Source: Bacteroidota bacterium (GTDB taxonomy: Bacteria; Bacteroidota; Bacteroidia; Flavobacteriales; BACL11). Taken from it: DNA of 64,000 nucleotides. Numbering within the stretch: the first letter of the stretch is position 1; each line of letters opens with the position of its first letter. The stretch spans positions 1 to 64,000 of the forward strand of contig JAOOLD010000007.1 in NCBI GenBank assembly GCA_028408365.1, written 5' to 3'. A program made the translations under genes and the position numbers. The notes under the pieces were generated by a model. That model saw only the letters and a list, made by a program, of their open reading frames with translations. It was not told the origin of the DNA and did no database searches. Shown one piece after another: positions 1 through 64,000 of the stretch.

Positions 1-6
1 AAAAAC

Positions 7-14
7 TAAATTTG
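7..14 (+). promoter_or_regulatory. Bacteroidota-type -7 promoter element for the DUF4019-like gene
   Basis: TAAATTTG is a perfect match to the Bacteroidota -7 consensus TAnnTTTG. It lies 34 bases upstream of the ATG at 49. The -33 element would fall outside the window, so it cannot be checked. Confidence 0.5.
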
Positions 15-48
15 CTAGAACAAAAAATTCAAAAAAAACTACATTTTT

Positions 49-495
49 ATGAGAAACCAACTAAAAAAAATACTTGTATCGATAATTATTTTATTCTTAT
101 ATAATAACTGTTTTGGACAAAAGTACACTGACAAGTATATAAAAGATGCTACTATCATTGCAAATAAATGGTTGAATGATATGGATAATTTTAGATTTGA
201 TTTAACATACTCAATGATGGACAATGAAGTAAAAGAAATCTATGATTCTTTAGCTTGGCAAGGATATTTTAACGATTTAGTTAAAGAGTTTGGTAAAAAA
301 GAGCAGAACAGAAAAATATTATCCAGTGAGTTTCTCAGCAGCGTTGAGGGAGTAGGTGATGGTTTTTTTGTTGAAATAAAATATGAAGCATTTTTTGAAA
401 AAACTAGAAACTTTGAGGAAACTATATTGTTAAAGCAAAATGATCAAAGTAAGTGGAAGGTTATTGGCTATCAACCTCTGTGGGACAGCATGTAA
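49..495 (+). CDS. Secreted DUF4019-like protein
   Basis: This is a 148-residue protein with an N-terminal signal peptide ending near residue 23 (NNCFG, then Q). The rest has the layout I associate with DUF4019: an early KWL-x-x-MD segment, a central W, and a C-terminal strand pattern ending in WKVIGYQPLWD. The role of the family is unknown; it is probably periplasmic. It faces the large T9SS gene convergently and its stop is directly adjacent to that gene's stop at 496. A TAAATTTG promoter element lies just upstream. The family assignment is from pattern memory only. Confidence 0.6.
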   Translation: MRNQLKKILVSIIILFLYNNCFGQKYTDKYIKDATIIANKWLNDMDNFRFDLTYSMMDNEVKEIYDSLAWQGYFNDLVKEFGKKEQNRKILSSEFLSSVEGVGDGFFVEIKYEAFFEKTRNFEETILLKQNDQSKWKVIGYQPLWDSM

Positions 496-3400
496 TTATC
501 TTATAAGATTAATTGTTCCAACAACTTTTTTACTATCAGCAATTCCATAAGCTTTGTAAATTATTTCATAAGCATAAATACCTGACTGAGCTTTTTTTCC
601 GTTTTTAGTATTACCATCCCACTCTCCCATCATGTAATAGGAATCAGTGAAGTTTTGACTAAAACATGAATTGTATGATGAACTTATTAATTCAATCTTG
701 TTAGATTTGAAAATTTCCTCACTACCCCATCTAGAAAATATTTTAATTGAGAAGTTTTCAAAACCACCAACGCCTATTACAGAAAAGTTATCATTACATA
801 AATCATTGTTTGGGGTAAAGCTTTTTGGTATATGAATTTTATTTTCAGGTATTACACATACCTGAGTGCTTGAAGAATCAATACAACCACCTTCATTTAT
901 TAAAATCAATTTAACATTAAATAGCCCAGTGTCCGAAAAGGTATGGAACGGATTTATTCCAAAAACATAGTTGTCAAAATAGCCATCGTCATAGTCCCAA
1001 TAGCTCTGATTTGAAATCTCAGATTCATTAACAACACTATTGTCAATAAATTGAAACTCTGAGGATAAAATTGATTGACATTGGTTAACATTGGCAAAGA
1101 AAGATGCATTTATCCTTGAATATCCGGGAATCTCAATTAGCTCTGAACTTGAGCAATTAGATAGAATATCTATTACTTCTAAAGTATAGTCACTTCCAAC
1201 TAAATCAGAAACACTATCAAGCTGAGATGGAATAGAATTATTCCATTTAAATTCATAATTACCTGTTGATATCATATTAGCCTTTATATAACCAATTTCT
1301 CCATAACATTTGATTTGAGATGTTTTGTAAGTAAAATCTATACTAGGATGTACAAAAACATAGAAAGATGCTGTAACATCTTCTGAGCAGCCATCAGAAA
1401 GCGTTAAATTATAAGTTGTTGAGCTAGCAGGTGAAATAAAATGTTCAAAACTGTTACTTAATCCATTATCCCAACTAAAAATATAATTTCCATTACCACC
1501 AACTGCATTTGAAGAAATTCTTACTTCTTCACCAATACAAATTGTATCCTTTGACTGACTAATACTAACATCAAGTTTTGGTCCTACTAGAATAACAGTA
1601 TCAACTGAGACAAGGCAATTTCCTGATCCATATTCATATCTTATCTGATGATAGCCTTCTCCTGCTAGAAACGGATTAAAATAATTAGCAACTATCCCGT
1701 TACCAATTAAAATACCACCTGATGGAGATACATTCACTAAAATATTAGAATCAACATTGCAATAAAACCCTTCAATTCCTGTAATTGCTAAGTTTGGAGA
1801 ATTATAAATCTGAATATTAAAAGTATCAATACATGAAGATGGACTTTGATAAAAAATTTGATAAGTACCAACTGACAATGAACTTGGTGAAAAAAGACCA
1901 GTATTAGAATTAATTATTCCTGGTCCTCCCCATGTTCCACCAGATGCAGTTGAATTTAATAAAATGTCATTTGATTGCTTACAAAAAATTGAATCCAAAA
2001 GTTCTGAAGATTGAATGATATTTACTAAAAAGCTGTCTTGACAACTGTTTAGCTCATAAATTAAATAGTGTGAGCCCAGTCCAGCTATGTTGGGATCAAA
2101 GTAATAATTATTATTAATTTGAATGATTCCCGAACCTGACCAAGAACCTCCAGCATAACTTACGGGTACATTATTTAGGTTTTGTATTCCTTCATTTTGA
2201 CAAATATCATAATTACCTATCAATATTTCAGTATTGATTACATTAATATTGATGGTATCTTGACATCCGTTAACTTCATATAAAACATTTGTTGGTCCTA
2301 AAGCTAAAGCTGGATCAAAAGTACCATTAGTTTGGTTAGTGATATAATTTCCAGACCATATTCCTCCTGAGGGTGTCCCACTAAGGTTGAAAGGATTTTG
2401 TAGTGGACATGCGCTAGTATCATTGCCAGCATCTACCTCTTTTATTATAATATTTAATAAATCATCGCATCCTTGAATTGAATACTGTAGATTATTAATT
2501 ATTTCATTTGAATAATCTGAAAGGAAAAAACCATCGATGGTGACTGGACCTGAGAGAATACTAACTTGATCAATAGCAACATCACTTTGCCATCCAGGAC
2601 CTATGGAACCATCTCCTGTAATTACTCTAAACCTTATTAAAAGCTCTGATGAATTAAAATTTGATAAATCTAAATAAACCTCGTTCCACTGATTTCCTAA
2701 ATCACCATCAACACTGTAAAAGTCTAATATCCATGAAACGCCATTATCATTAGATAAGTCAATTGAAAAGCGTCCTTGACCAGCTCCATATTTATGTAAA
2801 TAAAAGCTAAGAATTGGATTGTTGTATTGTGAAAGATTTAGACATGGACTTATAATACTTGCTGTTTTACTTGGATGGTTATTATTTGAGGCTTCTGTAT
2901 ACAAATATTGAATACCTTCAAAAGCAATGCTAGGCCCAGTATTAACAGAGGGTGTTGAGTTGTAATTAAAAGACCAATCAAAATCATTATTTGGATCATG
3001 TGCCCAATTATTTAAACCGAATTCAAAATTTTGTACATAGGGAAAATCAGAAATTGAATTAATACATGTACTACTTAAAAACGGATTCTGTGGCAATGTT
3101 GTCCATGAACCGCCTGATGGGTTAAAGCTGATAGGGTATATTCCTGAGTTCTGACATAAAGTATCATCAGCTTGAACAGACAAACTTGAAACAGTCACAT
3201 CTATTGTATCTGAACAACCGTTTGGTAGACTATAAATAGCATTTATTGTCGCCGGGACCCCTCCTACATCAATATTACCATTTGGCTGTATACATGAACA
3301 GCCAGACCATGTTCCACCAGCCGTAATATTGATAGTATTTAAATCGAAAGTTGGTGCATTAACACATGCGGAAATATCTAAACCAGCATTAATTTCTAAT

Positions 3401-4572
3401 ACATTTACCGTAGTAAAATCTGAACATCCAGAAAACTCATAATTAACATCATATGATCCAGATGGCAAGCCATCTGCAGAAAAAACTCCACTAGATGATA
3501 TGATTCCGATTCCACTCCAAATCCCACCAATTGGGCTTGCACTCAAGTTAATTGGTAAACCAGTTTGACAAATATCAATATTTGATTGAGCAATCGGTGG
3601 AGTGTTAACAACAATTGTAATTGAATCAATAATTTGTGATGCTGGACCATTATCATTTACAGTCAAGAAATAGGTGGTTGTAGAGTTAGGACAAACATTA
3701 ATAACACTGCTACTACTTGTAGAATTTGTCCAACTATATTGATAGCTAGTCGAATCTCCTCCACTAACATTAGAGTAAAGATTAACACATTCTCCTAAAC
3801 AAATTGTATCATCATCGCTTGAGAGCGTCAGTTCAAGAGGACAGTCATTAACAAATATTTGATTTGAAGGAATTAAAGACCATGAATCACCGCATTCGTC
3901 AATATATGTCATATGAAATGACAAATCATAAAGTCCACTTTGATTTAGTCCAGGACTTAATGTTAATTCTATCTGATTTGTAGAATCATTTATACAATTT
4001 ATAGCTAATGGTGAAACAGATTGATTTATAGGTCCTTGAAATAAATAATTAGCAATTAAGACAGAATCACAGTGTATTTTTTGATCTAAATTCACAACAA
4101 CTGTATTTAGACTACATGTTGGATTTGGAGCAAATGAAATTTGAGGTGTTGATGGTTGAGTTACCTCAGCTTCCCAGACCAATTCAAATCCTTCAGCAGC
4201 TACATTTAAATCAGAAATAAAAACAATTGTTACACAACCAGTTGAAATTATTTGAGGCGGTATGTTTGTTCCTGAAAACGGGCCAGCAAGAACTGGATAT
4301 GTTGTGTTTGGCCCATCATATATCACAACATAATCATTTGTTGGCTCAGTATTGAAAGATGTGAAATCAATTGTTATTGAAAGCGTATTGCTAGGGCAAA
4401 TTGTAAAGGCATAGTTTTCATTATGGTCATACCATCCAGCATTTAAAGAATTAGCTTCACTGTCTGTTAAAGTGCCGTAGCATTCATAAACAGTTTGGTT
4501 AGACATAGAAAATTGAGCAAATGAATTAAAACTTATAAAACAAAATAAAATAAGTGTTAATAAACGAATCAT
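496..4572 (-). CDS. Large T9SS type B (gliding-motility C-terminal) adhesin-like protein with CUB-like, MAM-like and repeat domains
   Basis: This 1358-residue secreted protein starts with a signal peptide (to about residue 19, SFAQ). A CUB-like domain follows (about 25-135; YVVIYDGPNTTYP). Seven related 80-90 residue units carry the signature GG-x-W-x-G-x-GI-x(n)-G-x-F. A MAM / choice-of-anchor-J-like domain (about 505-680, FGLNNWAHDPNNDFDW) interrupts them. A PKD-like stretch and the type B sorting tail (IPKSFTPNNDLCNDNF to the end) complete it. It should be exported by T9SS and surface-bound or released. It is the last gene of the minus-strand operon starting at 9614, and its ATG overlaps the previous stop by 4 bases. 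Adhesion is an inference from architecture. Confidence 0.85.
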   Translation of the reverse strand: MIRLLTLILFCFISFNSFAQFSMSNQTVYECYGTLTDSEANSLNAGWYDHNENYAFTICPSNTLSITIDFTSFNTEPTNDYVVIYDGPNTTYPVLAGPFSGTNIPPQIISTGCVTIVFISDLNVAAEGFELVWEAEVTQPSTPQISFAPNPTCSLNTVVVNLDQKIHCDSVLIANYLFQGPINQSVSPLAINCINDSTNQIELTLSPGLNQSGLYDLSFHMTYIDECGDSWSLIPSNQIFVNDCPLELTLSSDDDTICLGECVNLYSNVSGGDSTSYQYSWTNSTSSSSVINVCPNSTTTYFLTVNDNGPASQIIDSITIVVNTPPIAQSNIDICQTGLPINLSASPIGGIWSGIGIISSSGVFSADGLPSGSYDVNYEFSGCSDFTTVNVLEINAGLDISACVNAPTFDLNTINITAGGTWSGCSCIQPNGNIDVGGVPATINAIYSLPNGCSDTIDVTVSSLSVQADDTLCQNSGIYPISFNPSGGSWTTLPQNPFLSSTCINSISDFPYVQNFEFGLNNWAHDPNNDFDWSFNYNSTPSVNTGPSIAFEGIQYLYTEASNNNHPSKTASIISPCLNLSQYNNPILSFYLHKYGAGQGRFSIDLSNDNGVSWILDFYSVDGDLGNQWNEVYLDLSNFNSSELLIRFRVITGDGSIGPGWQSDVAIDQVSILSGPVTIDGFFLSDYSNEIINNLQYSIQGCDDLLNIIIKEVDAGNDTSACPLQNPFNLSGTPSGGIWSGNYITNQTNGTFDPALALGPTNVLYEVNGCQDTININVINTEILIGNYDICQNEGIQNLNNVPVSYAGGSWSGSGIIQINNNYYFDPNIAGLGSHYLIYELNSCQDSFLVNIIQSSELLDSIFCKQSNDILLNSTASGGTWGGPGIINSNTGLFSPSSLSVGTYQIFYQSPSSCIDTFNIQIYNSPNLAITGIEGFYCNVDSNILVNVSPSGGILIGNGIVANYFNPFLAGEGYHQIRYEYGSGNCLVSVDTVILVGPKLDVSISQSKDTICIGEEVRISSNAVGGNGNYIFSWDNGLSNSFEHFISPASSTTYNLTLSDGCSEDVTASFYVFVHPSIDFTYKTSQIKCYGEIGYIKANMISTGNYEFKWNNSIPSQLDSVSDLVGSDYTLEVIDILSNCSSSELIEIPGYSRINASFFANVNQCQSILSSEFQFIDNSVVNESEISNQSYWDYDDGYFDNYVFGINPFHTFSDTGLFNVKLILINEGGCIDSSSTQVCVIPENKIHIPKSFTPNNDLCNDNFSVIGVGGFENFSIKIFSRWGSEEIFKSNKIELISSSYNSCFSQNFTDSYYMMGEWDGNTKNGKKAQSGIYAYEIIYKAYGIADSKKVVGTINLIR
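1590..3545 (-). repeat. Protein-level repeats (GG-x-WSG-x-GI units) in the T9SS adhesin-like gene
   Basis: Seven diverged units carry variants of GGIWSGIGI, GGTWSGC, GGSWTTLP, GGIWSGN, GGSWSGSGII, GGTWGGPGII and GGILIGNGIV. Each is followed about 40-50 residues later by a C-x-D-(T/S) strand. The DNA copies have diverged and are not near-identical, so slippage is unlikely. Boundaries are approximate, and a MAM-like domain interrupts the series at roughly 2540-3060. Confidence 0.7.
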
Positions 4573-5000
4573 TTGTTAACAGCTATAGTGCTTGTATTGA
4601 TTAAATTACTCCAAGTTCCGCTTTGATCTTGAATCCTAATTGCATAATTTAAGCTTTCACTATTTCCATTTCCAAAAACAAATGGAGCATCAATTTCAAT
4701 AAAAATCTCTCCGACTATAGAAACACTTTGATTAGGTGGGTTCAAAGGATTAAGATGATAATAGTCTGGATTTTCTAATCTACTATCTTTAATTTCTAGT
4801 GATAAATAATCAGGATCATAGAATCCTAAGAAACCTTCTGGATGTTGGTATGATATTCTAACTTGAATATTTTCTTGAAATTCAGTGATTTCGGTAGGAT
4901 TTGTAGAAATATGAGTAATAAAAAAATCTTCATTATTTTCTTCTTTAGTGCATGATGAAATAAAAATCATAATAAAAAAAATGAAAATTAAATTTCTCAT
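4569..5000 (-). CDS. Small lipoprotein of unknown function
   Basis: This 143-residue lipoprotein has a type II signal peptide (IFISSC at residues 12-17, followed by TKEE). The mature part is predicted to be beta-rich, with motifs such as AIRIQDQSGTWSN near the C-terminus that recall an Ig-like or cadherin-like fold. I do not recognise the family. It sits in the seven-gene operon, overlapping its upstream cytochrome-like neighbour and the downstream T9SS gene by 4 bases each. It therefore probably acts at the outer membrane with the other products of the operon. Confidence 0.7.
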   Translation of the reverse strand: MRNLIFIFFIMIFISSCTKEENNEDFFITHISTNPTEITEFQENIQVRISYQHPEGFLGFYDPDYLSLEIKDSRLENPDYYHLNPLNPPNQSVSIVGEIFIEIDAPFVFGNGNSESLNYAIRIQDQSGTWSNLINTSTIAVNK

Positions 5001-5947
5001 ATTATTGTCAATGTAAAATGTTTTATAATTTGATACTCACTTCCATTTGAAGGGATTTCAATAACACCATTAACATTATCATCTACAAAAATTTTTAAAA
5101 AGACAACGTCTCCAACATCAAATTGGGAGACGTCAAGACTATATTTATGAAAAAACTCATCAGTAGTACTCTGATAAAATCCTGTTTCAACTATGGGATT
5201 TGTTAAAACTTCTAGATCATAGAATGGTTTATTCTCAAAATTTAAAATATTGCCTGAGTACTTTAATTTGTTGAAAGAAAGTTGATTAGAAGCAAGTAAG
5301 TCATCTTCGACACTAAAATAAATATCAACAAAATTTAAATTAGAGGGAACATATATAGTTCCTCTTGGCTGAGATCTAGAAATTGGAGATGTTTGACCAG
5401 GTTCAAATGCAATACAACCTCTCATCTCCGGTACTTTATTTGGTAAAACAGGTAGATTTCCAAACATATCTTCTGCACCTGAATCAATCCAGTTTTTAAT
5501 ATTTTGAATGTGCTCTTCTTTGTCATTGTGCCAATAATGTTCTGGATCATACTCTGCTGACAAAGGCATAACACCAGAATTTCCATCAATATCAATTAAT
5601 AATCTTTTATACATTACAGACATCTCAGAATTACCCGGTAAAACTCTATACTGGTAAGTATTGTTGGGATCATTTTTTATTATTGGTTGATATACTAACG
5701 TATTGTATGAGCTTTCAATGGTTCTGAAATCCGGTTCAAAACTACCGTCATGACATCCGGAATTCGCACAAGTTGGTACAAAAATATTATTGTGCAAGGC
5801 AGAAAAAGATGAAGGATTATTAAAGTAGACTGAATCTTCTGTAATTACTGGAAATAAATCCGGATGATCATATGGATTTATAATCTCATCTTTTTTACAT
5901 GAGATTAGAACAAATAATATCACTAAAATTGATATCCTATTAATCAT
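4997..5947 (-). CDS. Lipoprotein with a planctomycete-type cytochrome c-like CX4CH motif
   Basis: This 316-residue lipoprotein has its lipobox Cys at about residue 17 (LISCKKDE). Its only recognisable domain is an N-terminal cytochrome-like segment with C60-ANSG-C65-H66, a CX4CH haem-attachment variant. An M (GVMPLSAEY) further on could be the distal ligand, and NIKNWIDSGAED closes the fold in the manner of PSD1-type domains. The C-terminal half is beta-rich and unassigned. ATGA-type overlaps connect it to the DUF1501-type gene upstream and the small lipoprotein downstream. Haem attachment at a CX4CH motif is plausible but unproven. Confidence 0.7.
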   Translation of the reverse strand: MINRISILVILFVLISCKKDEIINPYDHPDLFPVITEDSVYFNNPSSFSALHNNIFVPTCANSGCHDGSFEPDFRTIESSYNTLVYQPIIKNDPNNTYQYRVLPGNSEMSVMYKRLLIDIDGNSGVMPLSAEYDPEHYWHNDKEEHIQNIKNWIDSGAEDMFGNLPVLPNKVPEMRGCIAFEPGQTSPISRSQPRGTIYVPSNLNFVDIYFSVEDDLLASNQLSFNKLKYSGNILNFENKPFYDLEVLTNPIVETGFYQSTTDEFFHKYSLDVSQFDVGDVVFLKIFVDDNVNGVIEIPSNGSEYQIIKHFTLTII

Positions 5948-7275
5948 ATTAGATCAAAAAAAGATTGATTACTTGCAAGTAGACCAGTATTTACAATATC
6001 GTTTTTAAATCCTAATATCTCTGCAATAGTTGGAGCAATATTAACAATGTCACCAACTTTATTATTTTCATTTCCAATAAACAAATTTGAGTCAATGCCA
6101 GGACCTACCATCATATTAAATATCCTTTGAGAATTAGAATCTGAGTGATCATAACCATAAAAAGCATTAGCATCTTTAATTCCGTTTGGGTCATCATTTC
6201 TACCATGCTCAGGAGCAACAATCATAGTTGTATTACCTGACATTTCAGGAACTTGATTTTGAATAAAATCCCAGAGATGTCCAACACCATGGTCAGCCCT
6301 ATGTAAACTTCTCAAATAAGAAGAGAAATTCCCATGACATCCATCTACATTAGATAAGTAAATCACTGTTAATGTTGGCTTAAATCTTTTTAGAACCTCA
6401 CATGCATATCCAATTGTCTGTAAATCACCACTATCAGAAATGGGTGGAAATGCTATTGAACCACTATCCTTTTTTTGAAACATATCTCTAACAAACTGTT
6501 TTATTTGTAATTTCTCTTCTTCAGTATTTCCGATATTCGGCAATGCAGAACCTTGTGAATACCAGACATTGTCAAGAAAATATTTCATCTTATACATTGG
6601 ATCCAGCTCTTCCTCAGGATGATATACTTTTGCATTTTTCAAATGCTTATCTCCAGAGTTTCCAAATGTAACAATTGGAGCTAAAAAATTAGCACCATAT
6701 TGAGCTCCATAGTCTGAATGAGTACTGTAATCCAACAATGGGATGGAATTACCAATGCCATTGCCAATAAACCAAGTTTTAGTAGCTTTTTCTCCTGTTA
6801 ATCTTCTTAAATACTCAAATATCGTTGGCGTGAGAGGTTTATTTCTTAATCCTTGTGTAAACATATAATTACCAGTCAAAAGAGTATTTACGCCTGCATA
6901 ATGGCCAACTACTGAAGCATTAACTTCCTTAAAGAATGTTCCTTGTTGTTGAAGTGTTTGAGAAAGCATTTTTGGTATTGGAGTATCTCCGTTTACATAA
7001 TTCGTAGTTCCGTAGACTATTTTATCTGTTGGAGGTGCCCCATCTAAAATATTATACATGATATTTCCGGCGCTAGCATATGCTTGACTATCATCTAAAT
7101 ATCTTTGAAGCACTGATTCTTGCTGTCGCACACCTCCTGCAAAAGCAACAAAAACAACGTGATCAGCCATTCTATTTCCACTTGAAGCAAATAATCTTCC
7201 TGATGGAAGAACAAATGGCATTGTTATGGCAGCTCCACCTAATAACGATTTTTTAATAAATTTTCTTCTTTTCAT
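5944..7275 (-). CDS. DUF1501-type (alkaline phosphatase superfamily-like) Tat-exported protein
   Basis: This 443-residue protein starts with a twin-arginine-type signal (MKRRKFIKKSLLGG, followed by a hydrophobic stretch and a signal cleavage region near FASSG). It has the layout of DUF1501 proteins: an N-terminal strand followed by GG (VFVAFAGGVRQQES), and a C-terminal APEHGRNDDPN about residue 355 followed by YGYDHSDSNSQR and a GPGID segment. The usual first Asp of phosphatase-type active sites is not obvious in the N-terminal strand. In Planctomycetes, DUF1501 genes pair with PSD1/DUF1549/DUF1553 genes. Here it lies between a cytochrome-like lipoprotein and DUF1549-like lipoproteins. The molecular role of the family is unknown. 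Confidence 0.7.
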   Translation of the reverse strand: MKRRKFIKKSLLGGAAITMPFVLPSGRLFASSGNRMADHVVFVAFAGGVRQQESVLQRYLDDSQAYASAGNIMYNILDGAPPTDKIVYGTTNYVNGDTPIPKMLSQTLQQQGTFFKEVNASVVGHYAGVNTLLTGNYMFTQGLRNKPLTPTIFEYLRRLTGEKATKTWFIGNGIGNSIPLLDYSTHSDYGAQYGANFLAPIVTFGNSGDKHLKNAKVYHPEEELDPMYKMKYFLDNVWYSQGSALPNIGNTEEEKLQIKQFVRDMFQKKDSGSIAFPPISDSGDLQTIGYACEVLKRFKPTLTVIYLSNVDGCHGNFSSYLRSLHRADHGVGHLWDFIQNQVPEMSGNTTMIVAPEHGRNDDPNGIKDANAFYGYDHSDSNSQRIFNMMVGPGIDSNLFIGNENNKVGDIVNIAPTIAEILGFKNDIVNTGLLASNQSFFDLI

Positions 7276-7286
7276 AATAAAATATT

Positions 7287-7778
7287 TTAGTAAAACTGAT
7301 ATTCGTTTGAGAGTGCAAATGCCATATAAACCATCTCTGATGAAACGCTTGGATTTGATTCAAAAAAGTCAATAAAAAACTTTCTCTCCGCCTCAGTAAT
7401 ATCTCTAACATAAAAACGTTTATAGGTTTCTTCAACAAAATGATTCAAATCGCTTCTCATTAGTGAGTCAGATGGAATTAGCACTTGCTGACTGTTCATA
7501 AAATTACTCAACACTATTTCATGAGCAACTTCTTTATCCCCAATTGATTCAATACAATTAGTAATTTCTACTAGCTCATTTGAAGATAATGCTGTTTGAA
7601 ATAAGTTTGCATACAAAATTGATATGTACTGCATTGTTGATTTCAATTTATTCTTGTTAGCATTATATGAAGAGGAATTTATTTGATTTAATTCATAGAT
7701 TGGCTCTTGTTTATTACATGCAAAAAGTAACAAAAATGATATTAAAAAAATAAACTTTCTAAAAATGAGCATATTCAT
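7287..7778 (-). CDS. Lipoprotein with a short DUF1549/DUF1800-like terminal segment
   Basis: This 163-residue lipoprotein has its lipobox Cys at residue 21 (LLLFACNKQE). The C-terminal third (ETYKRFYVRDITEAERKFF ... ALSNEYQFY) follows the same pattern as the next gene's end: an aromatic residue, R-x-x-T-x-x-E, then a helix and a final S/TNEY. This recalls the repeated Y-x(n)-R-x-PT-x-x-E helices of DUF1549/DUF1800-type proteins. It overlaps the 300-residue lipoprotein gene by 20 bases and precedes the DUF1501-type gene by 11 bases. The two may be paralogous modules. The function is unknown. Confidence 0.6.
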   Translation of the reverse strand: MNMLIFRKFIFLISFLLLFACNKQEPIYELNQINSSSYNANKNKLKSTMQYISILYANLFQTALSSNELVEITNCIESIGDKEVAHEIVLSNFMNSQQVLIPSDSLMRSDLNHFVEETYKRFYVRDITEAERKFFIDFFESNPSVSSEMVYMAFALSNEYQFY

Positions 7779-8661
7779 TAGTTTTCATAATCTCTCTTTG
7801 AACATATTGCAAATCATAATCAAAATAAAATGATTGCATTAAAAAATCAGTCTCCTGAGTACTTGGATTTCGTGCCAATAAAGTTAAATAAGACCATAGA
7901 ATAACACCTTCATAAAACTCACTAGTGTTAGAAATAATATGTGTGAATCCTTCTTTATCATTAGCTGATTGACCAAAAACAATTTGAGCAGTGTTATCTT
8001 CAATCATCTTATAAACTTCATCAAACTCATATTGAGTAGGATATCTATATAGTAAGTTGTCAAAAGAGGCATTAACAAAATTAAAAGTATTCATATTGAT
8101 TTGGTCATAGATTGGATTGTAAATCATTCTCCTATGAACCTCATTAATATTTATGTCACCTTGCATGTATTCATGTTCTGAACTAATGATCATTGAAAGC
8201 ATATTAAATTGTAAAAGATTTTTATTTGCTTCCAACAAATTTCCTAATAGAGAATCATTAAGATATCTTTGGTATGCATTACCCATTGCTTCTTGAATAA
8301 CTCCATTTGAAACACCTTCAAGCAATCTAATTTTTAACATTTCATAGGTTCTATGAAAGTATGCTTTCTTGTATGAAGAATCTCCTTCAATAAAAAGGGT
8401 GTCAGATTGCAGTTTAAGAATTAAAGTGTCTCTAGAACCAAAGCTGACATCATTATCTCTTAAATAAAGTACATCTCGTTCCATTTCATCGTCAAGTGGC
8501 TCCCTACCAATCAGGTCAATGTATAATCTATTTAGATAGTTCTCTAGCAAAATTGTAGGAACCTCATCATAGTATGGAGCATAATTATTTCCAATTAATT
8601 CCTTTTCTTTTTCACAAGAAAAAAAACAAAGAATTATTAAGAAATATTTCAAATATTTCAT
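7759..8661 (-). CDS. DUF1549-like lipoprotein
   Basis: This 300-residue lipoprotein has its lipobox Cys at residue 16 (CFFSCEKEKE). Residues 45-59 (RLYIDLIGREPLDDE) match the opening pattern of DUF1549 as I know it (RLYLDLTGLPPTPEE). Two later segments repeat the theme: DNLLYRYPTQYEFDEVY and LLARNPSTQETDFLMQ. The protein ends with TNEYAHF, as its downstream neighbour does with SNEYQFY. It overlaps the upstream Kazal/T9SS gene by 4 bases. It lacks the adjoining DUF1553 and cytochrome domains that are fused in planctomycete relatives; those functions may be split among the neighbours. Confidence 0.6.
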   Translation of the reverse strand: MKYLKYFLIILCFFSCEKEKELIGNNYAPYYDEVPTILLENYLNRLYIDLIGREPLDDEMERDVLYLRDNDVSFGSRDTLILKLQSDTLFIEGDSSYKKAYFHRTYEMLKIRLLEGVSNGVIQEAMGNAYQRYLNDSLLGNLLEANKNLLQFNMLSMIISSEHEYMQGDININEVHRRMIYNPIYDQINMNTFNFVNASFDNLLYRYPTQYEFDEVYKMIEDNTAQIVFGQSANDKEGFTHIISNTSEFYEGVILWSYLTLLARNPSTQETDFLMQSFYFDYDLQYVQREIMKTNEYAHF

Positions 8662-9614
8662 TTAACAATTATATTTTCTCTGGTCAAATTTTTGTTATCT
8701 GAAATTTCGAAAATATAGAATCCTTTGTTGAGGATCAATGAGTGATTAATTGATTTATTAATTTCTCCATAAACAATTCTTCCAAAAATATCATAAACTT
8801 TTACATTCAAAGGATTATTATGTTTGGTATAAATATTTACTTTTCCACTACTGGGATTTGGAAAAATTTTAAGTGTTTTTTGGAAATCATTTAAATCGGA
8901 AGCAGAACAGGAATCAACCTCAACATAAATTTCTCCAGTTCTTATACATCCAAATCCATCAATTGCCTCAACTGTGTAAACAGTATTTAAAGTAGGATAT
9001 TCTATTATCATATTTGTTTGTTGACCATTAGACCAATTTACATTTGAGAAAGAGGTGTTTACTTCCATTGATACTGCATCACCTACGCATATGTTTGGTG
9101 GGTTGGGACTACTAGAAATATTAAGAGTACCAACAGAAATTGTAAAACATTCAGTATCAGTACAACCAACTGAATCTTGAGCAGAAACACAAAATATCCC
9201 AACTTCCATAACAGATAAATTTTGATTATTTGATAAAATCTGTGATGGATTGTTTTGATTATACCACTGATAGTTTTGTAAACTTAAAGAAGTTGATGTA
9301 TGAGAAGCAGATAATATTGTAGGGAAATTGCAAACTATTGAATCACCACTTATCACAAGTTCACATGGTGGTGATAAAGAACAAGAATCTCCTGGGTTGA
9401 GAAGTGGATTCACAGGACCTATATTGGTATTTCCATCACATTGTGCCAAACAATCATTAGAATATACAATTCCATTGCAAGCACAAACTGGAGCATAAAT
9501 CATTGGACAAAGACAAAAAGGATTTATTAAAGATGAATCAATACACGAACTCGTTTGTGTAAATGAAAACTTACAAAATAAAAATAAAACAAGTAAGAGT
9601 TTAATTTTTTTCAT
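8658..9614 (-). CDS. Secreted Kazal-like domain protein with T9SS type A sorting tail
   Basis: This 318-residue protein has a signal peptide to about residue 20. A Kazal-like cysteine module follows at about 34-61 (CPMIYAPVCACNGIVYSNDC), then two Ig-like or PKD-like segments. The T9SS type A tail starts near residue 245 (LKIFPNPSSGKVNIY) and ends ENIIVK. Kazal modules are usually serine protease inhibitors, but in Bacteroidota they often occur as simple surface modules, so inhibition is not assumed. It is the first gene of the seven-gene minus-strand operon. A 60-base gap separates it from yaaA upstream. Confidence 0.8.
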   Translation of the reverse strand: MKKIKLLLVLFLFCKFSFTQTSSCIDSSLINPFCLCPMIYAPVCACNGIVYSNDCLAQCDGNTNIGPVNPLLNPGDSCSLSPPCELVISGDSIVCNFPTILSASHTSTSLSLQNYQWYNQNNPSQILSNNQNLSVMEVGIFCVSAQDSVGCTDTECFTISVGTLNISSSPNPPNICVGDAVSMEVNTSFSNVNWSNGQQTNMIIEYPTLNTVYTVEAIDGFGCIRTGEIYVEVDSCSASDLNDFQKTLKIFPNPSSGKVNIYTKHNNPLNVKVYDIFGRIVYGEINKSINHSLILNKGFYIFEISDNKNLTRENIIVK

Positions 9615-9618
9615 TCTT

Positions 9619-9656
9619 ATTGACTTCTAGTTATAAATATAAGAAAAAAAGTCAAT
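9619..9656. repeat. Imperfectly placed 8-bp inverted repeat upstream of the DUF1501-type operon
   Basis: ATTGACTT (9619-9626) and AAGTCAAT (9649-9656) form a perfect 8-bp inverted repeat with a 22-base spacer. It lies in the 60-base gap between yaaA and the first gene of the operon. It could be an operator or a weak hairpin after yaaA. No perfect TAnnTTTG element was seen in the gap. Confidence 0.3.
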
Positions 9657-9674
9657 AGATGAATTAAGAAATTT

Positions 9675-10436
9675 TTAGTGAACTCTAACAAATGTAGGAC
9701 AATCATCTGTTGAATTACTCTCAGAATAATTGTACCCCTCTAAATTAAATGAATGTAAATCCTCAACAGTTTGAGCTTTCGTTTGAATGATGTGTCTGGC
9801 CATCAATCCTCTTGCCTTTTTTGCATAAAATGAAATCATTTTGAGCTTTCCATTTTTTTCATCTAAAAACTTTGGAGTAATTACATTATTTTCAAATTTG
9901 TTTAACTTGACTGCCTTGCTATATTCATCTGATGCAAGATTAACTAGGTTTTCTGATGAAGAAATCTCGCTAATCAAAAAATCATTAATTGAATCTCCCC
10001 AATAATCGTATAAGTTTTTACCATAATCTGTTTTAAGCTTTGTTCCCATCTCAAGTCTGTATGGAAGTATTCTATCAAGTGGTTTTAAAATACCATACAA
10101 CCCACTTAAAATTCTTAGGTTGTCTTGAGCATAATTTATTTCACTATCGCTTAGACTTTCTACATCAAGACCTTTATAGACATCCCCTTTAAACATAAAA
10201 ACAGCATAATCAGAATTTCCATTAAAAGGAATTCTCCAATTTTTAAATCTGTTAGAATTAATTTCGGATAAGTTTTCACTAATACTCATAAGCTTTGAAA
10301 GATCACTGATTTTATATCCTTTGAGCATATTAACTAAATTCTCAGCTTTTTTTTCAAATTTAATTTTTGAGAAATTGAAGTCTCTTTGAGTGCATTTGTC
10401 TGAAAGCTTTTTCGCAGGAGAAATAATAATTTTCAT
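9675..10436 (-). CDS. yaaA: Peroxide stress protein YaaA (DUF328 family)
   Basis: This 253-residue protein has the normal family length. It begins with the hallmark MKIIISPAKKLSD and contains RILSGLYGILKPLD-type and FYAKKARGLMARHI segments of the YaaA/DUF328 family. In E. coli YaaA lowers intracellular free iron and limits DNA damage during H2O2 stress; the protein is cytoplasmic and DNA-binding. It is divergent from the EamA transporter, and a perfect TAAATTTG element on this strand (10458-10465) can serve as its promoter. Identification is confident. Confidence 0.95.
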   Translation of the reverse strand: MKIIISPAKKLSDKCTQRDFNFSKIKFEKKAENLVNMLKGYKISDLSKLMSISENLSEINSNRFKNWRIPFNGNSDYAVFMFKGDVYKGLDVESLSDSEINYAQDNLRILSGLYGILKPLDRILPYRLEMGTKLKTDYGKNLYDYWGDSINDFLISEISSSENLVNLASDEYSKAVKLNKFENNVITPKFLDEKNGKLKMISFYAKKARGLMARHIIQTKAQTVEDLHSFNLEGYNYSESNSTDDCPTFVRVH

Positions 10437-10447
10437 CTAAGTAATGT

Positions 10448-10455
10448 TATTTTTG
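10448..10455 (+). promoter_or_regulatory. -7 promoter element for the EamA transporter
   Basis: TATTTTTG is a perfect TAnnTTTG match 19 bases upstream of the GTG start at 10475. It faces the yaaA element and is separated from it by only two bases, so the two promoters should compete. Confidence 0.45.
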
Positions 10456-10457
10456 CA

Positions 10458-10465
10458 CAAATTTA
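10458..10465 (-). promoter_or_regulatory. -7 promoter element for yaaA
   Basis: On the minus strand this reads TAAATTTG, a perfect TAnnTTTG match, 21 bases upstream of the yaaA ATG. Its footprint must overlap that of the facing element for the EamA gene. Confidence 0.5.
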
Positions 10466-10474
10466 CCAATAAAA

Positions 10475-11356
10475 GTGTACAAAATAATAGCAAAACATAA
10501 ACTTTTATCTCTCCATTTTATGGTTTTGATTCTTGGTTTTACTGGAATTTTTGGCAAACTAATTTCTTTAAACACCATAGAGCTAGTTTGGTATAGAATG
10601 TTGATAGCATTTATAACATTATTCACTTTCTTAGTTTTTAAAAAAGAATTAACAAAAATCAAAAAAAAAGATTTTTTTGGACTACTTTTTGTTGGTAGCC
10701 TTGTTGCTGTACACTGGTTCTTTTTTTTTGAATCCATTAAAGTTTCCAATGTCTCTGTAGCTGTAGTATGTTTATCCACAGCTTCTTTCTTTTCTGCAAT
10801 GATTGAGCCTTTATTTCTAAAGAGAAAACCCAAATTATATGAGTATGTACTAGGGATCGTTGTTTTTGTAACATTATTCTTAATGTTAGAAGCTGAAACG
10901 AAGTATACAATGGGTTATGTTTATGGAATTATAGCTTCATTTCTTGGAACTTTATTTACACTTTACAATGCAAAATATGTTAATAAATTGGAGGCTTCCA
11001 AGATCACAATGGTTGAGATGCTAGCTGGAGTAATTATTTTTTCAATACTGATGCTACTAAATGAAGAAATAGGTATAAATAATCTAAAAATAAATATCAA
11101 TGATTTTGTTTATCTTTTTTTGTTGGGAACAATATGCACTGCAGCAGTTTTTGTCTGGATGGTTGAATTAATGAAATATATTTCTCCGTATTCTCTAATA
11201 ATGGCAATAAATTTGGAACCCATATACAGTATCGTGTTAGCACTAATAATTTTTTCTGAATCAGAACACATGAATTTATCATTTTATATTGGGGCTTCAA
11301 TAATTATATTAGTAGTATTTCTTGAATCCTATTTGAAAAATAAAATTAAATCATGA
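10475..11356 (+). CDS. EamA/DMT-superfamily transporter (RhaT-like)
   Basis: This 293-residue integral membrane protein has about ten hydrophobic segments arranged as two EamA repeats; a typical cue is FGKLISLNTIELVWYRMLIA in the first. Family members export small metabolites such as amino acids or nucleosides; the substrate cannot be read from the sequence. The start is GTG in the ORF track, and no ATG is available near the N-terminus in front of the first helix. It lies divergent to yaaA, and 19 bases separate it from the thioredoxin-like gene downstream. Confidence 0.85.
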   Translation: MYKIIAKHKLLSLHFMVLILGFTGIFGKLISLNTIELVWYRMLIAFITLFTFLVFKKELTKIKKKDFFGLLFVGSLVAVHWFFFFESIKVSNVSVAVVCLSTASFFSAMIEPLFLKRKPKLYEYVLGIVVFVTLFLMLEAETKYTMGYVYGIIASFLGTLFTLYNAKYVNKLEASKITMVEMLAGVIIFSILMLLNEEIGINNLKININDFVYLFLLGTICTAAVFVWMVELMKYISPYSLIMAINLEPIYSIVLALIIFSESEHMNLSFYIGASIIILVVFLESYLKNKIKS

Positions 11357-11375
11357 AATTTGTAAAAAACAAATT

Positions 11376-12803
11376 ATGAGAATCTTTCTTTTTACAGTAT
11401 TTACTTTAATATCTTTTTCATCTCTTTCAAAAGGATATAAAATAAATGGTGAGGTAAAAGGGTTATCGGATACTACTATCATATTAGCTTACTATTTTGG
11501 TGGTAATCAATATGCGAAAGATACTGCTTATTCAGTAAATGGAAAATTCACTTTTGAAGGTAAAAAGGAACTTCTTGAAGGAATGTATTTGATAGTACTT
11601 CCAGACCAAAAATATTTCGACATTATACTTACTGAACAAAATTTTAGCTTTACTACAAGTTTGAATAACATTGTTGAAAGCATGACATTTAAAAATTGTG
11701 TAGAGAATCCTCTTTTTTATCAATATTTGAAATTTATAACAAAGAAACAAAGAGATGTTAGTCAACTGAAAAATCAAGTAGCCTCTCAAAAAAGTGAATC
11801 TCAAAAATTAATTTTAGAAAAAAATATTGAAAGTATTGACAAAGAGGTTTTATCTTTCAGAGACGAATTTGTTGAAAAAAACTCAAATCTTTTTTTTACC
11901 AAAATAATTAAATCCACAATTGAAATTAGTATCCCTGAATCTCCACTAGACTCAATAGGAAATCCTGACAAAAACTTTCCATTTAGGTTCTACAAAAAGA
12001 ATTTTTGGAATAATATTGATCTGACTGACGAGAGAATGCTAAGAACTCCTGTTTTTCACAACAAAATGACTCAATATTTAGATAAACTAACAGTCAAAAA
12101 TCCTGATTCAATAATTGAATCAGCTGATTTGTTTATATCTAAAATAAAAAACAAAAATATCTTTAAATATGTGGTTTCGCACATCACATCAACATACGAA
12201 AGATCTAAAATCATGGGGATGGATGCAGTCTTTGTACACATGGTAGAAAATTATTATATGCAAGATAAGTGTGACTGGGTTGATGAAAAACAACTCAAAA
12301 AAATTGTTGAAAGAGCAGAAAAGATTGCTCCAAACTTAATAGGCAGAGTTGCCCCTGAATTTGTAGATATCATTGGAAGACCATTTATGAAAGATCCCAA
12401 TGGAAAAATATACAAACTATCAGATTTGAAATCAGATTACACAATACTAGTTTTTTATGCTCCAGATTGTGGACATTGCAAAAAAGAAATACCTAGCATA
12501 AAAGAAGTTACAGATTCTCTAAATTTAAATGGAATAGATATTAAGGTTTTTGCCGTGACAACTGAATTTGATAAAGATGAATGGGTGAAATTTATAAAAG
12601 AAAAAAATACTGAGAATTGGATTAATGTAGGTGACATACAAAAAGATGAAGAAGGAAATCCTATGGCAAGTAGTGATTGGAGAGATAAATACGACATATA
12701 CTCAACTCCTGTAGTTTATTTGCTAGATTCAAATAAAAAAATACTAGCTAAAAGAATTTCTTACGAACAGATAGTTGAAATAATTGCCCTTAAAGAAAAG
12801 TAA
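11376..12803 (+). CDS. TlpA-like periplasmic thioredoxin with DUF4369/DUF5106-type N-terminal region
   Basis: This 475-residue protein has a signal peptide (to about residue 19). A DUF4369-like beta domain covers residues 20-110 (INGEVKGLSDTTIILAYYFG), and a helical DUF5106-like middle region follows. A thioredoxin domain starts near residue 325 (APEFVDIIGRPFM) with the redox motif CGHC about residues 364-367 and the cis-Pro strand YSTPVVYLLD. It probably acts in the periplasm in disulfide reduction or cytochrome maturation. It faces the Smr gene, and the two stop codons are directly adjacent (12803/12804). Confidence 0.85.
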   Translation: MRIFLFTVFTLISFSSLSKGYKINGEVKGLSDTTIILAYYFGGNQYAKDTAYSVNGKFTFEGKKELLEGMYLIVLPDQKYFDIILTEQNFSFTTSLNNIVESMTFKNCVENPLFYQYLKFITKKQRDVSQLKNQVASQKSESQKLILEKNIESIDKEVLSFRDEFVEKNSNLFFTKIIKSTIEISIPESPLDSIGNPDKNFPFRFYKKNFWNNIDLTDERMLRTPVFHNKMTQYLDKLTVKNPDSIIESADLFISKIKNKNIFKYVVSHITSTYERSKIMGMDAVFVHMVENYYMQDKCDWVDEKQLKKIVERAEKIAPNLIGRVAPEFVDIIGRPFMKDPNGKIYKLSDLKSDYTILVFYAPDCGHCKKEIPSIKEVTDSLNLNGIDIKVFAVTTEFDKDEWVKFIKEKNTENWINVGDIQKDEEGNPMASSDWRDKYDIYSTPVVYLLDSNKKILAKRISYEQIVEIIALKEK

Positions 12804-13304
12804 TTAAACAAAAACTAAAGTAGATCCTCCATCATTAGAGAGGTAATATCTTAAGCTTAGCTCGTTAAGAAGATTATGAATCTCTTTTTTTAGTACTCCC
12901 ATTCCAATGCCATGCACAATAATAAACTCCTCTTGATTAGATTTTAAAATCTTGTTTATTTGTTTCTCACAAAATTTGACTTGAATTTTAATAATTTCAT
13001 CATTAGAGTACTGAGAAAAATCTTTTACAAGATTTTCGATATGTAAATCAATTTTAAACTTACTTGCTTTTTTAATTTTTTCATTAGAAAATTCTAATGA
13101 GTTATTATGTATATCAAATACTGGTATATCACCATATGAGCTAACTTGATTAAACTTTTTATCTACTACAATTATTTCAGAGGAAAGGATAATCTCATCA
13201 AAGCCTTGTGAATTAGTAATTTTAATTTTTCTCTCAGAAATAATTTCCTTAATTGTTCCTGTGTCATTATCATTTTTAAAAACTACAAAATCACCAATTT
13301 TCAC
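12804..13304 (-). CDS. Smr-domain protein
   Basis: This 166-residue protein has an N-terminal SH3/KOW-like segment (MKIGDFVVFKNDNDTGTI) and a C-terminal Smr domain. The Smr domain shows the DLHIENL start and the nuclease-type IVHGIGMGVLKKEIH motif (about residues 128-142). Smr domains of the MutS2 type bind nucleic acid and may nick it or cleave ribosome-bound mRNA. The protein is shorter than the DUF2027/Smr proteins I recall from Bacteroidota, as if the central region were missing. It abuts the DUF2279 gene (shared position 13304). Confidence 0.75.
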   Translation of the reverse strand: MKIGDFVVFKNDNDTGTIKEIISERKIKITNSQGFDEIILSSEIIVVDKKFNQVSSYGDIPVFDIHNNSLEFSNEKIKKASKFKIDLHIENLVKDFSQYSNDEIIKIQVKFCEKQINKILKSNQEEFIIVHGIGMGVLKKEIHNLLNELSLRYYLSNDGGSTLVFV

Positions 13305-14191
13305 TAAAAATAAATTTTATGAAAAATTACATTTTTTTTTGAAAATTCAAAAGTTGGAGAAGGAATCTTTACAAATGAGAGTATTTGAACTAGTTTTTCT
13401 AGCAATTTATTTTCTATATTAATTTTTGAAAAGTCAACATCTAGCGACAAAAAATACTGTCTATATGCTGTTGAGTTATTTGAATTATTAGCTTGAATCA
13501 TATTATTAGCTCCGTAGCCTATTGCAACATTTAACCATTCGATCTTATTATTTGATTTTATGTGTAATAATTCTTGTAAATTAAAAGTAAGCCAGTATTT
13601 TTGAGCATTATAATCTTTAAAAATAGCTTCAATTTCATTATTTCCAAGTAATCTTTTATTTTCAAACCTTGTCCTACTTGGAAAATAGCTGAACTTTAAA
13701 TTTATTTTCTGAGTATCAAAGATTAGCTGTTGTCCAATAAATAAAATAGATCCAGCTGAATTAGCAAAAAAATCCCCAGATGAAGCTCCCCACTGAGAAG
13801 AAAAACCATCCAAAATCTCAACTGCTGATAAAAAAATTGAACCTGACAAGCCTCCGCATAAAATAGATGTCATTTCATCATACCCTGCCCATTTAAAAGA
13901 ATTGTAGCCATATATTCCAAGTTGATAAGATGTAAAAGCATGACCAAATTTGTCCATATACATCCAGTTTTTATTATCATTTGTGAAATGAAAATCTGAT
14001 CTTGGGTAATCACTATACCAAAGTCTATCTAAGAAATAAAGTGATGATGCATAGGACAAAGAATATGTTGTTTTTAAAAAGAGTTTTTTGTTAACTTCTG
14101 GTTTGTTCTGCGAAAGAAAGTCATTTGATGAGAAACAAGAATTAGCAATTAATGTTGCTAATATTATGATACAAAGTTTAAAGAATTTCAC
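13304..14191 (-). CDS. DUF2279 family envelope protein (YfiM-like)
   Basis: This protein of about 295 residues has a signal peptide or lipoprotein-like N-terminus (MKFFKLCIIILATLIANSC). A conserved MDKFGHAFTSYQLG segment near residue 80 is the hallmark I associate with DUF2279. Several hydrophobic Gly-rich stretches (GGLSGSIFLSAVEILDGFSS) suggest a membrane-associated protein. The function is unknown. The ORF track starts at 14200 with GTG; I prefer the in-frame GTG at 14191, which gives a clean signal peptide and overlaps the upstream mutase gene by 14 bases. Confidence 0.7.
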   Translation of the reverse strand: MKFFKLCIIILATLIANSCFSSNDFLSQNKPEVNKKLFLKTTYSLSYASSLYFLDRLWYSDYPRSDFHFTNDNKNWMYMDKFGHAFTSYQLGIYGYNSFKWAGYDEMTSILCGGLSGSIFLSAVEILDGFSSQWGASSGDFFANSAGSILFIGQQLIFDTQKINLKFSYFPSRTRFENKRLLGNNEIEAIFKDYNAQKYWLTFNLQELLHIKSNNKIEWLNVAIGYGANNMIQANNSNNSTAYRQYFLSLDVDFSKINIENKLLEKLVQILSFVKIPSPTFEFSKKNVIFHKIYF

Positions 14192-15572
14192 TCTGTGCAC
14201 TTTCTAATATTTTTAGTGCTATATCTCTTGATGGAGCTTCAGAATAAGTTCTTAGTACAGGCTCTGTCCCTGATGGTCTAATCATTAACCATGTATCATC
14301 ATTGAAAAAGAATTTATATCCATCAGTTTTTTCAATTTTTTTAACATTGAATTCACCGAAGGATTTAAACTGATCATTTTGACATTTTTCAATAACATCT
14401 TCCTTCTTTTTATTTTCTAAATGAAGATCTATTCTCTCAAATGAAAAACTTCCAACAATATCATAAACTTCATTTATTAAATCATCTAAGCTTTTACCAG
14501 AGCTTGCCATATACTCAAAAAGAAGTAGACCAATCCAGATACCATCTCTTTCAGGGATATGGCCCTTTATAGCAATACCGCCCGACTCCTCTCCTCCAAG
14601 CAGAACATCTTCTGTTACCATTTTTTCGGCGATATATTTGAATCCAATTTTTACTGTTTCATGCTCAAGATTATAAAACTCACATAACTTCTTTACTTTC
14701 ACTGAGCAAGAAAAGGCAGTAACTACTTTACCACTCATCTTTTTATATTTAACTAGATAATGAATGACAAGAAGAATAATATTATGAGCATCAACAAATT
14801 CTCCTTTGCTATTGTAAAGCCCAATTCTATCAGCATCACCATCAGTTGCCAGTCCACAGTCAATTTTATTTTCAACTATAAATTGAGAAAACTCCGATAA
14901 ATTTCTATGAATTGGCTCAGGTGCAATATTACCAAAAGATGGATTCCAATCACAATGTAAAAATTTAGCATTACTTAGAATTCTTTTTGCAACAAACATT
15001 CCTGATCCATACATTGCATCGTAAGCTAGTTTTAGATTTGAATCATTAATTAAATCAATATCAAAGTTCTTAACAACTTCGTCGTAGTATAATTTTTCAA
15101 TATCAACGATTTTGTATTTGTCATTATTTTCTAAAGAAATAGCAGATAAATCATCATAAAATTTATCATCAATTAAATTCTCAATATCTGAAATTTCTTT
15201 TGGAAGTAGTGGACCACCAAAGCCTGCCTTTAATTTGTATCCATTGTAACTTGGTGGATTATGGCTAGCAGTTATCACTACTCCTATTGAAGCATTTAAT
15301 TGTTTTGTTGCTAAAGAAATCATCGGAGTAGTTATGAAATAATTTGAAGAAATTACTTTAATTCTGTTCTTAATAAAAACCTTTGAAGCTGTATCACTAA
15401 AAAGTCTTCCACCAAATCTACAATCAAAGCCAATAACAACAGATGGATTTGAATTATTTTTTAATAACCATTTTGAAACTGCTTGACTTACTCTACAAAC
15501 ATTATTAACAGTATAATCTTCTGCAATAACTGCCCTCCAACCATCAGTTCCAAACTTGATTTTATTTTCCAT
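14178..15572 (-). CDS. Phosphoglucomutase/phosphomannomutase family protein
   Basis: This 464-residue cytoplasmic enzyme carries all four alpha-D-phosphohexomutase motifs. The phosphoserine loop is TASHNPPSYNGYK with the nucleophile at S103. The metal loop is DGDADR near residue 245, the sugar-binding loop is GGEESGG near 330, and the phosphate-binding loop is RPSGTEPVLRTY near the end. It interconverts hexose 1- and 6-phosphates; the exact sugar cannot be told from the motifs. The mltG gene lies 29 bases upstream on the same strand and the DUF2279 gene overlaps its 3' end. Confidence 0.9.
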   Translation of the reverse strand: MENKIKFGTDGWRAVIAEDYTVNNVCRVSQAVSKWLLKNNSNPSVVIGFDCRFGGRLFSDTASKVFIKNRIKVISSNYFITTPMISLATKQLNASIGVVITASHNPPSYNGYKLKAGFGGPLLPKEISDIENLIDDKFYDDLSAISLENNDKYKIVDIEKLYYDEVVKNFDIDLINDSNLKLAYDAMYGSGMFVAKRILSNAKFLHCDWNPSFGNIAPEPIHRNLSEFSQFIVENKIDCGLATDGDADRIGLYNSKGEFVDAHNIILLVIHYLVKYKKMSGKVVTAFSCSVKVKKLCEFYNLEHETVKIGFKYIAEKMVTEDVLLGGEESGGIAIKGHIPERDGIWIGLLLFEYMASSGKSLDDLINEVYDIVGSFSFERIDLHLENKKKEDVIEKCQNDQFKSFGEFNVKKIEKTDGYKFFFNDDTWLMIRPSGTEPVLRTYSEAPSRDIALKILESAQSEIL

Positions 15573-15601
15573 AATACAATATTAAATATTAAAAAATTAA
15601 T

Positions 15602-16666
15602 TTATCTAAGTATTTTCTTTTTGTTGAGCGCTCTTTGATACTTTCTAGCGTTAACTAAATGAGAAGAGTAATCATAAGCAAAATTGTGATATCCTGAAAA
15701 ATCTTCTTTCGCACACATAAAAATATAACCGTGATTTTCATGATTTAGCACTGCATCAATTGAATTAATTGATGGAATACATATTGGACCTGGTGGCAAA
15801 CCATGATTCAAGTAAGTATTATACGGGGAATCAATTTTCTTGTCTTTATTTAACACTCTTTTAATATTAAAGTCCCCAATTGCAAAAATTAATGTAGGGT
15901 CAGACTCTAATTTCATTTTTTTTTCAAGCCTATTAAGATATAAACCGGCTATTTTGGGTCTCTCGTCATATTTAATATTTTGTTCTTTCTCTACAATTGA
16001 AGCTAACGCTGAAATTTCATACCAATTTAGTCCAAGACGCTCAGCTTTATTTTTTCTTGATTTCTGTGACCAAAACTTTTTATATTCAATCAACATTCTC
16101 TCAACAAAATCTCGAGCACTTGTGTTCCAGTAGAACTCATAGGTATTTGGTATAAAAATACAACCTACTTTATCGCTAGTTAAATCTAACTTTTTAAGAA
16201 AAATTGGATTCATAACTTCTCTAACAATAGATGATGAATCAGCTTCTATTTTTTTTGAAATTACACCAGCTAGGTGATAAATTGTTCTAACATTATTAAA
16301 AGTTAATTTGATAACTTTTTGGCGTCCCGAACGTAAAATGTTAACTAGCTTGTTGTTACTTATTGAATTTTCTATGAAATACCTACCTGGCTTTACATTA
16401 TAAACATAATTTTTTTTATCAGAAACCCACTTGAACGAATTGTAATTGACAAGAATTCCCTTTTTAGATAATATTTCAATAACGTCATCAAAATCAGATC
16501 CGGTTGGAATTTCTACAAAGACTCCTGATTTTGAGCTATTAATGGAAATATTTGGCTGAAAAATTTTTTTATGAAAGTGATTTGCAATAAAAAATATGCA
16601 GAGAATAACGACAACAAAAAAACTAATTAATAGTTTAAGAAACTTACTTTTAGATTTTTTCTTCAC
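15602..16666 (-). CDS. mltG: Endolytic peptidoglycan transglycosylase MltG
   Basis: This 354-residue protein has a short basic cytoplasmic N-terminus and one membrane helix (about 10-29). A LysM-like domain is followed by the YceG catalytic domain. The catalytic Glu lies in ASIVEKEQ (E226), and SPYNTYLNHGLPPGPICIPS is the typical late motif. MltG cleaves nascent glycan strands at the inner membrane and helps determine strand length. It is the second gene of a probable minus-strand group after the multihaem cytochrome gene, with a 12-base gap. Confidence 0.93.
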   Translation of the reverse strand: MKKKSKSKFLKLLISFFVVVILCIFFIANHFHKKIFQPNISINSSKSGVFVEIPTGSDFDDVIEILSKKGILVNYNSFKWVSDKKNYVYNVKPGRYFIENSISNNKLVNILRSGRQKVIKLTFNNVRTIYHLAGVISKKIEADSSSIVREVMNPIFLKKLDLTSDKVGCIFIPNTYEFYWNTSARDFVERMLIEYKKFWSQKSRKNKAERLGLNWYEISALASIVEKEQNIKYDERPKIAGLYLNRLEKKMKLESDPTLIFAIGDFNIKRVLNKDKKIDSPYNTYLNHGLPPGPICIPSINSIDAVLNHENHGYIFMCAKEDFSGYHNFAYDYSSHLVNARKYQRALNKKKILR

Positions 16667-16678
16667 TGAGCCATAAAG

Positions 16679-18505
16679 TTATAGTTTTTTTTGTCTTTGT
16701 TGAATCGTTTGAATTTTTTTTAGATAGTTATTATAGTCTGTTTTATTATTAGTTTCAAGCTTCAAACGAGCTAAATTTTCATATGCTAGAATATAATCAG
16801 GATCTAAGTTAATAGCTCGTGATAAATAATCTTCACTTAACTTGTAATTTTTCTCTATTAAATTAATGTATCCTAAGTTTAAATATGGTTCTTTAGAATT
16901 AGGATTTAAAGAAATTATTTCATAAAATATTTTTTTGGCCTTGTTTATATTATTGGACTTGATATAGTAAGTTCCCAATTTATTCATATGCTTTAAATCG
17001 TTGGGATTAAGTTGACAAGAGAAATTCATTTGCCTGACAGCATCATTCCACATTTCAAAATTTTCATAGGAGTATGCAATCCTTGAAAAGGAATTAGGTC
17101 CTAAATCACTAAAATTATCAATAATATCATACTGCATATCTAGATTAACAATCATTCTATAATCTTCTGATAAAAAATAATAATCAATAAAAACATCCAT
17201 ACATTTTTTGATATTGCATTTATCTAGGTAGAAAAATGCACTATCTAAATATGATTCAATTTGCTCAAATGACTCATATCTTTTTAAATATGCTTTTGCT
17301 TTAGATAAATTAGTTGGATTAGAATTATTAATTGCAAAAAGACCTAAGAAGTTTCCAAATTCCTTTTTCTTCATTTCTTTTGGAACTGAAATTTTGTGAT
17401 CAGTAATGCTAACATGTGGAATGTCGATTGAACTTGAATTAGGCATATGACAAGAAGCACAATCATTTATATTTTTTTCTTCACTGCAAACACTATGACA
17501 ATTCATACACTTTGCATCAAAAAAAGCCGCATCAGTTTGTCTAACACTTTTATGCGGGTTATGACAAGTAATACATGTCATTTCTGAGTTTTTATAACAT
17601 TCGCTTAATTTAAATCTCTCAACATGAGAGGCCATGATAAATAAATCTTCATTTTCATATTTTGGTAAATAAACATCGATAAATTCGTTTAGTTTCTGAC
17701 CAGGCTTAAAATCATAAAAATCTTTATCATTATTTAAAACAGCAGTTCCTTGCAAATGGCATCTTTGACAAACATCGAATTGTAAATCAATTGGCAGTTT
17801 AGCAGGATTCACAATTGAATAATCAATTTCGAATGATGTGTCAACCATAATACCTTTTTGTATTCTTTTTACATGAGCTTCTCCAGGGCCATGACAATTT
17901 TCGCAATCAATTCCTTGTGGAATTTCATGAAACCTATTACTATTTGAATGATAATAATCTGCATGAGCATTATGACAACTCATGCACTCAGTACCAATCT
18001 CTCTATCGAATCTAGAATTATTACCATTTTCGAATCCAGGTGGTAAATCAAATATTTTATCTTGAGTGTAGAAAGTATATGGCATCTGATGAACATATCC
18101 ATTTTGTACAAATAAATGTGAATTGGTATGGTGTCCTGAGCCGATTATAAAATCAACTTTTTTGTCAATAAGATGAATTGTGTCATTTTCAAATAATCTA
18201 TACTCCTTTAACCAAAGACTATTATTTTTCCATGCGCCCATATATGATAAATTTTTATGAGGGTCATTTACCAATTTTGGAGTATCAATACTAGAATTCT
18301 CAGAAGTTGCATATCTAAATGATTGTCCCATTGCAGTTTGCATGTAAGATTCATAAATTTCATAGTGACATTGTTTACAGGTTTCCTTGCCAACATATGC
18401 AACAGTATCACTGTGATTAATATACTCTTTATATTTACTGATTTCAGGTCTAGTACAAGAAACTAGAGCAAATATCAAAATGACATTATATAGCTTGATG
18501 TACAT
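16679..18505 (-). CDS. Seven-haem c-type cytochrome lipoprotein with C-terminal TPRs
   Basis: This 608-residue lipoprotein (LVSCTRPE, Cys at about 17) carries seven CXXCH motifs: CKQCH (43-47), CMSCH, CENCH, CQRCH, CITCH, CMNCH and CASCH. This is similar to the cytochrome c554 / multihaem families. Residues from about 480 form three TPR units (NPNDLKHMNKLGTYYI; NPNSKEPYLNLGYIN; DPDYILAYENLA). It is probably an outer-membrane or periplasmic electron-transfer protein; the electron acceptor is not identifiable. It overlaps the upstream GNAT gene by 20 bases. Confidence 0.85.
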   Translation of the reverse strand: MYIKLYNVILIFALVSCTRPEISKYKEYINHSDTVAYVGKETCKQCHYEIYESYMQTAMGQSFRYATSENSSIDTPKLVNDPHKNLSYMGAWKNNSLWLKEYRLFENDTIHLIDKKVDFIIGSGHHTNSHLFVQNGYVHQMPYTFYTQDKIFDLPPGFENGNNSRFDREIGTECMSCHNAHADYYHSNSNRFHEIPQGIDCENCHGPGEAHVKRIQKGIMVDTSFEIDYSIVNPAKLPIDLQFDVCQRCHLQGTAVLNNDKDFYDFKPGQKLNEFIDVYLPKYENEDLFIMASHVERFKLSECYKNSEMTCITCHNPHKSVRQTDAAFFDAKCMNCHSVCSEEKNINDCASCHMPNSSSIDIPHVSITDHKISVPKEMKKKEFGNFLGLFAINNSNPTNLSKAKAYLKRYESFEQIESYLDSAFFYLDKCNIKKCMDVFIDYYFLSEDYRMIVNLDMQYDIIDNFSDLGPNSFSRIAYSYENFEMWNDAVRQMNFSCQLNPNDLKHMNKLGTYYIKSNNINKAKKIFYEIISLNPNSKEPYLNLGYINLIEKNYKLSEDYLSRAINLDPDYILAYENLARLKLETNNKTDYNNYLKKIQTIQQRQKKL

Positions 18506-18944
18506 ATTTATTTCCTGAAATATTTTTAAAATTGTTATTTACAAAGAGATTTATACTTGATTGATTGGATTTTTCAATCTCAGACTCTAAGTAGTTTATG
18601 TTTAAATAATTTTTACAAAATTCTAGAAGTAGTTTTAGAGATTTATCTCCTACTCCTTTTCCTCTGAACTTTTTCAAAACAATTATACCAACTTTTGCGA
18701 AAGAATTTTGAAACTGGTAATCATACAAATCAATTAATCCTGCTTTAATATTATTATACTCAATCACGAATCTTTGATTGTCATTATTCAAAATCATAAG
18801 TTTTGATTGTTTGACATAATTTAAAGCATCTTCAAAACTGAGCTCAGATTTGTTTATTCCATACTTCCAATTAGATTTATCATTTTCTATTTTTAGCATA
18901 AAATTTAAATCTTCGTGGTCTATTTCTCTTATTTTGACACTCAT
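18486..18944 (-). CDS. GNAT family N-acetyltransferase
   Basis: This 152-residue cytoplasmic protein has the GNAT acetyl-CoA loop in the form VGIIVLKKFRGKGVGDKSLKLL, followed by the C-terminal helix and strand with NQSSINLFVNNNF. Its substrate is unknown; the layout resembles RimJ/RimL-type or spermidine/amino-sugar acetyltransferases. Two bases separate it from dapF upstream, and it overlaps the cytochrome gene downstream, so it lies within a continuous minus-strand gene string. Confidence 0.85.
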   Translation of the reverse strand: MSVKIREIDHEDLNFMLKIENDKSNWKYGINKSELSFEDALNYVKQSKLMILNNDNQRFVIEYNNIKAGLIDLYDYQFQNSFAKVGIIVLKKFRGKGVGDKSLKLLLEFCKNYLNINYLESEIEKSNQSSINLFVNNNFKNISGNKYVHQAI

Positions 18945-18946
18945 AT

Positions 18947-19720
18947 TTAAAACTCAATCAAGCCATCAAAAATTTTGTTGATGTTACCTTTTAACCATAT
19001 TTCGTGAAAAGAATTACCGTCATTTTTAAAGGATATTGACAAGCTACCTCCATTAGTAGAAACAATGATCTTATCATCGCTGATTTTTTTCTTTTTAAAT
19101 ACATATAATGCAACAGCAACAGCACCTGTTCCACAAGAAAGTGTTTCATTCTCAACTCCTCTTTCAAAAGTCCTACATTTTATTATGTCATTATTAAAAC
19201 TTACAAAATTTACATTCACTCCGTTCATTTCTTCAAACTGGTTCCTAATTTTTTTTCCTTGCTCATATACATTAATTTCATCAACGTTTTCAACAATTTG
19301 AACAACGTGAGGCGAACCAGTGTCAAGGAAATTATATCCATTCTTTAAAACAATATCTTTAACATCATTCATTTTTAAGTAAATTTCGTTATCGACAACT
19401 TTAAATTTATGAACTCCATCAATTGCTAGAAAAGAATTAGTTTTTAGATTAATATCAAGTTGTAAAGCATAACTCACTAAACAGCGTCCTCCATTACCAC
19501 ACATGCTTGATTCATTTCCATCAGAATTAAAATAAATCATTTGAAAATCATAAGCTTTGTGCTTTCTAAGTAGTATTAAACCATCTGCTCCAATACCAAA
19601 TTTTCTATCACAAAGCTTTGATATCATTAAAACATTATCTTCACTAAACTCCTCTTTTCTATCGTCAATAATTATAAAATCGTTGCCATTACCCTCATAT
19701 TTAGTAAAATTAATTTTCAT
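18947..19720 (-). CDS. dapF: Diaminopimelate epimerase
   Basis: This 257-residue enzyme interconverts LL- and meso-diaminopimelate for lysine and peptidoglycan synthesis. Both catalytic cysteines are present: SSMCGNGGRC (C74) and ETLSCGTGA near residue 195. The N-terminus TKYEGNGNDFIIID is also characteristic. It is slightly short but within the normal range. It is divergent from the GAPDH gene and is probably the first gene of the string running through GNAT, the multihaem cytochrome, mltG and the mutase. Confidence 0.96.
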   Translation of the reverse strand: MKINFTKYEGNGNDFIIIDDRKEEFSEDNVLMISKLCDRKFGIGADGLILLRKHKAYDFQMIYFNSDGNESSMCGNGGRCLVSYALQLDINLKTNSFLAIDGVHKFKVVDNEIYLKMNDVKDIVLKNGYNFLDTGSPHVVQIVENVDEINVYEQGKKIRNQFEEMNGVNVNFVSFNNDIIKCRTFERGVENETLSCGTGAVAVALYVFKKKKISDDKIIVSTNGGSLSISFKNDGNSFHEIWLKGNINKIFDGLIEF

Positions 19721-19793
19721 TGCTTATTTGATATTACAATAATAGAAATATAAAAAAAAATAAAATTTGATAACGCCACTTATTTAACAATTT

Positions 19794-19801
19794 TAAATTT
19801 G
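19794..19801 (+). promoter_or_regulatory. -7 promoter element for the GAPDH gene
   Basis: TAAATTTG is a perfect TAnnTTTG match, 9 bases before the ATG at 19811. A TTTG upstream (19776-19779) is closer than the usual 17-23 base spacing, so the -33 element is uncertain. Confidence 0.45.
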
Positions 19802-19810
19802 CAATAAAAA

Positions 19811-21244
19811 ATGAAATCTTACGATTCCACACTAAAAAATTGGCTCAACAAAGAAAAAAACGGTGTTAGTCTATTAAAAACTGTCGCAAATTTAATGTAC
19901 GACAAAGGTGTTGAACTAGTTCTTTTCAGAAACCATCTTTTAGAAATAGGTATTTCAGAACTTATGAGTTTGTTCTCATATGCTAACAAGGTTGTCAATA
20001 GAGAAGTTGATGTTAAAATAACTAACGAAATTGCAAAAGAGATATCTTCAATTGATCTACCCCCCTCAAAAATTGACATTGGTCTATTGACAGCTCAATT
20101 TTCTGAATCTAACGAAACAGACCTTCGATTATTTCTAGAAAATAAGTTATCGAAAATCATGTCCAGTAATCTTGAGTTTTCTCCAAAGGATGTTGTTTTA
20201 TTTGGTTTTGGAAGGATCGGTAGATTAGTTGCTAGAGAATTAATTAAGCAAGCCGGTAAAGGTCAGCAGCTAAGGCTAAAGGGAATTGTTGTCAGAAATA
20301 TCTCAAATGAACAAATGATAAAAAGATGTGATTTATTCAGAAATGATTCTGTTCATGGTGCTTACAAAGCTGATATTGACTTAAACCTCAAGCAAAATTG
20401 TTTAACTGTAAATGGACAAAGAATATATTTCATTGAAGGCAAGAATCCAACAGAAATTAATTATAATGAGTATGGAATTAATGATGCTCTTCTTATTGAT
20501 AATTCTGGAGCATTTACAGATAAAGATTCTTTATCAAATCATCTAAAATCTATTGGAATATCTAAAGTGCTACTAACAGCACCTGGAAAAGGAATTCCAA
20601 ATATTGTTTACGGAATAAACTCTAAGGAGCTTGATATTGAAAATTCTAAAATTGTCTCAGCAGCCTCATGTACCACAAATTGTATCGCTCCCATACTTCA
20701 CGTTATTGAAAGTGAATATGGTATTAGCTCAGGACATCTTGAAACAGTTCATTCATACACAAATGATCAGAATCTGATTGACAATATGCATAAAAAACCC
20801 AGAAGAGGAAGGTCAGCTGCAATAAACATGGTTATAACAACAACTGGTGCTGGAAAAGCTGTTACCAGAGTTATTCCAAGCTTAGAAGGTAAACTTACTG
20901 CAAATGCAGTAAGAGTTCCAACTCCAAACGTTTCTCTTGCAATTTTAAAACTAAAGCTTAAAAAGAAAACATCTGTTAATGATATTAATAATACAATGAA
21001 AAAAGCAGCCCTCAAGGGCTCATTAGTAAATCAGATTAATTATCAAGTTGACCCAGATTTAGTCTCAACTGATATTATTGGAAATAATTGTTGTGCCGTT
21101 TTCGATAGTAGTGCCACGATAATTGATGAAAGTGAATTTAACACTGTTTTGTACACTTGGTATGATAATGAATTTGGATACACTAAACAAGTCATAAGAT
21201 TAGCTAAATTTATTTCTGGCGTTAGAAGATTAACTTATTACTAG
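19811..21244 (+). CDS. Glyceraldehyde-3-phosphate dehydrogenase, N-terminally extended form
   Basis: This 477-residue protein has an extra helical domain of about 130 residues before the Rossmann start (VVLFGFGRIGRLVARELIKQ). The catalytic loop SAASCTTNCIAP places the active Cys near residue 287. HSYTNDQNLIDN and WYDNEFGY are standard GAPDH motifs. It oxidises glyceraldehyde 3-phosphate with phosphate and NAD(P). The long form is known in Bacteroidota besides the usual 335-residue enzyme, and the role of the extension is unclear. It is divergent from dapF. Confidence 0.9.
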   Translation: MKSYDSTLKNWLNKEKNGVSLLKTVANLMYDKGVELVLFRNHLLEIGISELMSLFSYANKVVNREVDVKITNEIAKEISSIDLPPSKIDIGLLTAQFSESNETDLRLFLENKLSKIMSSNLEFSPKDVVLFGFGRIGRLVARELIKQAGKGQQLRLKGIVVRNISNEQMIKRCDLFRNDSVHGAYKADIDLNLKQNCLTVNGQRIYFIEGKNPTEINYNEYGINDALLIDNSGAFTDKDSLSNHLKSIGISKVLLTAPGKGIPNIVYGINSKELDIENSKIVSAASCTTNCIAPILHVIESEYGISSGHLETVHSYTNDQNLIDNMHKKPRRGRSAAINMVITTTGAGKAVTRVIPSLEGKLTANAVRVPTPNVSLAILKLKLKKKTSVNDINNTMKKAALKGSLVNQINYQVDPDLVSTDIIGNNCCAVFDSSATIIDESEFNTVLYTWYDNEFGYTKQVIRLAKFISGVRRLTYY

Positions 21245-21245
21245 A

Positions 21246-21833
21246 ATGAGTAATCTTTCCATTGATAATTCTAAATATTTAAAATATAAGTTTTTTAACT
21301 CTCTTTTTCTTGGAATATCAGTAGGTAGTTATATAACAATCTATAGTCCTTTAGACATTAAGACTTTTTCAATAGGTGGGATTTTTTTGGCAATTGCCAT
21401 GATTATAATTGCTAAATACTATCATAAAATAATTAATATTAATTACTTTAAAAAAATTTCTCTTACTGCTGAATACTGCATATTAATATCACTTTTAATA
21501 CTATTGATATTCTCTTACAGCTATGCAATATCTCTAGCAATATATATTATTTACCAAATTACATTTAGTTTCGGCTCATATCTAGTAAGAACTGAAACAA
21601 TGCTTTTTAATGAAAAAAAGATTATATCAAAGCTAGATGTTATAAAACAACAAGGAACATTGATTGGCATGGGATTCTCTTTTTTATTTTACAAATCAAT
21701 TGAGAGATACTTTATGATTAACGACAATGAAACACAAGTCTATTACGTTCATTTTATTCTAGTAATTGTTCAAATAATTACAATTCTGTTTTTGTCTAAC
21801 TCATTTAAGATTAAAAGACATCAAAATCAATAG
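21246..21833 (+). CDS. Integral membrane protein of unknown function
   Basis: This 195-residue protein has about five to six predicted transmembrane helices (for example AEYCILISLLILLIFSYSYAI and FILVIVQIITILFLSN). I recognise no family. The layout could be half of a major-facilitator-like protein, but no diagnostic loop is visible. It starts 1 base after the GAPDH stop and is probably co-transcribed with it. Its 3' end overlaps the convergent paaE gene by 23 bases. Confidence 0.6.
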   Translation: MSNLSIDNSKYLKYKFFNSLFLGISVGSYITIYSPLDIKTFSIGGIFLAIAMIIIAKYYHKIININYFKKISLTAEYCILISLLILLIFSYSYAISLAIYIIYQITFSFGSYLVRTETMLFNEKKIISKLDVIKQQGTLIGMGFSFLFYKSIERYFMINDNETQVYYVHFILVIVQIITILFLSNSFKIKRHQNQ

Positions 21834-22860
21834 TAACATTCTTTGTTTTGTGATGAGATACACAAGCTAGAATATAACCTTCTTTAATTTCTGATTCCGA
21901 AAGAGAAAAATTCTTACTCATTTCAACTTCTCCAGAAATTAGCTTTGCTTTACATGTTGAGCAAACTGCACCCTTGCAAGAATATGGAGCATCCAGATCA
22001 TTCTTCAAAGCAATGTCTAAAACTGACTCTTTGTTATTGTGTTCAGTTATTTCATATTCTTCATCATCAATAATAAATGTGTAATTACAGGAAAGATTTT
22101 CAACGTTTGATACTTCAGGGTCAACATCAGATGATGAGAATCTTTCAAAGATAATTTTGTCTTTCGTAATATCTTTTTGAATCAGAAAATTATTTAAATT
22201 GTCAATCATATTACCTGGTCCACATATAAGAAAGTTATCAGAGTTAAGCAGTTCTTTTTTGTTAGCAAAAATTTCTGATAGATTATTTTCATCTATGTTT
22301 CCAAAAAAATGCTCTTCAATGTTTAAGTCTGAGTAAAACTTAATGATTTGTAATCTGCTACTGTATTTTTCTTTTAAAGCAACAAGCTCTTCCACAAACA
22401 TTTCAGATTCTGGCGATCTATTACCATAGATTAGCGTGAAAGTGGAATCTTCTTTAGTATGAAGTGTGTCTTTTAAAATTGATAAAATTGGAGTAATTCC
22501 AGAGCCTGCACATAAGCCTAAAGATTGATTTTTTATAGACGAATTAATTTGAAAAGAACCGTTTGGTGGCATAACATCAACTGTATCTCCAACTTTTATT
22601 ATTTCATTTAACCAAGTTGACATTTTTCCGTTTTTGACTTTTTTAACACCTATTGATAGCTTGTTCTCATGCATGGAACTGCAAATAGAATATGCCCTTC
22701 TTATACTTTCGTTTTTAATCACAGATTCAATAGTTATGTATTGACCTGATTTGTAACTAAACATTTGAGTTAAATTTTCTGGTATATCAAAAGAAATCTC
22801 AACAGCTTCGTCAGTCAGTTTCTTAATATCAGAGATTTTTATTGAATAGAATTTTGCCAT
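21811..22860 (-). CDS. paaE: Phenylacetyl-CoA epoxidase reductase subunit PaaE
   Basis: This 349-residue protein has the FAD-binding reductase domain (RRAYSICS), the NAD-binding domain (LGLCAGSGITPILSIL ... NFLICGPGNMI) and a C-terminal plant-type 2Fe-2S domain (APYSCKGAVCSTCKAKL, last Cys in ILACVSHH). It passes electrons from NADPH to the PaaAC di-iron oxygenase. Unlike the usual contiguous paaABCDE arrangement, it is divergent from paaA across 94 bases. A perfect TATTTTTG promoter element lies just upstream. Confidence 0.93.
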   Translation of the reverse strand: MAKFYSIKISDIKKLTDEAVEISFDIPENLTQMFSYKSGQYITIESVIKNESIRRAYSICSSMHENKLSIGVKKVKNGKMSTWLNEIIKVGDTVDVMPPNGSFQINSSIKNQSLGLCAGSGITPILSILKDTLHTKEDSTFTLIYGNRSPESEMFVEELVALKEKYSSRLQIIKFYSDLNIEEHFFGNIDENNLSEIFANKKELLNSDNFLICGPGNMIDNLNNFLIQKDITKDKIIFERFSSSDVDPEVSNVENLSCNYTFIIDDEEYEITEHNNKESVLDIALKNDLDAPYSCKGAVCSTCKAKLISGEVEMSKNFSLSESEIKEGYILACVSHHKTKNVTIDFDVF

Positions 22861-22870
22861 AAATATTATG

Positions 22871-22878
22871 CAAAAATA
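22871..22878 (-). promoter_or_regulatory. -7 promoter element for paaE
   Basis: On the minus strand this reads TATTTTTG, a perfect TAnnTTTG match 10 bases upstream of the paaE ATG. A TTG on the same strand (22903-22905) lies 24 bases upstream, marginally beyond the usual spacing. Confidence 0.5.
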
Positions 22879-22933
22879 TTAATAATTATTTTTACAGGAT
22901 AACAATCTTGTATTTTTTAAAATAAAAATTATT

Positions 22934-22941
22934 TAATTTTG
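22934..22941 (+). promoter_or_regulatory. -7 promoter element for the paaABCDGHIJYZ operon
   Basis: TAATTTTG is a perfect TAnnTTTG match, 13 bases upstream of the paaA ATG. A TTG at 22908-22910 gives a 23-base spacer. It is back-to-back with the paaE promoter, and the two -33 regions nearly touch. Confidence 0.55.
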
Positions 22942-22954
22942 TAAAAAAAAAAAA

Positions 22955-23881
22955 ATGCCAAATTCAATTTTTGAAGATAAAATAAACAAAGACTTAAAAA
23001 TCGAGCCGAGAGATGAAATGCCAGATGGATACAGAAGTCATCTCATCAGACAAATGTCTCAACATGCTCATTCTGAAATCATTGGAATGCAACCTGAAGG
23101 AAACTGGATAACACGAGCACCATCCCTTAGATCAAAAATGATATTGCTTGCAAAAGTGCAAGATGAAGCAGGTCACGGTCTTTATCTTTACTCAGCATGT
23201 GAAACACTTGGAATTACTAGAAAACAGATGATAGAGGAACTTCAAACTGGTAAAGCAAAATATTCTTCAATTTTTAACTATCCAACATTAACTTGGGCTG
23301 ATATAGGTGCAATTGGTTGGTTAGTTGACGGAGCTGCTATCGTTAATCAAGTATCTCTTCAGAAAACATCATATGGACCCTACTCTAGAGCGATGATTAA
23401 AATCTGTAAGGAAGAAAGTTTTCATCAAAGACAAGGGTATGAAATTATTTGTACTCTAGCAAAGGGCACAGACGAACAAAAACAGATGGCTCAAGATGCT
23501 CTTAACAGATGGTGGTGGCCATCAATAATGATGTTTGGCCCTCATGACAAAGACTCTAACAGATCTGAAAAAGCTCTCAATTGGAAAATTAAGAGAGAAT
23601 CTAATGACAGTTTAAGACAGAGTTTCATAGATAAAACTGTTCCTCAAGCTGAATTAATTGGACTAAAAGTTCCTGATGACAAGCTAATATGGAATGAAAA
23701 AACAAATCATTATGACTTTGGTGATATTGATTGGGAAGAATTTTGGAATGTTGTTAATGGTAAGGGATTATGTAATAAAGAAAGAATTGAACACCATAAA
23801 AAAGCTCATAATGAAGGAGAATGGGTAAGAAAAGCAGCTGTTGCTTATTCTGAAAAAAAATTGAATAAAAAGGTAGCGTAA
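22955..23881 (+). CDS. paaA: Phenylacetyl-CoA 1,2-epoxidase catalytic subunit PaaA
   Basis: This 308-residue protein is the normal length for the catalytic di-iron subunit. Ligand-type motifs are visible: [13 protein letters not shown] in the first half and [13 protein letters not shown] in the second. With PaaC it binds phenylacetyl-CoA and inserts one oxygen to give the ring 1,2-epoxide. The start is placed at the ATG after a poly-A tract, with a TAATTTTG element 13 bases upstream. It is the first gene of a 12-gene plus-strand operon; paaB overlaps by 1 base. Confidence 0.97.
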
Positions 23882-24165
23882 TGAGTAACCATTTGATTCT
23901 CTGGGAGGTTTTTATTCAAAGTAAAGTGAACTTACCTTACAAGCATGTTGGTAATGTTCATGCCTCAGACTCAGAGATGGCTTTACAAAATGCCAGAGAC
24001 TTATATACTAGAAGAAATGAGGGTACAAGTATTTGGGTTGTAGAGTCTAAAAATATAATTGCCTCAAACCCTGATGAATCAGAGTCATTCTTTGATCCTG
24101 CTAATGATAAAATTTATAGGCACCCTACCTTCTATGATCTTCCTGATGGAGTAAAACATATTTAA
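23881..24165 (+). CDS. paaB: Phenylacetyl-CoA epoxidase subunit PaaB
   Basis: This 94-residue small subunit has the typical start LILWEVFIQSKVNLPYKHVG and the HASDSEMALQNARDLYTRR segment. PaaB bridges PaaAC units and is needed for reaction with PaaE. The length is normal. Its ATG overlaps the paaA stop, and paaC follows after 1 base. Confidence 0.96.
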   Translation: MSNHLILWEVFIQSKVNLPYKHVGNVHASDSEMALQNARDLYTRRNEGTSIWVVESKNIIASNPDESESFFDPANDKIYRHPTFYDLPDGVKHI

Positions 24166-24166
24166 T

Positions 24167-24925
24167 TTGAATTTTAGTACTGATTTCGAGAAATATATTG
24201 CTCGCCTGGCAGACAGCAATTTGATTATGGGGCAGAGACTTTCTGAACTTTGTAGCAAAGGCCCGTATTTAGAGGAAGATATCGCAATTTCTAACATCGC
24301 ATTAGACTACTTGGGTCAAGCTAATATGCTTTATGAGCTTCTCAAAAAAGCTGGAAATGGCAAGTATAGTGTTGATGATTATGTATTTCACAGAAATGAA
24401 AGAAATTATTACAATCTATTACTAGTTGAACAAGATAATGGACATTTTGGAAAAACTATGGCGAAGATTTTTTTGTACTCAACCTATCAAAAGATTCTTT
24501 ACTCCCAACTTTCAAAATCAACTAACGATGACATTAAAGCAATTGCTTTAAAGTCTATTAAAGAAGTAAATTATCACTTTAAACACTCAAGAGCATGGGT
24601 ACTAAGACTTGGGGATGGAACTAAAGAAAGTAAAGTAAAAATTCAAGAATCAATAGATGAATTATGGAGATTCACTGGTGAGATTTTTGAGAGTGATTAT
24701 GTAGAAAATAATTTGATTTCTGAAAATATTATTACAGCATCAAACACCTATTACGATGAATGGTCAAAAATCGTTAAAGATACTCTACTAGAGGCATTAC
24801 TTACAGAGCCAGAGAATGTTGTAATGCTGACCGGTGGAAAAAAAGGCTTACACACAGAAAAGCTTGGATTCATGCTCGCTGAAATGCAATATTTACCAAG
24901 AACATACCCCAACGCCAAATGGTAA
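24167..24925 (+). CDS. paaC: Phenylacetyl-CoA epoxidase structural subunit PaaC
   Basis: This 252-residue ferritin-like subunit of the epoxidase starts with a TTG codon just after the paaB stop. Typical stretches are LADSNLIMGQRLSELCSKGPYLEEDIA, LDYLGQANMLY and KEVNYHFKHSRAWVLRLGDGT. PaaC is the structural partner of PaaA and does not carry the working di-iron site. The 3' end overlaps paaD by 7 bases. Confidence 0.95.
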   Translation: MNFSTDFEKYIARLADSNLIMGQRLSELCSKGPYLEEDIAISNIALDYLGQANMLYELLKKAGNGKYSVDDYVFHRNERNYYNLLLVEQDNGHFGKTMAKIFLYSTYQKILYSQLSKSTNDDIKAIALKSIKEVNYHFKHSRAWVLRLGDGTKESKVKIQESIDELWRFTGEIFESDYVENNLISENIITASNTYYDEWSKIVKDTLLEALLTEPENVVMLTGGKKGLHTEKLGFMLAEMQYLPRTYPNAKW

Positions 24926-25362
24926 CCAAAGAAGCTATTTGGAATTTACTTTCTGAAATTCCTGATCCTGAAATACCTGCAATATCAATTGTGGAACTAG
25001 GAGTTGTTAGGAAAGTTGATATCGTTGATAACAAATATCTTGTTAGTATAACTCCTACTTACAGTGGTTGCCCTGCTTTAAATAGAATGGAGGATGACAT
25101 CAAAAAAGAACTTTCCAAGCATGATATTGATTTTGAAATAAAAACACAATTATATCCACCATGGACAACTGACTGGATGTCTCAAGAGACAAAAGACAAA
25201 CTGGAAAATTTTGGTATCTCTCCCCCTACTAAAATAGTAAAATGTCCTCAGTGCAAAAGTTCTGATGTTGAACTAATAAGTTTTTTTGCTTCGACTGCTT
25301 GCAAATCCATGTATAAATGCAACTCATGCTTAGAGCCGTTTGACCACTTTAAATGTATCTAA
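24919..25362 (+). CDS. paaD: PaaD, DUF59-type assembly factor for phenylacetyl-CoA epoxidase
   Basis: This 147-residue protein has an N-terminal MIP18/DUF59 domain (IPDPEIPAISIVELGVVRKV; TPTYSGCPALN) and a C-terminal zinc-ribbon-like cysteine set (CPQCKSSD ... YKCNSC ... FKCI). PaaD is thought to mature the Fe or Fe-S centres of the epoxidase. It lies in the expected place after paaC. The real start of paaG lies 37 bases after this gene, although the ORF track extends paaG into it. Confidence 0.94.
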   Translation: MVTKEAIWNLLSEIPDPEIPAISIVELGVVRKVDIVDNKYLVSITPTYSGCPALNRMEDDIKKELSKHDIDFEIKTQLYPPWTTDWMSQETKDKLENFGISPPTKIVKCPQCKSSDVELISFFASTACKSMYKCNSCLEPFDHFKCI

Positions 25363-25399
25363 ACAGTTTTCTTTTTTTATTAAATTAGCAATAAAAAAT

Positions 25400-26170
25400 T
25401 TGATTAAAACTAGTTTTATCGATGGTGTCAAAATCATCAAATTAAATAGAATTGAAAAGTTCCACTCGTTTACTAGAGAATTAGCATTTAAACTTATTGA
25501 AGAGCTAGAAAAATCTCAAAACGATGAATCTACAAGAGCTATAATGATAACAGCTGAAGGAAAAGCGTTCTGTGCAGGTCAAGACCTTAATGAGGCTATA
25601 GAAGATAACGGTCTTGACATTGAAAGAATAATTTCTGAGCATTATAACCCATTAATATTAAAAATTAGAAATTTATCAAAGCCAGTCATTGCAGCAGTTA
25701 ATGGTGTAGCTGCTGGAGCTGGAGCTAGTTTAGCTCTTTGTTGTGACTTAATAGTTGCCAAAAAAAGTGCAAAATTTGTTCAAGCATTTTCAAAAATAGG
25801 ATTAATTCCAGATAGCGGATCATCTTATTTTTTACCAAGACTTATTGGCATTCAAAAAGCAAAAGCTTTAATGATTACCGGAGATTCTATTTCTGCTGTT
25901 GAAGCAGAAAAAATAGGTATGATATACAAATATTACGAAGATGATGATTTTGAAAAAAATAGTTTAAACCTCGTAAAAAACATTGCAAGTCAAGCTACTC
26001 TATCATTTTCATTAATTAAAAAGTTGGTTAATGAATCATATGGTAATAATCTTGAAAATCAACTTGAACTTGAAAAAAAATTACAAAAAATAGCAAGTGA
26101 ATCAACAGATTATAAAGAGGGAGTTAATGCATTTTTAAATAAGAGAAAACCTAAATTTATTGGAAAATGA
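25400..26170 (+). CDS. paaG: 1,2-epoxyphenylacetyl-CoA isomerase PaaG (crotonase family)
   Basis: Residues follow the PaaG pattern closely: FCAGQDLNEAI, KPVIAAVNGVAAGAGASLALCCDL and KFVQAFSKIGLIPDSGSSYFLP, with the catalytic Asp in IPDSG. PaaG converts the ring epoxide to the oxepin-CoA. The ORF track starts at 25340 inside paaD. I chose the in-frame TTG at 25400, which removes an unlikely extension and gives about 256 residues beginning MIKTSFIDGVKIIKLNR. The stop overlaps the paaH ATG as ATGA. Confidence 0.92.
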   Translation: MIKTSFIDGVKIIKLNRIEKFHSFTRELAFKLIEELEKSQNDESTRAIMITAEGKAFCAGQDLNEAIEDNGLDIERIISEHYNPLILKIRNLSKPVIAAVNGVAAGAGASLALCCDLIVAKKSAKFVQAFSKIGLIPDSGSSYFLPRLIGIQKAKALMITGDSISAVEAEKIGMIYKYYEDDDFEKNSLNLVKNIASQATLSFSLIKKLVNESYGNNLENQLELEKKLQKIASESTDYKEGVNAFLNKRKPKFIGK

Positions 26171-27336
26171 AGAATATATCAATTATAGGTTCGGGAACGA
26201 TGGGAATAGGTATAGCTCAGATTGCCTCCGTTTATAATCATAAAGTTGTTATTTATGATAAATCCAAAAAGTCACTTAAAATTGCTAAAGAAAAGTTAGA
26301 GAAAGTACTTAATCGTCTAATTGAAAAACAAAAAATTGACAAAAAAGAATCAAAAAGAATTCTTACAAATATCAAATTTTTGGATTCTATTAAAGAAATT
26401 GAAAAAGCTGAAATTGTTGTAGAGGCAATTATCGAAGATTTAGTTATAAAAAAAGATGTGTTTCAAAAAATTGAAAATCTTGTTTCTGATAAGTGTATAA
26501 TAGCAACTAACACATCTTCAATTTCTATTACATCGATTGCATCAGCATGCAAAAGACCTGAAAGAGTTATTGGTATGCATTTTTTTAATCCTGCACCACT
26601 AATGCCTCTTGTTGAAATAATACCTGCAATTCAAACAAGTAAAGAAACGATAAAAAAAATAATGACACTTTCAGAAAGTTGGAAAAAAACGACTGTTTTA
26701 TGCAGAGATACTCCTGGTTTTATTGTGAATAGACTAGCTAGGTCTTTCTACTCAGAATCAATTAGAATTTACGAGGAAAATATTGCAAACAAAGAAACAA
26801 TTGATTGGGCGATGAAAGAGCTAGGTGGATTTAGAATGGGGCCTTTTGAACTAATGGACTACATTGGAAATGACGTTAATTATAAAGTCACTGAAACAGT
26901 TTTTAATGAGTTTTATTTTGACCATAGGTACAAACCATCAATTACACAAAAAAGACTAGTTGAGGCAGGTTTTTTTGGTAGAAAAAGTGGTAGAGGATAT
27001 TATAATTATTTAGTTAAGGAGGATTTAAAAATAAATCAGAACCGAGAACTAGCTAAAAAAATAGTGTGGAGAGTTCTGTGTATGCTAATTAATGAAGCTA
27101 TTGATGCACTTTATTTGAAAATTGCCAGTAAAGAGGATATTGATAAAGCTATGAAAAATGGTGTTAACTATCCTAAGGGATTATTAGAATGGGGTGATGA
27201 AATTGGACATGAGATAATTTTAGAAGAAATAAATAAACTAAGAAATACTTATTCTGAAGATAGATACAGACCTTCACCTCTTCTGATTTATCTATCAAAA
27301 AATGACAAAAAAATATTCGAAAATGGAGAAAAGTAA
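26167..27336 (+). CDS. paaH: 3-hydroxyacyl-CoA dehydrogenase PaaH
   Basis: This 389-residue protein has the NAD-binding start ISIIGSGTMGIGIAQIASV, the ATNTSSISIT segment and the catalytic MHFFNPAPLMPLVEIIP region. A C-terminal domain with RDTPGFIVNRLARSFYSE is followed by a second C-terminal repeat. It oxidises the 3-hydroxyadipyl-CoA type intermediate in the phenylacetate route. It is translationally coupled to paaG by ATGA. Its 3' end overlaps paaI slightly. Confidence 0.93.
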   Translation: MKNISIIGSGTMGIGIAQIASVYNHKVVIYDKSKKSLKIAKEKLEKVLNRLIEKQKIDKKESKRILTNIKFLDSIKEIEKAEIVVEAIIEDLVIKKDVFQKIENLVSDKCIIATNTSSISITSIASACKRPERVIGMHFFNPAPLMPLVEIIPAIQTSKETIKKIMTLSESWKKTTVLCRDTPGFIVNRLARSFYSESIRIYEENIANKETIDWAMKELGGFRMGPFELMDYIGNDVNYKVTETVFNEFYFDHRYKPSITQKRLVEAGFFGRKSGRGYYNYLVKEDLKINQNRELAKKIVWRVLCMLINEAIDALYLKIASKEDIDKAMKNGVNYPKGLLEWGDEIGHEIILEEINKLRNTYSEDRYRPSPLLIYLSKNDKKIFENGEK

Positions 27337-27739
27337 AGTCATTGTAGATGAAATGTACAAATCTGATAAATTTAGTCAATGGCTTGGAATAGAGATAGTT
27401 GAGATAAAAGAAGGCTATTGTAAACTAAAAATGAAAGTTAGAGAAGAAATGACAAATGGTTTTGGCATAGCTCATGGAGGAATTTGTTTTTCCATTGCAG
27501 ATACTGCTTTAGCTTTTGCTGCCAACTCTCACAACGTAAAATCTTTATCGATTGAGACTAGTATTAGCTTAATTAAAAAGGTCAAAGCTGAAGATATTAT
27601 CTTTGCTGAAACAAATGAAATTTCTAGAAATAATAAAACTGCAATTTATATTGTTAATTTAACAAATATTGCTAATGAAATACTTGCCTCGTTTAAAGGA
27701 ACTGTTTATGTGACGGCAAAGAAATGGATTGAAAATTAA
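27323..27739 (+). CDS. paaI: PaaI hotdog-fold thioesterase
   Basis: This protein of about 138 residues has the hotdog helix and loop NGFGIAHGGICFSIADTALAFAAN, typical of PaaI. It hydrolyses dead-end aryl-CoA esters and is considered a safety valve of the pathway. The ORF track begins at 27302; I favour the second ATG at 27323, which matches the N-terminal length of E. coli PaaI as I remember it. Either start is possible because neither has a clear ribosome-binding site. Confidence 0.9.
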   Translation: MEKSKVIVDEMYKSDKFSQWLGIEIVEIKEGYCKLKMKVREEMTNGFGIAHGGICFSIADTALAFAANSHNVKSLSIETSISLIKKVKAEDIIFAETNEISRNNKTAIYIVNLTNIANEILASFKGTVYVTAKKWIEN

Positions 27740-27752
27740 AAATAAAAAAATT

Positions 27753-28949
27753 ATGAGTTACATAATTGATTCTATAAGAACTGCAATTGGAAACTATGGA
27801 GGTACACTTAAAGATGTAAGAACAGACGATTTAGCATCTATTCCAATCAAAGAGATAATAAAAAAAACACAAATAGATCCATCTCATATTGATGATGTAA
27901 TCATTGGTTGTGCAAATCAAGCTGGTGAAGATAATAGAAATGTAGCCAGAATGGCTTTGCTTCTAGCTGGTGTTCCATACAATGTTCCAGGTGAGACAAT
28001 AAATAGATTATGCGCCTCAGGCATGTCATCTGTTATACATGCTCACAGAGCTATAAAAGCAAATGATGGAGATCTATTTATTTCTGGTGGCGTTGAAAAT
28101 ATGACTAGAGGTCCTTTAGTGATCTCAAAGGCTAGTAAAGCATTTGGAAGAGATTCAAAAATGTTTGACTCCTCATTTGGTTGGAGATTTATCAATCCTT
28201 TGCTAGATAAATTATATGGCACTGATTCCATGGGAACAACGGCAGAGAACCTAGTAAACAAATACAATATTTCAAGAGAAGATCAAGATATCTTTGCATA
28301 TAATTCTCAAATGAAAGCTTCATTATCTCAAAGCAATAGTATTTTTGAGCAAGAAATTGTTAAGGTTGAAATCCCTCAAAGAAAAAAAGAAAATATAATT
28401 TTTGATAAAGATGAATTCATCAAGCCAAATACAAGTATTGAAATATTATCAAAATTAAGAGCAGCTTTTAAAAAAGATGGTAGCGTCACGGCAGGAAATT
28501 CTTCTGGCCTTAATGATGGAGCTGCTGCAATGTTATTGAGCTCTGAAGAAGGATTAAAAAAATTTAATTTAAAACCAAAAGCAAGGATAATCTCTTCTGC
28601 TGTAGTTGGTGTTGAACCAAAAATAATGGGGATAGGTCCTGTGTATGCATCTAATAAAGCACTAAATAAAGCGAATTTAAGTCTGGATGATATGGACGTA
28701 ATTGAAATTAACGAAGCCTTTTCTGCTCAGGCACTAGCATGCATAAGAGAATTAAAGCTTGAAGATAATGACCAAAGAATCAATCCTAATGGTGGAGCTA
28801 TCGCACTTGGACATCCTCTTGGAATGTCTGGTACTAGAATCATCCAAAGTGCAACTAACGAGCTAATAAGAAAAAATAAAAGGTATGCACTAATAACAAT
28901 GTGTATCGGTGTTGGTCAAGGCTATGCAACTATAATAGAAAAAATATGA
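27753..28949 (+). CDS. paaJ: 3-oxoadipyl-CoA / 3-oxo-5,6-dehydrosuberyl-CoA thiolase PaaJ
   Basis: This 398-residue thiolase begins MSYIIDSIRTAIGNYGG; the ORF track adds eight residues from an upstream TTG that I discard. Catalytic residues are visible: NRLCASGMSSVIHAH (nucleophile Cys), GGAIALGHPLGMSG (His) and ITMCIGVGQG (second Cys). It cleaves the 3-oxoacyl-CoA intermediates to acetyl-CoA and succinyl-CoA. The stop overlaps the paaY start as ATGA. Confidence 0.94.
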   Translation: MSYIIDSIRTAIGNYGGTLKDVRTDDLASIPIKEIIKKTQIDPSHIDDVIIGCANQAGEDNRNVARMALLLAGVPYNVPGETINRLCASGMSSVIHAHRAIKANDGDLFISGGVENMTRGPLVISKASKAFGRDSKMFDSSFGWRFINPLLDKLYGTDSMGTTAENLVNKYNISREDQDIFAYNSQMKASLSQSNSIFEQEIVKVEIPQRKKENIIFDKDEFIKPNTSIEILSKLRAAFKKDGSVTAGNSSGLNDGAAAMLLSSEEGLKKFNLKPKARIISSAVVGVEPKIMGIGPVYASNKALNKANLSLDDMDVIEINEAFSAQALACIRELKLEDNDQRINPNGGAIALGHPLGMSGTRIIQSATNELIRKNKRYALITMCIGVGQGYATIIEKI

Positions 28950-29539
28950 TTTACGAGTTTAATGGATATAAACCGGTGATTCATCCAAGTTCATTTGTTC
29001 ACAAACAAGCTACTATTATTGGAAATGTTATCGTTGGAGAGAATGTATACATTGGTCCTGGAGCATCACTTAGAGGTGATTGGGGGCAGTTAAATGTTGG
29101 CAACGGATGTAATGTTCAAGACAATTGTATTCTACATATTTTTCCTGGAAAAGATGTCATTTTGGAAGAAAATGCTCATATTGGACATGGTGCCATTGTT
29201 CATGGTGCACATATTGGTAAAAATTCATTAGTTGGTATGAATGCAGTCATTATGGATGATGTAGTTATTGGCAAAGAGTGCATTATTGGTGCTCTCTGCT
29301 TCATAAAAGGTGAAATGATTATACCTGATAGAAAAATTGTTGTTGGTAACCCAGCAATTATCAAAGGAGATGTTACTGATGAAATGATTAAATGGAAAAT
29401 AAAAGGAACTAAATTATATCAAGACCTCCCTCATGAGTGTAGAAATTTAATGAAAGAATGTGAGCCTCTATCTGAAATAGAAAAAAATAGAAAAGAAAAA
29501 CAAAAAATAATTTTTGAAACCTGGAAGAAATCAAAATGA
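28946..29539 (+). CDS. paaY: PaaY-type hexapeptide-repeat (gamma-carbonic anhydrase-like) protein
   Basis: This 197-residue left-handed beta-helix protein shows hexapeptide repeats such as ATIIGNVIVGENVYIGPG. Its His residues (HIGHGAIVHGAHIG) are of the type that binds metal in gamma-carbonic anhydrases. PaaY is reported as a thioesterase accessory to paa catabolism. The ORF track begins at a GTG (28901); the ATG at 28946 overlaps the paaJ stop as ATGA and gives the natural N-terminus MIYEFNGYKPVIHPSSFVH. The stop overlaps paaZ in the same way. Confidence 0.9.
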   Translation: MIYEFNGYKPVIHPSSFVHKQATIIGNVIVGENVYIGPGASLRGDWGQLNVGNGCNVQDNCILHIFPGKDVILEENAHIGHGAIVHGAHIGKNSLVGMNAVIMDDVVIGKECIIGALCFIKGEMIIPDRKIVVGNPAIIKGDVTDEMIKWKIKGTKLYQDLPHECRNLMKECEPLSEIEKNRKEKQKIIFETWKKSK

Positions 29540-31581
29540 AAAAATACGAAAACTATGCATTAGGAAATTGGGTATCAGGATATGGTAATGAAACAGTTCT
29601 TCACAACGCAATAACTGGAGCTGAGATTGGAACAGTGTCTTCTGGACTAGACTTTTTATCGATGATGGAATACTCTAGAAATATAGGTGGTCCGGCTCTA
29701 AGAAAATTAACATTTCAACAACGAGGTTTGATGCTAAAAAAACTTGCACTTCATCTTCACAAAGTAAAATCAAAGTTTTATCCAATTAGTTTTCAAACAG
29801 GAGCTACTAAAATTGACAGTTGGATAGATATTGAAGGAGGTATTGGTAATTTATTTGCTAATGCATCATTAAGAAGACAATTTCCCGATCAATATTTTCA
29901 TGTTGAAGGAAGTGCTGCTCCCCTCTCTAAGAACGGGACATTCATTGGACATCATATACTAGTTCCAAAGCAAGGTGTAGCAATACATATTAACGCATTT
30001 AATTTTCCAATTTGGGGTATGCTTGAAAAAATTGCTGTTAACCTAATGGCTGGTGTACCTGCCATTGTAAAAGCAGCTACATTAACATCATTTCTAACTG
30101 AATCAATGGTAAGAGAAATTATTGAATCAGACATTCTCCCAAAAGGAAGCCTTCAGTTGATATGTGGTAGTGCAAGAGGCATTCTTGATAACGTTGACTC
30201 CGAAGATGTTGTAACTTTCACAGGTAGTGCTGATACAGGAAAGATGCTAAAATCACATCAAAGACTCATTGAAAAAGCTGTTCCTTTTAATATGGAAGCT
30301 GATTCACTAAACTGTAGTGTTTTAGGTGAGGATGCTGTTCCTGGAACTGCTGAATTTGATATTTTTATAAAAGAGGTGCAAAAGGAAATGACTGTCAAAG
30401 CAGGACAGAAATGTACTGCAGTTAGAAGAGTCATCGTTCCTGAAAAATTAATTGAAGATGTACAAATTGCACTGGGTCAGAGATTATCAAAAACAACTAT
30501 TGGTGACCCTAGCGTTGAAGGAGTTAGAATGGGTTCATTAGCAGGTAAAAGTCAGAAAACAGAAGTGCTTGAAAATATTAATAAACTTGCAAAGTCACAA
30601 GAAATAGTTTTTGGAAACGAAGAATCATTTGAAGTTGTTGGAGCAAATAAAGATAAAGGAGCTTTCGTTTCCCCATTTCTTTTTCTTAATAGTTACCCAT
30701 TTAAAAATTTAGATTGCCACGATATTGAGGTTTTTGGGCCTGTAGCAACAATTATGCCATATAAAGACGTTAATGAAGCAATTAATCTTGCTAGATTAGG
30801 AAAAGGATCACTTGTTTGCTCGCTAGTAACCAATGATATGAAGTTAGCTGAACAATTCGTGCTGGGTGCATCATCTATGCACGGAAGAATTCTTGTATTA
30901 AATGAATCATGTGCAAAAGAATCAACAGGTCACGGTTCACCAATGCCACTGCTTACTCATGGGGGACCAGGAAGAGCTGGAGGAGGTGAAGAAATGGGTG
31001 GTATAAGAGGAATTAAACATTATATGCAAAGAACTGCCATTCAAGGCCATCCTTCCACAGTCACAGCAATTACTAAACAATATCAAATAGGTGCCAAACA
31101 AAATATCGAAGGACCTCATGTTTTCAGAAAGTATTTTGAAGAGATTCAAATTGGAGATACAGTTATTACAGACAAACATCTAGTCACTTTAGATGACATT
31201 GAGAAGTTTGCAGAGCTCAGTGGTGATAAGTTTTATGCACATATGGACGAAAATTCATTGGATGGAACTATTTTCACTGAAAGAGTCGCACACGGATACT
31301 TTATTATGTCTAAAGCAGCTGGTTTATTTGTTGACCCTCCTAAAGGACCAGTTCTACTTAATTACGGCATTGATGAATGTCGATTTACAAAACCTGTTTA
31401 TCCTGGAATGACAATAGGCGTTAGATTCACTGCTAAAGAAAAAATAACACAAGAAAAAAAAGATGAAAATGACATTGCAAAAGGTATTGTTAAGTTTCTT
31501 GTTGATGTTTATGATGATGAAAATGATACTGTTATGCTAGCAACAATTTTAACGATGGTTAAAATGAAAGATCAATCATAA
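29536..31581 (+). CDS. paaZ: PaaZ bifunctional oxepin-CoA hydrolase / semialdehyde dehydrogenase
   Basis: This 681-residue protein has an N-terminal aldehyde dehydrogenase domain (INAFNFPIWGMLEKIAVNL; active Cys in AGQKCTAVRRV; Glu in NMEADSLN). A C-terminal MaoC-type (R)-hydratase domain starts near residue 535, with SGDKFYAHMDE as its acid/His active site. It opens the oxepin ring and oxidises the aldehyde to 3-oxo-5,6-dehydrosuberyl-CoA. The length equals that of the E. coli fusion. It is coupled to paaY by a 4-base overlap. Confidence 0.96.
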   Translation: MKKYENYALGNWVSGYGNETVLHNAITGAEIGTVSSGLDFLSMMEYSRNIGGPALRKLTFQQRGLMLKKLALHLHKVKSKFYPISFQTGATKIDSWIDIEGGIGNLFANASLRRQFPDQYFHVEGSAAPLSKNGTFIGHHILVPKQGVAIHINAFNFPIWGMLEKIAVNLMAGVPAIVKAATLTSFLTESMVREIIESDILPKGSLQLICGSARGILDNVDSEDVVTFTGSADTGKMLKSHQRLIEKAVPFNMEADSLNCSVLGEDAVPGTAEFDIFIKEVQKEMTVKAGQKCTAVRRVIVPEKLIEDVQIALGQRLSKTTIGDPSVEGVRMGSLAGKSQKTEVLENINKLAKSQEIVFGNEESFEVVGANKDKGAFVSPFLFLNSYPFKNLDCHDIEVFGPVATIMPYKDVNEAINLARLGKGSLVCSLVTNDMKLAEQFVLGASSMHGRILVLNESCAKESTGHGSPMPLLTHGGPGRAGGGEEMGGIRGIKHYMQRTAIQGHPSTVTAITKQYQIGAKQNIEGPHVFRKYFEEIQIGDTVITDKHLVTLDDIEKFAELSGDKFYAHMDENSLDGTIFTERVAHGYFIMSKAAGLFVDPPKGPVLLNYGIDECRFTKPVYPGMTIGVRFTAKEKITQEKKDENDIAKGIVKFLVDVYDDENDTVMLATILTMVKMKDQS

Positions 31582-31601
31582 ATCATACAAAACAAATAAT
31601 T

Positions 31602-32357
31602 ATGAATGAATATGTTAAGGTAAGTTCAAAAAACGGAATAGCTGAGATTGAATTTTTTCATTCTCAAAGTAACTCTCTCCCCTCCTCTTTGTTATCAAAA
31701 TTAGCAGATACGATCAAATCAGTTGGCAATGACAAAAACTCAAATGTTATAGTCTTAAAAAGTGGTGGAGATAGAACTTTTTGTGCTGGTGCCTCATTTG
31801 ATGAGCTCATATCAATAAAAAATAAAGATGATGGAAAAAGATTTTTTATGGGTTTTGCTAATGTGATAAATGCGTGTAGGCAATGCCCTAAATTTATTGT
31901 AGGAAGAGTACAAGGAAAAGCAGTCGGAGGAGGAGTTGGAATGTTAGCAGCTACTGACTATTGCTTTGCAACAAAATTTTCTTCTGTTAAATTAAGTGAA
32001 TTGGCAATAGGAATAGGTCCTTTTGTTGTTGGTCCTGCCGTAGAGAGAAAAATTGGAACTTCCTCATACTCTGCGATGACCATTAATGCTGAAAAATGGT
32101 TTTCATCTGACTGGGCCTTAAACAAAGGTCTTTACAGTGAAGTATTTGAAAATAACGAACTCATGGACAGTGAAATAGAACTCTTTACACAAAGAATATC
32201 TAATTACAATCCTGAAGCTATGAAAAGATTAAAAAAAAATTTTTGGAAAGATACTGATCATTGGAATAAATTACTTGAACAAAGAGCTGAAGATAGTGGT
32301 ATCTTAGTTTTATCTGACTTCACAAGAAATGCTATAAATAATTTTAAGAACAAATAA
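31602..32357 (+). CDS. Crotonase-family protein in the paa operon (PaaF-position enoyl-CoA hydratase/isomerase)
   Basis: This 251-residue crotonase-fold protein has FCAGASFDELISI (CoA loop) and GRVQGKAVGGGVGMLAATDY (oxyanion loop). The KLSELAIGIGPFVVGPAVE region keeps the first catalytic Glu (SELAIGI). The second catalytic Glu of hydratases, expected near SSYSAMTINAE, appears to be Ala. By position it would supply the 2,3-dehydroadipyl-CoA hydratase (PaaF) step, but the active-site change leaves this open. It lies 20 bases after paaZ. Confidence 0.8.
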   Translation: MNEYVKVSSKNGIAEIEFFHSQSNSLPSSLLSKLADTIKSVGNDKNSNVIVLKSGGDRTFCAGASFDELISIKNKDDGKRFFMGFANVINACRQCPKFIVGRVQGKAVGGGVGMLAATDYCFATKFSSVKLSELAIGIGPFVVGPAVERKIGTSSYSAMTINAEKWFSSDWALNKGLYSEVFENNELMDSEIELFTQRISNYNPEAMKRLKKNFWKDTDHWNKLLEQRAEDSGILVLSDFTRNAINNFKNK

Positions 32358-32359
32358 AA

Positions 32360-34399
32360 TTGAAAGAGGAAACATTACTTCAAGCTTTTAATTTAATGTC
32401 TCAGTCAATAATTCTAACTGAGCTCTATGAAAAAAATAAAGAGATTACCTCTAAATATGTACACGCAACATCTAGAGGGCATGAAGCAATACAAATTGCT
32501 CTAGGCATGCAACTTAAACCATTTGACTGGGTATCTCCCTACTACAGAGATGACTCTTTACTTTTATCAATTGGTATGACTCCATATGAACTAATGCTTC
32601 AACTTCTGGCTAAATACGATGACCCTTTTTCAGCTGGAAAAACTTATTACTCTCATCCTTCACTAAAGGATCATGATAAACCTAAAATAATACATCAATC
32701 ATCCGCCACAGGAATGCAAGCTATTCCCACTACTGGTATTGCTATGGGAATTAAGTTTAAGGAAAAAGCATCATTAGAAAAACCAAAGAAAAATTTCGAG
32801 CCTGTAGTTGTTTGCTCAATGGGTGATGCTTCAATCACTGAAGGGGAAGTTGCTGAAGCCTTTCAAATGGCATCATTGAAACAATTACCTATTTTATTTT
32901 TAGTACAAGACAATGAATGGGATATTTCAGCCTATTCTGATGAAACAAGAGTATGTAACGCGCATGAATATTCTAAGGGTTTTGGACTAGAGTCATATTC
33001 AATTGACGGAACAAATTTTATCAAATGTTTCAATACAGTTGAAAAAATTCTAAAAAAAATTAGAAAGGATCGTAAACCAGTTCTCTTACATGCAAAAGTT
33101 CCGTTACTAAATCATCATACTTCAGGAGTTAGAATGGAATGGTACCGAGATGATATAGATGAATCAAAAAAAAGAGATCCTTTTCCTAAACTCAGAAAAG
33201 AACTTGTTAAAATAAATGTCAAAAATGCTTATTTAAATGAAATATTTGAAAAACATAAAAAAATCTTAAATGATCAATACACTAAAGCAGTTGCAGCTGA
33301 TGATCCTAAGCCTGAACGTATTTTTGATAATATCTTTGCTGAAAATAAAATAAAAGAAGAAAAAGGCAGTAGAGAACCAACAGACAGTGATCCAGTATTA
33401 ATGGTTGATGCTGCTCTTTTTGCCATAAAAGAAATTATGCTTGATCATCCTGAAGCACTTCTTTATGGACAAGATGTTGGAAAGAGGCTTGGCGGCGTAT
33501 TCAGAGAAGCAGCAACTCTAGCTCAGCAATTTGGTGATGATCGTGTTTTTAACACACCAATACAAGAGGCTTTCATACTTGGTAGCACAGTAGGTATGTC
33601 TGCTGTTGGTTTAAAACCAATCGTAGAAATACAATTTGCAGACTACATGTGGCCTGCACTAAATCAACTATTCTCTGAAGTTAGCAGGTCTAATTACTTG
33701 TCTAACGGAAAATGGCCTGTGAGCACTGTAATAAGAGTTCCCATTGGAGCATATGGTAGTGGAGGTCCTTACCACTCATCTTCAATAGAATCTGTACTTA
33801 CATCAATCAATGGAATAAAAATAGCATATCCATCAAATGGTGCAGATCTAAAGGGTCTGATTAAATCAGCATTTTATGATCCAAACCCTACAGTTATTTT
33901 AGAGCATAAAGGACTATACTGGAGTAAAATAAAAGGTACTGAAAAAGCAAAAACTATTGAACCAGATAAAGACTATATTTTACCTTTTGGCATCGCTAGA
34001 ACAGTAAAAACAGCAGAAGAAAATGAGAATAATAAAATATCAATTATTACTTACGGTATGGGAGTTTATTGGTCTGAAAATCAATATACTAAAGATTTAA
34101 AAAATATTGAAATTATTGATATTAGAACATTATCACCTATAGATTACGATTCCATTTATAATTCAGTTAAAAAATGTGGTAAATGTATTGTAGTGACTGA
34201 AGAGCCTAAAAATAATTCATTTGCCCAAGCTCTCTCGGGATCTATTCAAGAAAATTGTTTTGAATATCTTGATGCACCAATTCAAGTAATTGGCTCTGAA
34301 AATATACCAGCAATTCCATTAAACTCTAATTTAGAGAAGAGGACATTACCAAGTTCAGAAAAAGTTAATCAAGCTATTAATGAACTAATAAGCTATTAA
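32360..34399 (+). CDS. Fused E1 alpha-beta component of a branched-chain-type 2-oxoacid dehydrogenase
   Basis: This 679-residue protein joins the E1 alpha domain (residues 1-330; TPP loop GDASITEGEVAEAFQMASL ... QDNEW) to the E1 beta domain (about 345-679; LYGQDVGKRLGGVFREAATL, TPIQEAFILG, GSGGPYHSSS). It decarboxylates a 2-oxo acid and acylates the E2 lipoyl group. Fused E1 proteins are common in Bacteroidota. It starts with TTG 2 bases after the crotonase stop, so it is in the paa operon and followed by the terminator. No E2 or E3 gene is in the window. Confidence 0.9.
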   Translation: MKEETLLQAFNLMSQSIILTELYEKNKEITSKYVHATSRGHEAIQIALGMQLKPFDWVSPYYRDDSLLLSIGMTPYELMLQLLAKYDDPFSAGKTYYSHPSLKDHDKPKIIHQSSATGMQAIPTTGIAMGIKFKEKASLEKPKKNFEPVVVCSMGDASITEGEVAEAFQMASLKQLPILFLVQDNEWDISAYSDETRVCNAHEYSKGFGLESYSIDGTNFIKCFNTVEKILKKIRKDRKPVLLHAKVPLLNHHTSGVRMEWYRDDIDESKKRDPFPKLRKELVKINVKNAYLNEIFEKHKKILNDQYTKAVAADDPKPERIFDNIFAENKIKEEKGSREPTDSDPVLMVDAALFAIKEIMLDHPEALLYGQDVGKRLGGVFREAATLAQQFGDDRVFNTPIQEAFILGSTVGMSAVGLKPIVEIQFADYMWPALNQLFSEVSRSNYLSNGKWPVSTVIRVPIGAYGSGGPYHSSSIESVLTSINGIKIAYPSNGADLKGLIKSAFYDPNPTVILEHKGLYWSKIKGTEKAKTIEPDKDYILPFGIARTVKTAEENENNKISIITYGMGVYWSENQYTKDLKNIEIIDIRTLSPIDYDSIYNSVKKCGKCIVVTEEPKNNSFAQALSGSIQENCFEYLDAPIQVIGSENIPAIPLNSNLEKRTLPSSEKVNQAINELISY

Positions 34400-34402
34400 A
34401 AA

Positions 34403-34426
34403 TAAAGCCCTCAAAAGAGGGCTTTA
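34403..34426. terminator. Bidirectional hairpin terminator between the paa operon and dnaK
   Basis: TAAAGCCCTC and GAGGGCTTTA form a perfect 10-bp stem with an AAAA loop. It lies 3 bases after the E1 stop and 23 bases after the end of the convergent dnaK gene, with A/T-rich flanks on both sides. It can stop both transcripts. Confidence 0.85.
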
Positions 34427-34449
34427 ATATTTAAGAAAAGATACTAGAA

Positions 34450-36363
34450 TTATTTATCCTCTTTTACTTCTTCAAAATCAACATCTGTTACATCATCTGA
34501 TGATTCAGACTTTTTCTCATTAGCCTCCGGATTAGGATTAGCTGTATTTCCTCCAGCTTCTTGAGTTGCTTTGTACATCTGTTCAGATGCATTTTTCCAT
34601 GCTTCATTGATCTTCTCCATTACAGAGTCAATCAAAGCTAAGTCTTTGCTCTCATGTGCCTTTTTAAGCTCTTTCAAAGAATCCTCAATAGGTTTCTTCT
34701 TATCATCAGAGAGCTTGTCACCATAATCTTTTAGCTGTTTTTCAGTTTGAAAAATCATGGCATCTGCAGAATTTATTTTGTCTGCAGTCTCTTTAGCTTT
34801 ATTGTCTGCATCTGCATTTGCTTCAGCTTCCTTCTTCATCTTTTGAATTTCTTCATCAGAAAGTCCTGAAGAAGCCTCAATTCTAATTTTCTGTTCTTTG
34901 CCAGTAGCTTTATCTTTAGCAGAAACATTTAGTATCCCATTAGCATCAATATCAAAAGTAACCTCAATTTGAGGTACTCCTCTTGGTGCAGGCGGTATAT
35001 CTGCTAATTGAAACCTTCCAATAGTTTTATTATCAGTTGCCATTGGCCTTTCTCCCTGTAACACATGAATATCAACAGCTGGCTGATTGTCTGCTGCAGT
35101 AGAAAAAACTTCTGATTTTTTAGATGGAATGGTAGTGTTTGACTCAATTAACTTTGTCATCACTCCTCCCATTGTTTCGATACCTAAAGAAAGTGGTGTA
35201 ACATCGAGCAGTAAAACATCTTTTACATCGCCAGTTAATACACCCCCTTGAATTGCTGCACCAACAGCAACTACTTCATCAGGATTTACGCCTTTAGAAG
35301 GTGCCTTTTCAAAATACTTTTCTACAACTGATTGTATAGCAGGTATTCTGGTGGATCCACCAACTAAAATTACTTCGTCAATATCGGATGGACTTAATCC
35401 CGCGTCCTTCATTGCAGCTTTGCATGGTTTAATAGTATTTTGTATGAGTTCATCAGCTAATTGTTCAAACTGAGCTCTACTGAGTGTCCTTACAAGATGC
35501 TTAGGTCCTGATGCAGTGGCAGTAACGTATGGTAGATTAATTTCCGTCTGAGATGAAGATGACAATTCTACTTTTGCTTTCTCAGCTGCTTCTTTTAGTC
35601 TTTGTAAAGCCATTGGATCATCTCTTAAGTCCATATTTTCATCTTTTTTGAATTCTTCAGCCAACCAATCAATAATAACTTGATCAAAATCATCACCACC
35701 TAGGTGAGTATCTCCGTTTGTTGACTTTACCTCAAAAACACCATCTCCAAGCTCTAGTATTGAAATATCAAAAGTACCACCTCCTAAATCAAAAACCGCA
35801 ATCGTTCTATCTTTATCAGATTTATCCAAGCCATATGCTAAAGCAGCAGCAGTTGGCTCATTAATAATTCTCTTTACTGTCAAGCCAGCTATTTCTCCAG
35901 CTTCTTTGGTTGCTTGTCTTTGCGCGTCGTTAAAGTATGCAGGAACTGTTATTACCGCCTCACTCACTGATGTTCCGAGATAATCTTCAGCTGTTTTTTT
36001 CATTTTTTGAAGTACCATAGCAGATATCTCTTGAGGAGTGTATTTTTTGCCGTCAATATCAACTCTTGGTGTATTATTATCTCCTTTTACTACTTTATAT
36101 GATACATTTTTAATTTCTTTTGCCATTGATGAAAAACTTTCACCCATAAATCTTTTTATTGAAGAAATAGTTTTTTGAGGATTTGTGATTGCTTGTCTTT
36201 TTGCACTATCACCTATTTTTCTATCACCCCCATCAATAAAGGCAACAATTGAAGGAGTAGTTCTTGCTCCTTCAGAGTTAGGTATAACTACTGGCTCACT
36301 TCCCTCCATTACAGAAACACATGAATTTGTAGTACCTAAATCAATTCCTATTATTTTACTCAT
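34450..36363 (-). CDS. dnaK: Molecular chaperone DnaK (Hsp70)
   Basis: This 637-residue protein is full length. It has the ATPase start [45 protein letters not shown] and the substrate-binding domain ([33 protein letters not shown]). The acidic C-terminus [14 protein letters not shown] is typical of Bacteroidota and Proteobacteria. It folds nascent and stress-damaged proteins with DnaJ and GrpE, which are not nearby. No CIRCE-type inverted repeat was seen upstream; a near-match TAAATTTTG lies about 40 bases before the ATG on this strand. Confidence 0.98.
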
Positions 36364-36491
36364 TTTATTAATTTTTAAAGTTCAATAAAAAGTCAATGCA
36401 AAATTTATGCCATAAGTTTAAAAATATTAGAATATGTCAAAAATGCAGCTTTGTACATATTAAAGAAGATATTATTATGCCAATAAGTCAG

Positions 36492-37508
36492 TTAAGGAAT
36501 AAAATTTAGATCTGATAGTTCAACTGAAAGACCCTGATGAGTTGCTTCACTAAGTTGTAAATTGTCAATATAATGGTTGTATCTTGAAGTGAAGATTCCA
36601 ATGCCATTGTCTATATTGGTGAAAGTGGGTCTTTGTTGAGATATACCACTAATTGGCTCATTAATCTGCATGTAAGTGTATAAATCTTGAGTTGCAGCAG
36701 ATATTTGAATATCAACACCGATGACTTTTCTTTCGTAATCAGGATTTTCACCGTTATTTATATTCTTATTAATCTCTATTTCAAGCTTGGAAAAAAATTG
36801 TTGCCCACTAATAACTTGAGATATTTCTTGATTTCCGTCAAAGCTTAGAATTGGTAAAATCCACTCGAACTCTTGAATGTTTGCTATCACTCCTGCTGAA
36901 TCATTTCTGTATCTTACTAACATTTGCAGCTGATATATTTGAGCGTTACTAGCATGAGACCAATTGATTGAAGTCGAGGTAAATTCTCCACCATTATAGA
37001 ACCCAAGTCTGTAAAATGAAGGAAATGATGTGGTGACGTTAATATTATCTATTAGCTTTGTTCTTGATATAACAATGTTACCAGAATTAGTGTTAATAAT
37101 TTTTAATAAATATTCTTTATCTGCTCTTAAGAAATTTGTATCTGAAGTTTTGTAAATAATGTTATCATCAGTGTAAAATTCACCATTGTCTTTTGGCATA
37201 ATTGTATCAACTAAGTCTATAGAATCAAGTAGCTCATAATTAATCGAAGATGAGGTCATCTTTCGCATTTTTATTAACCTTACCAATAAATCTGAAGGAT
37301 TGTAATTTGAAGAATCAGCAATTGAGGCCATAACTAAAGCATCCTGTTCACCTAAAAAAGCTTTGTTAATTCTAACGAACTGTTCCCCTTGACTTTGATC
37401 TAAAATTCCATGAACTACCATTAACTCCTGCCAGTCAGCATTAATTTCAAATTCTGTTTCGCAAGAAAGTAAAAGAGTAGCTGATAAAAGGAATAATATT
37501 TTTTTCAT
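36492..37508 (-). CDS. DUF4249 family lipoprotein
   Basis: This 338-residue lipoprotein has its lipobox Cys at about residue 16 (LLSCETEFEIN). The family hallmark follows at once: WQELMVVHGILDQSQGEQFVRINKAFLG. DUF4249 lipoproteins usually sit next to a TonB-dependent receptor and are thought to help substrate capture at the outer membrane. No receptor is adjacent here, so this copy is an orphan. It is divergent from the coiled-coil gene, with its own TAACTTTG element at 37517-37524. Confidence 0.85.
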   Translation of the reverse strand: MKKILFLLSATLLLSCETEFEINADWQELMVVHGILDQSQGEQFVRINKAFLGEQDALVMASIADSSNYNPSDLLVRLIKMRKMTSSSINYELLDSIDLVDTIMPKDNGEFYTDDNIIYKTSDTNFLRADKEYLLKIINTNSGNIVISRTKLIDNINVTTSFPSFYRLGFYNGGEFTSTSINWSHASNAQIYQLQMLVRYRNDSAGVIANIQEFEWILPILSFDGNQEISQVISGQQFFSKLEIEINKNINNGENPDYERKVIGVDIQISAATQDLYTYMQINEPISGISQQRPTFTNIDNGIGIFTSRYNHYIDNLQLSEATHQGLSVELSDLNFIP

Positions 37509-37516
37509 ATAAAGTG

Positions 37517-37524
37517 CAAAGTTA
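37517..37524 (-). promoter_or_regulatory. -7 promoter element for the DUF4249 gene
   Basis: On the minus strand this reads TAACTTTG, a perfect TAnnTTTG match 8 bases before the ATG. A TTG on that strand (37549-37551) lies 24 bases upstream. Confidence 0.5.
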
Positions 37525-37557
37525 TTTTATTTTGATTAATTCATTGTTCAATATTTG

Positions 37558-37565
37558 TAAATTTG
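37558..37565 (+). promoter_or_regulatory. -7 promoter element for the coiled-coil SPOR-like gene
   Basis: TAAATTTG is a perfect TAnnTTTG match 17 bases before the ATG at 37583. A TTTG at 37531-37534 gives a 23-base spacer, so both elements are present. Confidence 0.6.
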
Positions 37566-37582
37566 TCTAAATACAATTTATT

Positions 37583-39364
37583 ATGAAAATCATTAAAATC
37601 TCTTTAATATTCTACTTTACAATAATTTCTTTTCACTCATACAGTCAGACAATTCAAAAGAGTAAATTTACGATTGAGCTTCTAAATGAAGATTTTGAAT
37701 CTGAAAATAATTACTTTCCAACAACAACTGACTATGACACATATTTACTTGTTGATAACGGAGACTACCTTGTCAGTAGAAACATCAATAAAAGTCAATT
37801 TATTAAATTAAATATTGGAACTGTAAAAGATTATAATTTAGAGACCAGTATTCGTATTGGACCATCCAAAAATTCATCATCTGGTATAGTATTATGTGCT
37901 AATGAAAAAAACATGATTGTCTTTGAAATTAATGGTAAAAGAGAATATAGAATATTTAAGTCATACAATGATGATATTAAATTCCTCACTGACGAAAAGA
38001 ACAATGGATGGATTAAAACCAAAAAACTCAAAAGGGCTGATCGAATAAACAAAATTTCAGTGCTAAAAAGTGGAAACAATTTTGAATTTTACTTCAATGA
38101 ATATTTTATTTTATCAAAGACTATTGCGTTTGAGAACAGTGAGCAAATGGGAATACACATTAATGGAAACTCAAAAGCTAGATATGGATTTTTTAAATTG
38201 ATGTCCAACAAAGTTGTTGAGCTAATTGACAATAAGCATGTAACTACTGAAATTAACGATAAATTAGATGAAACATCTATTGATGACAATAAAAGCGTGA
38301 TTAATTTTAAATCAAATGATTTAGAAATTGAAAATCAAAAAAAGCAAATAGATGAATTATCACAAAAAGCATTACTTTCCACTGAAAAAATATCTGATTT
38401 AAAATCACAAATTGATAAAATGTCTCAAGCCTCTTTAATTGCTAATCAAAAAATCAAAAAACTAGAAAATGAGCTAGAGTTAAAATCTAAGGATTTGATG
38501 GGTTGGGAAGTATCTTTTAACGACTTAAATGAGAAAGTTAAAGAATCAAACAAAATAATTTCAAAGCTAGAAAAGGAAAAAAATGATTTGATTGATAAAA
38601 ACTCGAAATTTGTTAATGAAATAGAAGATTTAAGTAAAAAAATTAGAAGTTTAGAAAATGAAAAAAAATCACTTAACAGTGAGGTGATTGACATTAGCAA
38701 CAGTCTGGCCTCATCCAAAAAATCTAGTGATGATTTAAATAAAAATTTAAAAAATCTAAACTCCAAGCTTAAAAAGCTCAAAGATGTTGAGAAAAAGTTT
38801 AAAGTATGTGAGAAGTCTGTTTTAAAGCTCTCTTCTCAGATTAAGGATTTAGAATCAAGAATTCAAGTTCTTGATAAAAGCAAAACTCAGCTTAAAAATG
38901 AAAATAAAATGCAGGCTATGAGTCAAAATAAGCTAATCAATGAAAAAAATAATCTTAAAGAAACAATAACCTCTCTGAAGGAATCAAATGATGAGCTAAA
39001 TAAGACCTTATCAAAAAAGAGAAATGATTATTTAAAACTTAAAGATGCGTTTGTTTACATGGAATTTGAAGAAAATGGAATAGAATCGATGAAAGATGCA
39101 GAAATGGAAACAAAAGATATAATTGTAGATTCAAGTAAAAAAAATAATGTAAAAAATTCATATTTTACAGTGAATCTTGGAGTATTACTTACACCAAAGT
39201 CCAATAAATTCAGAGATGCTCCTGATTTATGGATTATGAATAATAAAAATAATACTTTTTCTTATATGAGTAAAAAGTTTAATAGCATGAATGAAGCAAC
39301 TGAGCATATGAACAATCTAATATCTGCTGGGTACGGAGATTTATCTGTCGTTAAAATTGATTAA
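37583..39364 (+). CDS. Secreted coiled-coil protein with jelly-roll-like N-terminus and SPOR-like C-terminus
   Basis: This 593-residue protein has a signal peptide to about residue 21 (SYSQ). A beta-rich domain covers residues 30-210 ([21 protein letters not shown]) and resembles LamG or DUF1080-like jelly rolls. A long heptad-rich coiled coil spans residues 240-490. The final 70 residues ([14 protein letters not shown] ... [18 protein letters not shown]) look like a SPOR-type domain. SPOR domains bind denuded glycan, so a periplasmic structural role is plausible. It overlaps the preferred panB start region by a few bases at most. Confidence 0.65.
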
Positions 39365-39365
39365 A

Positions 39366-40178
39366 ATGGAAAAGAAGGAATATAAAAGAATAACCACCAA
39401 TTCTTTGCTTGAGATGAAAAAAAGTAAAGAAAAAATCTCAATGCTAACTGCGTATGATTATACATTAGCTAGAATTGTTGATTCATCAGGTATCGATATC
39501 CTTCTTGTTGGTGATTCAGCTTCAAATGTAATGGCAGGCCATGAAACAACCTTGCCAATTACTCTTGACCAGATGATATACCATGCTTCATCAGTTGTTA
39601 GAGCAATCAAAAGATGCCTAGTAGTTGTTGATTTACCTTTTGGCACTTATCAAGGAAACTCAAAAAAGGCGCTTGCTTCAGCAATCAGAATAATGAAAGA
39701 AAGTGGAGCTCATTCAGTTAAGCTTGAAGGAGGAGAAGAGATTAGTGATTCAATTAAAAGAATATTGACCGCAGGAATACCTGTAATGGGACATCTTGGC
39801 CTTACTCCTCAATCTATCTATAAATTTGGTACATATACTGTTAGAGCTAAAGAAAATGCTGAGGCAAAAAAACTAATTAATGATGCAAAACTTCTTGAAA
39901 AAGCAGGTTGCTTTGCAATTGTACTAGAGAAAGTACCTGCTGAGTTAGCAAAAAAAGTAGCAAGTGAGCTGGAAATACCTGTCATTGGAATAGGAGCTGG
40001 AGCAGATGTAGACGGTCAAGTACTTGTATTACATGACATGCTTGGAATGAATAATGAATTTAGCCCAAGATTTTTAAGAAGGTATTCAAATTTGTTTGAG
40101 GAAATAAACAAAGCAACTACCAATTATATTAATGATGTAAAGTCAGGTTCTTTTCCAAACGAAAAGGAACAATACTAA
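39366..40178 (+). CDS. panB: 3-methyl-2-oxobutanoate hydroxymethyltransferase
   Basis: This protein of about 270 residues catalyses the first step of pantothenate (and so CoA) synthesis: 5,10-methylene-THF plus 3-methyl-2-oxobutanoate to ketopantoate. Typical motifs are [32 protein letters not shown] (metal Asp), [22 protein letters not shown] and [16 protein letters not shown]. The track starts at a TTG (39357); the ATG at 39366, 1 base after the previous stop, is the better start. Its final A is shared with the start of the downstream RluA-family gene. Confidence 0.96.
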
Positions 40179-40843
40179 TGAACAGAATCATATATGAGGA
40201 TAACCACCTCATTGCTGTTTTTAAGAAATCTGGTGAAATTGTCCAAGGTGATAAAACCGGTGATAAACCGCTTTCTGAAGAAATCAAATCATATTTAAAA
40301 ATTAAATATAAAAAACCAGGCAATGTGTTTTTAGGAACAATTCATAGACTTGACAGACCAACCAGCGGTATAGTTTTATTTGCAAAAACTAGTAAAAGTC
40401 TTTCCAGGATGAATGAATTATTTAAAAATAAGAAAGTTCAAAAAACCTATTATGCAGTAACTGAAGACATGCCGAATAAAGAAAAAGGAGTAATAATTAG
40501 TTTACTCAAAAAAAATCAAAATCAAAACAAATCATACATTACTAAATCAGTTGATGGAAAAAAATCAGAGCTCGAGTACGAGCTTATTGAAAAACTTCAA
40601 AATTATTTTCTAATAAGAGTAATACCAAAAACTGGTAGACATCATCAAATAAGAGTTCAACTTTCCTCAATTGGATGTAAAATTAAAGGAGATGTCAAAT
40701 ATGGAGCTAAGAGATCAAATAAAGATAAAAGTATTTCTTTGCACTCATACTGCATGTCATTTGTTCATCCAGTCAAAAAAGAATTAATTAATCTTAAATG
40801 TGACTTTCCTAAAAATGATATTTGGAAATTTACAAGCTTATAG
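40178..40843 (+). CDS. RluA-family 23S rRNA/tRNA pseudouridine synthase
   Basis: This 221-residue enzyme lacks an N-terminal S4 domain, as in small RluA-type proteins. The catalytic loop is FLGTIHRLDRPTSGIVLFAK with the active Asp in HRLD, followed by TGRHHQIRVQLSSIGCKIKGD. The target RNA position cannot be read from the sequence. It follows panB with a 1-base overlap, and its 3' end overlaps the convergent priA gene by 14 bases. Confidence 0.92.
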   Translation: MNRIIYEDNHLIAVFKKSGEIVQGDKTGDKPLSEEIKSYLKIKYKKPGNVFLGTIHRLDRPTSGIVLFAKTSKSLSRMNELFKNKKVQKTYYAVTEDMPNKEKGVIISLLKKNQNQNKSYITKSVDGKKSELEYELIEKLQNYFLIRVIPKTGRHHQIRVQLSSIGCKIKGDVKYGAKRSNKDKSISLHSYCMSFVHPVKKELINLKCDFPKNDIWKFTSL

Positions 40844-43262
40844 GGTCAATATCAACTTCAAGATTTGTTTTTCTATTAATTTTTTTGTTTTCAAATCTTT
40901 GTATGATCTCTTTTAAAATATTCTTTGCCTTTGATACAGAGGCATTTCTTTCAATTTTAATCATAAATCCAATGATATTATAATCTCTTATTTTAGAGAT
41001 TTGAGGTTGCATTGGACCAAGAACTCTATGACCAAAAGTATCTTTTAAAGCTTTTGACAAATATGATGATGACACATTCAATTCATTAACATTTCTTGAT
41101 TTCAACTTAATTCCAATTATTCTTGTAAAGGGTGGATAATTAAAATCTTTTCTTTGACTTAATTCTCTTTCAACCATTGAACTGAAATTATTCATCTTTA
41201 AATCAGCTAATAATTTATTCTCAGTATCAAATGCTTGAATCAATACTTTACCCCTCTCCTTTCTACCAGATCTACCAGAAACTTGTATTAATTGCTGATA
41301 TGCTTTTTCATTTGAATTAAAACTTGGGAAGTTTAATAAACTGTCTGCGTCAATTATCGAAACTAATCCTACATTATCAAAATCTAGCCCCTTTGTTACC
41401 ATCTGTGTTCCTACCAATACATCGATTTTCTTTTCTTCAAAATCATTAATTATATTTTCATATGAGTTTTTATTCCTTGTACTATCATAATCCATTCTTG
41501 ATACTCTTATTTGAGGAAAAATTTCAGATAAATTATCCTCAATTTTTTGAGTTGCAAATCCTTTTTTCTCAATTGTCTCTTGACTGCAGCTTGAACATTT
41601 TTTGCTAAAATCATACCTATTTCCACAATAATGACATTTTAAGCAGTTTGATTTTATGTGATAAGTTAACGACACATCACATGATTTACATTTTGGGACA
41701 GTACCACAAAACTCACATATTACAAAAGGTGAGAAACCTCTTCTATTATGAAAAATAATAATTTGTTTGTTATCATCTAATTGAAGTTTAATCTCATCTA
41801 TTAATCGATTTGAGAAAAAACCATTCATTTCTTTTTTTAGAATTGATTTTCTTAAATCAATTATCTCAATTGATGGTAATTCTATGTTACCATACCTTTT
41901 ATCAAGCCTAACAACTTCATATTTTTTTTGATTGATATTATCTATAGTCTCTAGAGAAGGTGTCGCTGAGCCTAAAATAATTTTAGAGTTATAAATTTTT
42001 GATAATATGATAGCACAATCTCTTGCATGGTATCTAGGATTTGGCTGAGTCTGCTTTAATGAACTATCATGTTCTTCATCAATGATTATCAAATCAAGAT
42101 TATCAAAAGGTAAAAAAATAGAAGATCTTGCTCCAACGATAATCTTAAATAAAGAAGAGCTGTTTAATTTGAACTGATTCCAAATTTCTACTCTTTCATT
42201 ATTACTCATCTTAGAATGATAAATACCTACCATATTTCCAAAAAAGGTTTTCAATCTTTTAATAATTTGTGTGGTTAGTGCTATCTCAGGTAAAACATAT
42301 AAAACTTTCTTTCCTTTTTTAATGTAATCATCTATAATCCTACAATAAATTTCTGTTTTGCCGGAGCCTGTAATCCCATGCAGCAAGCATATATCTTTGG
42401 TTAATAATTTTTCATTAATCAAATCATAAGCCTGTTGTTGTTCATTAGAAAGATTTGGAATGGGGCTGACCGAAATATTTGAAAAATCAAATCTACTAAT
42501 CTTATCATAATATATTTCAATGATACTTTTAGACTCAAGTGATTTTAGAAGAGAATTTGAGCTCAAGTGATTAGGTAAATCTTTAATTTTAATTTCTTTT
42601 TGATTAGAATCAAAAAAAGATTGCAAAACCTCAAATAGCTCTATTTGTTTTTTTGCTCTTTTTGAAATAAGATTCTCTTTGTTTTTTAAGTCTAAAATTT
42701 TTACTTTCTTTTCAACTTTATCAGAAAATTTTTCTTTAACACTTTCTTCAAGAAATAAGATTTCTCTTTTGACTAAACTGTATATTTTTTTTGCAGATTT
42801 TTGAAAATTATCATCTTTGAAAATTTGATCTAACTTGAGCTTTGAATTCTCATGAACATGAGATATTAAATCTATTTCTTCTTCTTTTAAGTCAGTGGTA
42901 TCCCCATCGTAGTTTTTACTAATTTTTACAATTGTATCACTCTCTAATTTCAAAAAATTTGGAATAGCTGCTCTCATTACAGCTCCTATACTACACATGT
43001 AATATTCACTAATCCATTTCCAAAAATTCAATTGATTTGTGCCGACTACTGGAATCTCATCTAAAATTTCTAATACACTTTTGTATTTGATACTTGAATC
43101 ATATTTATTGTTGTTAGAAAAGACAATTCCTGTATATAGTTTTCTTTTACCAAATTGAACTAAGACTCTCTTTCCTATTTCTATTTCATGATTACTTAGG
43201 TAAGAAAAAGTCCCCTTTAGAGAAACAGGTAAAATAACTTCAATTATAGATTTATCTTTCAC
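40830..43262 (-). CDS. priA: Primosomal protein N' (replication restart helicase PriA)
   Basis: This 810-residue helicase has Walker A LLHGITGSGKTEIYCR, the DEEH box LIIIDEEHDSSLKQ and the arginine-finger region VSGRSGRKERGKV. Between the helicase lobes is the PriA zinc-binding cysteine cluster (CEFCGTVPKCKSC ... CLKCHYCG ... KKCSSC). It restarts stalled replication forks. The start codon is GTG in the ORF track. It is divergent from the mbnP-like gene. Confidence 0.96.
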   Translation of the reverse strand: MKDKSIIEVILPVSLKGTFSYLSNHEIEIGKRVLVQFGKRKLYTGIVFSNNNKYDSSIKYKSVLEILDEIPVVGTNQLNFWKWISEYYMCSIGAVMRAAIPNFLKLESDTIVKISKNYDGDTTDLKEEEIDLISHVHENSKLKLDQIFKDDNFQKSAKKIYSLVKREILFLEESVKEKFSDKVEKKVKILDLKNKENLISKRAKKQIELFEVLQSFFDSNQKEIKIKDLPNHLSSNSLLKSLESKSIIEIYYDKISRFDFSNISVSPIPNLSNEQQQAYDLINEKLLTKDICLLHGITGSGKTEIYCRIIDDYIKKGKKVLYVLPEIALTTQIIKRLKTFFGNMVGIYHSKMSNNERVEIWNQFKLNSSSLFKIIVGARSSIFLPFDNLDLIIIDEEHDSSLKQTQPNPRYHARDCAIILSKIYNSKIILGSATPSLETIDNINQKKYEVVRLDKRYGNIELPSIEIIDLRKSILKKEMNGFFSNRLIDEIKLQLDDNKQIIIFHNRRGFSPFVICEFCGTVPKCKSCDVSLTYHIKSNCLKCHYCGNRYDFSKKCSSCSQETIEKKGFATQKIEDNLSEIFPQIRVSRMDYDSTRNKNSYENIINDFEEKKIDVLVGTQMVTKGLDFDNVGLVSIIDADSLLNFPSFNSNEKAYQQLIQVSGRSGRKERGKVLIQAFDTENKLLADLKMNNFSSMVERELSQRKDFNYPPFTRIIGIKLKSRNVNELNVSSSYLSKALKDTFGHRVLGPMQPQISKIRDYNIIGFMIKIERNASVSKAKNILKEIIQRFENKKINRKTNLEVDIDPISL

Positions 43263-43323
43263 GATGAAAAATTACAATTTAATTCTCTAAAATGCATTAT
43301 TTAATTGTTCTCTTTTATTTAAC

Positions 43324-43331
43324 TAAATTTG
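43324..43331 (+). promoter_or_regulatory. -7 promoter element for the MbnP/MbnH operon
   Basis: TAAATTTG is a perfect TAnnTTTG match 4 bases before the ATG at 43336. A TTG at 43305-43307 gives a 16-base spacer, just below the usual range. Confidence 0.5.
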
Positions 43332-43335
43332 TAAT

Positions 43336-44079
43336 ATGAAAAAACTATGCTCATTACCGCTAATCATCTTTTTTATATCTTGTGAAAAAAATGACAGTTC
43401 AACAAATTTAACATTAAACTTTAATCACACTGTTAACATTTCTAGTACACTAGAACTTGATAGCACTTCATATTTAAACTCATCATCTCAATCTTACACT
43501 GTCAATAGATTATGGTACCTAATTAGTGATTTGAAACTTCAGAATTCAAAGGGAGAATTAGCTGATATTGAAGACATTCATTTTGTTGACGTTAATAATA
43601 GAGAAACAATGGTTATTGATTATGGAACAATTGATGAAGGAATTTATAATAAGATCTCATTTACATTTGGATTAGATAGCTTAAAAAATGTTGACAACCA
43701 ATATGTAAACGATTCATGGCACAGTGACATGTTTTGGCCAAATAACCCAATGATGGGATCTGGCGGATATCATTACATGAAATTAGAAGGTACATACGAT
43801 ACAATAACTCAATTTTATAATTGTCACACTGGACCTACTATGGGATCTGATTATTCTTTTAATGTCGAGCTTCCCATTGATTTTAATACGAGTGATACTG
43901 AAGGAATTATGCTAAATATAATTATGAACGTCAATAACTGGTTTGAAAATCCTAACAATTTTGTTTTATCGAACAATGGGATAATGATGAACATGGGTGC
44001 ACAAATGCAACTCAAACAAAATGGGCAAGCCGATGTATTTAGCTCTAGCGTAACATATTCAGGAAATCTAGGAAGATAA
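43336..44079 (+). CDS. MbnP-family lipoprotein (metal-binding-type partner of MbnH)
   Basis: This 247-residue lipoprotein has its lipobox Cys at 16 (FFISCEKND). The family pattern is clear: LTLNFNHTVN, then VNRLWYLISDLKL with Trp60, NKISFTFGLD, WHSDMFWPNNPMMGSGGYHYMKLEG (128-152), and NCHTGPTMG. In methanotrophs MbnP and related CorA/MopE bind copper, and MbnH converts a Trp of MbnP to kynurenine. The next gene, 4 bases on, is the MbnH-type partner, which supports the call. Whether Trp60 is the modified residue is not known. Confidence 0.85.
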   Translation: MKKLCSLPLIIFFISCEKNDSSTNLTLNFNHTVNISSTLELDSTSYLNSSSQSYTVNRLWYLISDLKLQNSKGELADIEDIHFVDVNNRETMVIDYGTIDEGIYNKISFTFGLDSLKNVDNQYVNDSWHSDMFWPNNPMMGSGGYHYMKLEGTYDTITQFYNCHTGPTMGSDYSFNVELPIDFNTSDTEGIMLNIIMNVNNWFENPNNFVLSNNGIMMNMGAQMQLKQNGQADVFSSSVTYSGNLGR

Positions 44080-44083
44080 AATT

Positions 44084-45172
44084 TTGAGAAGTCTTAATTA
44101 TAGTTTATTAATTATAATTTTTGCTTTTTTATCTTGCAAAAAAGATAAGAACATAATAAATGGTTGCACTGACTCAAGTGCTGCAAACTATAATCCGTAT
44201 GCCATCTTAGATGATGGTTCTTGTTTGCAATATTTAACTACCCCCTATTTAATCAACATTCCAAATGGGTTCCCATTGATGCAAATTCCTTCTGACAATC
44301 CAATGACTATCGAGGGTGTTGAGCTAGGTAAAAAATTATTTAATGACCCTATTCTAAGTGCTGACAATAGTATTTCTTGTGCAACTTGTCACATACAGTC
44401 AAACTCCTTCTCTCAACAAAGTCAATACAGCGTTGGAATTGACGGTATTGCTGGCTTCAGAAATGCATCTGCCTTGATTAATTTAGGATGGAACTCAAGC
44501 TTTAACTGGGATGGCTCAGCAAGTAGTTTAGAGGAACAGGCTTTTGAACCAGTTACGAACCCTATTGAAATGCATAATGAATGGGGAAATGTAGAAACTG
44601 AACTAAATCAAAATGAACAATACAAGGATCTTTTTAAAAAAGCTTTCAACATTGACCACATTGACTCTGTTCATGTTGTCAAAGCGATTGCTCAGTTTGA
44701 AAGATCGTTAGTCTCTTACAATAGTAAATATGACAAGTTTATAAGACAAGAAGTTCAACTAACTCCATCTGAGCTCAACGGATTATCCATTTTTAATTCT
44801 GAGAAAGGAGATTGCTTCCACTGCCATGGGACAAATCTTTTCACTAACGATAATTTTCATAACAACGGATTAGACTCTGAGCCATTTAGCGATTTAGGTT
44901 TAGCGATTGTTTCTGGAAATAGTGAAGATGCTGGTAAATTCAGAACACCCACATTAAGAAATGTTGAACTTACAGCACCATATATGCATGATGGTAGGTT
45001 TTCTACTCTAGAGGAGGTGATTGACCATTACAATAGTGGAGGTCATTACTCCTCCACTGTTGATCCCTTGATGAAAAAATTAGGTGTTGGACTGCTTTTG
45101 ACTAACCAAGAAAAAGCTGATTTAATTGCATTTTTAAAAACATTAACTGATGATGATTATGTTAATGAATGA
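44084..45172 (+). CDS. MbnH-type dihaem cytochrome c peroxidase-like protein
   Basis: This 362-residue lipoprotein (FLSCKKDK) starts with TTG. A Cys-bounded module typical of Bacteroidota follows (GCTDSSAANYNPYAILDDGSC), then a dihaem MauG/CcpA fold. Haem motifs are CATCH (about residue 106) and CFHCH (about 246), with TPTLRNVELTAPYMHDGRF near the end. MbnH uses a bis-Fe(IV) state to oxidise a Trp in its partner MbnP, encoded just upstream. Its 3' end overlaps the following metalloprotease gene. Confidence 0.88.
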   Translation: MRSLNYSLLIIIFAFLSCKKDKNIINGCTDSSAANYNPYAILDDGSCLQYLTTPYLINIPNGFPLMQIPSDNPMTIEGVELGKKLFNDPILSADNSISCATCHIQSNSFSQQSQYSVGIDGIAGFRNASALINLGWNSSFNWDGSASSLEEQAFEPVTNPIEMHNEWGNVETELNQNEQYKDLFKKAFNIDHIDSVHVVKAIAQFERSLVSYNSKYDKFIRQEVQLTPSELNGLSIFNSEKGDCFHCHGTNLFTNDNFHNNGLDSEPFSDLGLAIVSGNSEDAGKFRTPTLRNVELTAPYMHDGRFSTLEEVIDHYNSGGHYSSTVDPLMKKLGVGLLLTNQEKADLIAFLKTLTDDDYVNE

Positions 45173-47033
45173 AAGGCTGATCAAGATAGGCTTTCTTTTC
45201 TTCTTGTTATTATTTTCAAAAATCAACATGTCTCAAAATTTTGAAAAATGCGGAAGTATGTTGCTTTTACAAAAAGCCATTAAAGAAAATAAGCTTTTAG
45301 AAAGTAAAAGAAATTTGATAAATCAAAAAGTTTACACTGAATCTATGAACAATGTTACTATACCTGTAGTTGTTCATGTTGTATATAGTAATGCTCAAAA
45401 TAATATTTCTGATAGCAGGATATTTTCTCAGATTCAAGTATTAAACGAAGATTTTAGAAGAACAAATTCAGATGCCATTAATACCCCTTCTCAATTCCAA
45501 TCAGTCGTAGCTGACATGAGTATTAATTTTTGTTTAGCAAGTAAAGACCCAGACGGAAATCCAACAAATGGAATTATTAGAAAATTGACCAATAAATCTG
45601 GTTTCTCTTTATATGACACAACAATTCATTACAATGTAACAGGAGGAAGCGATGCTTGGGACTCTGACAAATATTTAAACATTTGGGTTTGTAACATTTA
45701 CGGTGGCATACTTGGATGGGCTCAGTTTCCATACGCTGGAACGAAAGAAACAGATGGAGTTGTAATTAATCATGATAATTTTGGTGTAAATTTAAATTAT
45801 TCAAGTGCATATAATCTTGGCAGGACAACAACACACGAAGTTGGTCATTGGCTAAATCTTTTTCATGTTTGGGGAGATAACACTTGTGGAGATGATTTTG
45901 TTTTTGATACACCAACACAAGAGCAAGCCAACTATGGTTGTAAGGCGCATCCTTTTATCAGTTGTCAAAATAGTGGAGATATGTTTATGAACTTTATGGA
46001 TTACAGTGATGATGACTGTATGAATTTATTTACAAACGGTCAAAAATCTAGAGCATGGAACTGTTTGATAAATTACAGAGACAAAATATTCATCTCTGAT
46101 GGATGTGATACCTCAAACTTTTCAATGAGCTGTGATGCATCAATTGAATCGATAATTCATCCATCAAATAATGATAGTATTTGTGATCAAAAAATTTACC
46201 CAGCAATTGTAATAAAAAATAATAGTAGTGATCCGATGTATACATTGGATATAAATTACAGATTAAATGGTCAACAGTATACTTATCAATCATGGAGTGG
46301 AAATTTATCTCAAAACATGAGTGACACAGTATACCTAGCTAGTCTAAAAAATGTGCAAAACAATAATATTTTGGAGATTGAAGTTTCACTACCCAACAAT
46401 AAGATTGATTTAGATTTTTCAAATAACTTCTCATCCACCAATTATTACTCTAACATTGGAAGAACTGTTAACATCCAAATTCAAACTGACAATTATGCTC
46501 AGGAAAATCAATGGTATTTATATAAGGAAGTTAATAATTCAATCATTGACTCAGGGGTTGTACTAAGTAATAACACACTATATGAGAGAGAATATTGCTT
46601 AACGCAAGGTTGTTACCACTTTGTGATTTTTGACAGCGGAAACGATGGTATATGTTGTAATTTTGGTAATGGTTATTTTAATGCATTTTTTGGTGATTCA
46701 CTTATTGGAAGTGGTGGTAGTTTTGCTAGCATTGACTCACTGAGCTTTTGCATATCAAATGAAAATCAATCAACTAATTTAAATAACTTACATGACTCAG
46801 TAATAGAGATATATCCAAACCCTGCTTCAGATAATCTATTTTTTAAATTTAAATCTCAAATAACAATTAATAATCCTATTTTTGTAGAGATTTATGACGT
46901 AGCTGGTAAGAAAATAATTAGCAAAAAAATTACTAGCAATATCTTAAATATAAGTAGTATAGAAAATGGTGTTTATGTTTTGTTTATGAGCATAGACTCA
47001 ACCAAATACACTAAAAAGTTTGTAAAACAATAA
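45165..47033 (+). CDS. Secreted M43 (pappalysin-like) metalloprotease with T9SS type A tail
   Basis: This protein of about 622 residues has a signal peptide, a conserved pre-region (VTIPVVVHVVYSN) and the zinc site THEVGHWLNLFHVWG (HExxHxxGxxH). A Met-turn follows in MNFMDYSDDDCMNLFTNGQ. The C-terminus is a type A sorting tail (VIEIYPNPASDNLFFKF ... TKKFVKQ). It should be exported by T9SS and act outside the cell. The track start at 45150 overlaps MbnH; several Met codons in a row make the exact start uncertain, and I use the last (45165). It is co-directional with mbnP/mbnH. Confidence 0.85.
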   Translation: MNERLIKIGFLFFLLLFSKINMSQNFEKCGSMLLLQKAIKENKLLESKRNLINQKVYTESMNNVTIPVVVHVVYSNAQNNISDSRIFSQIQVLNEDFRRTNSDAINTPSQFQSVVADMSINFCLASKDPDGNPTNGIIRKLTNKSGFSLYDTTIHYNVTGGSDAWDSDKYLNIWVCNIYGGILGWAQFPYAGTKETDGVVINHDNFGVNLNYSSAYNLGRTTTHEVGHWLNLFHVWGDNTCGDDFVFDTPTQEQANYGCKAHPFISCQNSGDMFMNFMDYSDDDCMNLFTNGQKSRAWNCLINYRDKIFISDGCDTSNFSMSCDASIESIIHPSNNDSICDQKIYPAIVIKNNSSDPMYTLDINYRLNGQQYTYQSWSGNLSQNMSDTVYLASLKNVQNNNILEIEVSLPNNKIDLDFSNNFSSTNYYSNIGRTVNIQIQTDNYAQENQWYLYKEVNNSIIDSGVVLSNNTLYEREYCLTQGCYHFVIFDSGNDGICCNFGNGYFNAFFGDSLIGSGGSFASIDSLSFCISNENQSTNLNNLHDSVIEIYPNPASDNLFFKFKSQITINNPIFVEIYDVAGKKIISKKITSNILNISSIENGVYVLFMSIDSTKYTKKFVKQ

Positions 47034-48413
47034 ATGAGAGTAACCAAACTAATAGCAATTTTGATATTTTTTTCGCACATTTTATGTGCTCAAAACATTA
47101 AAAAATGTATGGCAACCAAGCTCGTCGAATACGAACTAAGTATTAATAAAGATTATGAACAAGCCAGAGCTAATCTACTTTCAGATACTCGTAATTTAAA
47201 TAGTAGTTCAAGTGAAAGGGGTTCTGCTACAATAATACCAGTTGTTGTTCATGTGGTGCACAGAAATACTCACTCCTCAGTAGGTTCCGGTACAAATATC
47301 TCTAACGCTCAAATTGAAGATCAAATAAGAATTTTAAACGAAGACTATTCAAAAACCAATTCTGAATTTCCAAATCCTCCCAGAAGTACTTTCAAGAACA
47401 TTGCAGAAAATGCGAACTTACAGTTCTGCCTTGCTTCGGAAGATCCTCAAGGCAATCCAACTACTGGAATAACAAGAACATCAACCACTAGGACAAACTT
47501 TGATGCGGATGATAATAATGATGCTAACGCAATGAAGTTAAATTCTACCGGTGGTAAAAACGGTTGGGATCCATTCAATTATTTAAACATTTGGGTATGT
47601 GATTTAACTAACTCAAGTGGCGGTGGAATGACGCTTGGATATGCTTATCTTCCAGGACTACTTGCTGGCTTTGGATCTAACGCTTGGAAAGACGGTTTAG
47701 TTGTTGATTACAGATATTTTGGAACAACAGGAGTTGCTGCCCCTAGCAGCGATGGTAGAACTGCTACTCACGAAATCGGACATTATCTAGGCTTAAATCA
47801 TACTTTTTGTGAAACTGGTACCGGTAGTTGTTGTGATAATGATAATAACATTGGATGGCCACTTTCTTTTACAAGTGTCGACGATACTCCACCGACAAAC
47901 GGTGTATATTGGAGTTTTGTTAATGCATCATACCCAAGCACAAGCTCAGGATCTTACAATTCATGTAATGACTTTGCATACGGATTTAATTCAGACATGC
48001 CAGATATGCATGAAAATTTCATGTCATATGCTCTAAACACTTGGATGTTTTCTAACGGGCAGGTTGATGTGATGAATAGTGTACTAAATAGATCTGAAAC
48101 ACAAGCAGGAAGATCAAGTTTAAAAAATGGTAGTGTTCCCGTCAATTGCAGTACATTAGGCATTCAAGAAAATATAATTAATGATTTTACAATTTATCCT
48201 AACCCCGCAAATGGAAGGATAAAAATTAGCTCAAAAAATAACCTACATATTAATACGATTAAAATCTTTAGTATAGTTGGTAAAAATGTACACTATATTA
48301 ATAATTACAGATCTGAAATAGAACTTGACTTAACACACTTGACCTCAGGTGTTTATTTTGTAGATATTTCTACTGATGAAGGAACTATTTCAAAAAGGTT
48401 AATAATCAATTAG
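47034..48413 (+). CDS. Second secreted M43 metalloprotease with T9SS type A tail
   Basis: This 459-residue protein has a signal peptide (FFSHILCAQ), the ATIIPVVVHVVHRN pre-region and the zinc motif TATHEIGHYLGLNHTFC. The Met-turn region is HENFMSYALNTWMFSNGQ. The tail FTIYPNPANGRIKISS ... SKRLIIN is a type A sorting domain. It is a paralogue of the preceding gene but lacks its extra C-terminal beta region. It begins directly after that gene's stop, and its own stop overlaps rluD by 8 bases on the opposite strand. Confidence 0.88.
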   Translation: MRVTKLIAILIFFSHILCAQNIKKCMATKLVEYELSINKDYEQARANLLSDTRNLNSSSSERGSATIIPVVVHVVHRNTHSSVGSGTNISNAQIEDQIRILNEDYSKTNSEFPNPPRSTFKNIAENANLQFCLASEDPQGNPTTGITRTSTTRTNFDADDNNDANAMKLNSTGGKNGWDPFNYLNIWVCDLTNSSGGGMTLGYAYLPGLLAGFGSNAWKDGLVVDYRYFGTTGVAAPSSDGRTATHEIGHYLGLNHTFCETGTGSCCDNDNNIGWPLSFTSVDDTPPTNGVYWSFVNASYPSTSSGSYNSCNDFAYGFNSDMPDMHENFMSYALNTWMFSNGQVDVMNSVLNRSETQAGRSSLKNGSVPVNCSTLGIQENIINDFTIYPNPANGRIKISSKNNLHINTIKIFSIVGKNVHYINNYRSEIELDLTHLTSGVYFVDISTDEGTISKRLIIN

Positions 48414-49395
48414 TATAATTTCTCCATTTCTCGACAAGCTCACGCATATCATCTGGTAGATCAGAAACAAACTCAAGTTTTTTTTTGCTAGCAGGATGCT
48501 CAAATGATAGTGATCTCGCATGCAATGCCTGTCTATTACAAATTTTAAAACAATTGGTTACAAATTGTTTGTACTTTGTAAATGTTGTACCCTTAAGTAT
48601 CTTATCACCTCCATATTCCATATCATTGAACACCGGATGTCCTAGATGCTTTAAATGAACTCTAATTTGATGTGTCCTTCCAGTCTCTAATTTACACTCT
48701 ATTAATGTAGTATACCTGAACCTTTCAACAACTTTATAATTAGTAATGGCTTTTTTACCAAATTCAGCATTAGGAAATACACTCATTACTTTTCTATTTT
48801 TCAAACTTCTTCCAATATTTGCATCAATAGTTCCTTTATCTTCAATAACATCACCCCACACCAAAGCTAGGTACCTTCTGTCAAGATTCCTATCAGAGAA
48901 TTTCTTTGACATTATCGACATACTAACTTCATTTTTAGCAATTACTAAAATTCCTGAAGTGAGCTTATCTAATCTATGAACTATTCCAGGTCTTGTCTCA
49001 TCTCCTTTGTTAGGTAAGTTCTCAAAATGAAAAGCGAGTGCATTTGCAAGAGTACCTTCATAATTTCCATAGCCAGGGTGTACTACAATTCCAGCTTCTT
49101 TATTTAAAATAAGGATGTCATCGTCTTCATATTTTATATTTAGTGGTATGTCCTGAGGAACTAACTCAATCTCTCTTTTTGGATAGTCATAGATTATTTT
49201 AACTATATCCTCTGATTTTACTTTATGGCTTGACTTAACTGTAATTCCGTTTACGTAAATATTACCTGAATCAGCTGCCTTTTGAATTTTATTTCTAGTT
49301 GCATTTTCTATAAAATTCATCAAGAATTTATCAACTCTTAATGGATTTTGGCCCTTATCAGCAACAAATTCATAATGAATAAATTCATCACTCAT
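48406..49395 (-). CDS. rluD: 23S rRNA pseudouridine synthase RluD-type
   Basis: This 329-residue enzyme has an N-terminal S4 domain (LRVDKFLMNFIENATRNKIQ) and the RluA/RluD catalytic loop IVHRLDKLTSGILVIAK, with TGRTHQIRVHLKHLGHPVFND following. It probably makes the pseudouridines of 23S helix 69. It is the third gene of a minus-strand set with the PASTA protein and a T9SS protein, overlapping the T9SS gene by 8 bases. Confidence 0.92.
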   Translation of the reverse strand: MSDEFIHYEFVADKGQNPLRVDKFLMNFIENATRNKIQKAADSGNIYVNGITVKSSHKVKSEDIVKIIYDYPKREIELVPQDIPLNIKYEDDDILILNKEAGIVVHPGYGNYEGTLANALAFHFENLPNKGDETRPGIVHRLDKLTSGILVIAKNEVSMSIMSKKFSDRNLDRRYLALVWGDVIEDKGTIDANIGRSLKNRKVMSVFPNAEFGKKAITNYKVVERFRYTTLIECKLETGRTHQIRVHLKHLGHPVFNDMEYGGDKILKGTTFTKYKQFVTNCFKICNRQALHARSLSFEHPASKKKLEFVSDLPDDMRELVEKWRNYTN

Positions 49396-51178
49396 TTTTA
49401 ATGATTATTTTTTTTGTCACTAATTCGTCTTTAAACAGAATGTTAAATAAGTATAAACCAGATGATAAGTTTCTTACATCAATACCTTTCTCAACATCTA
49501 AATAATGATAAGAGTTGATTTCTTTACCCCAAAAATCATAAATTATAAGCTTTTCAAACTGACTTGAACACTGAAAATAAATTTTTTCAGAAGAGGGATT
49601 GGGCCATAATCTAATATTTAAGTTCTCAACTTCACTTGTGGCTAGTAGTATGTCTTTTTCTGAAACAATTGATCTAATCATCCAAGAGCTTTGGTATTGA
49701 GAATTTAACCAAGTTCCATTAAAATTATAAAACATATATTGATTTGAGTTATTATCCAAATCAAGTCCTATGTTAAGCAAGTCGTCTGTTGTTTGAATCC
49801 ATCCTACATAGTATGTGCCAGACATTTGGAAAAGAGAATCAATTAATATCGTCTGAAATTTAGTATTTCTACTATGTCTTGGACTCTCCATCTTACTGTA
49901 TAGTATATCCCCTGGCTTTCCATTATTGTCATTCCAAATTGTAAGATAGAAATCCAAATTAGAGACAGAATCCAGCATTTGAGGAAAATATAATTGTACA
50001 GCTCTGAGGGTATCAGGTCTATTTAATTTAAATTGTAATGCTCCTTTTGCTCCTGTTACATTTATTCCATAGGCTGACTCAGCTGATCCATCATCGTATG
50101 CAAAACTTGAACTAAACTCTTGTGTATACTTTATAGTGTCATTGTATTTGTAATCATCAGAACCTGTCTTAATTACATGCTTAATTTCAAATGTTGCACT
50201 ATCTATTAGAAATGAGTTAAATATGTTATCATCTACTGTAACTGGCGGAGAATGTGAAAAATTTCCAATGGAATCATAATCATTTATTGAATAATTTCTC
50301 CAACCAGAAGATGGAAAAGTAGATAGTTGATTATTTTGTTGATCATAAACAAAATATTTGTAATCTACATTTATGCTAGCATCATTATTTCTTATTGGAA
50401 TATCAATACTGTCTATTAGTTCAGTTGATTCATTATTGAGAAAATGTTTCCATGGCATTTGCGTATATCTTTTAAGCAAAGAACCATGCTTGCCGACAAA
50501 AGCAACATCATTTAATTCATTTGTATCAGAAACACTATTAAACTTGTCAAGTAATATATAATCCAAGTTCCAATGATCAAAGTTTCCTGATAGAGTAGCG
50601 TAATTAAAAAATCGAAATCTAAAGTTTTGATGTAAAAATTTATTTTCGTTGATAAAAATTACTTTCTTTTCAAAAGGATAATATGAACTACCATTTATTG
50701 CCCATATTTTATTCCACTTGAGGGAATCATCAAGAAACTCTAAAACAAGACTATCCTGATTTTGAGGAAAATCACCAACGCCTTGAGGCTGGTAAAAAAA
50801 CATCAAGAATATAGAATCAAGATTTGAGATGTCAATTTCTCTTGATGTTAAATAGTCAGCAACTCCCCAAGAATTTGTTGATGAAATATCATATGCAAAA
50901 CCATTTGAATCTAACCCGTCAAATGTTGCAACTCCAGAAGATATAGGATTTATGGAATAGCTATTATTTATTAAAATGTTTCTGTCAGTCCAATTATTAT
51001 TAGAAATATTAAAATTGGAAAAGTCATCAAAAAAAGGAAATGTTGTTTGTTTAGCTAAAGTAAGATTTGTAAAATTAATATTTTCATAATGCCCTCTACT
51101 CTTAATTACTGATACTATCTCTTGAGAAAATGAACAAAAACTTGATAACAGAAAAAATAATAAAATAACTTTACTCAT
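49388..51178 (-). CDS. Secreted protein with T9SS type A sorting tail
   Basis: This protein of about 596 residues begins MSKVILLFFLLSSFCSFSQ. The ORF track adds 35 residues that would lie inside the PASTA gene; I discard them because the inner ATG gives a clean signal peptide and a short overlap (ATGAGTAA). A MAM-like or LamG-like N-terminal domain (DDFSNFNISNNNW) and beta-sandwich regions follow, then the tail NLNIRLWPNPSSEKIYF ... TKKIIIKNE. No enzyme motif was recognised. Confidence 0.8.
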   Translation of the reverse strand: MSKVILLFFLLSSFCSFSQEIVSVIKSRGHYENINFTNLTLAKQTTFPFFDDFSNFNISNNNWTDRNILINNSYSINPISSGVATFDGLDSNGFAYDISSTNSWGVADYLTSREIDISNLDSIFLMFFYQPQGVGDFPQNQDSLVLEFLDDSLKWNKIWAINGSSYYPFEKKVIFINENKFLHQNFRFRFFNYATLSGNFDHWNLDYILLDKFNSVSDTNELNDVAFVGKHGSLLKRYTQMPWKHFLNNESTELIDSIDIPIRNNDASINVDYKYFVYDQQNNQLSTFPSSGWRNYSINDYDSIGNFSHSPPVTVDDNIFNSFLIDSATFEIKHVIKTGSDDYKYNDTIKYTQEFSSSFAYDDGSAESAYGINVTGAKGALQFKLNRPDTLRAVQLYFPQMLDSVSNLDFYLTIWNDNNGKPGDILYSKMESPRHSRNTKFQTILIDSLFQMSGTYYVGWIQTTDDLLNIGLDLDNNSNQYMFYNFNGTWLNSQYQSSWMIRSIVSEKDILLATSEVENLNIRLWPNPSSEKIYFQCSSQFEKLIIYDFWGKEINSYHYLDVEKGIDVRNLSSGLYLFNILFKDELVTKKIIIKNE

Positions 51179-51947
51179 AAAACAAATCAATTGAACTTCC
51201 AGTATTAATTTTTTCTCCATCAATATATTCAGGTTTTTGATTAGTAATAATTGCTTTACTGGAGTCAGTAATTTTACTATCAAATATTTCCAGGCCTATA
51301 TTTAAAGAAAGTGTCTTTAAAATTATATTAGCCTCTACTCTAGTTAAACCCATGAGGTTTGGCATATCAATGTAATCATCACCAACTCCTTTACCTACCA
51401 AAAGATCAACTGTTGTACCTTCGAAAAGCTCTTGACCAGCCTTAATACTAATTCCATTAACGGATTGTCCTAATATTTTATTTCTTGCAATATCAACTTT
51501 ATAGTCTAGATTGCCTACAACTAATTTATTATCATTTAATTTTTTAACGGCCTGTCTTAATGTAAGATCATATATCTCTGGTAAGTATACTCTTTGTCTT
51601 TGAAGAGAATTTATGGTTAAGTATATCCTTCTATTTTTTTTTACTTCAAAATTTGGCTCTGGAGATTGATCTACAACAACTCCTTTGTCTGTGTTTTTAT
51701 CAAAAATTGAGTCAATGATAATGTACCTGAGTTTGTTTTTCTTAAAAGCAGAATCAAGATTACTAACATGAATACCTGAAAAATCAGGAACTTGAATATG
51801 TCTATTATTTGCTGTGTATATATCTAAAGATTTTAACCAAATAAAAAATAAAGCAAATAGTGTTAGTGCTGAATATACAATTGTTTTTAAATACTTTTTC
51901 ATAAGTCTGGTCAACAACAAATTTATGAACTTAGAAAATAATCTCAT
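51171..51947 (-). CDS. PASTA-domain membrane protein
   Basis: This protein of about 258 residues has one N-terminal transmembrane helix (TIVYSALTLFALFFIWLKSL) and three extracytoplasmic PASTA repeats (IQVPDFSGIHVSNLDSAFKK; VYLPEIYDLTLRQAVKKL; IDMPNLMGLTRVEANIILK). PASTA domains bind peptidoglycan or muropeptides; here no kinase or transpeptidase domain is attached. The start is taken at MRLFSKFI (51947) rather than the track start at 51992, which would overlap the divergent ddl gene. Confidence 0.85.
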   Translation of the reverse strand: MRLFSKFINLLLTRLMKKYLKTIVYSALTLFALFFIWLKSLDIYTANNRHIQVPDFSGIHVSNLDSAFKKNKLRYIIIDSIFDKNTDKGVVVDQSPEPNFEVKKNRRIYLTINSLQRQRVYLPEIYDLTLRQAVKKLNDNKLVVGNLDYKVDIARNKILGQSVNGISIKAGQELFEGTTVDLLVGKGVGDDYIDMPNLMGLTRVEANIILKTLSLNIGLEIFDSKITDSSKAIITNQKPEYIDGEKINTGSSIDLFYE

Positions 51948-51959
51948 TAAAATTAAGTG

Positions 51960-51967
51960 TATTTTTG
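51960..51967 (+). promoter_or_regulatory. -7 promoter element for ddl
   Basis: TATTTTTG is a perfect TAnnTTTG match only 5 bases before the ddl ATG (51973). It predicts a transcript starting at or next to the start codon. Confidence 0.4.
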
Positions 51968-51972
51968 TTTGA

Positions 51973-52893
51973 ATGAAGAAAGTTGTTATCATAACAGGTG
52001 GTTATTCATCAGAGCACAACATTTCATTGAAAAGTGCGCAGACTGTAGAAATTGAGCTTAAGAATTTAGGCTATTCAGTTAGTATTCTCAAAATTGAGAA
52101 ATCAGGATTTGATTATCGTTCAGTTAAAACTGCAATGTTTGATTGTGCATTTATTGCACTTCATGGACCTCCAGCGGAAGATGGAGATATTCAAAAACAT
52201 TTAGATAAAATTAAATTACCTTACAACTGCTCTGGTTCAAATATTTCAGCAATTACATTTAACAAATATGAATGTAATTTAATGCTAAAGAAATTAGGAT
52301 TTAAATGTCCAAAATCTATATCATTTATTAATGATAGTAAAATAGACTATCAATTTATTGAAAAAGAATTTTCATATCCACTTATAGTTAAACCTAACAG
52401 ATCAGGCTCTAGCTATGGTATCAGTAAAGTGAATGATATAACGCAACTAAAAGTTGCTATTAAGCTTGCTTTTGAATATGACAATCACATAATGTTCGAA
52501 GAATTTATTGATGGTACAGAGGTAAGTTGTGGTGTTTATTACAACGATGAGGTTACTTCTTTACCGATAACAGAAATTGTAACAGATAATGAGTTTTTTG
52601 ATTATGAGGCTAAATATGAGGGTAAATCCAATGAAATTACACCGGCAAGGATCGATAAAAAAATATATTCAAAAATTAAAAATTTAACAGAAAAGATATA
52701 CTCAGAACTCAACTTAAAAGGAATTTGCAGGGTTGACTACATAATTAAAAACAACTTACCCTATGTCATAGAAATTAATACTGTACCTGGCTTATCAAAA
52801 GAGAGTATAATTCCTAAGCAATTGAAATGTATGAACATATCATTGTCAGAAATTTTTAAAATAAGTATAGAAAATGCAACTTTTAATGAATAA
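51973..52893 (+). CDS. ddl: D-alanine--D-alanine ligase
   Basis: This 306-residue ATP-grasp enzyme makes the D-Ala-D-Ala dipeptide for peptidoglycan. Motifs are IITGGYSSEHNISLKSA at the N-terminus, IALHGPPAEDGDIQKHLD, PLIVKPNRSGSSYGISKV in the ATP site, and VIEINTVPGLSKES near the end. The length is normal. It is divergent from the PASTA/T9SS/rluD set and 18 bases upstream of the SPOR-domain gene. Confidence 0.96.
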   Translation: MKKVVIITGGYSSEHNISLKSAQTVEIELKNLGYSVSILKIEKSGFDYRSVKTAMFDCAFIALHGPPAEDGDIQKHLDKIKLPYNCSGSNISAITFNKYECNLMLKKLGFKCPKSISFINDSKIDYQFIEKEFSYPLIVKPNRSGSSYGISKVNDITQLKVAIKLAFEYDNHIMFEEFIDGTEVSCGVYYNDEVTSLPITEIVTDNEFFDYEAKYEGKSNEITPARIDKKIYSKIKNLTEKIYSELNLKGICRVDYIIKNNLPYVIEINTVPGLSKESIIPKQLKCMNISLSEIFKISIENATFNE

Positions 52894-52911
52894 ATTTGAA
52901 AAAATTTTTTC

Positions 52912-53493
52912 ATGAGTAACTTAAATAACGAAGAAAGACTCAAAATACTAAGAGCAAGACTTGACGAGATTCAACAAAAGAATTTTTCTAATGAAAATTT
53001 AGAAAACGAAAAAGAAAAAGTTGTTGAAACAACTACTTCAAGTGATAAGAACACATCAAAAAATAATGTATTAAAATATGTTATAATCAGCGCTTTGGTA
53101 GGCTTTGGGTTGATTTACCTTTTTACTAATGTAATTGATATTAAAACTAAGTTTGAATTCGAAACTGATAAAATTACTAATGATTCACCTACAAAAGTTG
53201 AAGAAAGTGAAAAAATAGTTGAGGTAGAAGAAAATATTTCCTATAAATTTAATTTAAATGAAAACTTCTCTCATCTAATAATAACTACATTGAGTTATTC
53301 TGAAGAAGAAGCAAAAAAAATGGCAGATAAGTATACTTCTGAAGGCTATCAAGCCAGTGCTTTCTATATTCCAGACAATTCCAACTCAAGTCAAGAATTA
53401 TTTAAAATTAAAATCGGGCCATATTATTCAATAGAAGAGGCTGAGCAATGGAACTCAACGTTAGAAGAGGAAACTAAAATTATAGCTCTATAA
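52912..53493 (+). CDS. SPOR-domain single-pass membrane protein
   Basis: This 193-residue protein has a cytoplasmic coiled N-terminus (1-60), one transmembrane helix (about 61-78; VLKYVIISALVGFGLIYLF) and an acidic linker. The C-terminal SPOR-like domain has HLIITTLSYSEEEAKKMADKY and FKIKIGPYYSIEEAEQWN. SPOR domains bind denuded glycan strands at division sites. The gene order ddl then SPOR suggests a role in envelope or division. Confidence 0.75.
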   Translation: MSNLNNEERLKILRARLDEIQQKNFSNENLENEKEKVVETTTSSDKNTSKNNVLKYVIISALVGFGLIYLFTNVIDIKTKFEFETDKITNDSPTKVEESEKIVEVEENISYKFNLNENFSHLIITTLSYSEEEAKKMADKYTSEGYQASAFYIPDNSNSSQELFKIKIGPYYSIEEAEQWNSTLEEETKIIAL

Positions 53494-53502
53494 CCTACAT
53501 AA

Positions 53503-53937
53503 ATGTATGTTAAAATCGTTGATGTTGATTCAATTCTTGAGCTGCGACGTAAAGTATTGAGACATGGGAAACCATTTGAATCTTGTTTTTACAAAGAAGA
53601 CAGAATTGCATCAACTATACATCTAGCAGGAGTTATTAAAAATACAATCGTCTCATGTGCGACTTTTTACAGTGAAAAAAATAATCATATTGCTCACAAA
53701 AACTCATTTCGTTTAAGAGGAATGGCAACTGAAGAAAAATTTAGAAAAAAAGGATTTGGCAAACTTTTGTTAAAAACTGCAGAAAAAATAATCAGTGAAA
53801 AAGGTAGTAATAATCTATGGTGTAATGCTAGAATTAAAGCTGTTCCATTCTATCTTTCATGTGGGTATAAAATTATTGGACAACTATTTGACATTCAATA
53901 TATTGGACCTCATTATATGATGTATAAAAATATATAA
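53503..53937 (+). CDS. GNAT family N-acetyltransferase
   Basis: This 144-residue protein has the acetyl-CoA-binding pattern LRGMATEEKFRKKGFGKLLLKTAEKI, followed by LWCNARIKAVPFYLSCGYKIIGQ. It is of the general GNAT type; the substrate is unknown. It begins 9 bases after the SPOR gene and is followed by the TIGR03643 gene after 2 bases. Confidence 0.85.
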   Translation: MYVKIVDVDSILELRRKVLRHGKPFESCFYKEDRIASTIHLAGVIKNTIVSCATFYSEKNNHIAHKNSFRLRGMATEEKFRKKGFGKLLLKTAEKIISEKGSNNLWCNARIKAVPFYLSCGYKIIGQLFDIQYIGPHYMMYKNI

Positions 53938-53939
53938 AT

Positions 53940-54176
53940 ATGGACTTTACTGATGAGCAAATAGACAGAATTATACAAATGGCTTGGGAAGACAGAACAC
54001 CTTTTGAAGCGATCGAGCATCAATTTGGAATAAAAGAAAATATTGTGAGAAAAATAATGAGAAAAGAAATGAAAAAAAGTTCTTTTATAATGTGGAGAGA
54101 AAGAGTAAAGTCAAGAAAAACTAAACATAAATCATTTTCTCAAGCAGATAGGTTTAAATCTAAAAATCAAAAATGA
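53940..54176 (+). CDS. TIGR03643 family small protein
   Basis: This 78-residue basic protein has the characteristic start FTDEQIDRIIQMAWEDRTPFEAIEHQFGI (helix-turn-helix-like) followed by a Lys/Arg-rich tail. The TIGR03643 family is conserved in Bacteroidota and Proteobacteria but its function is unknown; nucleic acid binding is a guess from charge and fold. It overlaps msrB by 4 bases. Confidence 0.85.
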   Translation: MDFTDEQIDRIIQMAWEDRTPFEAIEHQFGIKENIVRKIMRKEMKKSSFIMWRERVKSRKTKHKSFSQADRFKSKNQK

Positions 54177-54610
54177 TCAGAATTTTCATATTACTATTTT
54201 TTTTTCAATCCTCTTTTTCTCAAGATTTACAATCAAAAGACTACTTTAAAAATTTAACAAGTAAAGAAAGAAAGATTATTGTAGATAAGGGAACTGAGAG
54301 GCCATACACTGGTAAATATAATAATCACTACAAAAAAGGAACTTACATATGTAAAGCTTGCTCCAACCCTCTTTTTAAATCAAATACAAAGTTTGATTCA
54401 AAGTGTGGATGGCCATCTTTTGACAAAGAAATAGAAGGTTCAGTTATAAAAATTCCTGATTATAGCTTAGGTATGAAAAGAACTGAAATAATATGCTCGA
54501 AATGTAAAGGACATCTAGGGCATATTTTCTACGGTGAGAGGTTTACAAAAGAAAATACTAGACATTGTGTAAACTCAATAAGCTTAAACTTTATCGAGGA
54601 TTCAGACTAG
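54173..54610 (+). CDS. msrB: Peptide-methionine (R)-S-oxide reductase MsrB, exported
   Basis: This 145-residue protein has a signal peptide (FFFQSSFSQ) before the MsrB domain. The structural zinc pairs CKACSNPLF and CSKCKGHLGH are present, as are CGWPSFDKEI and the active Cys in RHCVNSISLNF. It should repair methionine R-sulfoxide in periplasmic proteins. It overlaps the TIGR03643 gene by 4 bases, and its stop overlaps the convergent TerB/DnaJ gene by 4 bases. Confidence 0.93.
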   Translation: MIRIFILLFFFQSSFSQDLQSKDYFKNLTSKERKIIVDKGTERPYTGKYNNHYKKGTYICKACSNPLFKSNTKFDSKCGWPSFDKEIEGSVIKIPDYSLGMKRTEIICSKCKGHLGHIFYGERFTKENTRHCVNSISLNFIEDSD

Positions 54611-55332
54611 ACGTAATTTTTTTGGAGATATTCATTAGCTTCTTGAATTAGCTGAAACTTTTCCTTAGCCATATCTTTAATTCCTTTACTCATTCCAGAT
54701 AATTTGTCTGGATGAAATTCCTTGGCTAAGCTTCTATAAGCGGTTTTAATTTCATCTGCACTAGCAGATTTTTTTAATCCTAATATATTCAAATAATACT
54801 CTGATTTATCCTCTGAGGCCACAGAAGAACTGTTAATGAATTGACTCCTTATGGCATTGATTCTTTCAACAGTAAATCCAAGCTGACTACCAACTAAATA
54901 AATAATTTCATCCTCTCCTTTAGTAATTTTTCCATCTGAGGAGGATACATAATATAAAAATTGAAGTATGGAATAAAATTTAGATGGTATTAATTTATCC
55001 TTTATTACTTGTACTAATTGATTAAGACTATAATCTCTGATTGGTGATACTTTTGCTTCTTTAAAAATCCTATTTGTTCTTTCAAAACCAAATGCTCTTT
55101 TAAAGTAATTTCTTACTGTCTCAACCTCTATACTCTCAATATTACCGTCTGATTTGATAATCATTGAACAAATTCTGAGCAATGCTATTTCAAATGAAAT
55201 ATCAGTTGTTAATCTTCTTGTATATCTACTAACTATTGAATAGGCAATTATTGCTCCTAATATGCCTGCAAAATACCACCCAACAATAGCTGCTATCCAC
55301 TTATAATATTTGACATCAAAAAAACCAACCAT
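54607..55332 (-). CDS. DjlA-like membrane protein with TerB and C-terminal DnaJ domains
   Basis: This 241-residue protein has a short hydrophobic N-terminus (WIAAIVGWYFAGILGAIIAY), a TerB-like helical domain (about 45-165; FLYYVSSSDGKITKGEDEIIYLV) and a C-terminal J domain with HPD (SLAKEFHPDKLSG). The layout is that of DjlA co-chaperones, which stimulate DnaK from the membrane. A perfect TAAATTTG element on this strand precedes it. Confidence 0.85.
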   Translation of the reverse strand: MVGFFDVKYYKWIAAIVGWYFAGILGAIIAYSIVSRYTRRLTTDISFEIALLRICSMIIKSDGNIESIEVETVRNYFKRAFGFERTNRIFKEAKVSPIRDYSLNQLVQVIKDKLIPSKFYSILQFLYYVSSSDGKITKGEDEIIYLVGSQLGFTVERINAIRSQFINSSSVASEDKSEYYLNILGLKKSASADEIKTAYRSLAKEFHPDKLSGMSKGIKDMAKEKFQLIQEANEYLQKNYV

Positions 55333-55339
55333 AGAATTA

Positions 55340-55347
55340 CAAATTTA
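55340..55347 (-). promoter_or_regulatory. -7 promoter element for the TerB/DnaJ gene
   Basis: On the minus strand this reads TAAATTTG, a perfect TAnnTTTG match 7 bases before the ATG. Confidence 0.45.
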
Positions 55348-55392
55348 TGATAAAAACATAATACCTAATAAATAATTTATAATTTCATTTAA

Positions 55393-55400
55393 TAACTTTG
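55393..55400 (+). promoter_or_regulatory. -7 promoter element for the lipoprotein/OmpA operon
   Basis: TAACTTTG is a perfect TAnnTTTG match only 4 bases before the ATG at 55405, predicting a nearly leaderless transcript. Confidence 0.45.
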
Positions 55401-55404
55401 TTTT

Positions 55405-55824
55405 ATGAAAAAAATATTACCTCTTTTTTTAACTTTTCTTTTTTTCTCTTGCGCAGAGGATGATGTTGATACTATGAAGCTCCAATCTGTTTATACTGAA
55501 ATTGAAATAACTAATTGCCAAAATATGTCCTTCTCAGTTTATTCAGCAGGTGGAACTGATTCATTTACTTGTTCTGGAAACAACTATACTTACACCACAA
55601 ATACTTTTCAACTTAGTGTAATTGAAAACACTTCTTTTTATTATCAGTTGTCAGTAGCACCGTCTACTTATAATTTCACTACATGTATTGATATTGTTAC
55701 AAGAGTGTATCATAATAATAATTTACATGAGACTAGAACTTATTCTGTAGGGCCACCAGGGTCTCCCACTTTATCATGTTCTCACATAAGCGTGGGTGAA
55801 ATGTATTCAATAATTGCTGATTGA
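55405..55824 (+). CDS. Small lipoprotein of unknown function
   Basis: This 139-residue lipoprotein (lipobox FLFFSCAEDD, Cys at about 16) is beta-rich and has Cys pairs at TNCQN, FTCSG, TTCID and LSCSH that could form disulfides. I recognise no family. It is the first gene of a four-gene plus-strand operon with OmpA, sialidase-fold and T9SS proteins, and overlaps the OmpA gene by 4 bases. Confidence 0.65.
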   Translation: MKKILPLFLTFLFFSCAEDDVDTMKLQSVYTEIEITNCQNMSFSVYSAGGTDSFTCSGNNYTYTTNTFQLSVIENTSFYYQLSVAPSTYNFTTCIDIVTRVYHNNNLHETRTYSVGPPGSPTLSCSHISVGEMYSIIAD

Positions 55825-56489
55825 TGAAGATCTTATCACTTGCTCTATTGATATTTGGAAGTTTAATTTCACAAGATAATAACAAAACAACTTTCACAAC
55901 AGTTAATCTAAGTAATGAGTTTAACGTACCCTATCCCAATACCAAAATTAAATTCAGTGGTAAAAGAACCAATATAGTTGCAATTACTGATAGCTTAGGT
56001 CAAACAGCTATTGACATAGTACAAGGAGATACAATCATTGTTTCTTGCGTAATAAACAACAAAGAATATAAATTTGATAACATAATCTACATTGATTATA
56101 CTCAAAATATTTCCTCTGCAGAAATTAATCTCCAGATTGATTTATATGAATCAATTATTGAACTTAAAAACCTAAACTTCGAATCAGCTAAATATGATAT
56201 AAAACAAAAGTATTACACTGATTTAAATGACATTTTTGGATACTTAAAACAAGAAAAAAATATCAATATTGAAATTGCTGGACATACTGATAATATTGGA
56301 GATGATGCGTATAATCAAAAACTATCAAATGACAGAGCCCTCAGTGTCAAATCATTTCTTGTTCGAAAAGGAATTGACAGCAAAAGAATCAAATGTGTGG
56401 GATATGGAGAGCAACAACCAATTGCTGATAATTCAACAGAATTTGGAAGAGAAAAAAATAGAAGAATTGAAATAAGAATTCTTAAATGA
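55821..56489 (+). CDS. OmpA-family outer-membrane/peptidoglycan linker protein
   Basis: This 222-residue protein has a signal peptide, a beta N-terminal domain (about 20-100) like a carboxypeptidase-regulatory-type sandwich, and a C-terminal OmpA domain. The OmpA domain shows IEIAGHTDNIGDDAYNQKLSNDRA and IKCVGYGEQQPIADN ... REKNRRIEI. It binds diaminopimelate in peptidoglycan. It is coupled by 4-base overlaps to both neighbours. Confidence 0.88.
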   Translation: MMKILSLALLIFGSLISQDNNKTTFTTVNLSNEFNVPYPNTKIKFSGKRTNIVAITDSLGQTAIDIVQGDTIIVSCVINNKEYKFDNIIYIDYTQNISSAEINLQIDLYESIIELKNLNFESAKYDIKQKYYTDLNDIFGYLKQEKNINIEIAGHTDNIGDDAYNQKLSNDRALSVKSFLVRKGIDSKRIKCVGYGEQQPIADNSTEFGREKNRRIEIRILK

Positions 56490-57784
56490 AAAAAATATTT
56501 ATTACCCTATTACTACTACAAACAATTATAACTTGTTCTTTTTCTCAGCAGTTAAACTTTGGAAATTACCACATAATCAGCACTGGTGCTGATGGCTACG
56601 GAAGAGCAAGAATAGTAACTCTTTCAAACGGAGATCCATTAATAGTTTGGAGAAAAGATAGTTCTCCAAAAATGCTTAAGGCTACTAGATGGAGTGGTTC
56701 TAGTTTTGTTAGCTCATATGACATCACTGCTGCAGGTGTTAATCCAAACTCATGGGATGGACCTGAGGTTGCTGCAAAAGGAGATACAGTCTATGTAGTT
56801 TTCACTTCTTTAGCAACTACTCAAACTTCTATAATGCTAATAAAATCTTTTGACGGAGGGCTTAACTTCTCTGATACAACAAGAGTATCTAAGAACGATT
56901 CGCTTCATAAATATAGAATGGGAAACATTGCAATTGACAAGTCAGGAAACCCAGTTGTTAGCTATATGCAATATCTTCTGAACTGGATGGAACCCAAGCA
57001 AATGGTAAATAAATCAAACGATTTTGGCAATAGCTTTGTTGGTGCTGTTGAGGCAAGTCACCTGTCACCTGGAGAGCCATGTGATTGTTGCAAGTCTTCT
57101 CTAGTCATAGACAATGATAACATTTACCTTCTTTACAGAAATGATGACAATAACGTCAGAAATAGTTTTGTTGCAAAATCTTCTAACGGTGGATTAATTT
57201 TTGACACTTACACTGACCTTGATGACTTTAATTGGATTATAAACTCATGTCCTGCAACAACACCAAAAGGAGTTATTAATAATGATTCTCTAACTGTAGT
57301 TAGAAAAAGCGGTGCAACAGGCAACAACGAGGTTGTTATCAGCAGTATTGATAAAAATAGTTTAAGTTCAGCACAATGTTTAAACATTGACTATCCCCCA
57401 CCTGGAACTATTCAAAATTACCCTGAGATTGATAATAATGGTGATTCATTATTTGTGGTTTGGCAGGATAATAGAAACGGACTGACTGATTGTTTTATAA
57501 AATACTCTATAAATGGAGTAAATAATCTAGCTCATCTCAGTTCATTTACTGATTCCTCTGTCTCTGGTCCAAAGTTAAATCCCCATATAGCCTACAGTAA
57601 TAACAAATTGCACTTGGTTTATACTGATTACAGCGCTTACAGTATAAAATATGTAAAGGCTAATCTCGGAAACACAACTTTTATTAATGAAAATAAGAGT
57701 TCTCAAAAAAAATATTTCAATTTTGATTTACTTGGAAGAAAAAATCGTAATTCTAATTACAGAATAATGCTCGAAAGCAAATGA
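56486..57784 (+). CDS. Secreted sialidase-fold (BNR-like) beta-propeller protein with a CDCC motif
   Basis: This 432-residue protein has a signal peptide (TCSFSQ) and propeller blades with Asp-box-like strands (IKSFDGGLNFSDTTRV; NKSNDFGNSFVGAV; AKSSNGGLIFDTYTDL). A striking GEPCDCCKSSLVID sits at about residues 190-206. It is annotated in similar genomes as a sialidase-family protein, but sialidase catalytic Arg/Tyr residues were not identified, so activity is not claimed. The end (FNFDLLGRKN) resembles a short T9SS-like tail. It is coupled by 4-base overlaps to the OmpA gene and the next T9SS gene. Confidence 0.7.
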   Translation: MKKIFITLLLLQTIITCSFSQQLNFGNYHIISTGADGYGRARIVTLSNGDPLIVWRKDSSPKMLKATRWSGSSFVSSYDITAAGVNPNSWDGPEVAAKGDTVYVVFTSLATTQTSIMLIKSFDGGLNFSDTTRVSKNDSLHKYRMGNIAIDKSGNPVVSYMQYLLNWMEPKQMVNKSNDFGNSFVGAVEASHLSPGEPCDCCKSSLVIDNDNIYLLYRNDDNNVRNSFVAKSSNGGLIFDTYTDLDDFNWIINSCPATTPKGVINNDSLTVVRKSGATGNNEVVISSIDKNSLSSAQCLNIDYPPPGTIQNYPEIDNNGDSLFVVWQDNRNGLTDCFIKYSINGVNNLAHLSSFTDSSVSGPKLNPHIAYSNNKLHLVYTDYSAYSIKYVKANLGNTTFINENKSSQKKYFNFDLLGRKNRNSNYRIMLESK

Positions 57785-58566
57785 ATTCATTTTTTAAAAA
57801 AGTTTTAGTCTTAATATGTATTTGCTTTAGTACAAATACTTTTGGCCAAAGCAATTACTCAATGCTTTCCCACTCGAGTGAATGGCATGTAACGTATTGC
57901 AATAATGGATGTATTACTGATTTATATTTTATTAATCGTGATACAATATTTAACTCAACAAATTACAAAGTACTGGATGGCTATCACTTTATTTCTAAAA
58001 CATTTTGGCTAAGAGAAGATATTACAACAAAACAAATATTCATGTCTTTTGTTCAAAATACAGAAAGAAAAGAAGTTCTTATATATGATTTTAGCTTGAA
58101 TACTGGAGATTCTATAATTATAAATAACCCTATTAGCCCTCTACCATCCAATATGGGCTACTTTCATGTAGATTCAACAACAACTATTAATCTCAATGGA
58201 AACAACCTAAAAATGCTTTTTCTATCCTCGAATAATTACAGTAACAAACCAATATGGATCGAAAGTATTGGTTCATTATCTTTAATTAACACTCCTGGAG
58301 GAACACCTAATGTTAATGGTATTGGAAAACTTAGTTGTCATTATGATACAACAAATTTGATTTACTCTCAACTCGATTCCATTGATCAATGCACCTATGG
58401 TGGTTCAATTATTATCAGTTCAAATAAATTTGAACATATAAAGAATCAAAAAAAATTATTAAAAGTTATAAATGTACTTGGAAAAGGTTCTAAGACTCAA
58501 AAAAACATCCCTTTATTTTTTATTTACGACAATGGATTAGTAGAAAAAAAAATAATTATTGATTGA
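57781..58566 (+). CDS. Secreted protein with short T9SS-type C-terminal tail
   Basis: This 261-residue protein has a signal peptide (FSTNTFGQ) and a mature part with SEWHVTYCNNGC near the N-terminus. The tail LLKVINVLGKGSK ... IPLFFIYDNGLVEKKIIID is the compact sorting-tail variant found in marine Bacteroidota. No catalytic motif was recognised. It is the last gene of the four-gene operon. Confidence 0.75.
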   Translation: MNSFFKKVLVLICICFSTNTFGQSNYSMLSHSSEWHVTYCNNGCITDLYFINRDTIFNSTNYKVLDGYHFISKTFWLREDITTKQIFMSFVQNTERKEVLIYDFSLNTGDSIIINNPISPLPSNMGYFHVDSTTTINLNGNNLKMLFLSSNNYSNKPIWIESIGSLSLINTPGGTPNVNGIGKLSCHYDTTNLIYSQLDSIDQCTYGGSIIISSNKFEHIKNQKKLLKVINVLGKGSKTQKNIPLFFIYDNGLVEKKIIID

Positions 58567-58572
58567 AATTTT

Positions 58573-58600
58573 GTATAACTATTTTAATTAATAGTTATAC
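58573..58600. promoter_or_regulatory. 10-bp perfect dyad inside the cupredoxin promoter (candidate operator)
   Basis: GTATAACTAT (58573-58582) and ATAGTTATAC (58591-58600) form a perfect inverted repeat with an 8-base spacer. It fills the interval between a TTG (58571-58573) and the -7 element TACATTTG (58598-58605), so a bound protein would block RNA polymerase. It is not followed by a T-run, which argues against a terminator for the upstream operon. Confidence 0.55.
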
Positions 58601-58605
58601 ATTTG
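58598..58605 (+). promoter_or_regulatory. -7 promoter element for the cupredoxin gene
   Basis: TACATTTG is a perfect TAnnTTTG match 16 bases before the ATG at 58622. A TTG at 58571-58573 lies 24 bases upstream. The dyad operator candidate overlaps it. Confidence 0.5.
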
Positions 58606-58621
58606 CAAAAAATTAATCAAA

Positions 58622-59131
58622 ATGAATTATTTAAACTATACATTAATTGCTTTATTTCTAATTGCATGTGGATCTAAAGAAGAAAAAAAAGAAAATGCAG
58701 TAACAGAGACTAATGTCCCAACAACCATTCAAGAAGTAAACGAAGAGGATAAAAACTGGAAGGAATTTGAAGTTTTTGCTGAAGGTAATACAATGGCGGA
58801 AATGAAGTTCAACATAGGTAGCATCTCAGTGGATGAAGGTGATTGGGTGAGAGTCATATTAGAAAATAAAGGAGTTGATGTAGCTATGATACACAATATC
58901 GTTTTTGTCAATTATGGAACAAGAAAAGAAGTAGCTATGCAATCTATGAATGCTGGACCTGAGCAAAAATATGTTGCTAAAGGTCCAAATGTCATTGCTT
59001 ACTCTGACTTAGCAGATCCAGGTGAAACAGTAACTTTAGAGTTTGAGGCTCCAAAAAAAGGAAATTATGAATTCATCTGCACCTACCCAGGACATGCAGA
59101 AATGATGAGAGGTTACTTCTTTGTAAAGTAA
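58622..59131 (+). CDS. Azurin/plastocyanin-like cupredoxin lipoprotein
   Basis: This 169-residue lipoprotein has its lipobox Cys at about 17 (FLIACGSKEE). It has an acidic linker and a cupredoxin domain of about 115 residues. Type I copper ligands are visible: the first His in MIHNIVFV, then Cys, His and Met in CTYPGHAEMM near the end. It probably carries electrons in the periplasm, for instance to a terminal oxidase or nitrogen-oxide reductase. It is transcribed alone, with a dyad in its promoter. Confidence 0.9.
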   Translation: MNYLNYTLIALFLIACGSKEEKKENAVTETNVPTTIQEVNEEDKNWKEFEVFAEGNTMAEMKFNIGSISVDEGDWVRVILENKGVDVAMIHNIVFVNYGTRKEVAMQSMNAGPEQKYVAKGPNVIAYSDLADPGETVTLEFEAPKKGNYEFICTYPGHAEMMRGYFFVK

Positions 59132-59147
59132 ATTCTAAAAATTTATC

Positions 59148-59191
59148 ATTAGGTTTATTCCAAAAATATTCTTCGTTGAGATAAACCTAAT
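59148..59191. repeat. 11-bp perfect inverted repeat downstream of the cupredoxin gene
   Basis: ATTAGGTTTAT (59148-59158) and ATAAACCTAAT (59181-59191) are exact reverse complements with a 22-base spacer. The pair lies between the cupredoxin stop and the convergent ORF ending at 59246. It could form a hairpin that ends either transcript, though no T-run follows. The rest of the 343-base interval 59132-59474 holds mainly the start-less ORF. Confidence 0.45.
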
Positions 59192-59245
59192 GTTCTTGAA
59201 ATCTCATGTTAGTCTCACAAGCTTTAAAAAAACTTAAAACTTTCT

Positions 59246-59467
59246 CTAGAAAGTTTTTATCAGTGTAGCGTAATTATTTCTGATTGAATAGATGAAAGTA
59301 ATTCCAGTTTTTGATGTTGCTACAATCTGATTTCCTTGAACTATTGCACTTTGTATGTTGTTTCCAAATGTTTGTATAACTCCAGAGCGTTGAGACGATC
59401 TCAGCTGAATATATCCATTAGAAATTGTAGTATAATAATCTACTGGTACTGAGTTGTTTTTAACTAT
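59246..59467 (-). pseudogene. 73-codon ORF without a canonical start codon (start lost or ATA start)
   Basis: The minus strand is open for 73 codons and reads (I)VKNNSVPVDYYTTISNGYIQL, then a strand-rich, Gly/Asn-turn sequence to YATLIKTF-stop. It contains no in-frame ATG, GTG or TTG. The natural first codon would be ATA at 59465-59467, where one G-to-A change from ATG would explain the loss. It lies 7 bases after the 88-residue gene on the same strand. It is not in the ORF track. The amino acid pattern looks like a real beta-rich protein; I cannot name the family. Confidence 0.45.
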
Positions 59468-59474
59468 TTAAAGT

Positions 59475-59741
59475 TTACATTGTTAGTTCTTCAAAGGCAT
59501 ATCTTGTTGGAGAAAATCCATGTGTCTTAAAAATATTTTGAGTAGACTCTTTTGTTAGCCATTTCTTCAATTCCACAGGATTGACATCAAAGAAAAGTTC
59601 AACAAGATTATTATCATCTATTTTTGCAAAAATAGATTTCGAATTGTCACACCAAGAATCAAATTCTTTTTTTACAACATCATAGCCATTTTTTTTAAAT
59701 TCATCTACGTTATTGCACTTTGCTGTTAACATTAAGTTCAT
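59475..59741 (-). CDS. Small protein of unknown function
   Basis: This 88-residue predicted cytoplasmic protein (MNLMLTAKCNNVDEFKKNGY) has an alpha/beta pattern that could be a ferredoxin-like fold. Two Cys (about residues 9 and 31) and several Trp are present. I do not recognise the family. It begins 5 bases after the rhodanese-thioredoxin stop and is probably co-transcribed with that gene. Confidence 0.55.
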   Translation of the reverse strand: MNLMLTAKCNNVDEFKKNGYDVVKKEFDSWCDNSKSIFAKIDDNNLVELFFDVNPVELKKWLTKESTQNIFKTHGFSPTRYAFEELTM

Positions 59742-59746
59742 AATTT

Positions 59747-60451
59747 TTAATTTATTTGATTAATTAATATTGATTTTTCAACCAAGCCAGAACTTCTAAA
59801 AATTTCAATATTGTCTTTATAAAATATATGAGTAGGAATACTTTTTATATTATACAATTTTGATAGTTCTTTATTGGCATCCAAATCTAATGATAAAATT
59901 TTAACATCTCTTTCATTAGAAATTTCATCCAAAACAGGTTTCATTTTTTTACATGGCACACACCACTGAGTACTAAAATCTAAGATAGCTGATTTGTTAT
60001 TCTTTAAAAACTCATTAATTTCTTTAGCACTGTATATTCTACTCTCATTTGTTTTCTCATATCTTGAATTAATTACATCAAAACCACTGTCTTCCCAAGC
60101 CCCAATTCCTCCACTAAGGTTATACACTTCAGTAAATCCAAGTGATTGCATTATATTAGCTGCCCTGCTACTCCTTCCTCCACTTCTGCAGTAAACAAGA
60201 ATAGGAACATCTTTTTTTACTAAATCAAGCTTTTCTTTGAAATCAGAGCCATAGTAATCAATGTTTGTAGCATCATAAATGTGACCAGACACAAATTCCT
60301 CTTTAGTTCTAACATCTATAATAATACTATTGCCTTTATTGGAATTTACTTCAAATAAAGCTGCATCAACGTTTTGAATGCTTTGTGATGTAGATTGGTT
60401 TGAACATGAACACAAAAAAACTACAAGAAATATAAAGAGTATTTTTTTCAT
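59747..60451 (-). CDS. Rhodanese-thioredoxin fusion lipoprotein
   Basis: This 234-residue lipoprotein (VFLCSCSNQS, Cys at about 16) fuses two domains. The first is a rhodanese domain with the active Cys in PILVYCRSGGRSSRAA (about residue 88). The second, from about residue 140, is a thioredoxin domain with FSTQWCVPCKKMKPVL and the cis-Pro strand KSIPTHIFY. It would transfer sulfane sulfur and reduce the resulting persulfide or disulfides in the periplasm. Its TATGTTTG promoter element is only 4 bases before the ATG. Confidence 0.88.
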   Translation of the reverse strand: MKKILFIFLVVFLCSCSNQSTSQSIQNVDAALFEVNSNKGNSIIIDVRTKEEFVSGHIYDATNIDYYGSDFKEKLDLVKKDVPILVYCRSGGRSSRAANIMQSLGFTEVYNLSGGIGAWEDSGFDVINSRYEKTNESRIYSAKEINEFLKNNKSAILDFSTQWCVPCKKMKPVLDEISNERDVKILSLDLDANKELSKLYNIKSIPTHIFYKDNIEIFRSSGLVEKSILINQIN

Positions 60452-60455
60452 AATC

Positions 60456-60463
60456 CAAACATA
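60456..60463 (-). promoter_or_regulatory. -7 promoter element for the rhodanese-thioredoxin gene
   Basis: On the minus strand this reads TATGTTTG, a perfect TAnnTTTG match 4 bases before the ATG, predicting a nearly leaderless mRNA. Confidence 0.4.
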
Positions 60464-60551
60464 AATATTTTTTAATTCTTTTTTTGTTCTGATGATTTAA
60501 AAAAAAAAAGTTTAATATTTTCTATCTTTATAAAAATTTTTAAATAAGTTT

Positions 60552-63317
60552 TTGAGATCAACATCATTTATTTTATCACTCTTATTGGCACTAAATTGCA
60601 ATTATTTATACTGCCAAACAACTGATTGGGTTGTTTCATTTGGTGGTGTTGCCTCTGACAAAGGAATTAGTATTGGAACAGATTCCTTAGGCTATATTTA
60701 CGGAAGTGGTTACTTTAATAATCAAGCAACTTTTGGTGGAATAACTCTTACTAACAAACCTTTAAGTACATCAGGAAACAACAAAGAAAATTTTGTTTTT
60801 AAGATGGATTCTATGGGTAATGTGTTATGGGCAATACCTGGTGGAAATCAAGAATATGGTTGCTGCGATGACAGGGCTTTAGGCATGCATGTTACACCTG
60901 GTGGAGATGTTTTTATTACTGGTACTTTTTGGAGCTCATATTATTTAGGTGTTCGTGGAGCTCCGGGAACTATAAATGTTGCTGGTAATCAGTTAAATGC
61001 TCATGATAATTCATTATTAGCAAAAATTGATAAGGATGGTAATCCTATTTGGGTTATAGGCTTTGGTGGCGACGAGGGTGCAGGAAGTGGTTATAACTGC
61101 CCCTATCCTATTTATGATGCCGATGATCACTCTTATGACGTAAAAGTTGACAAAGATGGTTTTATCTACGTGACTGGGTTTTTCTCTGGTCTAAGTGCTG
61201 ATTTTGATAATTTAACAATAACTAATCCTAACTGGGGTGTTGATTGTCAACCTAAAGGATATATTGGAAAGCTAGACCCCGCGGGTAATTGGCTATGGGT
61301 AAAGGAATTTGATGGCATCAAAGATCAAAGAGGATCTAGAGATAATAGATTAGCGATTGATAAATTCTCAAATATTTATGTAATCGGTGGCTTTCAAAAT
61401 ACAGGCATCTATGGACCATTTACATTAACATCCAATGGAGAGTGGGATGCATTCATTTTTAAAATGGATAAAGATGGAAATTGGATTTGGGCTGAGGGAT
61501 TTGGAAGTGATAGAACAGACAGAGCAAATGGTATAGCTGTAGATGTTTGCGATGATATTTACGTTACTGGGGAATATAGAAACCCTATTGTTTTTTCAGG
61601 TGCAAATGCATCAAATGGAACGGACACCTTAAGTCACAAGCAAAAAAGAGATGTATTTGTTGCTAAAATAAACAGCGAAGGTGAGTGGAAATGGGCAAAA
61701 AGAGCTAGAACTGATGGCACTGATAAACCATACCAAATGTCAGTCGATGCTAATAAACAAGTTTTTTTGGGAGGAACTGCTAAAGGAGATTTAAAGTTTA
61801 ATGATAACTTAACTGTAGCTCCACAAATTCCTGGAGATACTACAGCTTCAGCATGGATTGCTCAGCTAGATGGATCTACCAATACTGGAGATTGGGTATG
61901 GGCAAAGCAAGCAGGATGTGATACAGATGACGATGACAGAACAAATGACATATGTGTAGATGGATTTGGTAATGTTTATGCCATTGGTTTTTTTGAGGAC
62001 CTAGCTAACTTTGACGGAACTGTTCTTGATGCAACAGGTAGACAAAAAGATATTTTTGTTTGGAAGATGAGCATGACACCTGGTAGTTTCACAATCTCTA
62101 ATACATATGATACTGTTTATACTGAGGAGATGGTTTATAATCCAGCAGATACAGGAATATTTATTACATCCACATACACAGTGGATGGGTGTGACACAAA
62201 CTTTGTAGACTCAGTACTTTATAATAAACTTGGTGTTTTGATAGATTTCAATATCAATAACCCTGGCTCTGCAACAATAACAATTGATGGAGTTTTAAGA
62301 AATATGCCATATACCCAAAGCTACTGGGCAGGTGATACTATTTTCTTATCAGCTATAATTCAACCCAATTGGTTATTCAACAAATGGTCAACATACTCCA
62401 ATTCTATTTTGCCCTCCTCTACTTACTTAAATTCTTACTTTATTGCTAGCGCTAGTGATTCATGTGTACTTCAAACATATCCCAAGCCACCACTGACTGC
62501 ATTTATTTCTGGTAATGATACCATATGTAATAACCAAAAAGAAATGTCCGAGATAAAAATATCATTTAACAGTGGTACTGAACCATTTACATTTACATAT
62601 TCGATTGATGGAGTTACTCAAACCAGTATCACAACAGACTTGAACCCCTATATTATTTACACCAATCAAAGTGGAGTCTATAGCTTAGAATCATTTTCAG
62701 ATGCTCTTGAAACAGGATCTATTTCAGGAAGTGCACTTATTGTTGTTAATGACGCTCCTGAAGCTATCTTTTCAAGCTCTAGTGATACCCTTTCAATTTT
62801 ATATCCTACTATTCAATTAACTGATCAATCAATAGGTTATATAACCTCATGGGCTTGGGATTTTGGTGATAATAGTCCAATAGAAAACATACCAAACCCA
62901 GTTCATAATTATAATGATGAGTATGGAATCTATCAAATTAGTTTATTAGTTGAGGATAACAACGGATGTACAGATACCTCTATTCGTCAAGTATGGGTTA
63001 CTGATGAATACTGGATGTATATTCCTAACAGCTTTTCCCCTGACTATGATGGAGTAAATGATTTATTTTGTATTTACTACAACGGTGTTAGAACCGAAAC
63101 TTTCTTATTTAACATATATGACCGATTTTCAAGCTTAGTTTATTCTACTGATAATATAAACGATCTTGAGTGTCTATTAAATACAAACGGCTGGAACGGA
63201 AAGCATCAAAAAGACGGAACACCTCTTCCAACCGGAACATATATCTACGAAATTTATTTACAAGATTTCGAAGGTTGGAAACACAAAGAATATGGTCAAA
63301 TATTTATTGTTAGATAA
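60552..63317 (+). CDS. SBBP-repeat-like secreted protein with T9SS type B (gliding-motility) tail
   Basis: This 921-residue protein starts with TTG and has a signal peptide (NYLYCQ). Residues 25-515 carry repeated SBBP-like units (DSLGYIYGSGYFNNQATFGG; DKDGFIYVTGFFSG; DKFSNIYVIGGF; DVCDDIYVTGEY; DGFGNVYAIGFF), each followed by a VFKMD-x-x-GN-W strand, suggesting a beta-propeller. A PKD domain (AWDFGDNSPIENIPNPVHNY) precedes the type B tail (YIPNSFSPDYDGVNDLF). The function is unknown; it should be surface-exposed. Confidence 0.85.
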   Translation: MRSTSFILSLLLALNCNYLYCQTTDWVVSFGGVASDKGISIGTDSLGYIYGSGYFNNQATFGGITLTNKPLSTSGNNKENFVFKMDSMGNVLWAIPGGNQEYGCCDDRALGMHVTPGGDVFITGTFWSSYYLGVRGAPGTINVAGNQLNAHDNSLLAKIDKDGNPIWVIGFGGDEGAGSGYNCPYPIYDADDHSYDVKVDKDGFIYVTGFFSGLSADFDNLTITNPNWGVDCQPKGYIGKLDPAGNWLWVKEFDGIKDQRGSRDNRLAIDKFSNIYVIGGFQNTGIYGPFTLTSNGEWDAFIFKMDKDGNWIWAEGFGSDRTDRANGIAVDVCDDIYVTGEYRNPIVFSGANASNGTDTLSHKQKRDVFVAKINSEGEWKWAKRARTDGTDKPYQMSVDANKQVFLGGTAKGDLKFNDNLTVAPQIPGDTTASAWIAQLDGSTNTGDWVWAKQAGCDTDDDDRTNDICVDGFGNVYAIGFFEDLANFDGTVLDATGRQKDIFVWKMSMTPGSFTISNTYDTVYTEEMVYNPADTGIFITSTYTVDGCDTNFVDSVLYNKLGVLIDFNINNPGSATITIDGVLRNMPYTQSYWAGDTIFLSAIIQPNWLFNKWSTYSNSILPSSTYLNSYFIASASDSCVLQTYPKPPLTAFISGNDTICNNQKEMSEIKISFNSGTEPFTFTYSIDGVTQTSITTDLNPYIIYTNQSGVYSLESFSDALETGSISGSALIVVNDAPEAIFSSSSDTLSILYPTIQLTDQSIGYITSWAWDFGDNSPIENIPNPVHNYNDEYGIYQISLLVEDNNGCTDTSIRQVWVTDEYWMYIPNSFSPDYDGVNDLFCIYYNGVRTETFLFNIYDRFSSLVYSTDNINDLECLLNTNGWNGKHQKDGTPLPTGTYIYEIYLQDFEGWKHKEYGQIFIVR

Positions 63318-63445
63318 TTTACGACAGAATTTTAACATTAATTTAACATATATATTAGTTTCTCAATTTATAATTTACAATCTAATAAAACTTCATTAAC
63401 ACATAAATAACTTCTTCACTCTAGTTTTGGTTCGAATTTATTTAC

Positions 63446-63844
63446 ATGTTAAAATTAGTAGTTGCATCTGAAAATTTAGATGAAAATGATGGGAAGTACT
63501 ACAGAAATATGTAAGGCCAATCACCTCACGCAGTTAATTTATCTATTTTTCATAAAAATAGTGATTACAAGTTGCAAACAGGATTGTTTTAAAATGTTAA
63601 GGGAAGAACACTATCAATTGTATCAATGAATTCAAGTTCTGATATTTATACTAATGAATTGCATAACTTAAGCTTTAATTTTAATAAAAAAGTCAAAAAT
63701 CATTTATCTCTTGAATTTGCAATTGAAAATATTTTAAGTAGTAAAAAACAGATGGTCACTTCATCATACAATTCTGAGGAAAAATTCTATAAAAGCATTG
63801 ATCCTCAAATAAGGTTTAATTTAAAGATAAGCTATGCACTTTAA
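63446..63844 (+). pseudogene. Decayed C-terminal part of a TonB-dependent receptor
   Basis: One frame reads through the receptor end-pattern ENDGKYYRNM*GQSPHAVNL, LQTGLF*NVKGRTLSIV and LSFNFNKKVKNHLSLEF, then the final beta strand RFNLKISYAL. Two TAA stops interrupt it (63512-63514, where Gln is expected; 63590-63592, where Tyr is expected). The upstream plug and barrel are missing; an in-frame stop at 63422-63424 bounds it. The ORF track shows only the last 72 codons (63626-63844). The 130 bases before 63446 hold nothing I can identify. Confidence 0.7.
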
Positions 63845-63845
63845 A

Positions 63846-64000
63846 CTAAATAATAATATCTTTATTTTCAAATACCATAACTCTTTGTGGATGTTTTTTA
63901 AGAGCTTCATTAACCATCTTTTCAGCCAATCTTAATACAGACAATGGCTTTAAAGAGTTAAGTACACCAACTGAGTTTAGAGCTTTAAATATAAAAATCC
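63846..64000 (-). CDS. 3' end of an unidentified gene (truncated by the window)
   Basis: The minus strand is open from the window edge to a TAG at 63846-63848. It encodes a C-terminus with FKALNSVGVLNSLKPLSVLR, LAEKMVNEAL and a final MVFENKDIII. The pattern could be the C-terminal part of a short-chain dehydrogenase or NAD(P)H-binding protein, but this is only an impression. It is convergent with the TonB receptor relic, with its stop 1 base away. Confidence 0.45.
   Translation of the reverse strand, partial: IFIFKALNSVGVLNSLKPLSVLRLAEKMVNEALKKHPQRVMVFENKDIII

Follow-up and report, generated by a model that had tools for sequence, protein, structure and literature searches.

A divergent MbnP/MbnH pair of Bacteroidota that shares an inherited gene order with two secreted M43 metalloproteases

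The closest described counterpart of the proteins discussed here is the MbnP/MbnH pair of Methylosinus trichosporium OB3b, in whose MbnP the first tryptophan of a WxW motif is the residue reportedly converted into kynurenine, a result that is said to go back to work by Manesis and co-workers in 2021. Two further systems, MopE/SACCP and CorA/CorB of gammaproteobacterial methanotrophs, also combine a surface protein and a di-haem protein with Trp-derived kynurenine and copper (PMC3912023, PMC3621798), and MbnP has been reported to be without marked sequence similarity to MopE or CorA (PMC3621798). We found no literature on the MbnP/MbnH (MbnPH) pair in Bacteroidota.

The locus analysed here lies in a stretch of 64,000 nucleotides (referred to as the window, meaning the whole stretch of DNA that was analysed) from a small genome of 1.47 Mb (54 contigs, 86% complete) and comprises mbnP, mbnH and two M43 metalloprotease genes, M43A and M43B, all on the plus strand (Table 1). 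Order and spacing agree with a sequence-only reading made earlier of this DNA, the gaps between consecutive genes being +4, -23 and 0 nt, and the overlap between mbnH and M43A shrinks to about -8 nt if M43A starts at the ATG at 45165. The protein identities proposed in that reading, an MbnP/MbnH pair followed by two M43 proteases exported by the type T9SS route, could be upheld as well: MbnP matches PF20243 and the fold of 7L6G, and both proteases combine PF05572 and the HExxHxxxxxH motif with a T9SS type A sorting domain (PF18962). For MbnH, TIGR04039 is the best NCBIfam match, yet the score stays below the curated cut-off of 363 bits, which is passed by none of the 52 surveyed genomes of the window's GTDB family, and the protein was thus filed as MbnH-like. 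It contains two CxxCH haem motifs, its paired MbnP gene lies 4 nt upstream, and its closest PDB match is 6e1c (E 4e-58), a di-haem enzyme which we take to be the MbnH of M. trichosporium OB3b. In both MbnP and MbnH a Cys follows a hydrophobic leader, which suggests that they are probably exported surface lipoproteins.

Table 1. Features of the MbnP/MbnH/M43 locus, with positions given for the whole window
Feature	Position	Strand	Basis
Bacteroidota-type -7 (TAnnTTTG) promoter-like motif TAAATTTG	43324..43331	+	pattern scan; just 5' of mbnP
Class II MbnP, predicted lipoprotein (Cys16)	43336..44079	+	PF20243, 99 bits (cut-off 27)
Trp60, in VNRLWYLISDLKL	43513..43515	+	Trp in 3/32 family members, mostly Arg/Lys otherwise
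Trp134, candidate Trp for oxidation	43735..43737	+	pairs with first Trp of WxW in class I/class II profile alignment
His146-Tyr147-Met148 of class II signature GYHYM	43771..43779	+	MbnP alignment
His164, aligned with HVG histidine of OB3b MbnP	43825..43827	+	7L6G and profile alignments; His in every aligned sequence
Trp202, class II-specific conserved Trp	43939..43941	+	MbnP alignment
MbnH-like di-haem enzyme, predicted lipoprotein	44084..45172	+	TIGR04039, 287 bits; PF03150
Haem motif 1, CATCH	44378..44392	+	sequence
Haem motif 2, CFHCH	44813..44827	+	sequence
M43A, secreted metalloprotease with T9SS tail	45150..47033	+	PF05572, 57 bits (cut-off 23); PF18962; locus-specific clade
M43A zinc motif HEVGHWLNLFH	45834..45866	+	sequence
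M43A T9SS type A tail	46809..47024	+	PF18962, 48 bits
M43B, secreted metalloprotease with T9SS tail	47034..48413	+	PF05572, 44 bits (cut-off 23); PF18962, 58 bits; locus-specific clade
M43B zinc motif HEIGHYLGLNH	47769..47801	+	sequence
M43B T9SS type A tail	48192..48407	+	PF18962, 63 bits

Among about 110 MbnP sequences surveyed, a sample in which relatives of the query and sequences with high PF20243 scores are over-represented, 36 contain W-x-W, and most others lack the canonical motif and show GYH[YF]M; the names class I and class II, which we use for these two kinds, were coined in this analysis. Within the order to which the window belongs, WxW genes mostly have a gene for a small Cys-rich C-x-G-K-C protein upstream and one for a CDxCGC protein downstream (both assigned by regular expression), and at two further WxW loci an HMA-domain-type gene is found close by. 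No neighbours of the CxGKC, CDxCGC or HMA type were detected at the GYHYM-type loci of the sample. The neighbours of class II genes are FG-GAP T9SS proteins in Bacteroidales and Crocinitomicaceae, choice-of-anchor B and SBBP propeller proteins in Flavobacteriaceae, and M43 proteases in the window's family. In a tree of MbnH (106 rows) the partners of class II form one clade (100/97), and nested in it the window's family and a clade represented by loci L061, L066 and L069 are sisters (100/97). The MbnP proteins of the latter clade have lost both signatures, WxW and GYHYM. Judged by alignment and tree, the MbnP/MbnH of the window is a member of a separate, divergent Bacteroidota branch, class II, with GYHYM and W202 and without a canonical WxW. 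As the two kinds of MbnPH differ in motif, tree and neighbourhood, labelling every MbnP a WxW copper protein would be a mistake in the case of class II.

In a Foldseek search, the AlphaFold (AF2) model of the window MbnP (pLDDT 91.7) had M. trichosporium MbnP (7L6G) as its best match (probability 1.00, TM 0.60), with the six chains of this entry at ranks 1 to 6; as modelled, the protein has a true MbnP fold. Matches to TIGR04052 (MbnP_like_WxW, a copper-binding equivalog) were absent for the window MbnP at 0.001, which places it outside the WxW group, and PDB sequence searches with the window MbnP, with a broad profile and with a small mixed set retrieved nothing relevant; the class I profile does retrieve 7L6G. 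Profile-profile alignment pairs M-x-W-S-W...GYIF...H-x-G of class I with M-F-W134-P-N...GGYHYM...H164-T-G of the window; when the class I profile is aligned to 7L6G, this class I stretch matches M-A-W-N-W...H-V-G. From these alignments we infer that W134 corresponds to the first WxW tryptophan. Its position is occupied by Trp in 32/32 sequences of the family, 11/11 of the FG-GAP group and 36/36 of class I, and in 1/22 Flavobacteriaceae (Val in 21/22). Class II lacks the second WxW tryptophan, which is replaced by Asn136 or a gap (MFWPN in the window), and the alignment shows four residues added in this class, namely His146, Met148, Trp202 and Met217. His146 and Met148 are invariant in the family and the FG-GAP group (in Flavobacteriaceae, His in 22/22 and Met in 21/22) and absent from the common residues of class I; W202 is present in all 65 sequences of the family, FG-GAP and Flavobacteriaceae groups and also falls outside the common residues of class I. 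The Trp that the earlier reading had pointed to, W60, does exist, but it is conserved in just 3 of the 32 family sequences and was dropped as an oxidation target; the WxW-equivalent residue is W134.

We surveyed 52 genomes from 15 genera of the window's GTDB family and read the gene order in 29 genomes of 13 genera. MbnH is present in 14 of the 15 genera and in all 15 high-quality genomes, and the order MbnP-MbnH-M43 was found in 13 of the 14 MbnH-bearing genera (29 genomes read), in one sister clade, and likewise in named records. M43B was seen in all of the 29 genomes whose contig extends far enough, with M43A intervening in about 12, and the gap between MbnH and the M43 gene ranges from -47 to +99 nt. 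With 4 M43 profile matches in the source genome (T9SS tails have 45) and an order recurring in 29 genomes of 13 genera, the grouping of MbnP, MbnH and the two proteases exceeds chance. The co-occurrence of MbnPH and M43 genes in relatives, a check set in advance, thus stands for the family, but does not extend to the rest of the order, where no M43 genes are adjacent to class II MbnPH at the surveyed loci. The flanking genes in the window and in relatives, panB-rluA-priA on one side and rluD, a T9SS gene, PASTA and ddl on the other, are as conserved as MbnP-MbnH-M43 itself, and kept gene order by itself is therefore weak functional evidence. In most relatives M43B adjoins or overlaps (0 to -4 nt) an mqnE-like gene, which encodes a radical SAM enzyme with MqnE as best match (TIGR03700, 432 bits, cut-off 434.6); this gene is missing at this site in the window's own genus. 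In one genus (g5) MbnPH is located away from the M43 genes and has an FG-GAP gene on one side and a malate-dehydrogenase-like gene (identified by eye) on the other, while M43A-M43B(-MqnE) stay together at a different place (L113, L119, L126). This separation and the abutment of M43B and mqnE indicate that the proteases are tied more closely to the menaquinone gene than to MbnPH. A lone second MbnH was observed between M43A and M43B in one genome (G009).

In the L061/L066/L069 clade MbnP-MbnH-M43A precedes genes for a trypsin-like T9SS protease and for MqnE, and the locus sits behind AddAB-like genes, not priA. The M43A proteins of both M43-linked clades form one clade (99) in the M43 tree, and the M43B proteins form another (99); the remaining M43s encoded by these genomes fall outside both. 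Since M43A of both lineages is one clade, the linkage of MbnPH and M43A arose once and was then inherited vertically. Independent recruitment of M43 genes in the two clades, which would favour a functional link, was rejected in view of this common descent, and no instance of it was seen in the sample. A recent tandem duplication giving rise to M43A and M43B was rejected as well, since each falls in a clade of its own and the two clades are placed on opposite sides of the M43 tree. The gene order MbnP-MbnH-M43 is thus real and old, has a single origin and was broken up in one genus; it is no demonstration that the proteases help in copper collection.

Co-transcription of the four genes in one compact run is likely, as judged from the overlaps and tight gaps, which leave no space for internal promoters between them. 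Spacing alone says little about an operon, because 29 of the 40 same-strand gaps in the whole window are 10 nt or shorter, and the promoter-like motif preceding mbnP is weak evidence, because 56 TAnnTTTG motifs occur on the plus strand of the window. The retention of the linkage in 13 of 14 genera despite an identity of only about 40% among the MbnP proteins may reflect selection for co-expression.

We consider it somewhat more probable than its opposite (about 0.58) that the class II MbnPH of the window forms a Cu(I)-type site involving Trp134, and that the M43 proteases have a role of their own and share the locus by inherited order. MbnP and MbnH would be exported as lipoproteins, the MauG-like di-haem MbnH would most likely oxidise Trp134 of MbnP, and the oxidised residue would complete a metal site, probably of Cu(I) type, which includes His164. 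M43A and M43B would be exported by the T9SS and fulfil a separate role at the cell surface as co-expressed genes of the secretome. Their place beside MbnPH would go back to vertical inheritance of an ancestral order within a streamlined genome, and not to membership of one copper-acquisition pathway; the retention of M43A-M43B-MqnE in g5, with MbnPH elsewhere, supports that the two are separable. The candidate residues for oxidation or metal binding are W134, W202, His146 and His164, and the protease link is to be read as inherited gene order rather than as evidence for a pathway.

The sequence-only reading had suggested, as a possibility, a surface route of copper acquisition with proteolysis of extracellular copper proteins. 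Under such a model the proteases would break these proteins down and the copper would be taken up by MbnP. The occurrence of the locus in 13 genera and in a sister clade is compatible with this route, and so are the T9SS tails and an MbnP fold with W134 and His164 kept, but copper-linked genes are absent beside class II, and the CxGKC/CDxCGC cassette occurs only with WxW MbnP. Beside the locus itself, neither a TonB receptor nor metal-binding proteins were found in the window or in relatives, so that it does not class as a copper-acquisition system. In addition, the M43s stay with mqnE where MbnPH is elsewhere, other class II pairs lack an adjacent M43, and we know of no copper specificity of M43 peptidases. 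Nothing links the two proteases to copper, and the adjacency, beyond which the route has no positive support, is explained by descent; we regard it as very improbable. Alternatively, class II MbnH might modify Trp or Tyr residues of its T9SS surface neighbours (propellers, or M43 proteases in the window), with MbnP as an adaptor or second substrate. All class II clades with good sampling encode a T9SS or surface protein in one run with the pair, be it FG-GAP, choice-of-anchor B and SBBP, or M43. Flavobacteriaceae have lost W134 but keep MbnH, which in this group may act on a different target (W202 or a T9SS partner). These neighbours are of unrelated folds, though, for which no common modified motif was shown, and T9SS tails are common in the genome; we judge this explanation to be distinctly unlikely.

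Rather unlikely, in our view, is a reading of class II MbnPH as a surface system of Bacteroidota in its own right. The MauG-like enzyme would here build a new type of metal or redox site, from W134/W202 with GYHYM and Met217, and the surface lipoprotein carrying it would have T9SS-exported proteins as partners, in the window the two proteases, and not a methanobactin-type copper import. A kynurenine site might also be missing altogether, with MbnH acting as a surface peroxidase and MbnP as a scaffold, or with His146, Met148 and Met217 binding a metal without Trp oxidation. The loss of the canonical WxW, the gain of an invariant HxM, Met217 and Trp202, and the lack of a TIGR04052 match point in this direction, and absence of the second Trp might block kynurenine formation. 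On the other hand, W134 is invariant in the family, the FG-GAP group and class I, as expected for a residue still in use, and the class of an MbnP matches the clade of its MbnH; we judge a site without kynurenine to be unlikely.

Compared with MbnP/MbnH of M. trichosporium OB3b (7L6G, 6E1C), the window encodes the same MbnP fold and, in adjacent genes, an MbnH whose closest solved relative is the OB3b enzyme, and in its MbnP the first WxW tryptophan and the histidine of HxG are both kept. In contrast to OB3b, the second WxW Trp is missing, GYHYM and W202 are additional, the two proteins are Bacteroidota lipoproteins, and the genes read beside the pair include neither methanobactin genes nor a TonB receptor. 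With the class I cassette of Bacteroidota (CxGKC protein-MbnP-MbnH-CDxCGC protein) the locus has in common the two families and their order, but class I keeps WxW and the Cys-rich neighbours, and class II has neither. M43A and M43B resemble other M43 peptidases with T9SS tails in PF05572, HExxHxxxxxH and the PF18962 tail, but each belongs to an orthologue group specific to this locus, and the genome's other M43s fall in neither group. To MopE/SACCP and CorA/CorB, the MbnP/MbnH pair of the window would be similar in its principle of working.

In most relatives, M43B is followed by the gene for MqnE, a radical SAM protein of menaquinone synthesis; the window's M43B/rluD junction lacks this gene. 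The window's genus gave no full match to MqnC/MqnE, and the futalosine menaquinone route may therefore have been lost from it.

In the sister clade (loci L061, L066 and L085), a trypsin-like T9SS protease replaces M43B between M43A and MqnE. M43A seems to be broken into a shortened ORF and a second fragment at L178 and L033 (G034 / isolate SP47), which appears to reflect a frameshift or an assembly error. At L113 (genome G009), a second MbnH, unaccompanied by MbnP, is placed between M43A and M43B. Tandem or neighbouring MbnPH pairs, or additional MbnH genes, occur within three further single loci, one of which (L076) holds both a WxW (class I) MbnP and a GYHxM (class II) MbnP.

In Flavobacteriales loci L132-L159, the cassette around WxW-class MbnPH includes a CxGKC protein of ~130 aa and a CDxCGC protein of ~310 aa, neither of which has a match in Pfam or NCBIfam. 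Other neighbours comprise an HMA-domain protein and then a large receptor-like gene after MbnPH (L165, L170), and a T9SS-tailed multicopper oxidase convergent with an MbnH fragment (L118, genome G010). Close to its N-terminus, the window's MbnH carries a GCTD..A.NYNP.A..DDGSC module, which is present too in some MbnP relatives (L034, L112).

Coordinates of the features in the window and in other loci
Locus	Coordinates	Feature
Window	44165-44235	MbnH module, residues 28-50
Window	48406-48413	M43B/rluD junction
L113	8776-14292	Lone second MbnH between M43A and M43B
L076	4113-9080	Multiple MbnPH or MbnH
L063	6169-9053	Multiple MbnPH or MbnH
L149	5717-11284	Multiple MbnPH or MbnH
L165	8037-12428	MbnPH, HMA-domain and receptor-like genes
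L170	4202-8690	MbnPH, HMA-domain and receptor-like genes
L118	2-2200	MbnH fragment and multicopper oxidase
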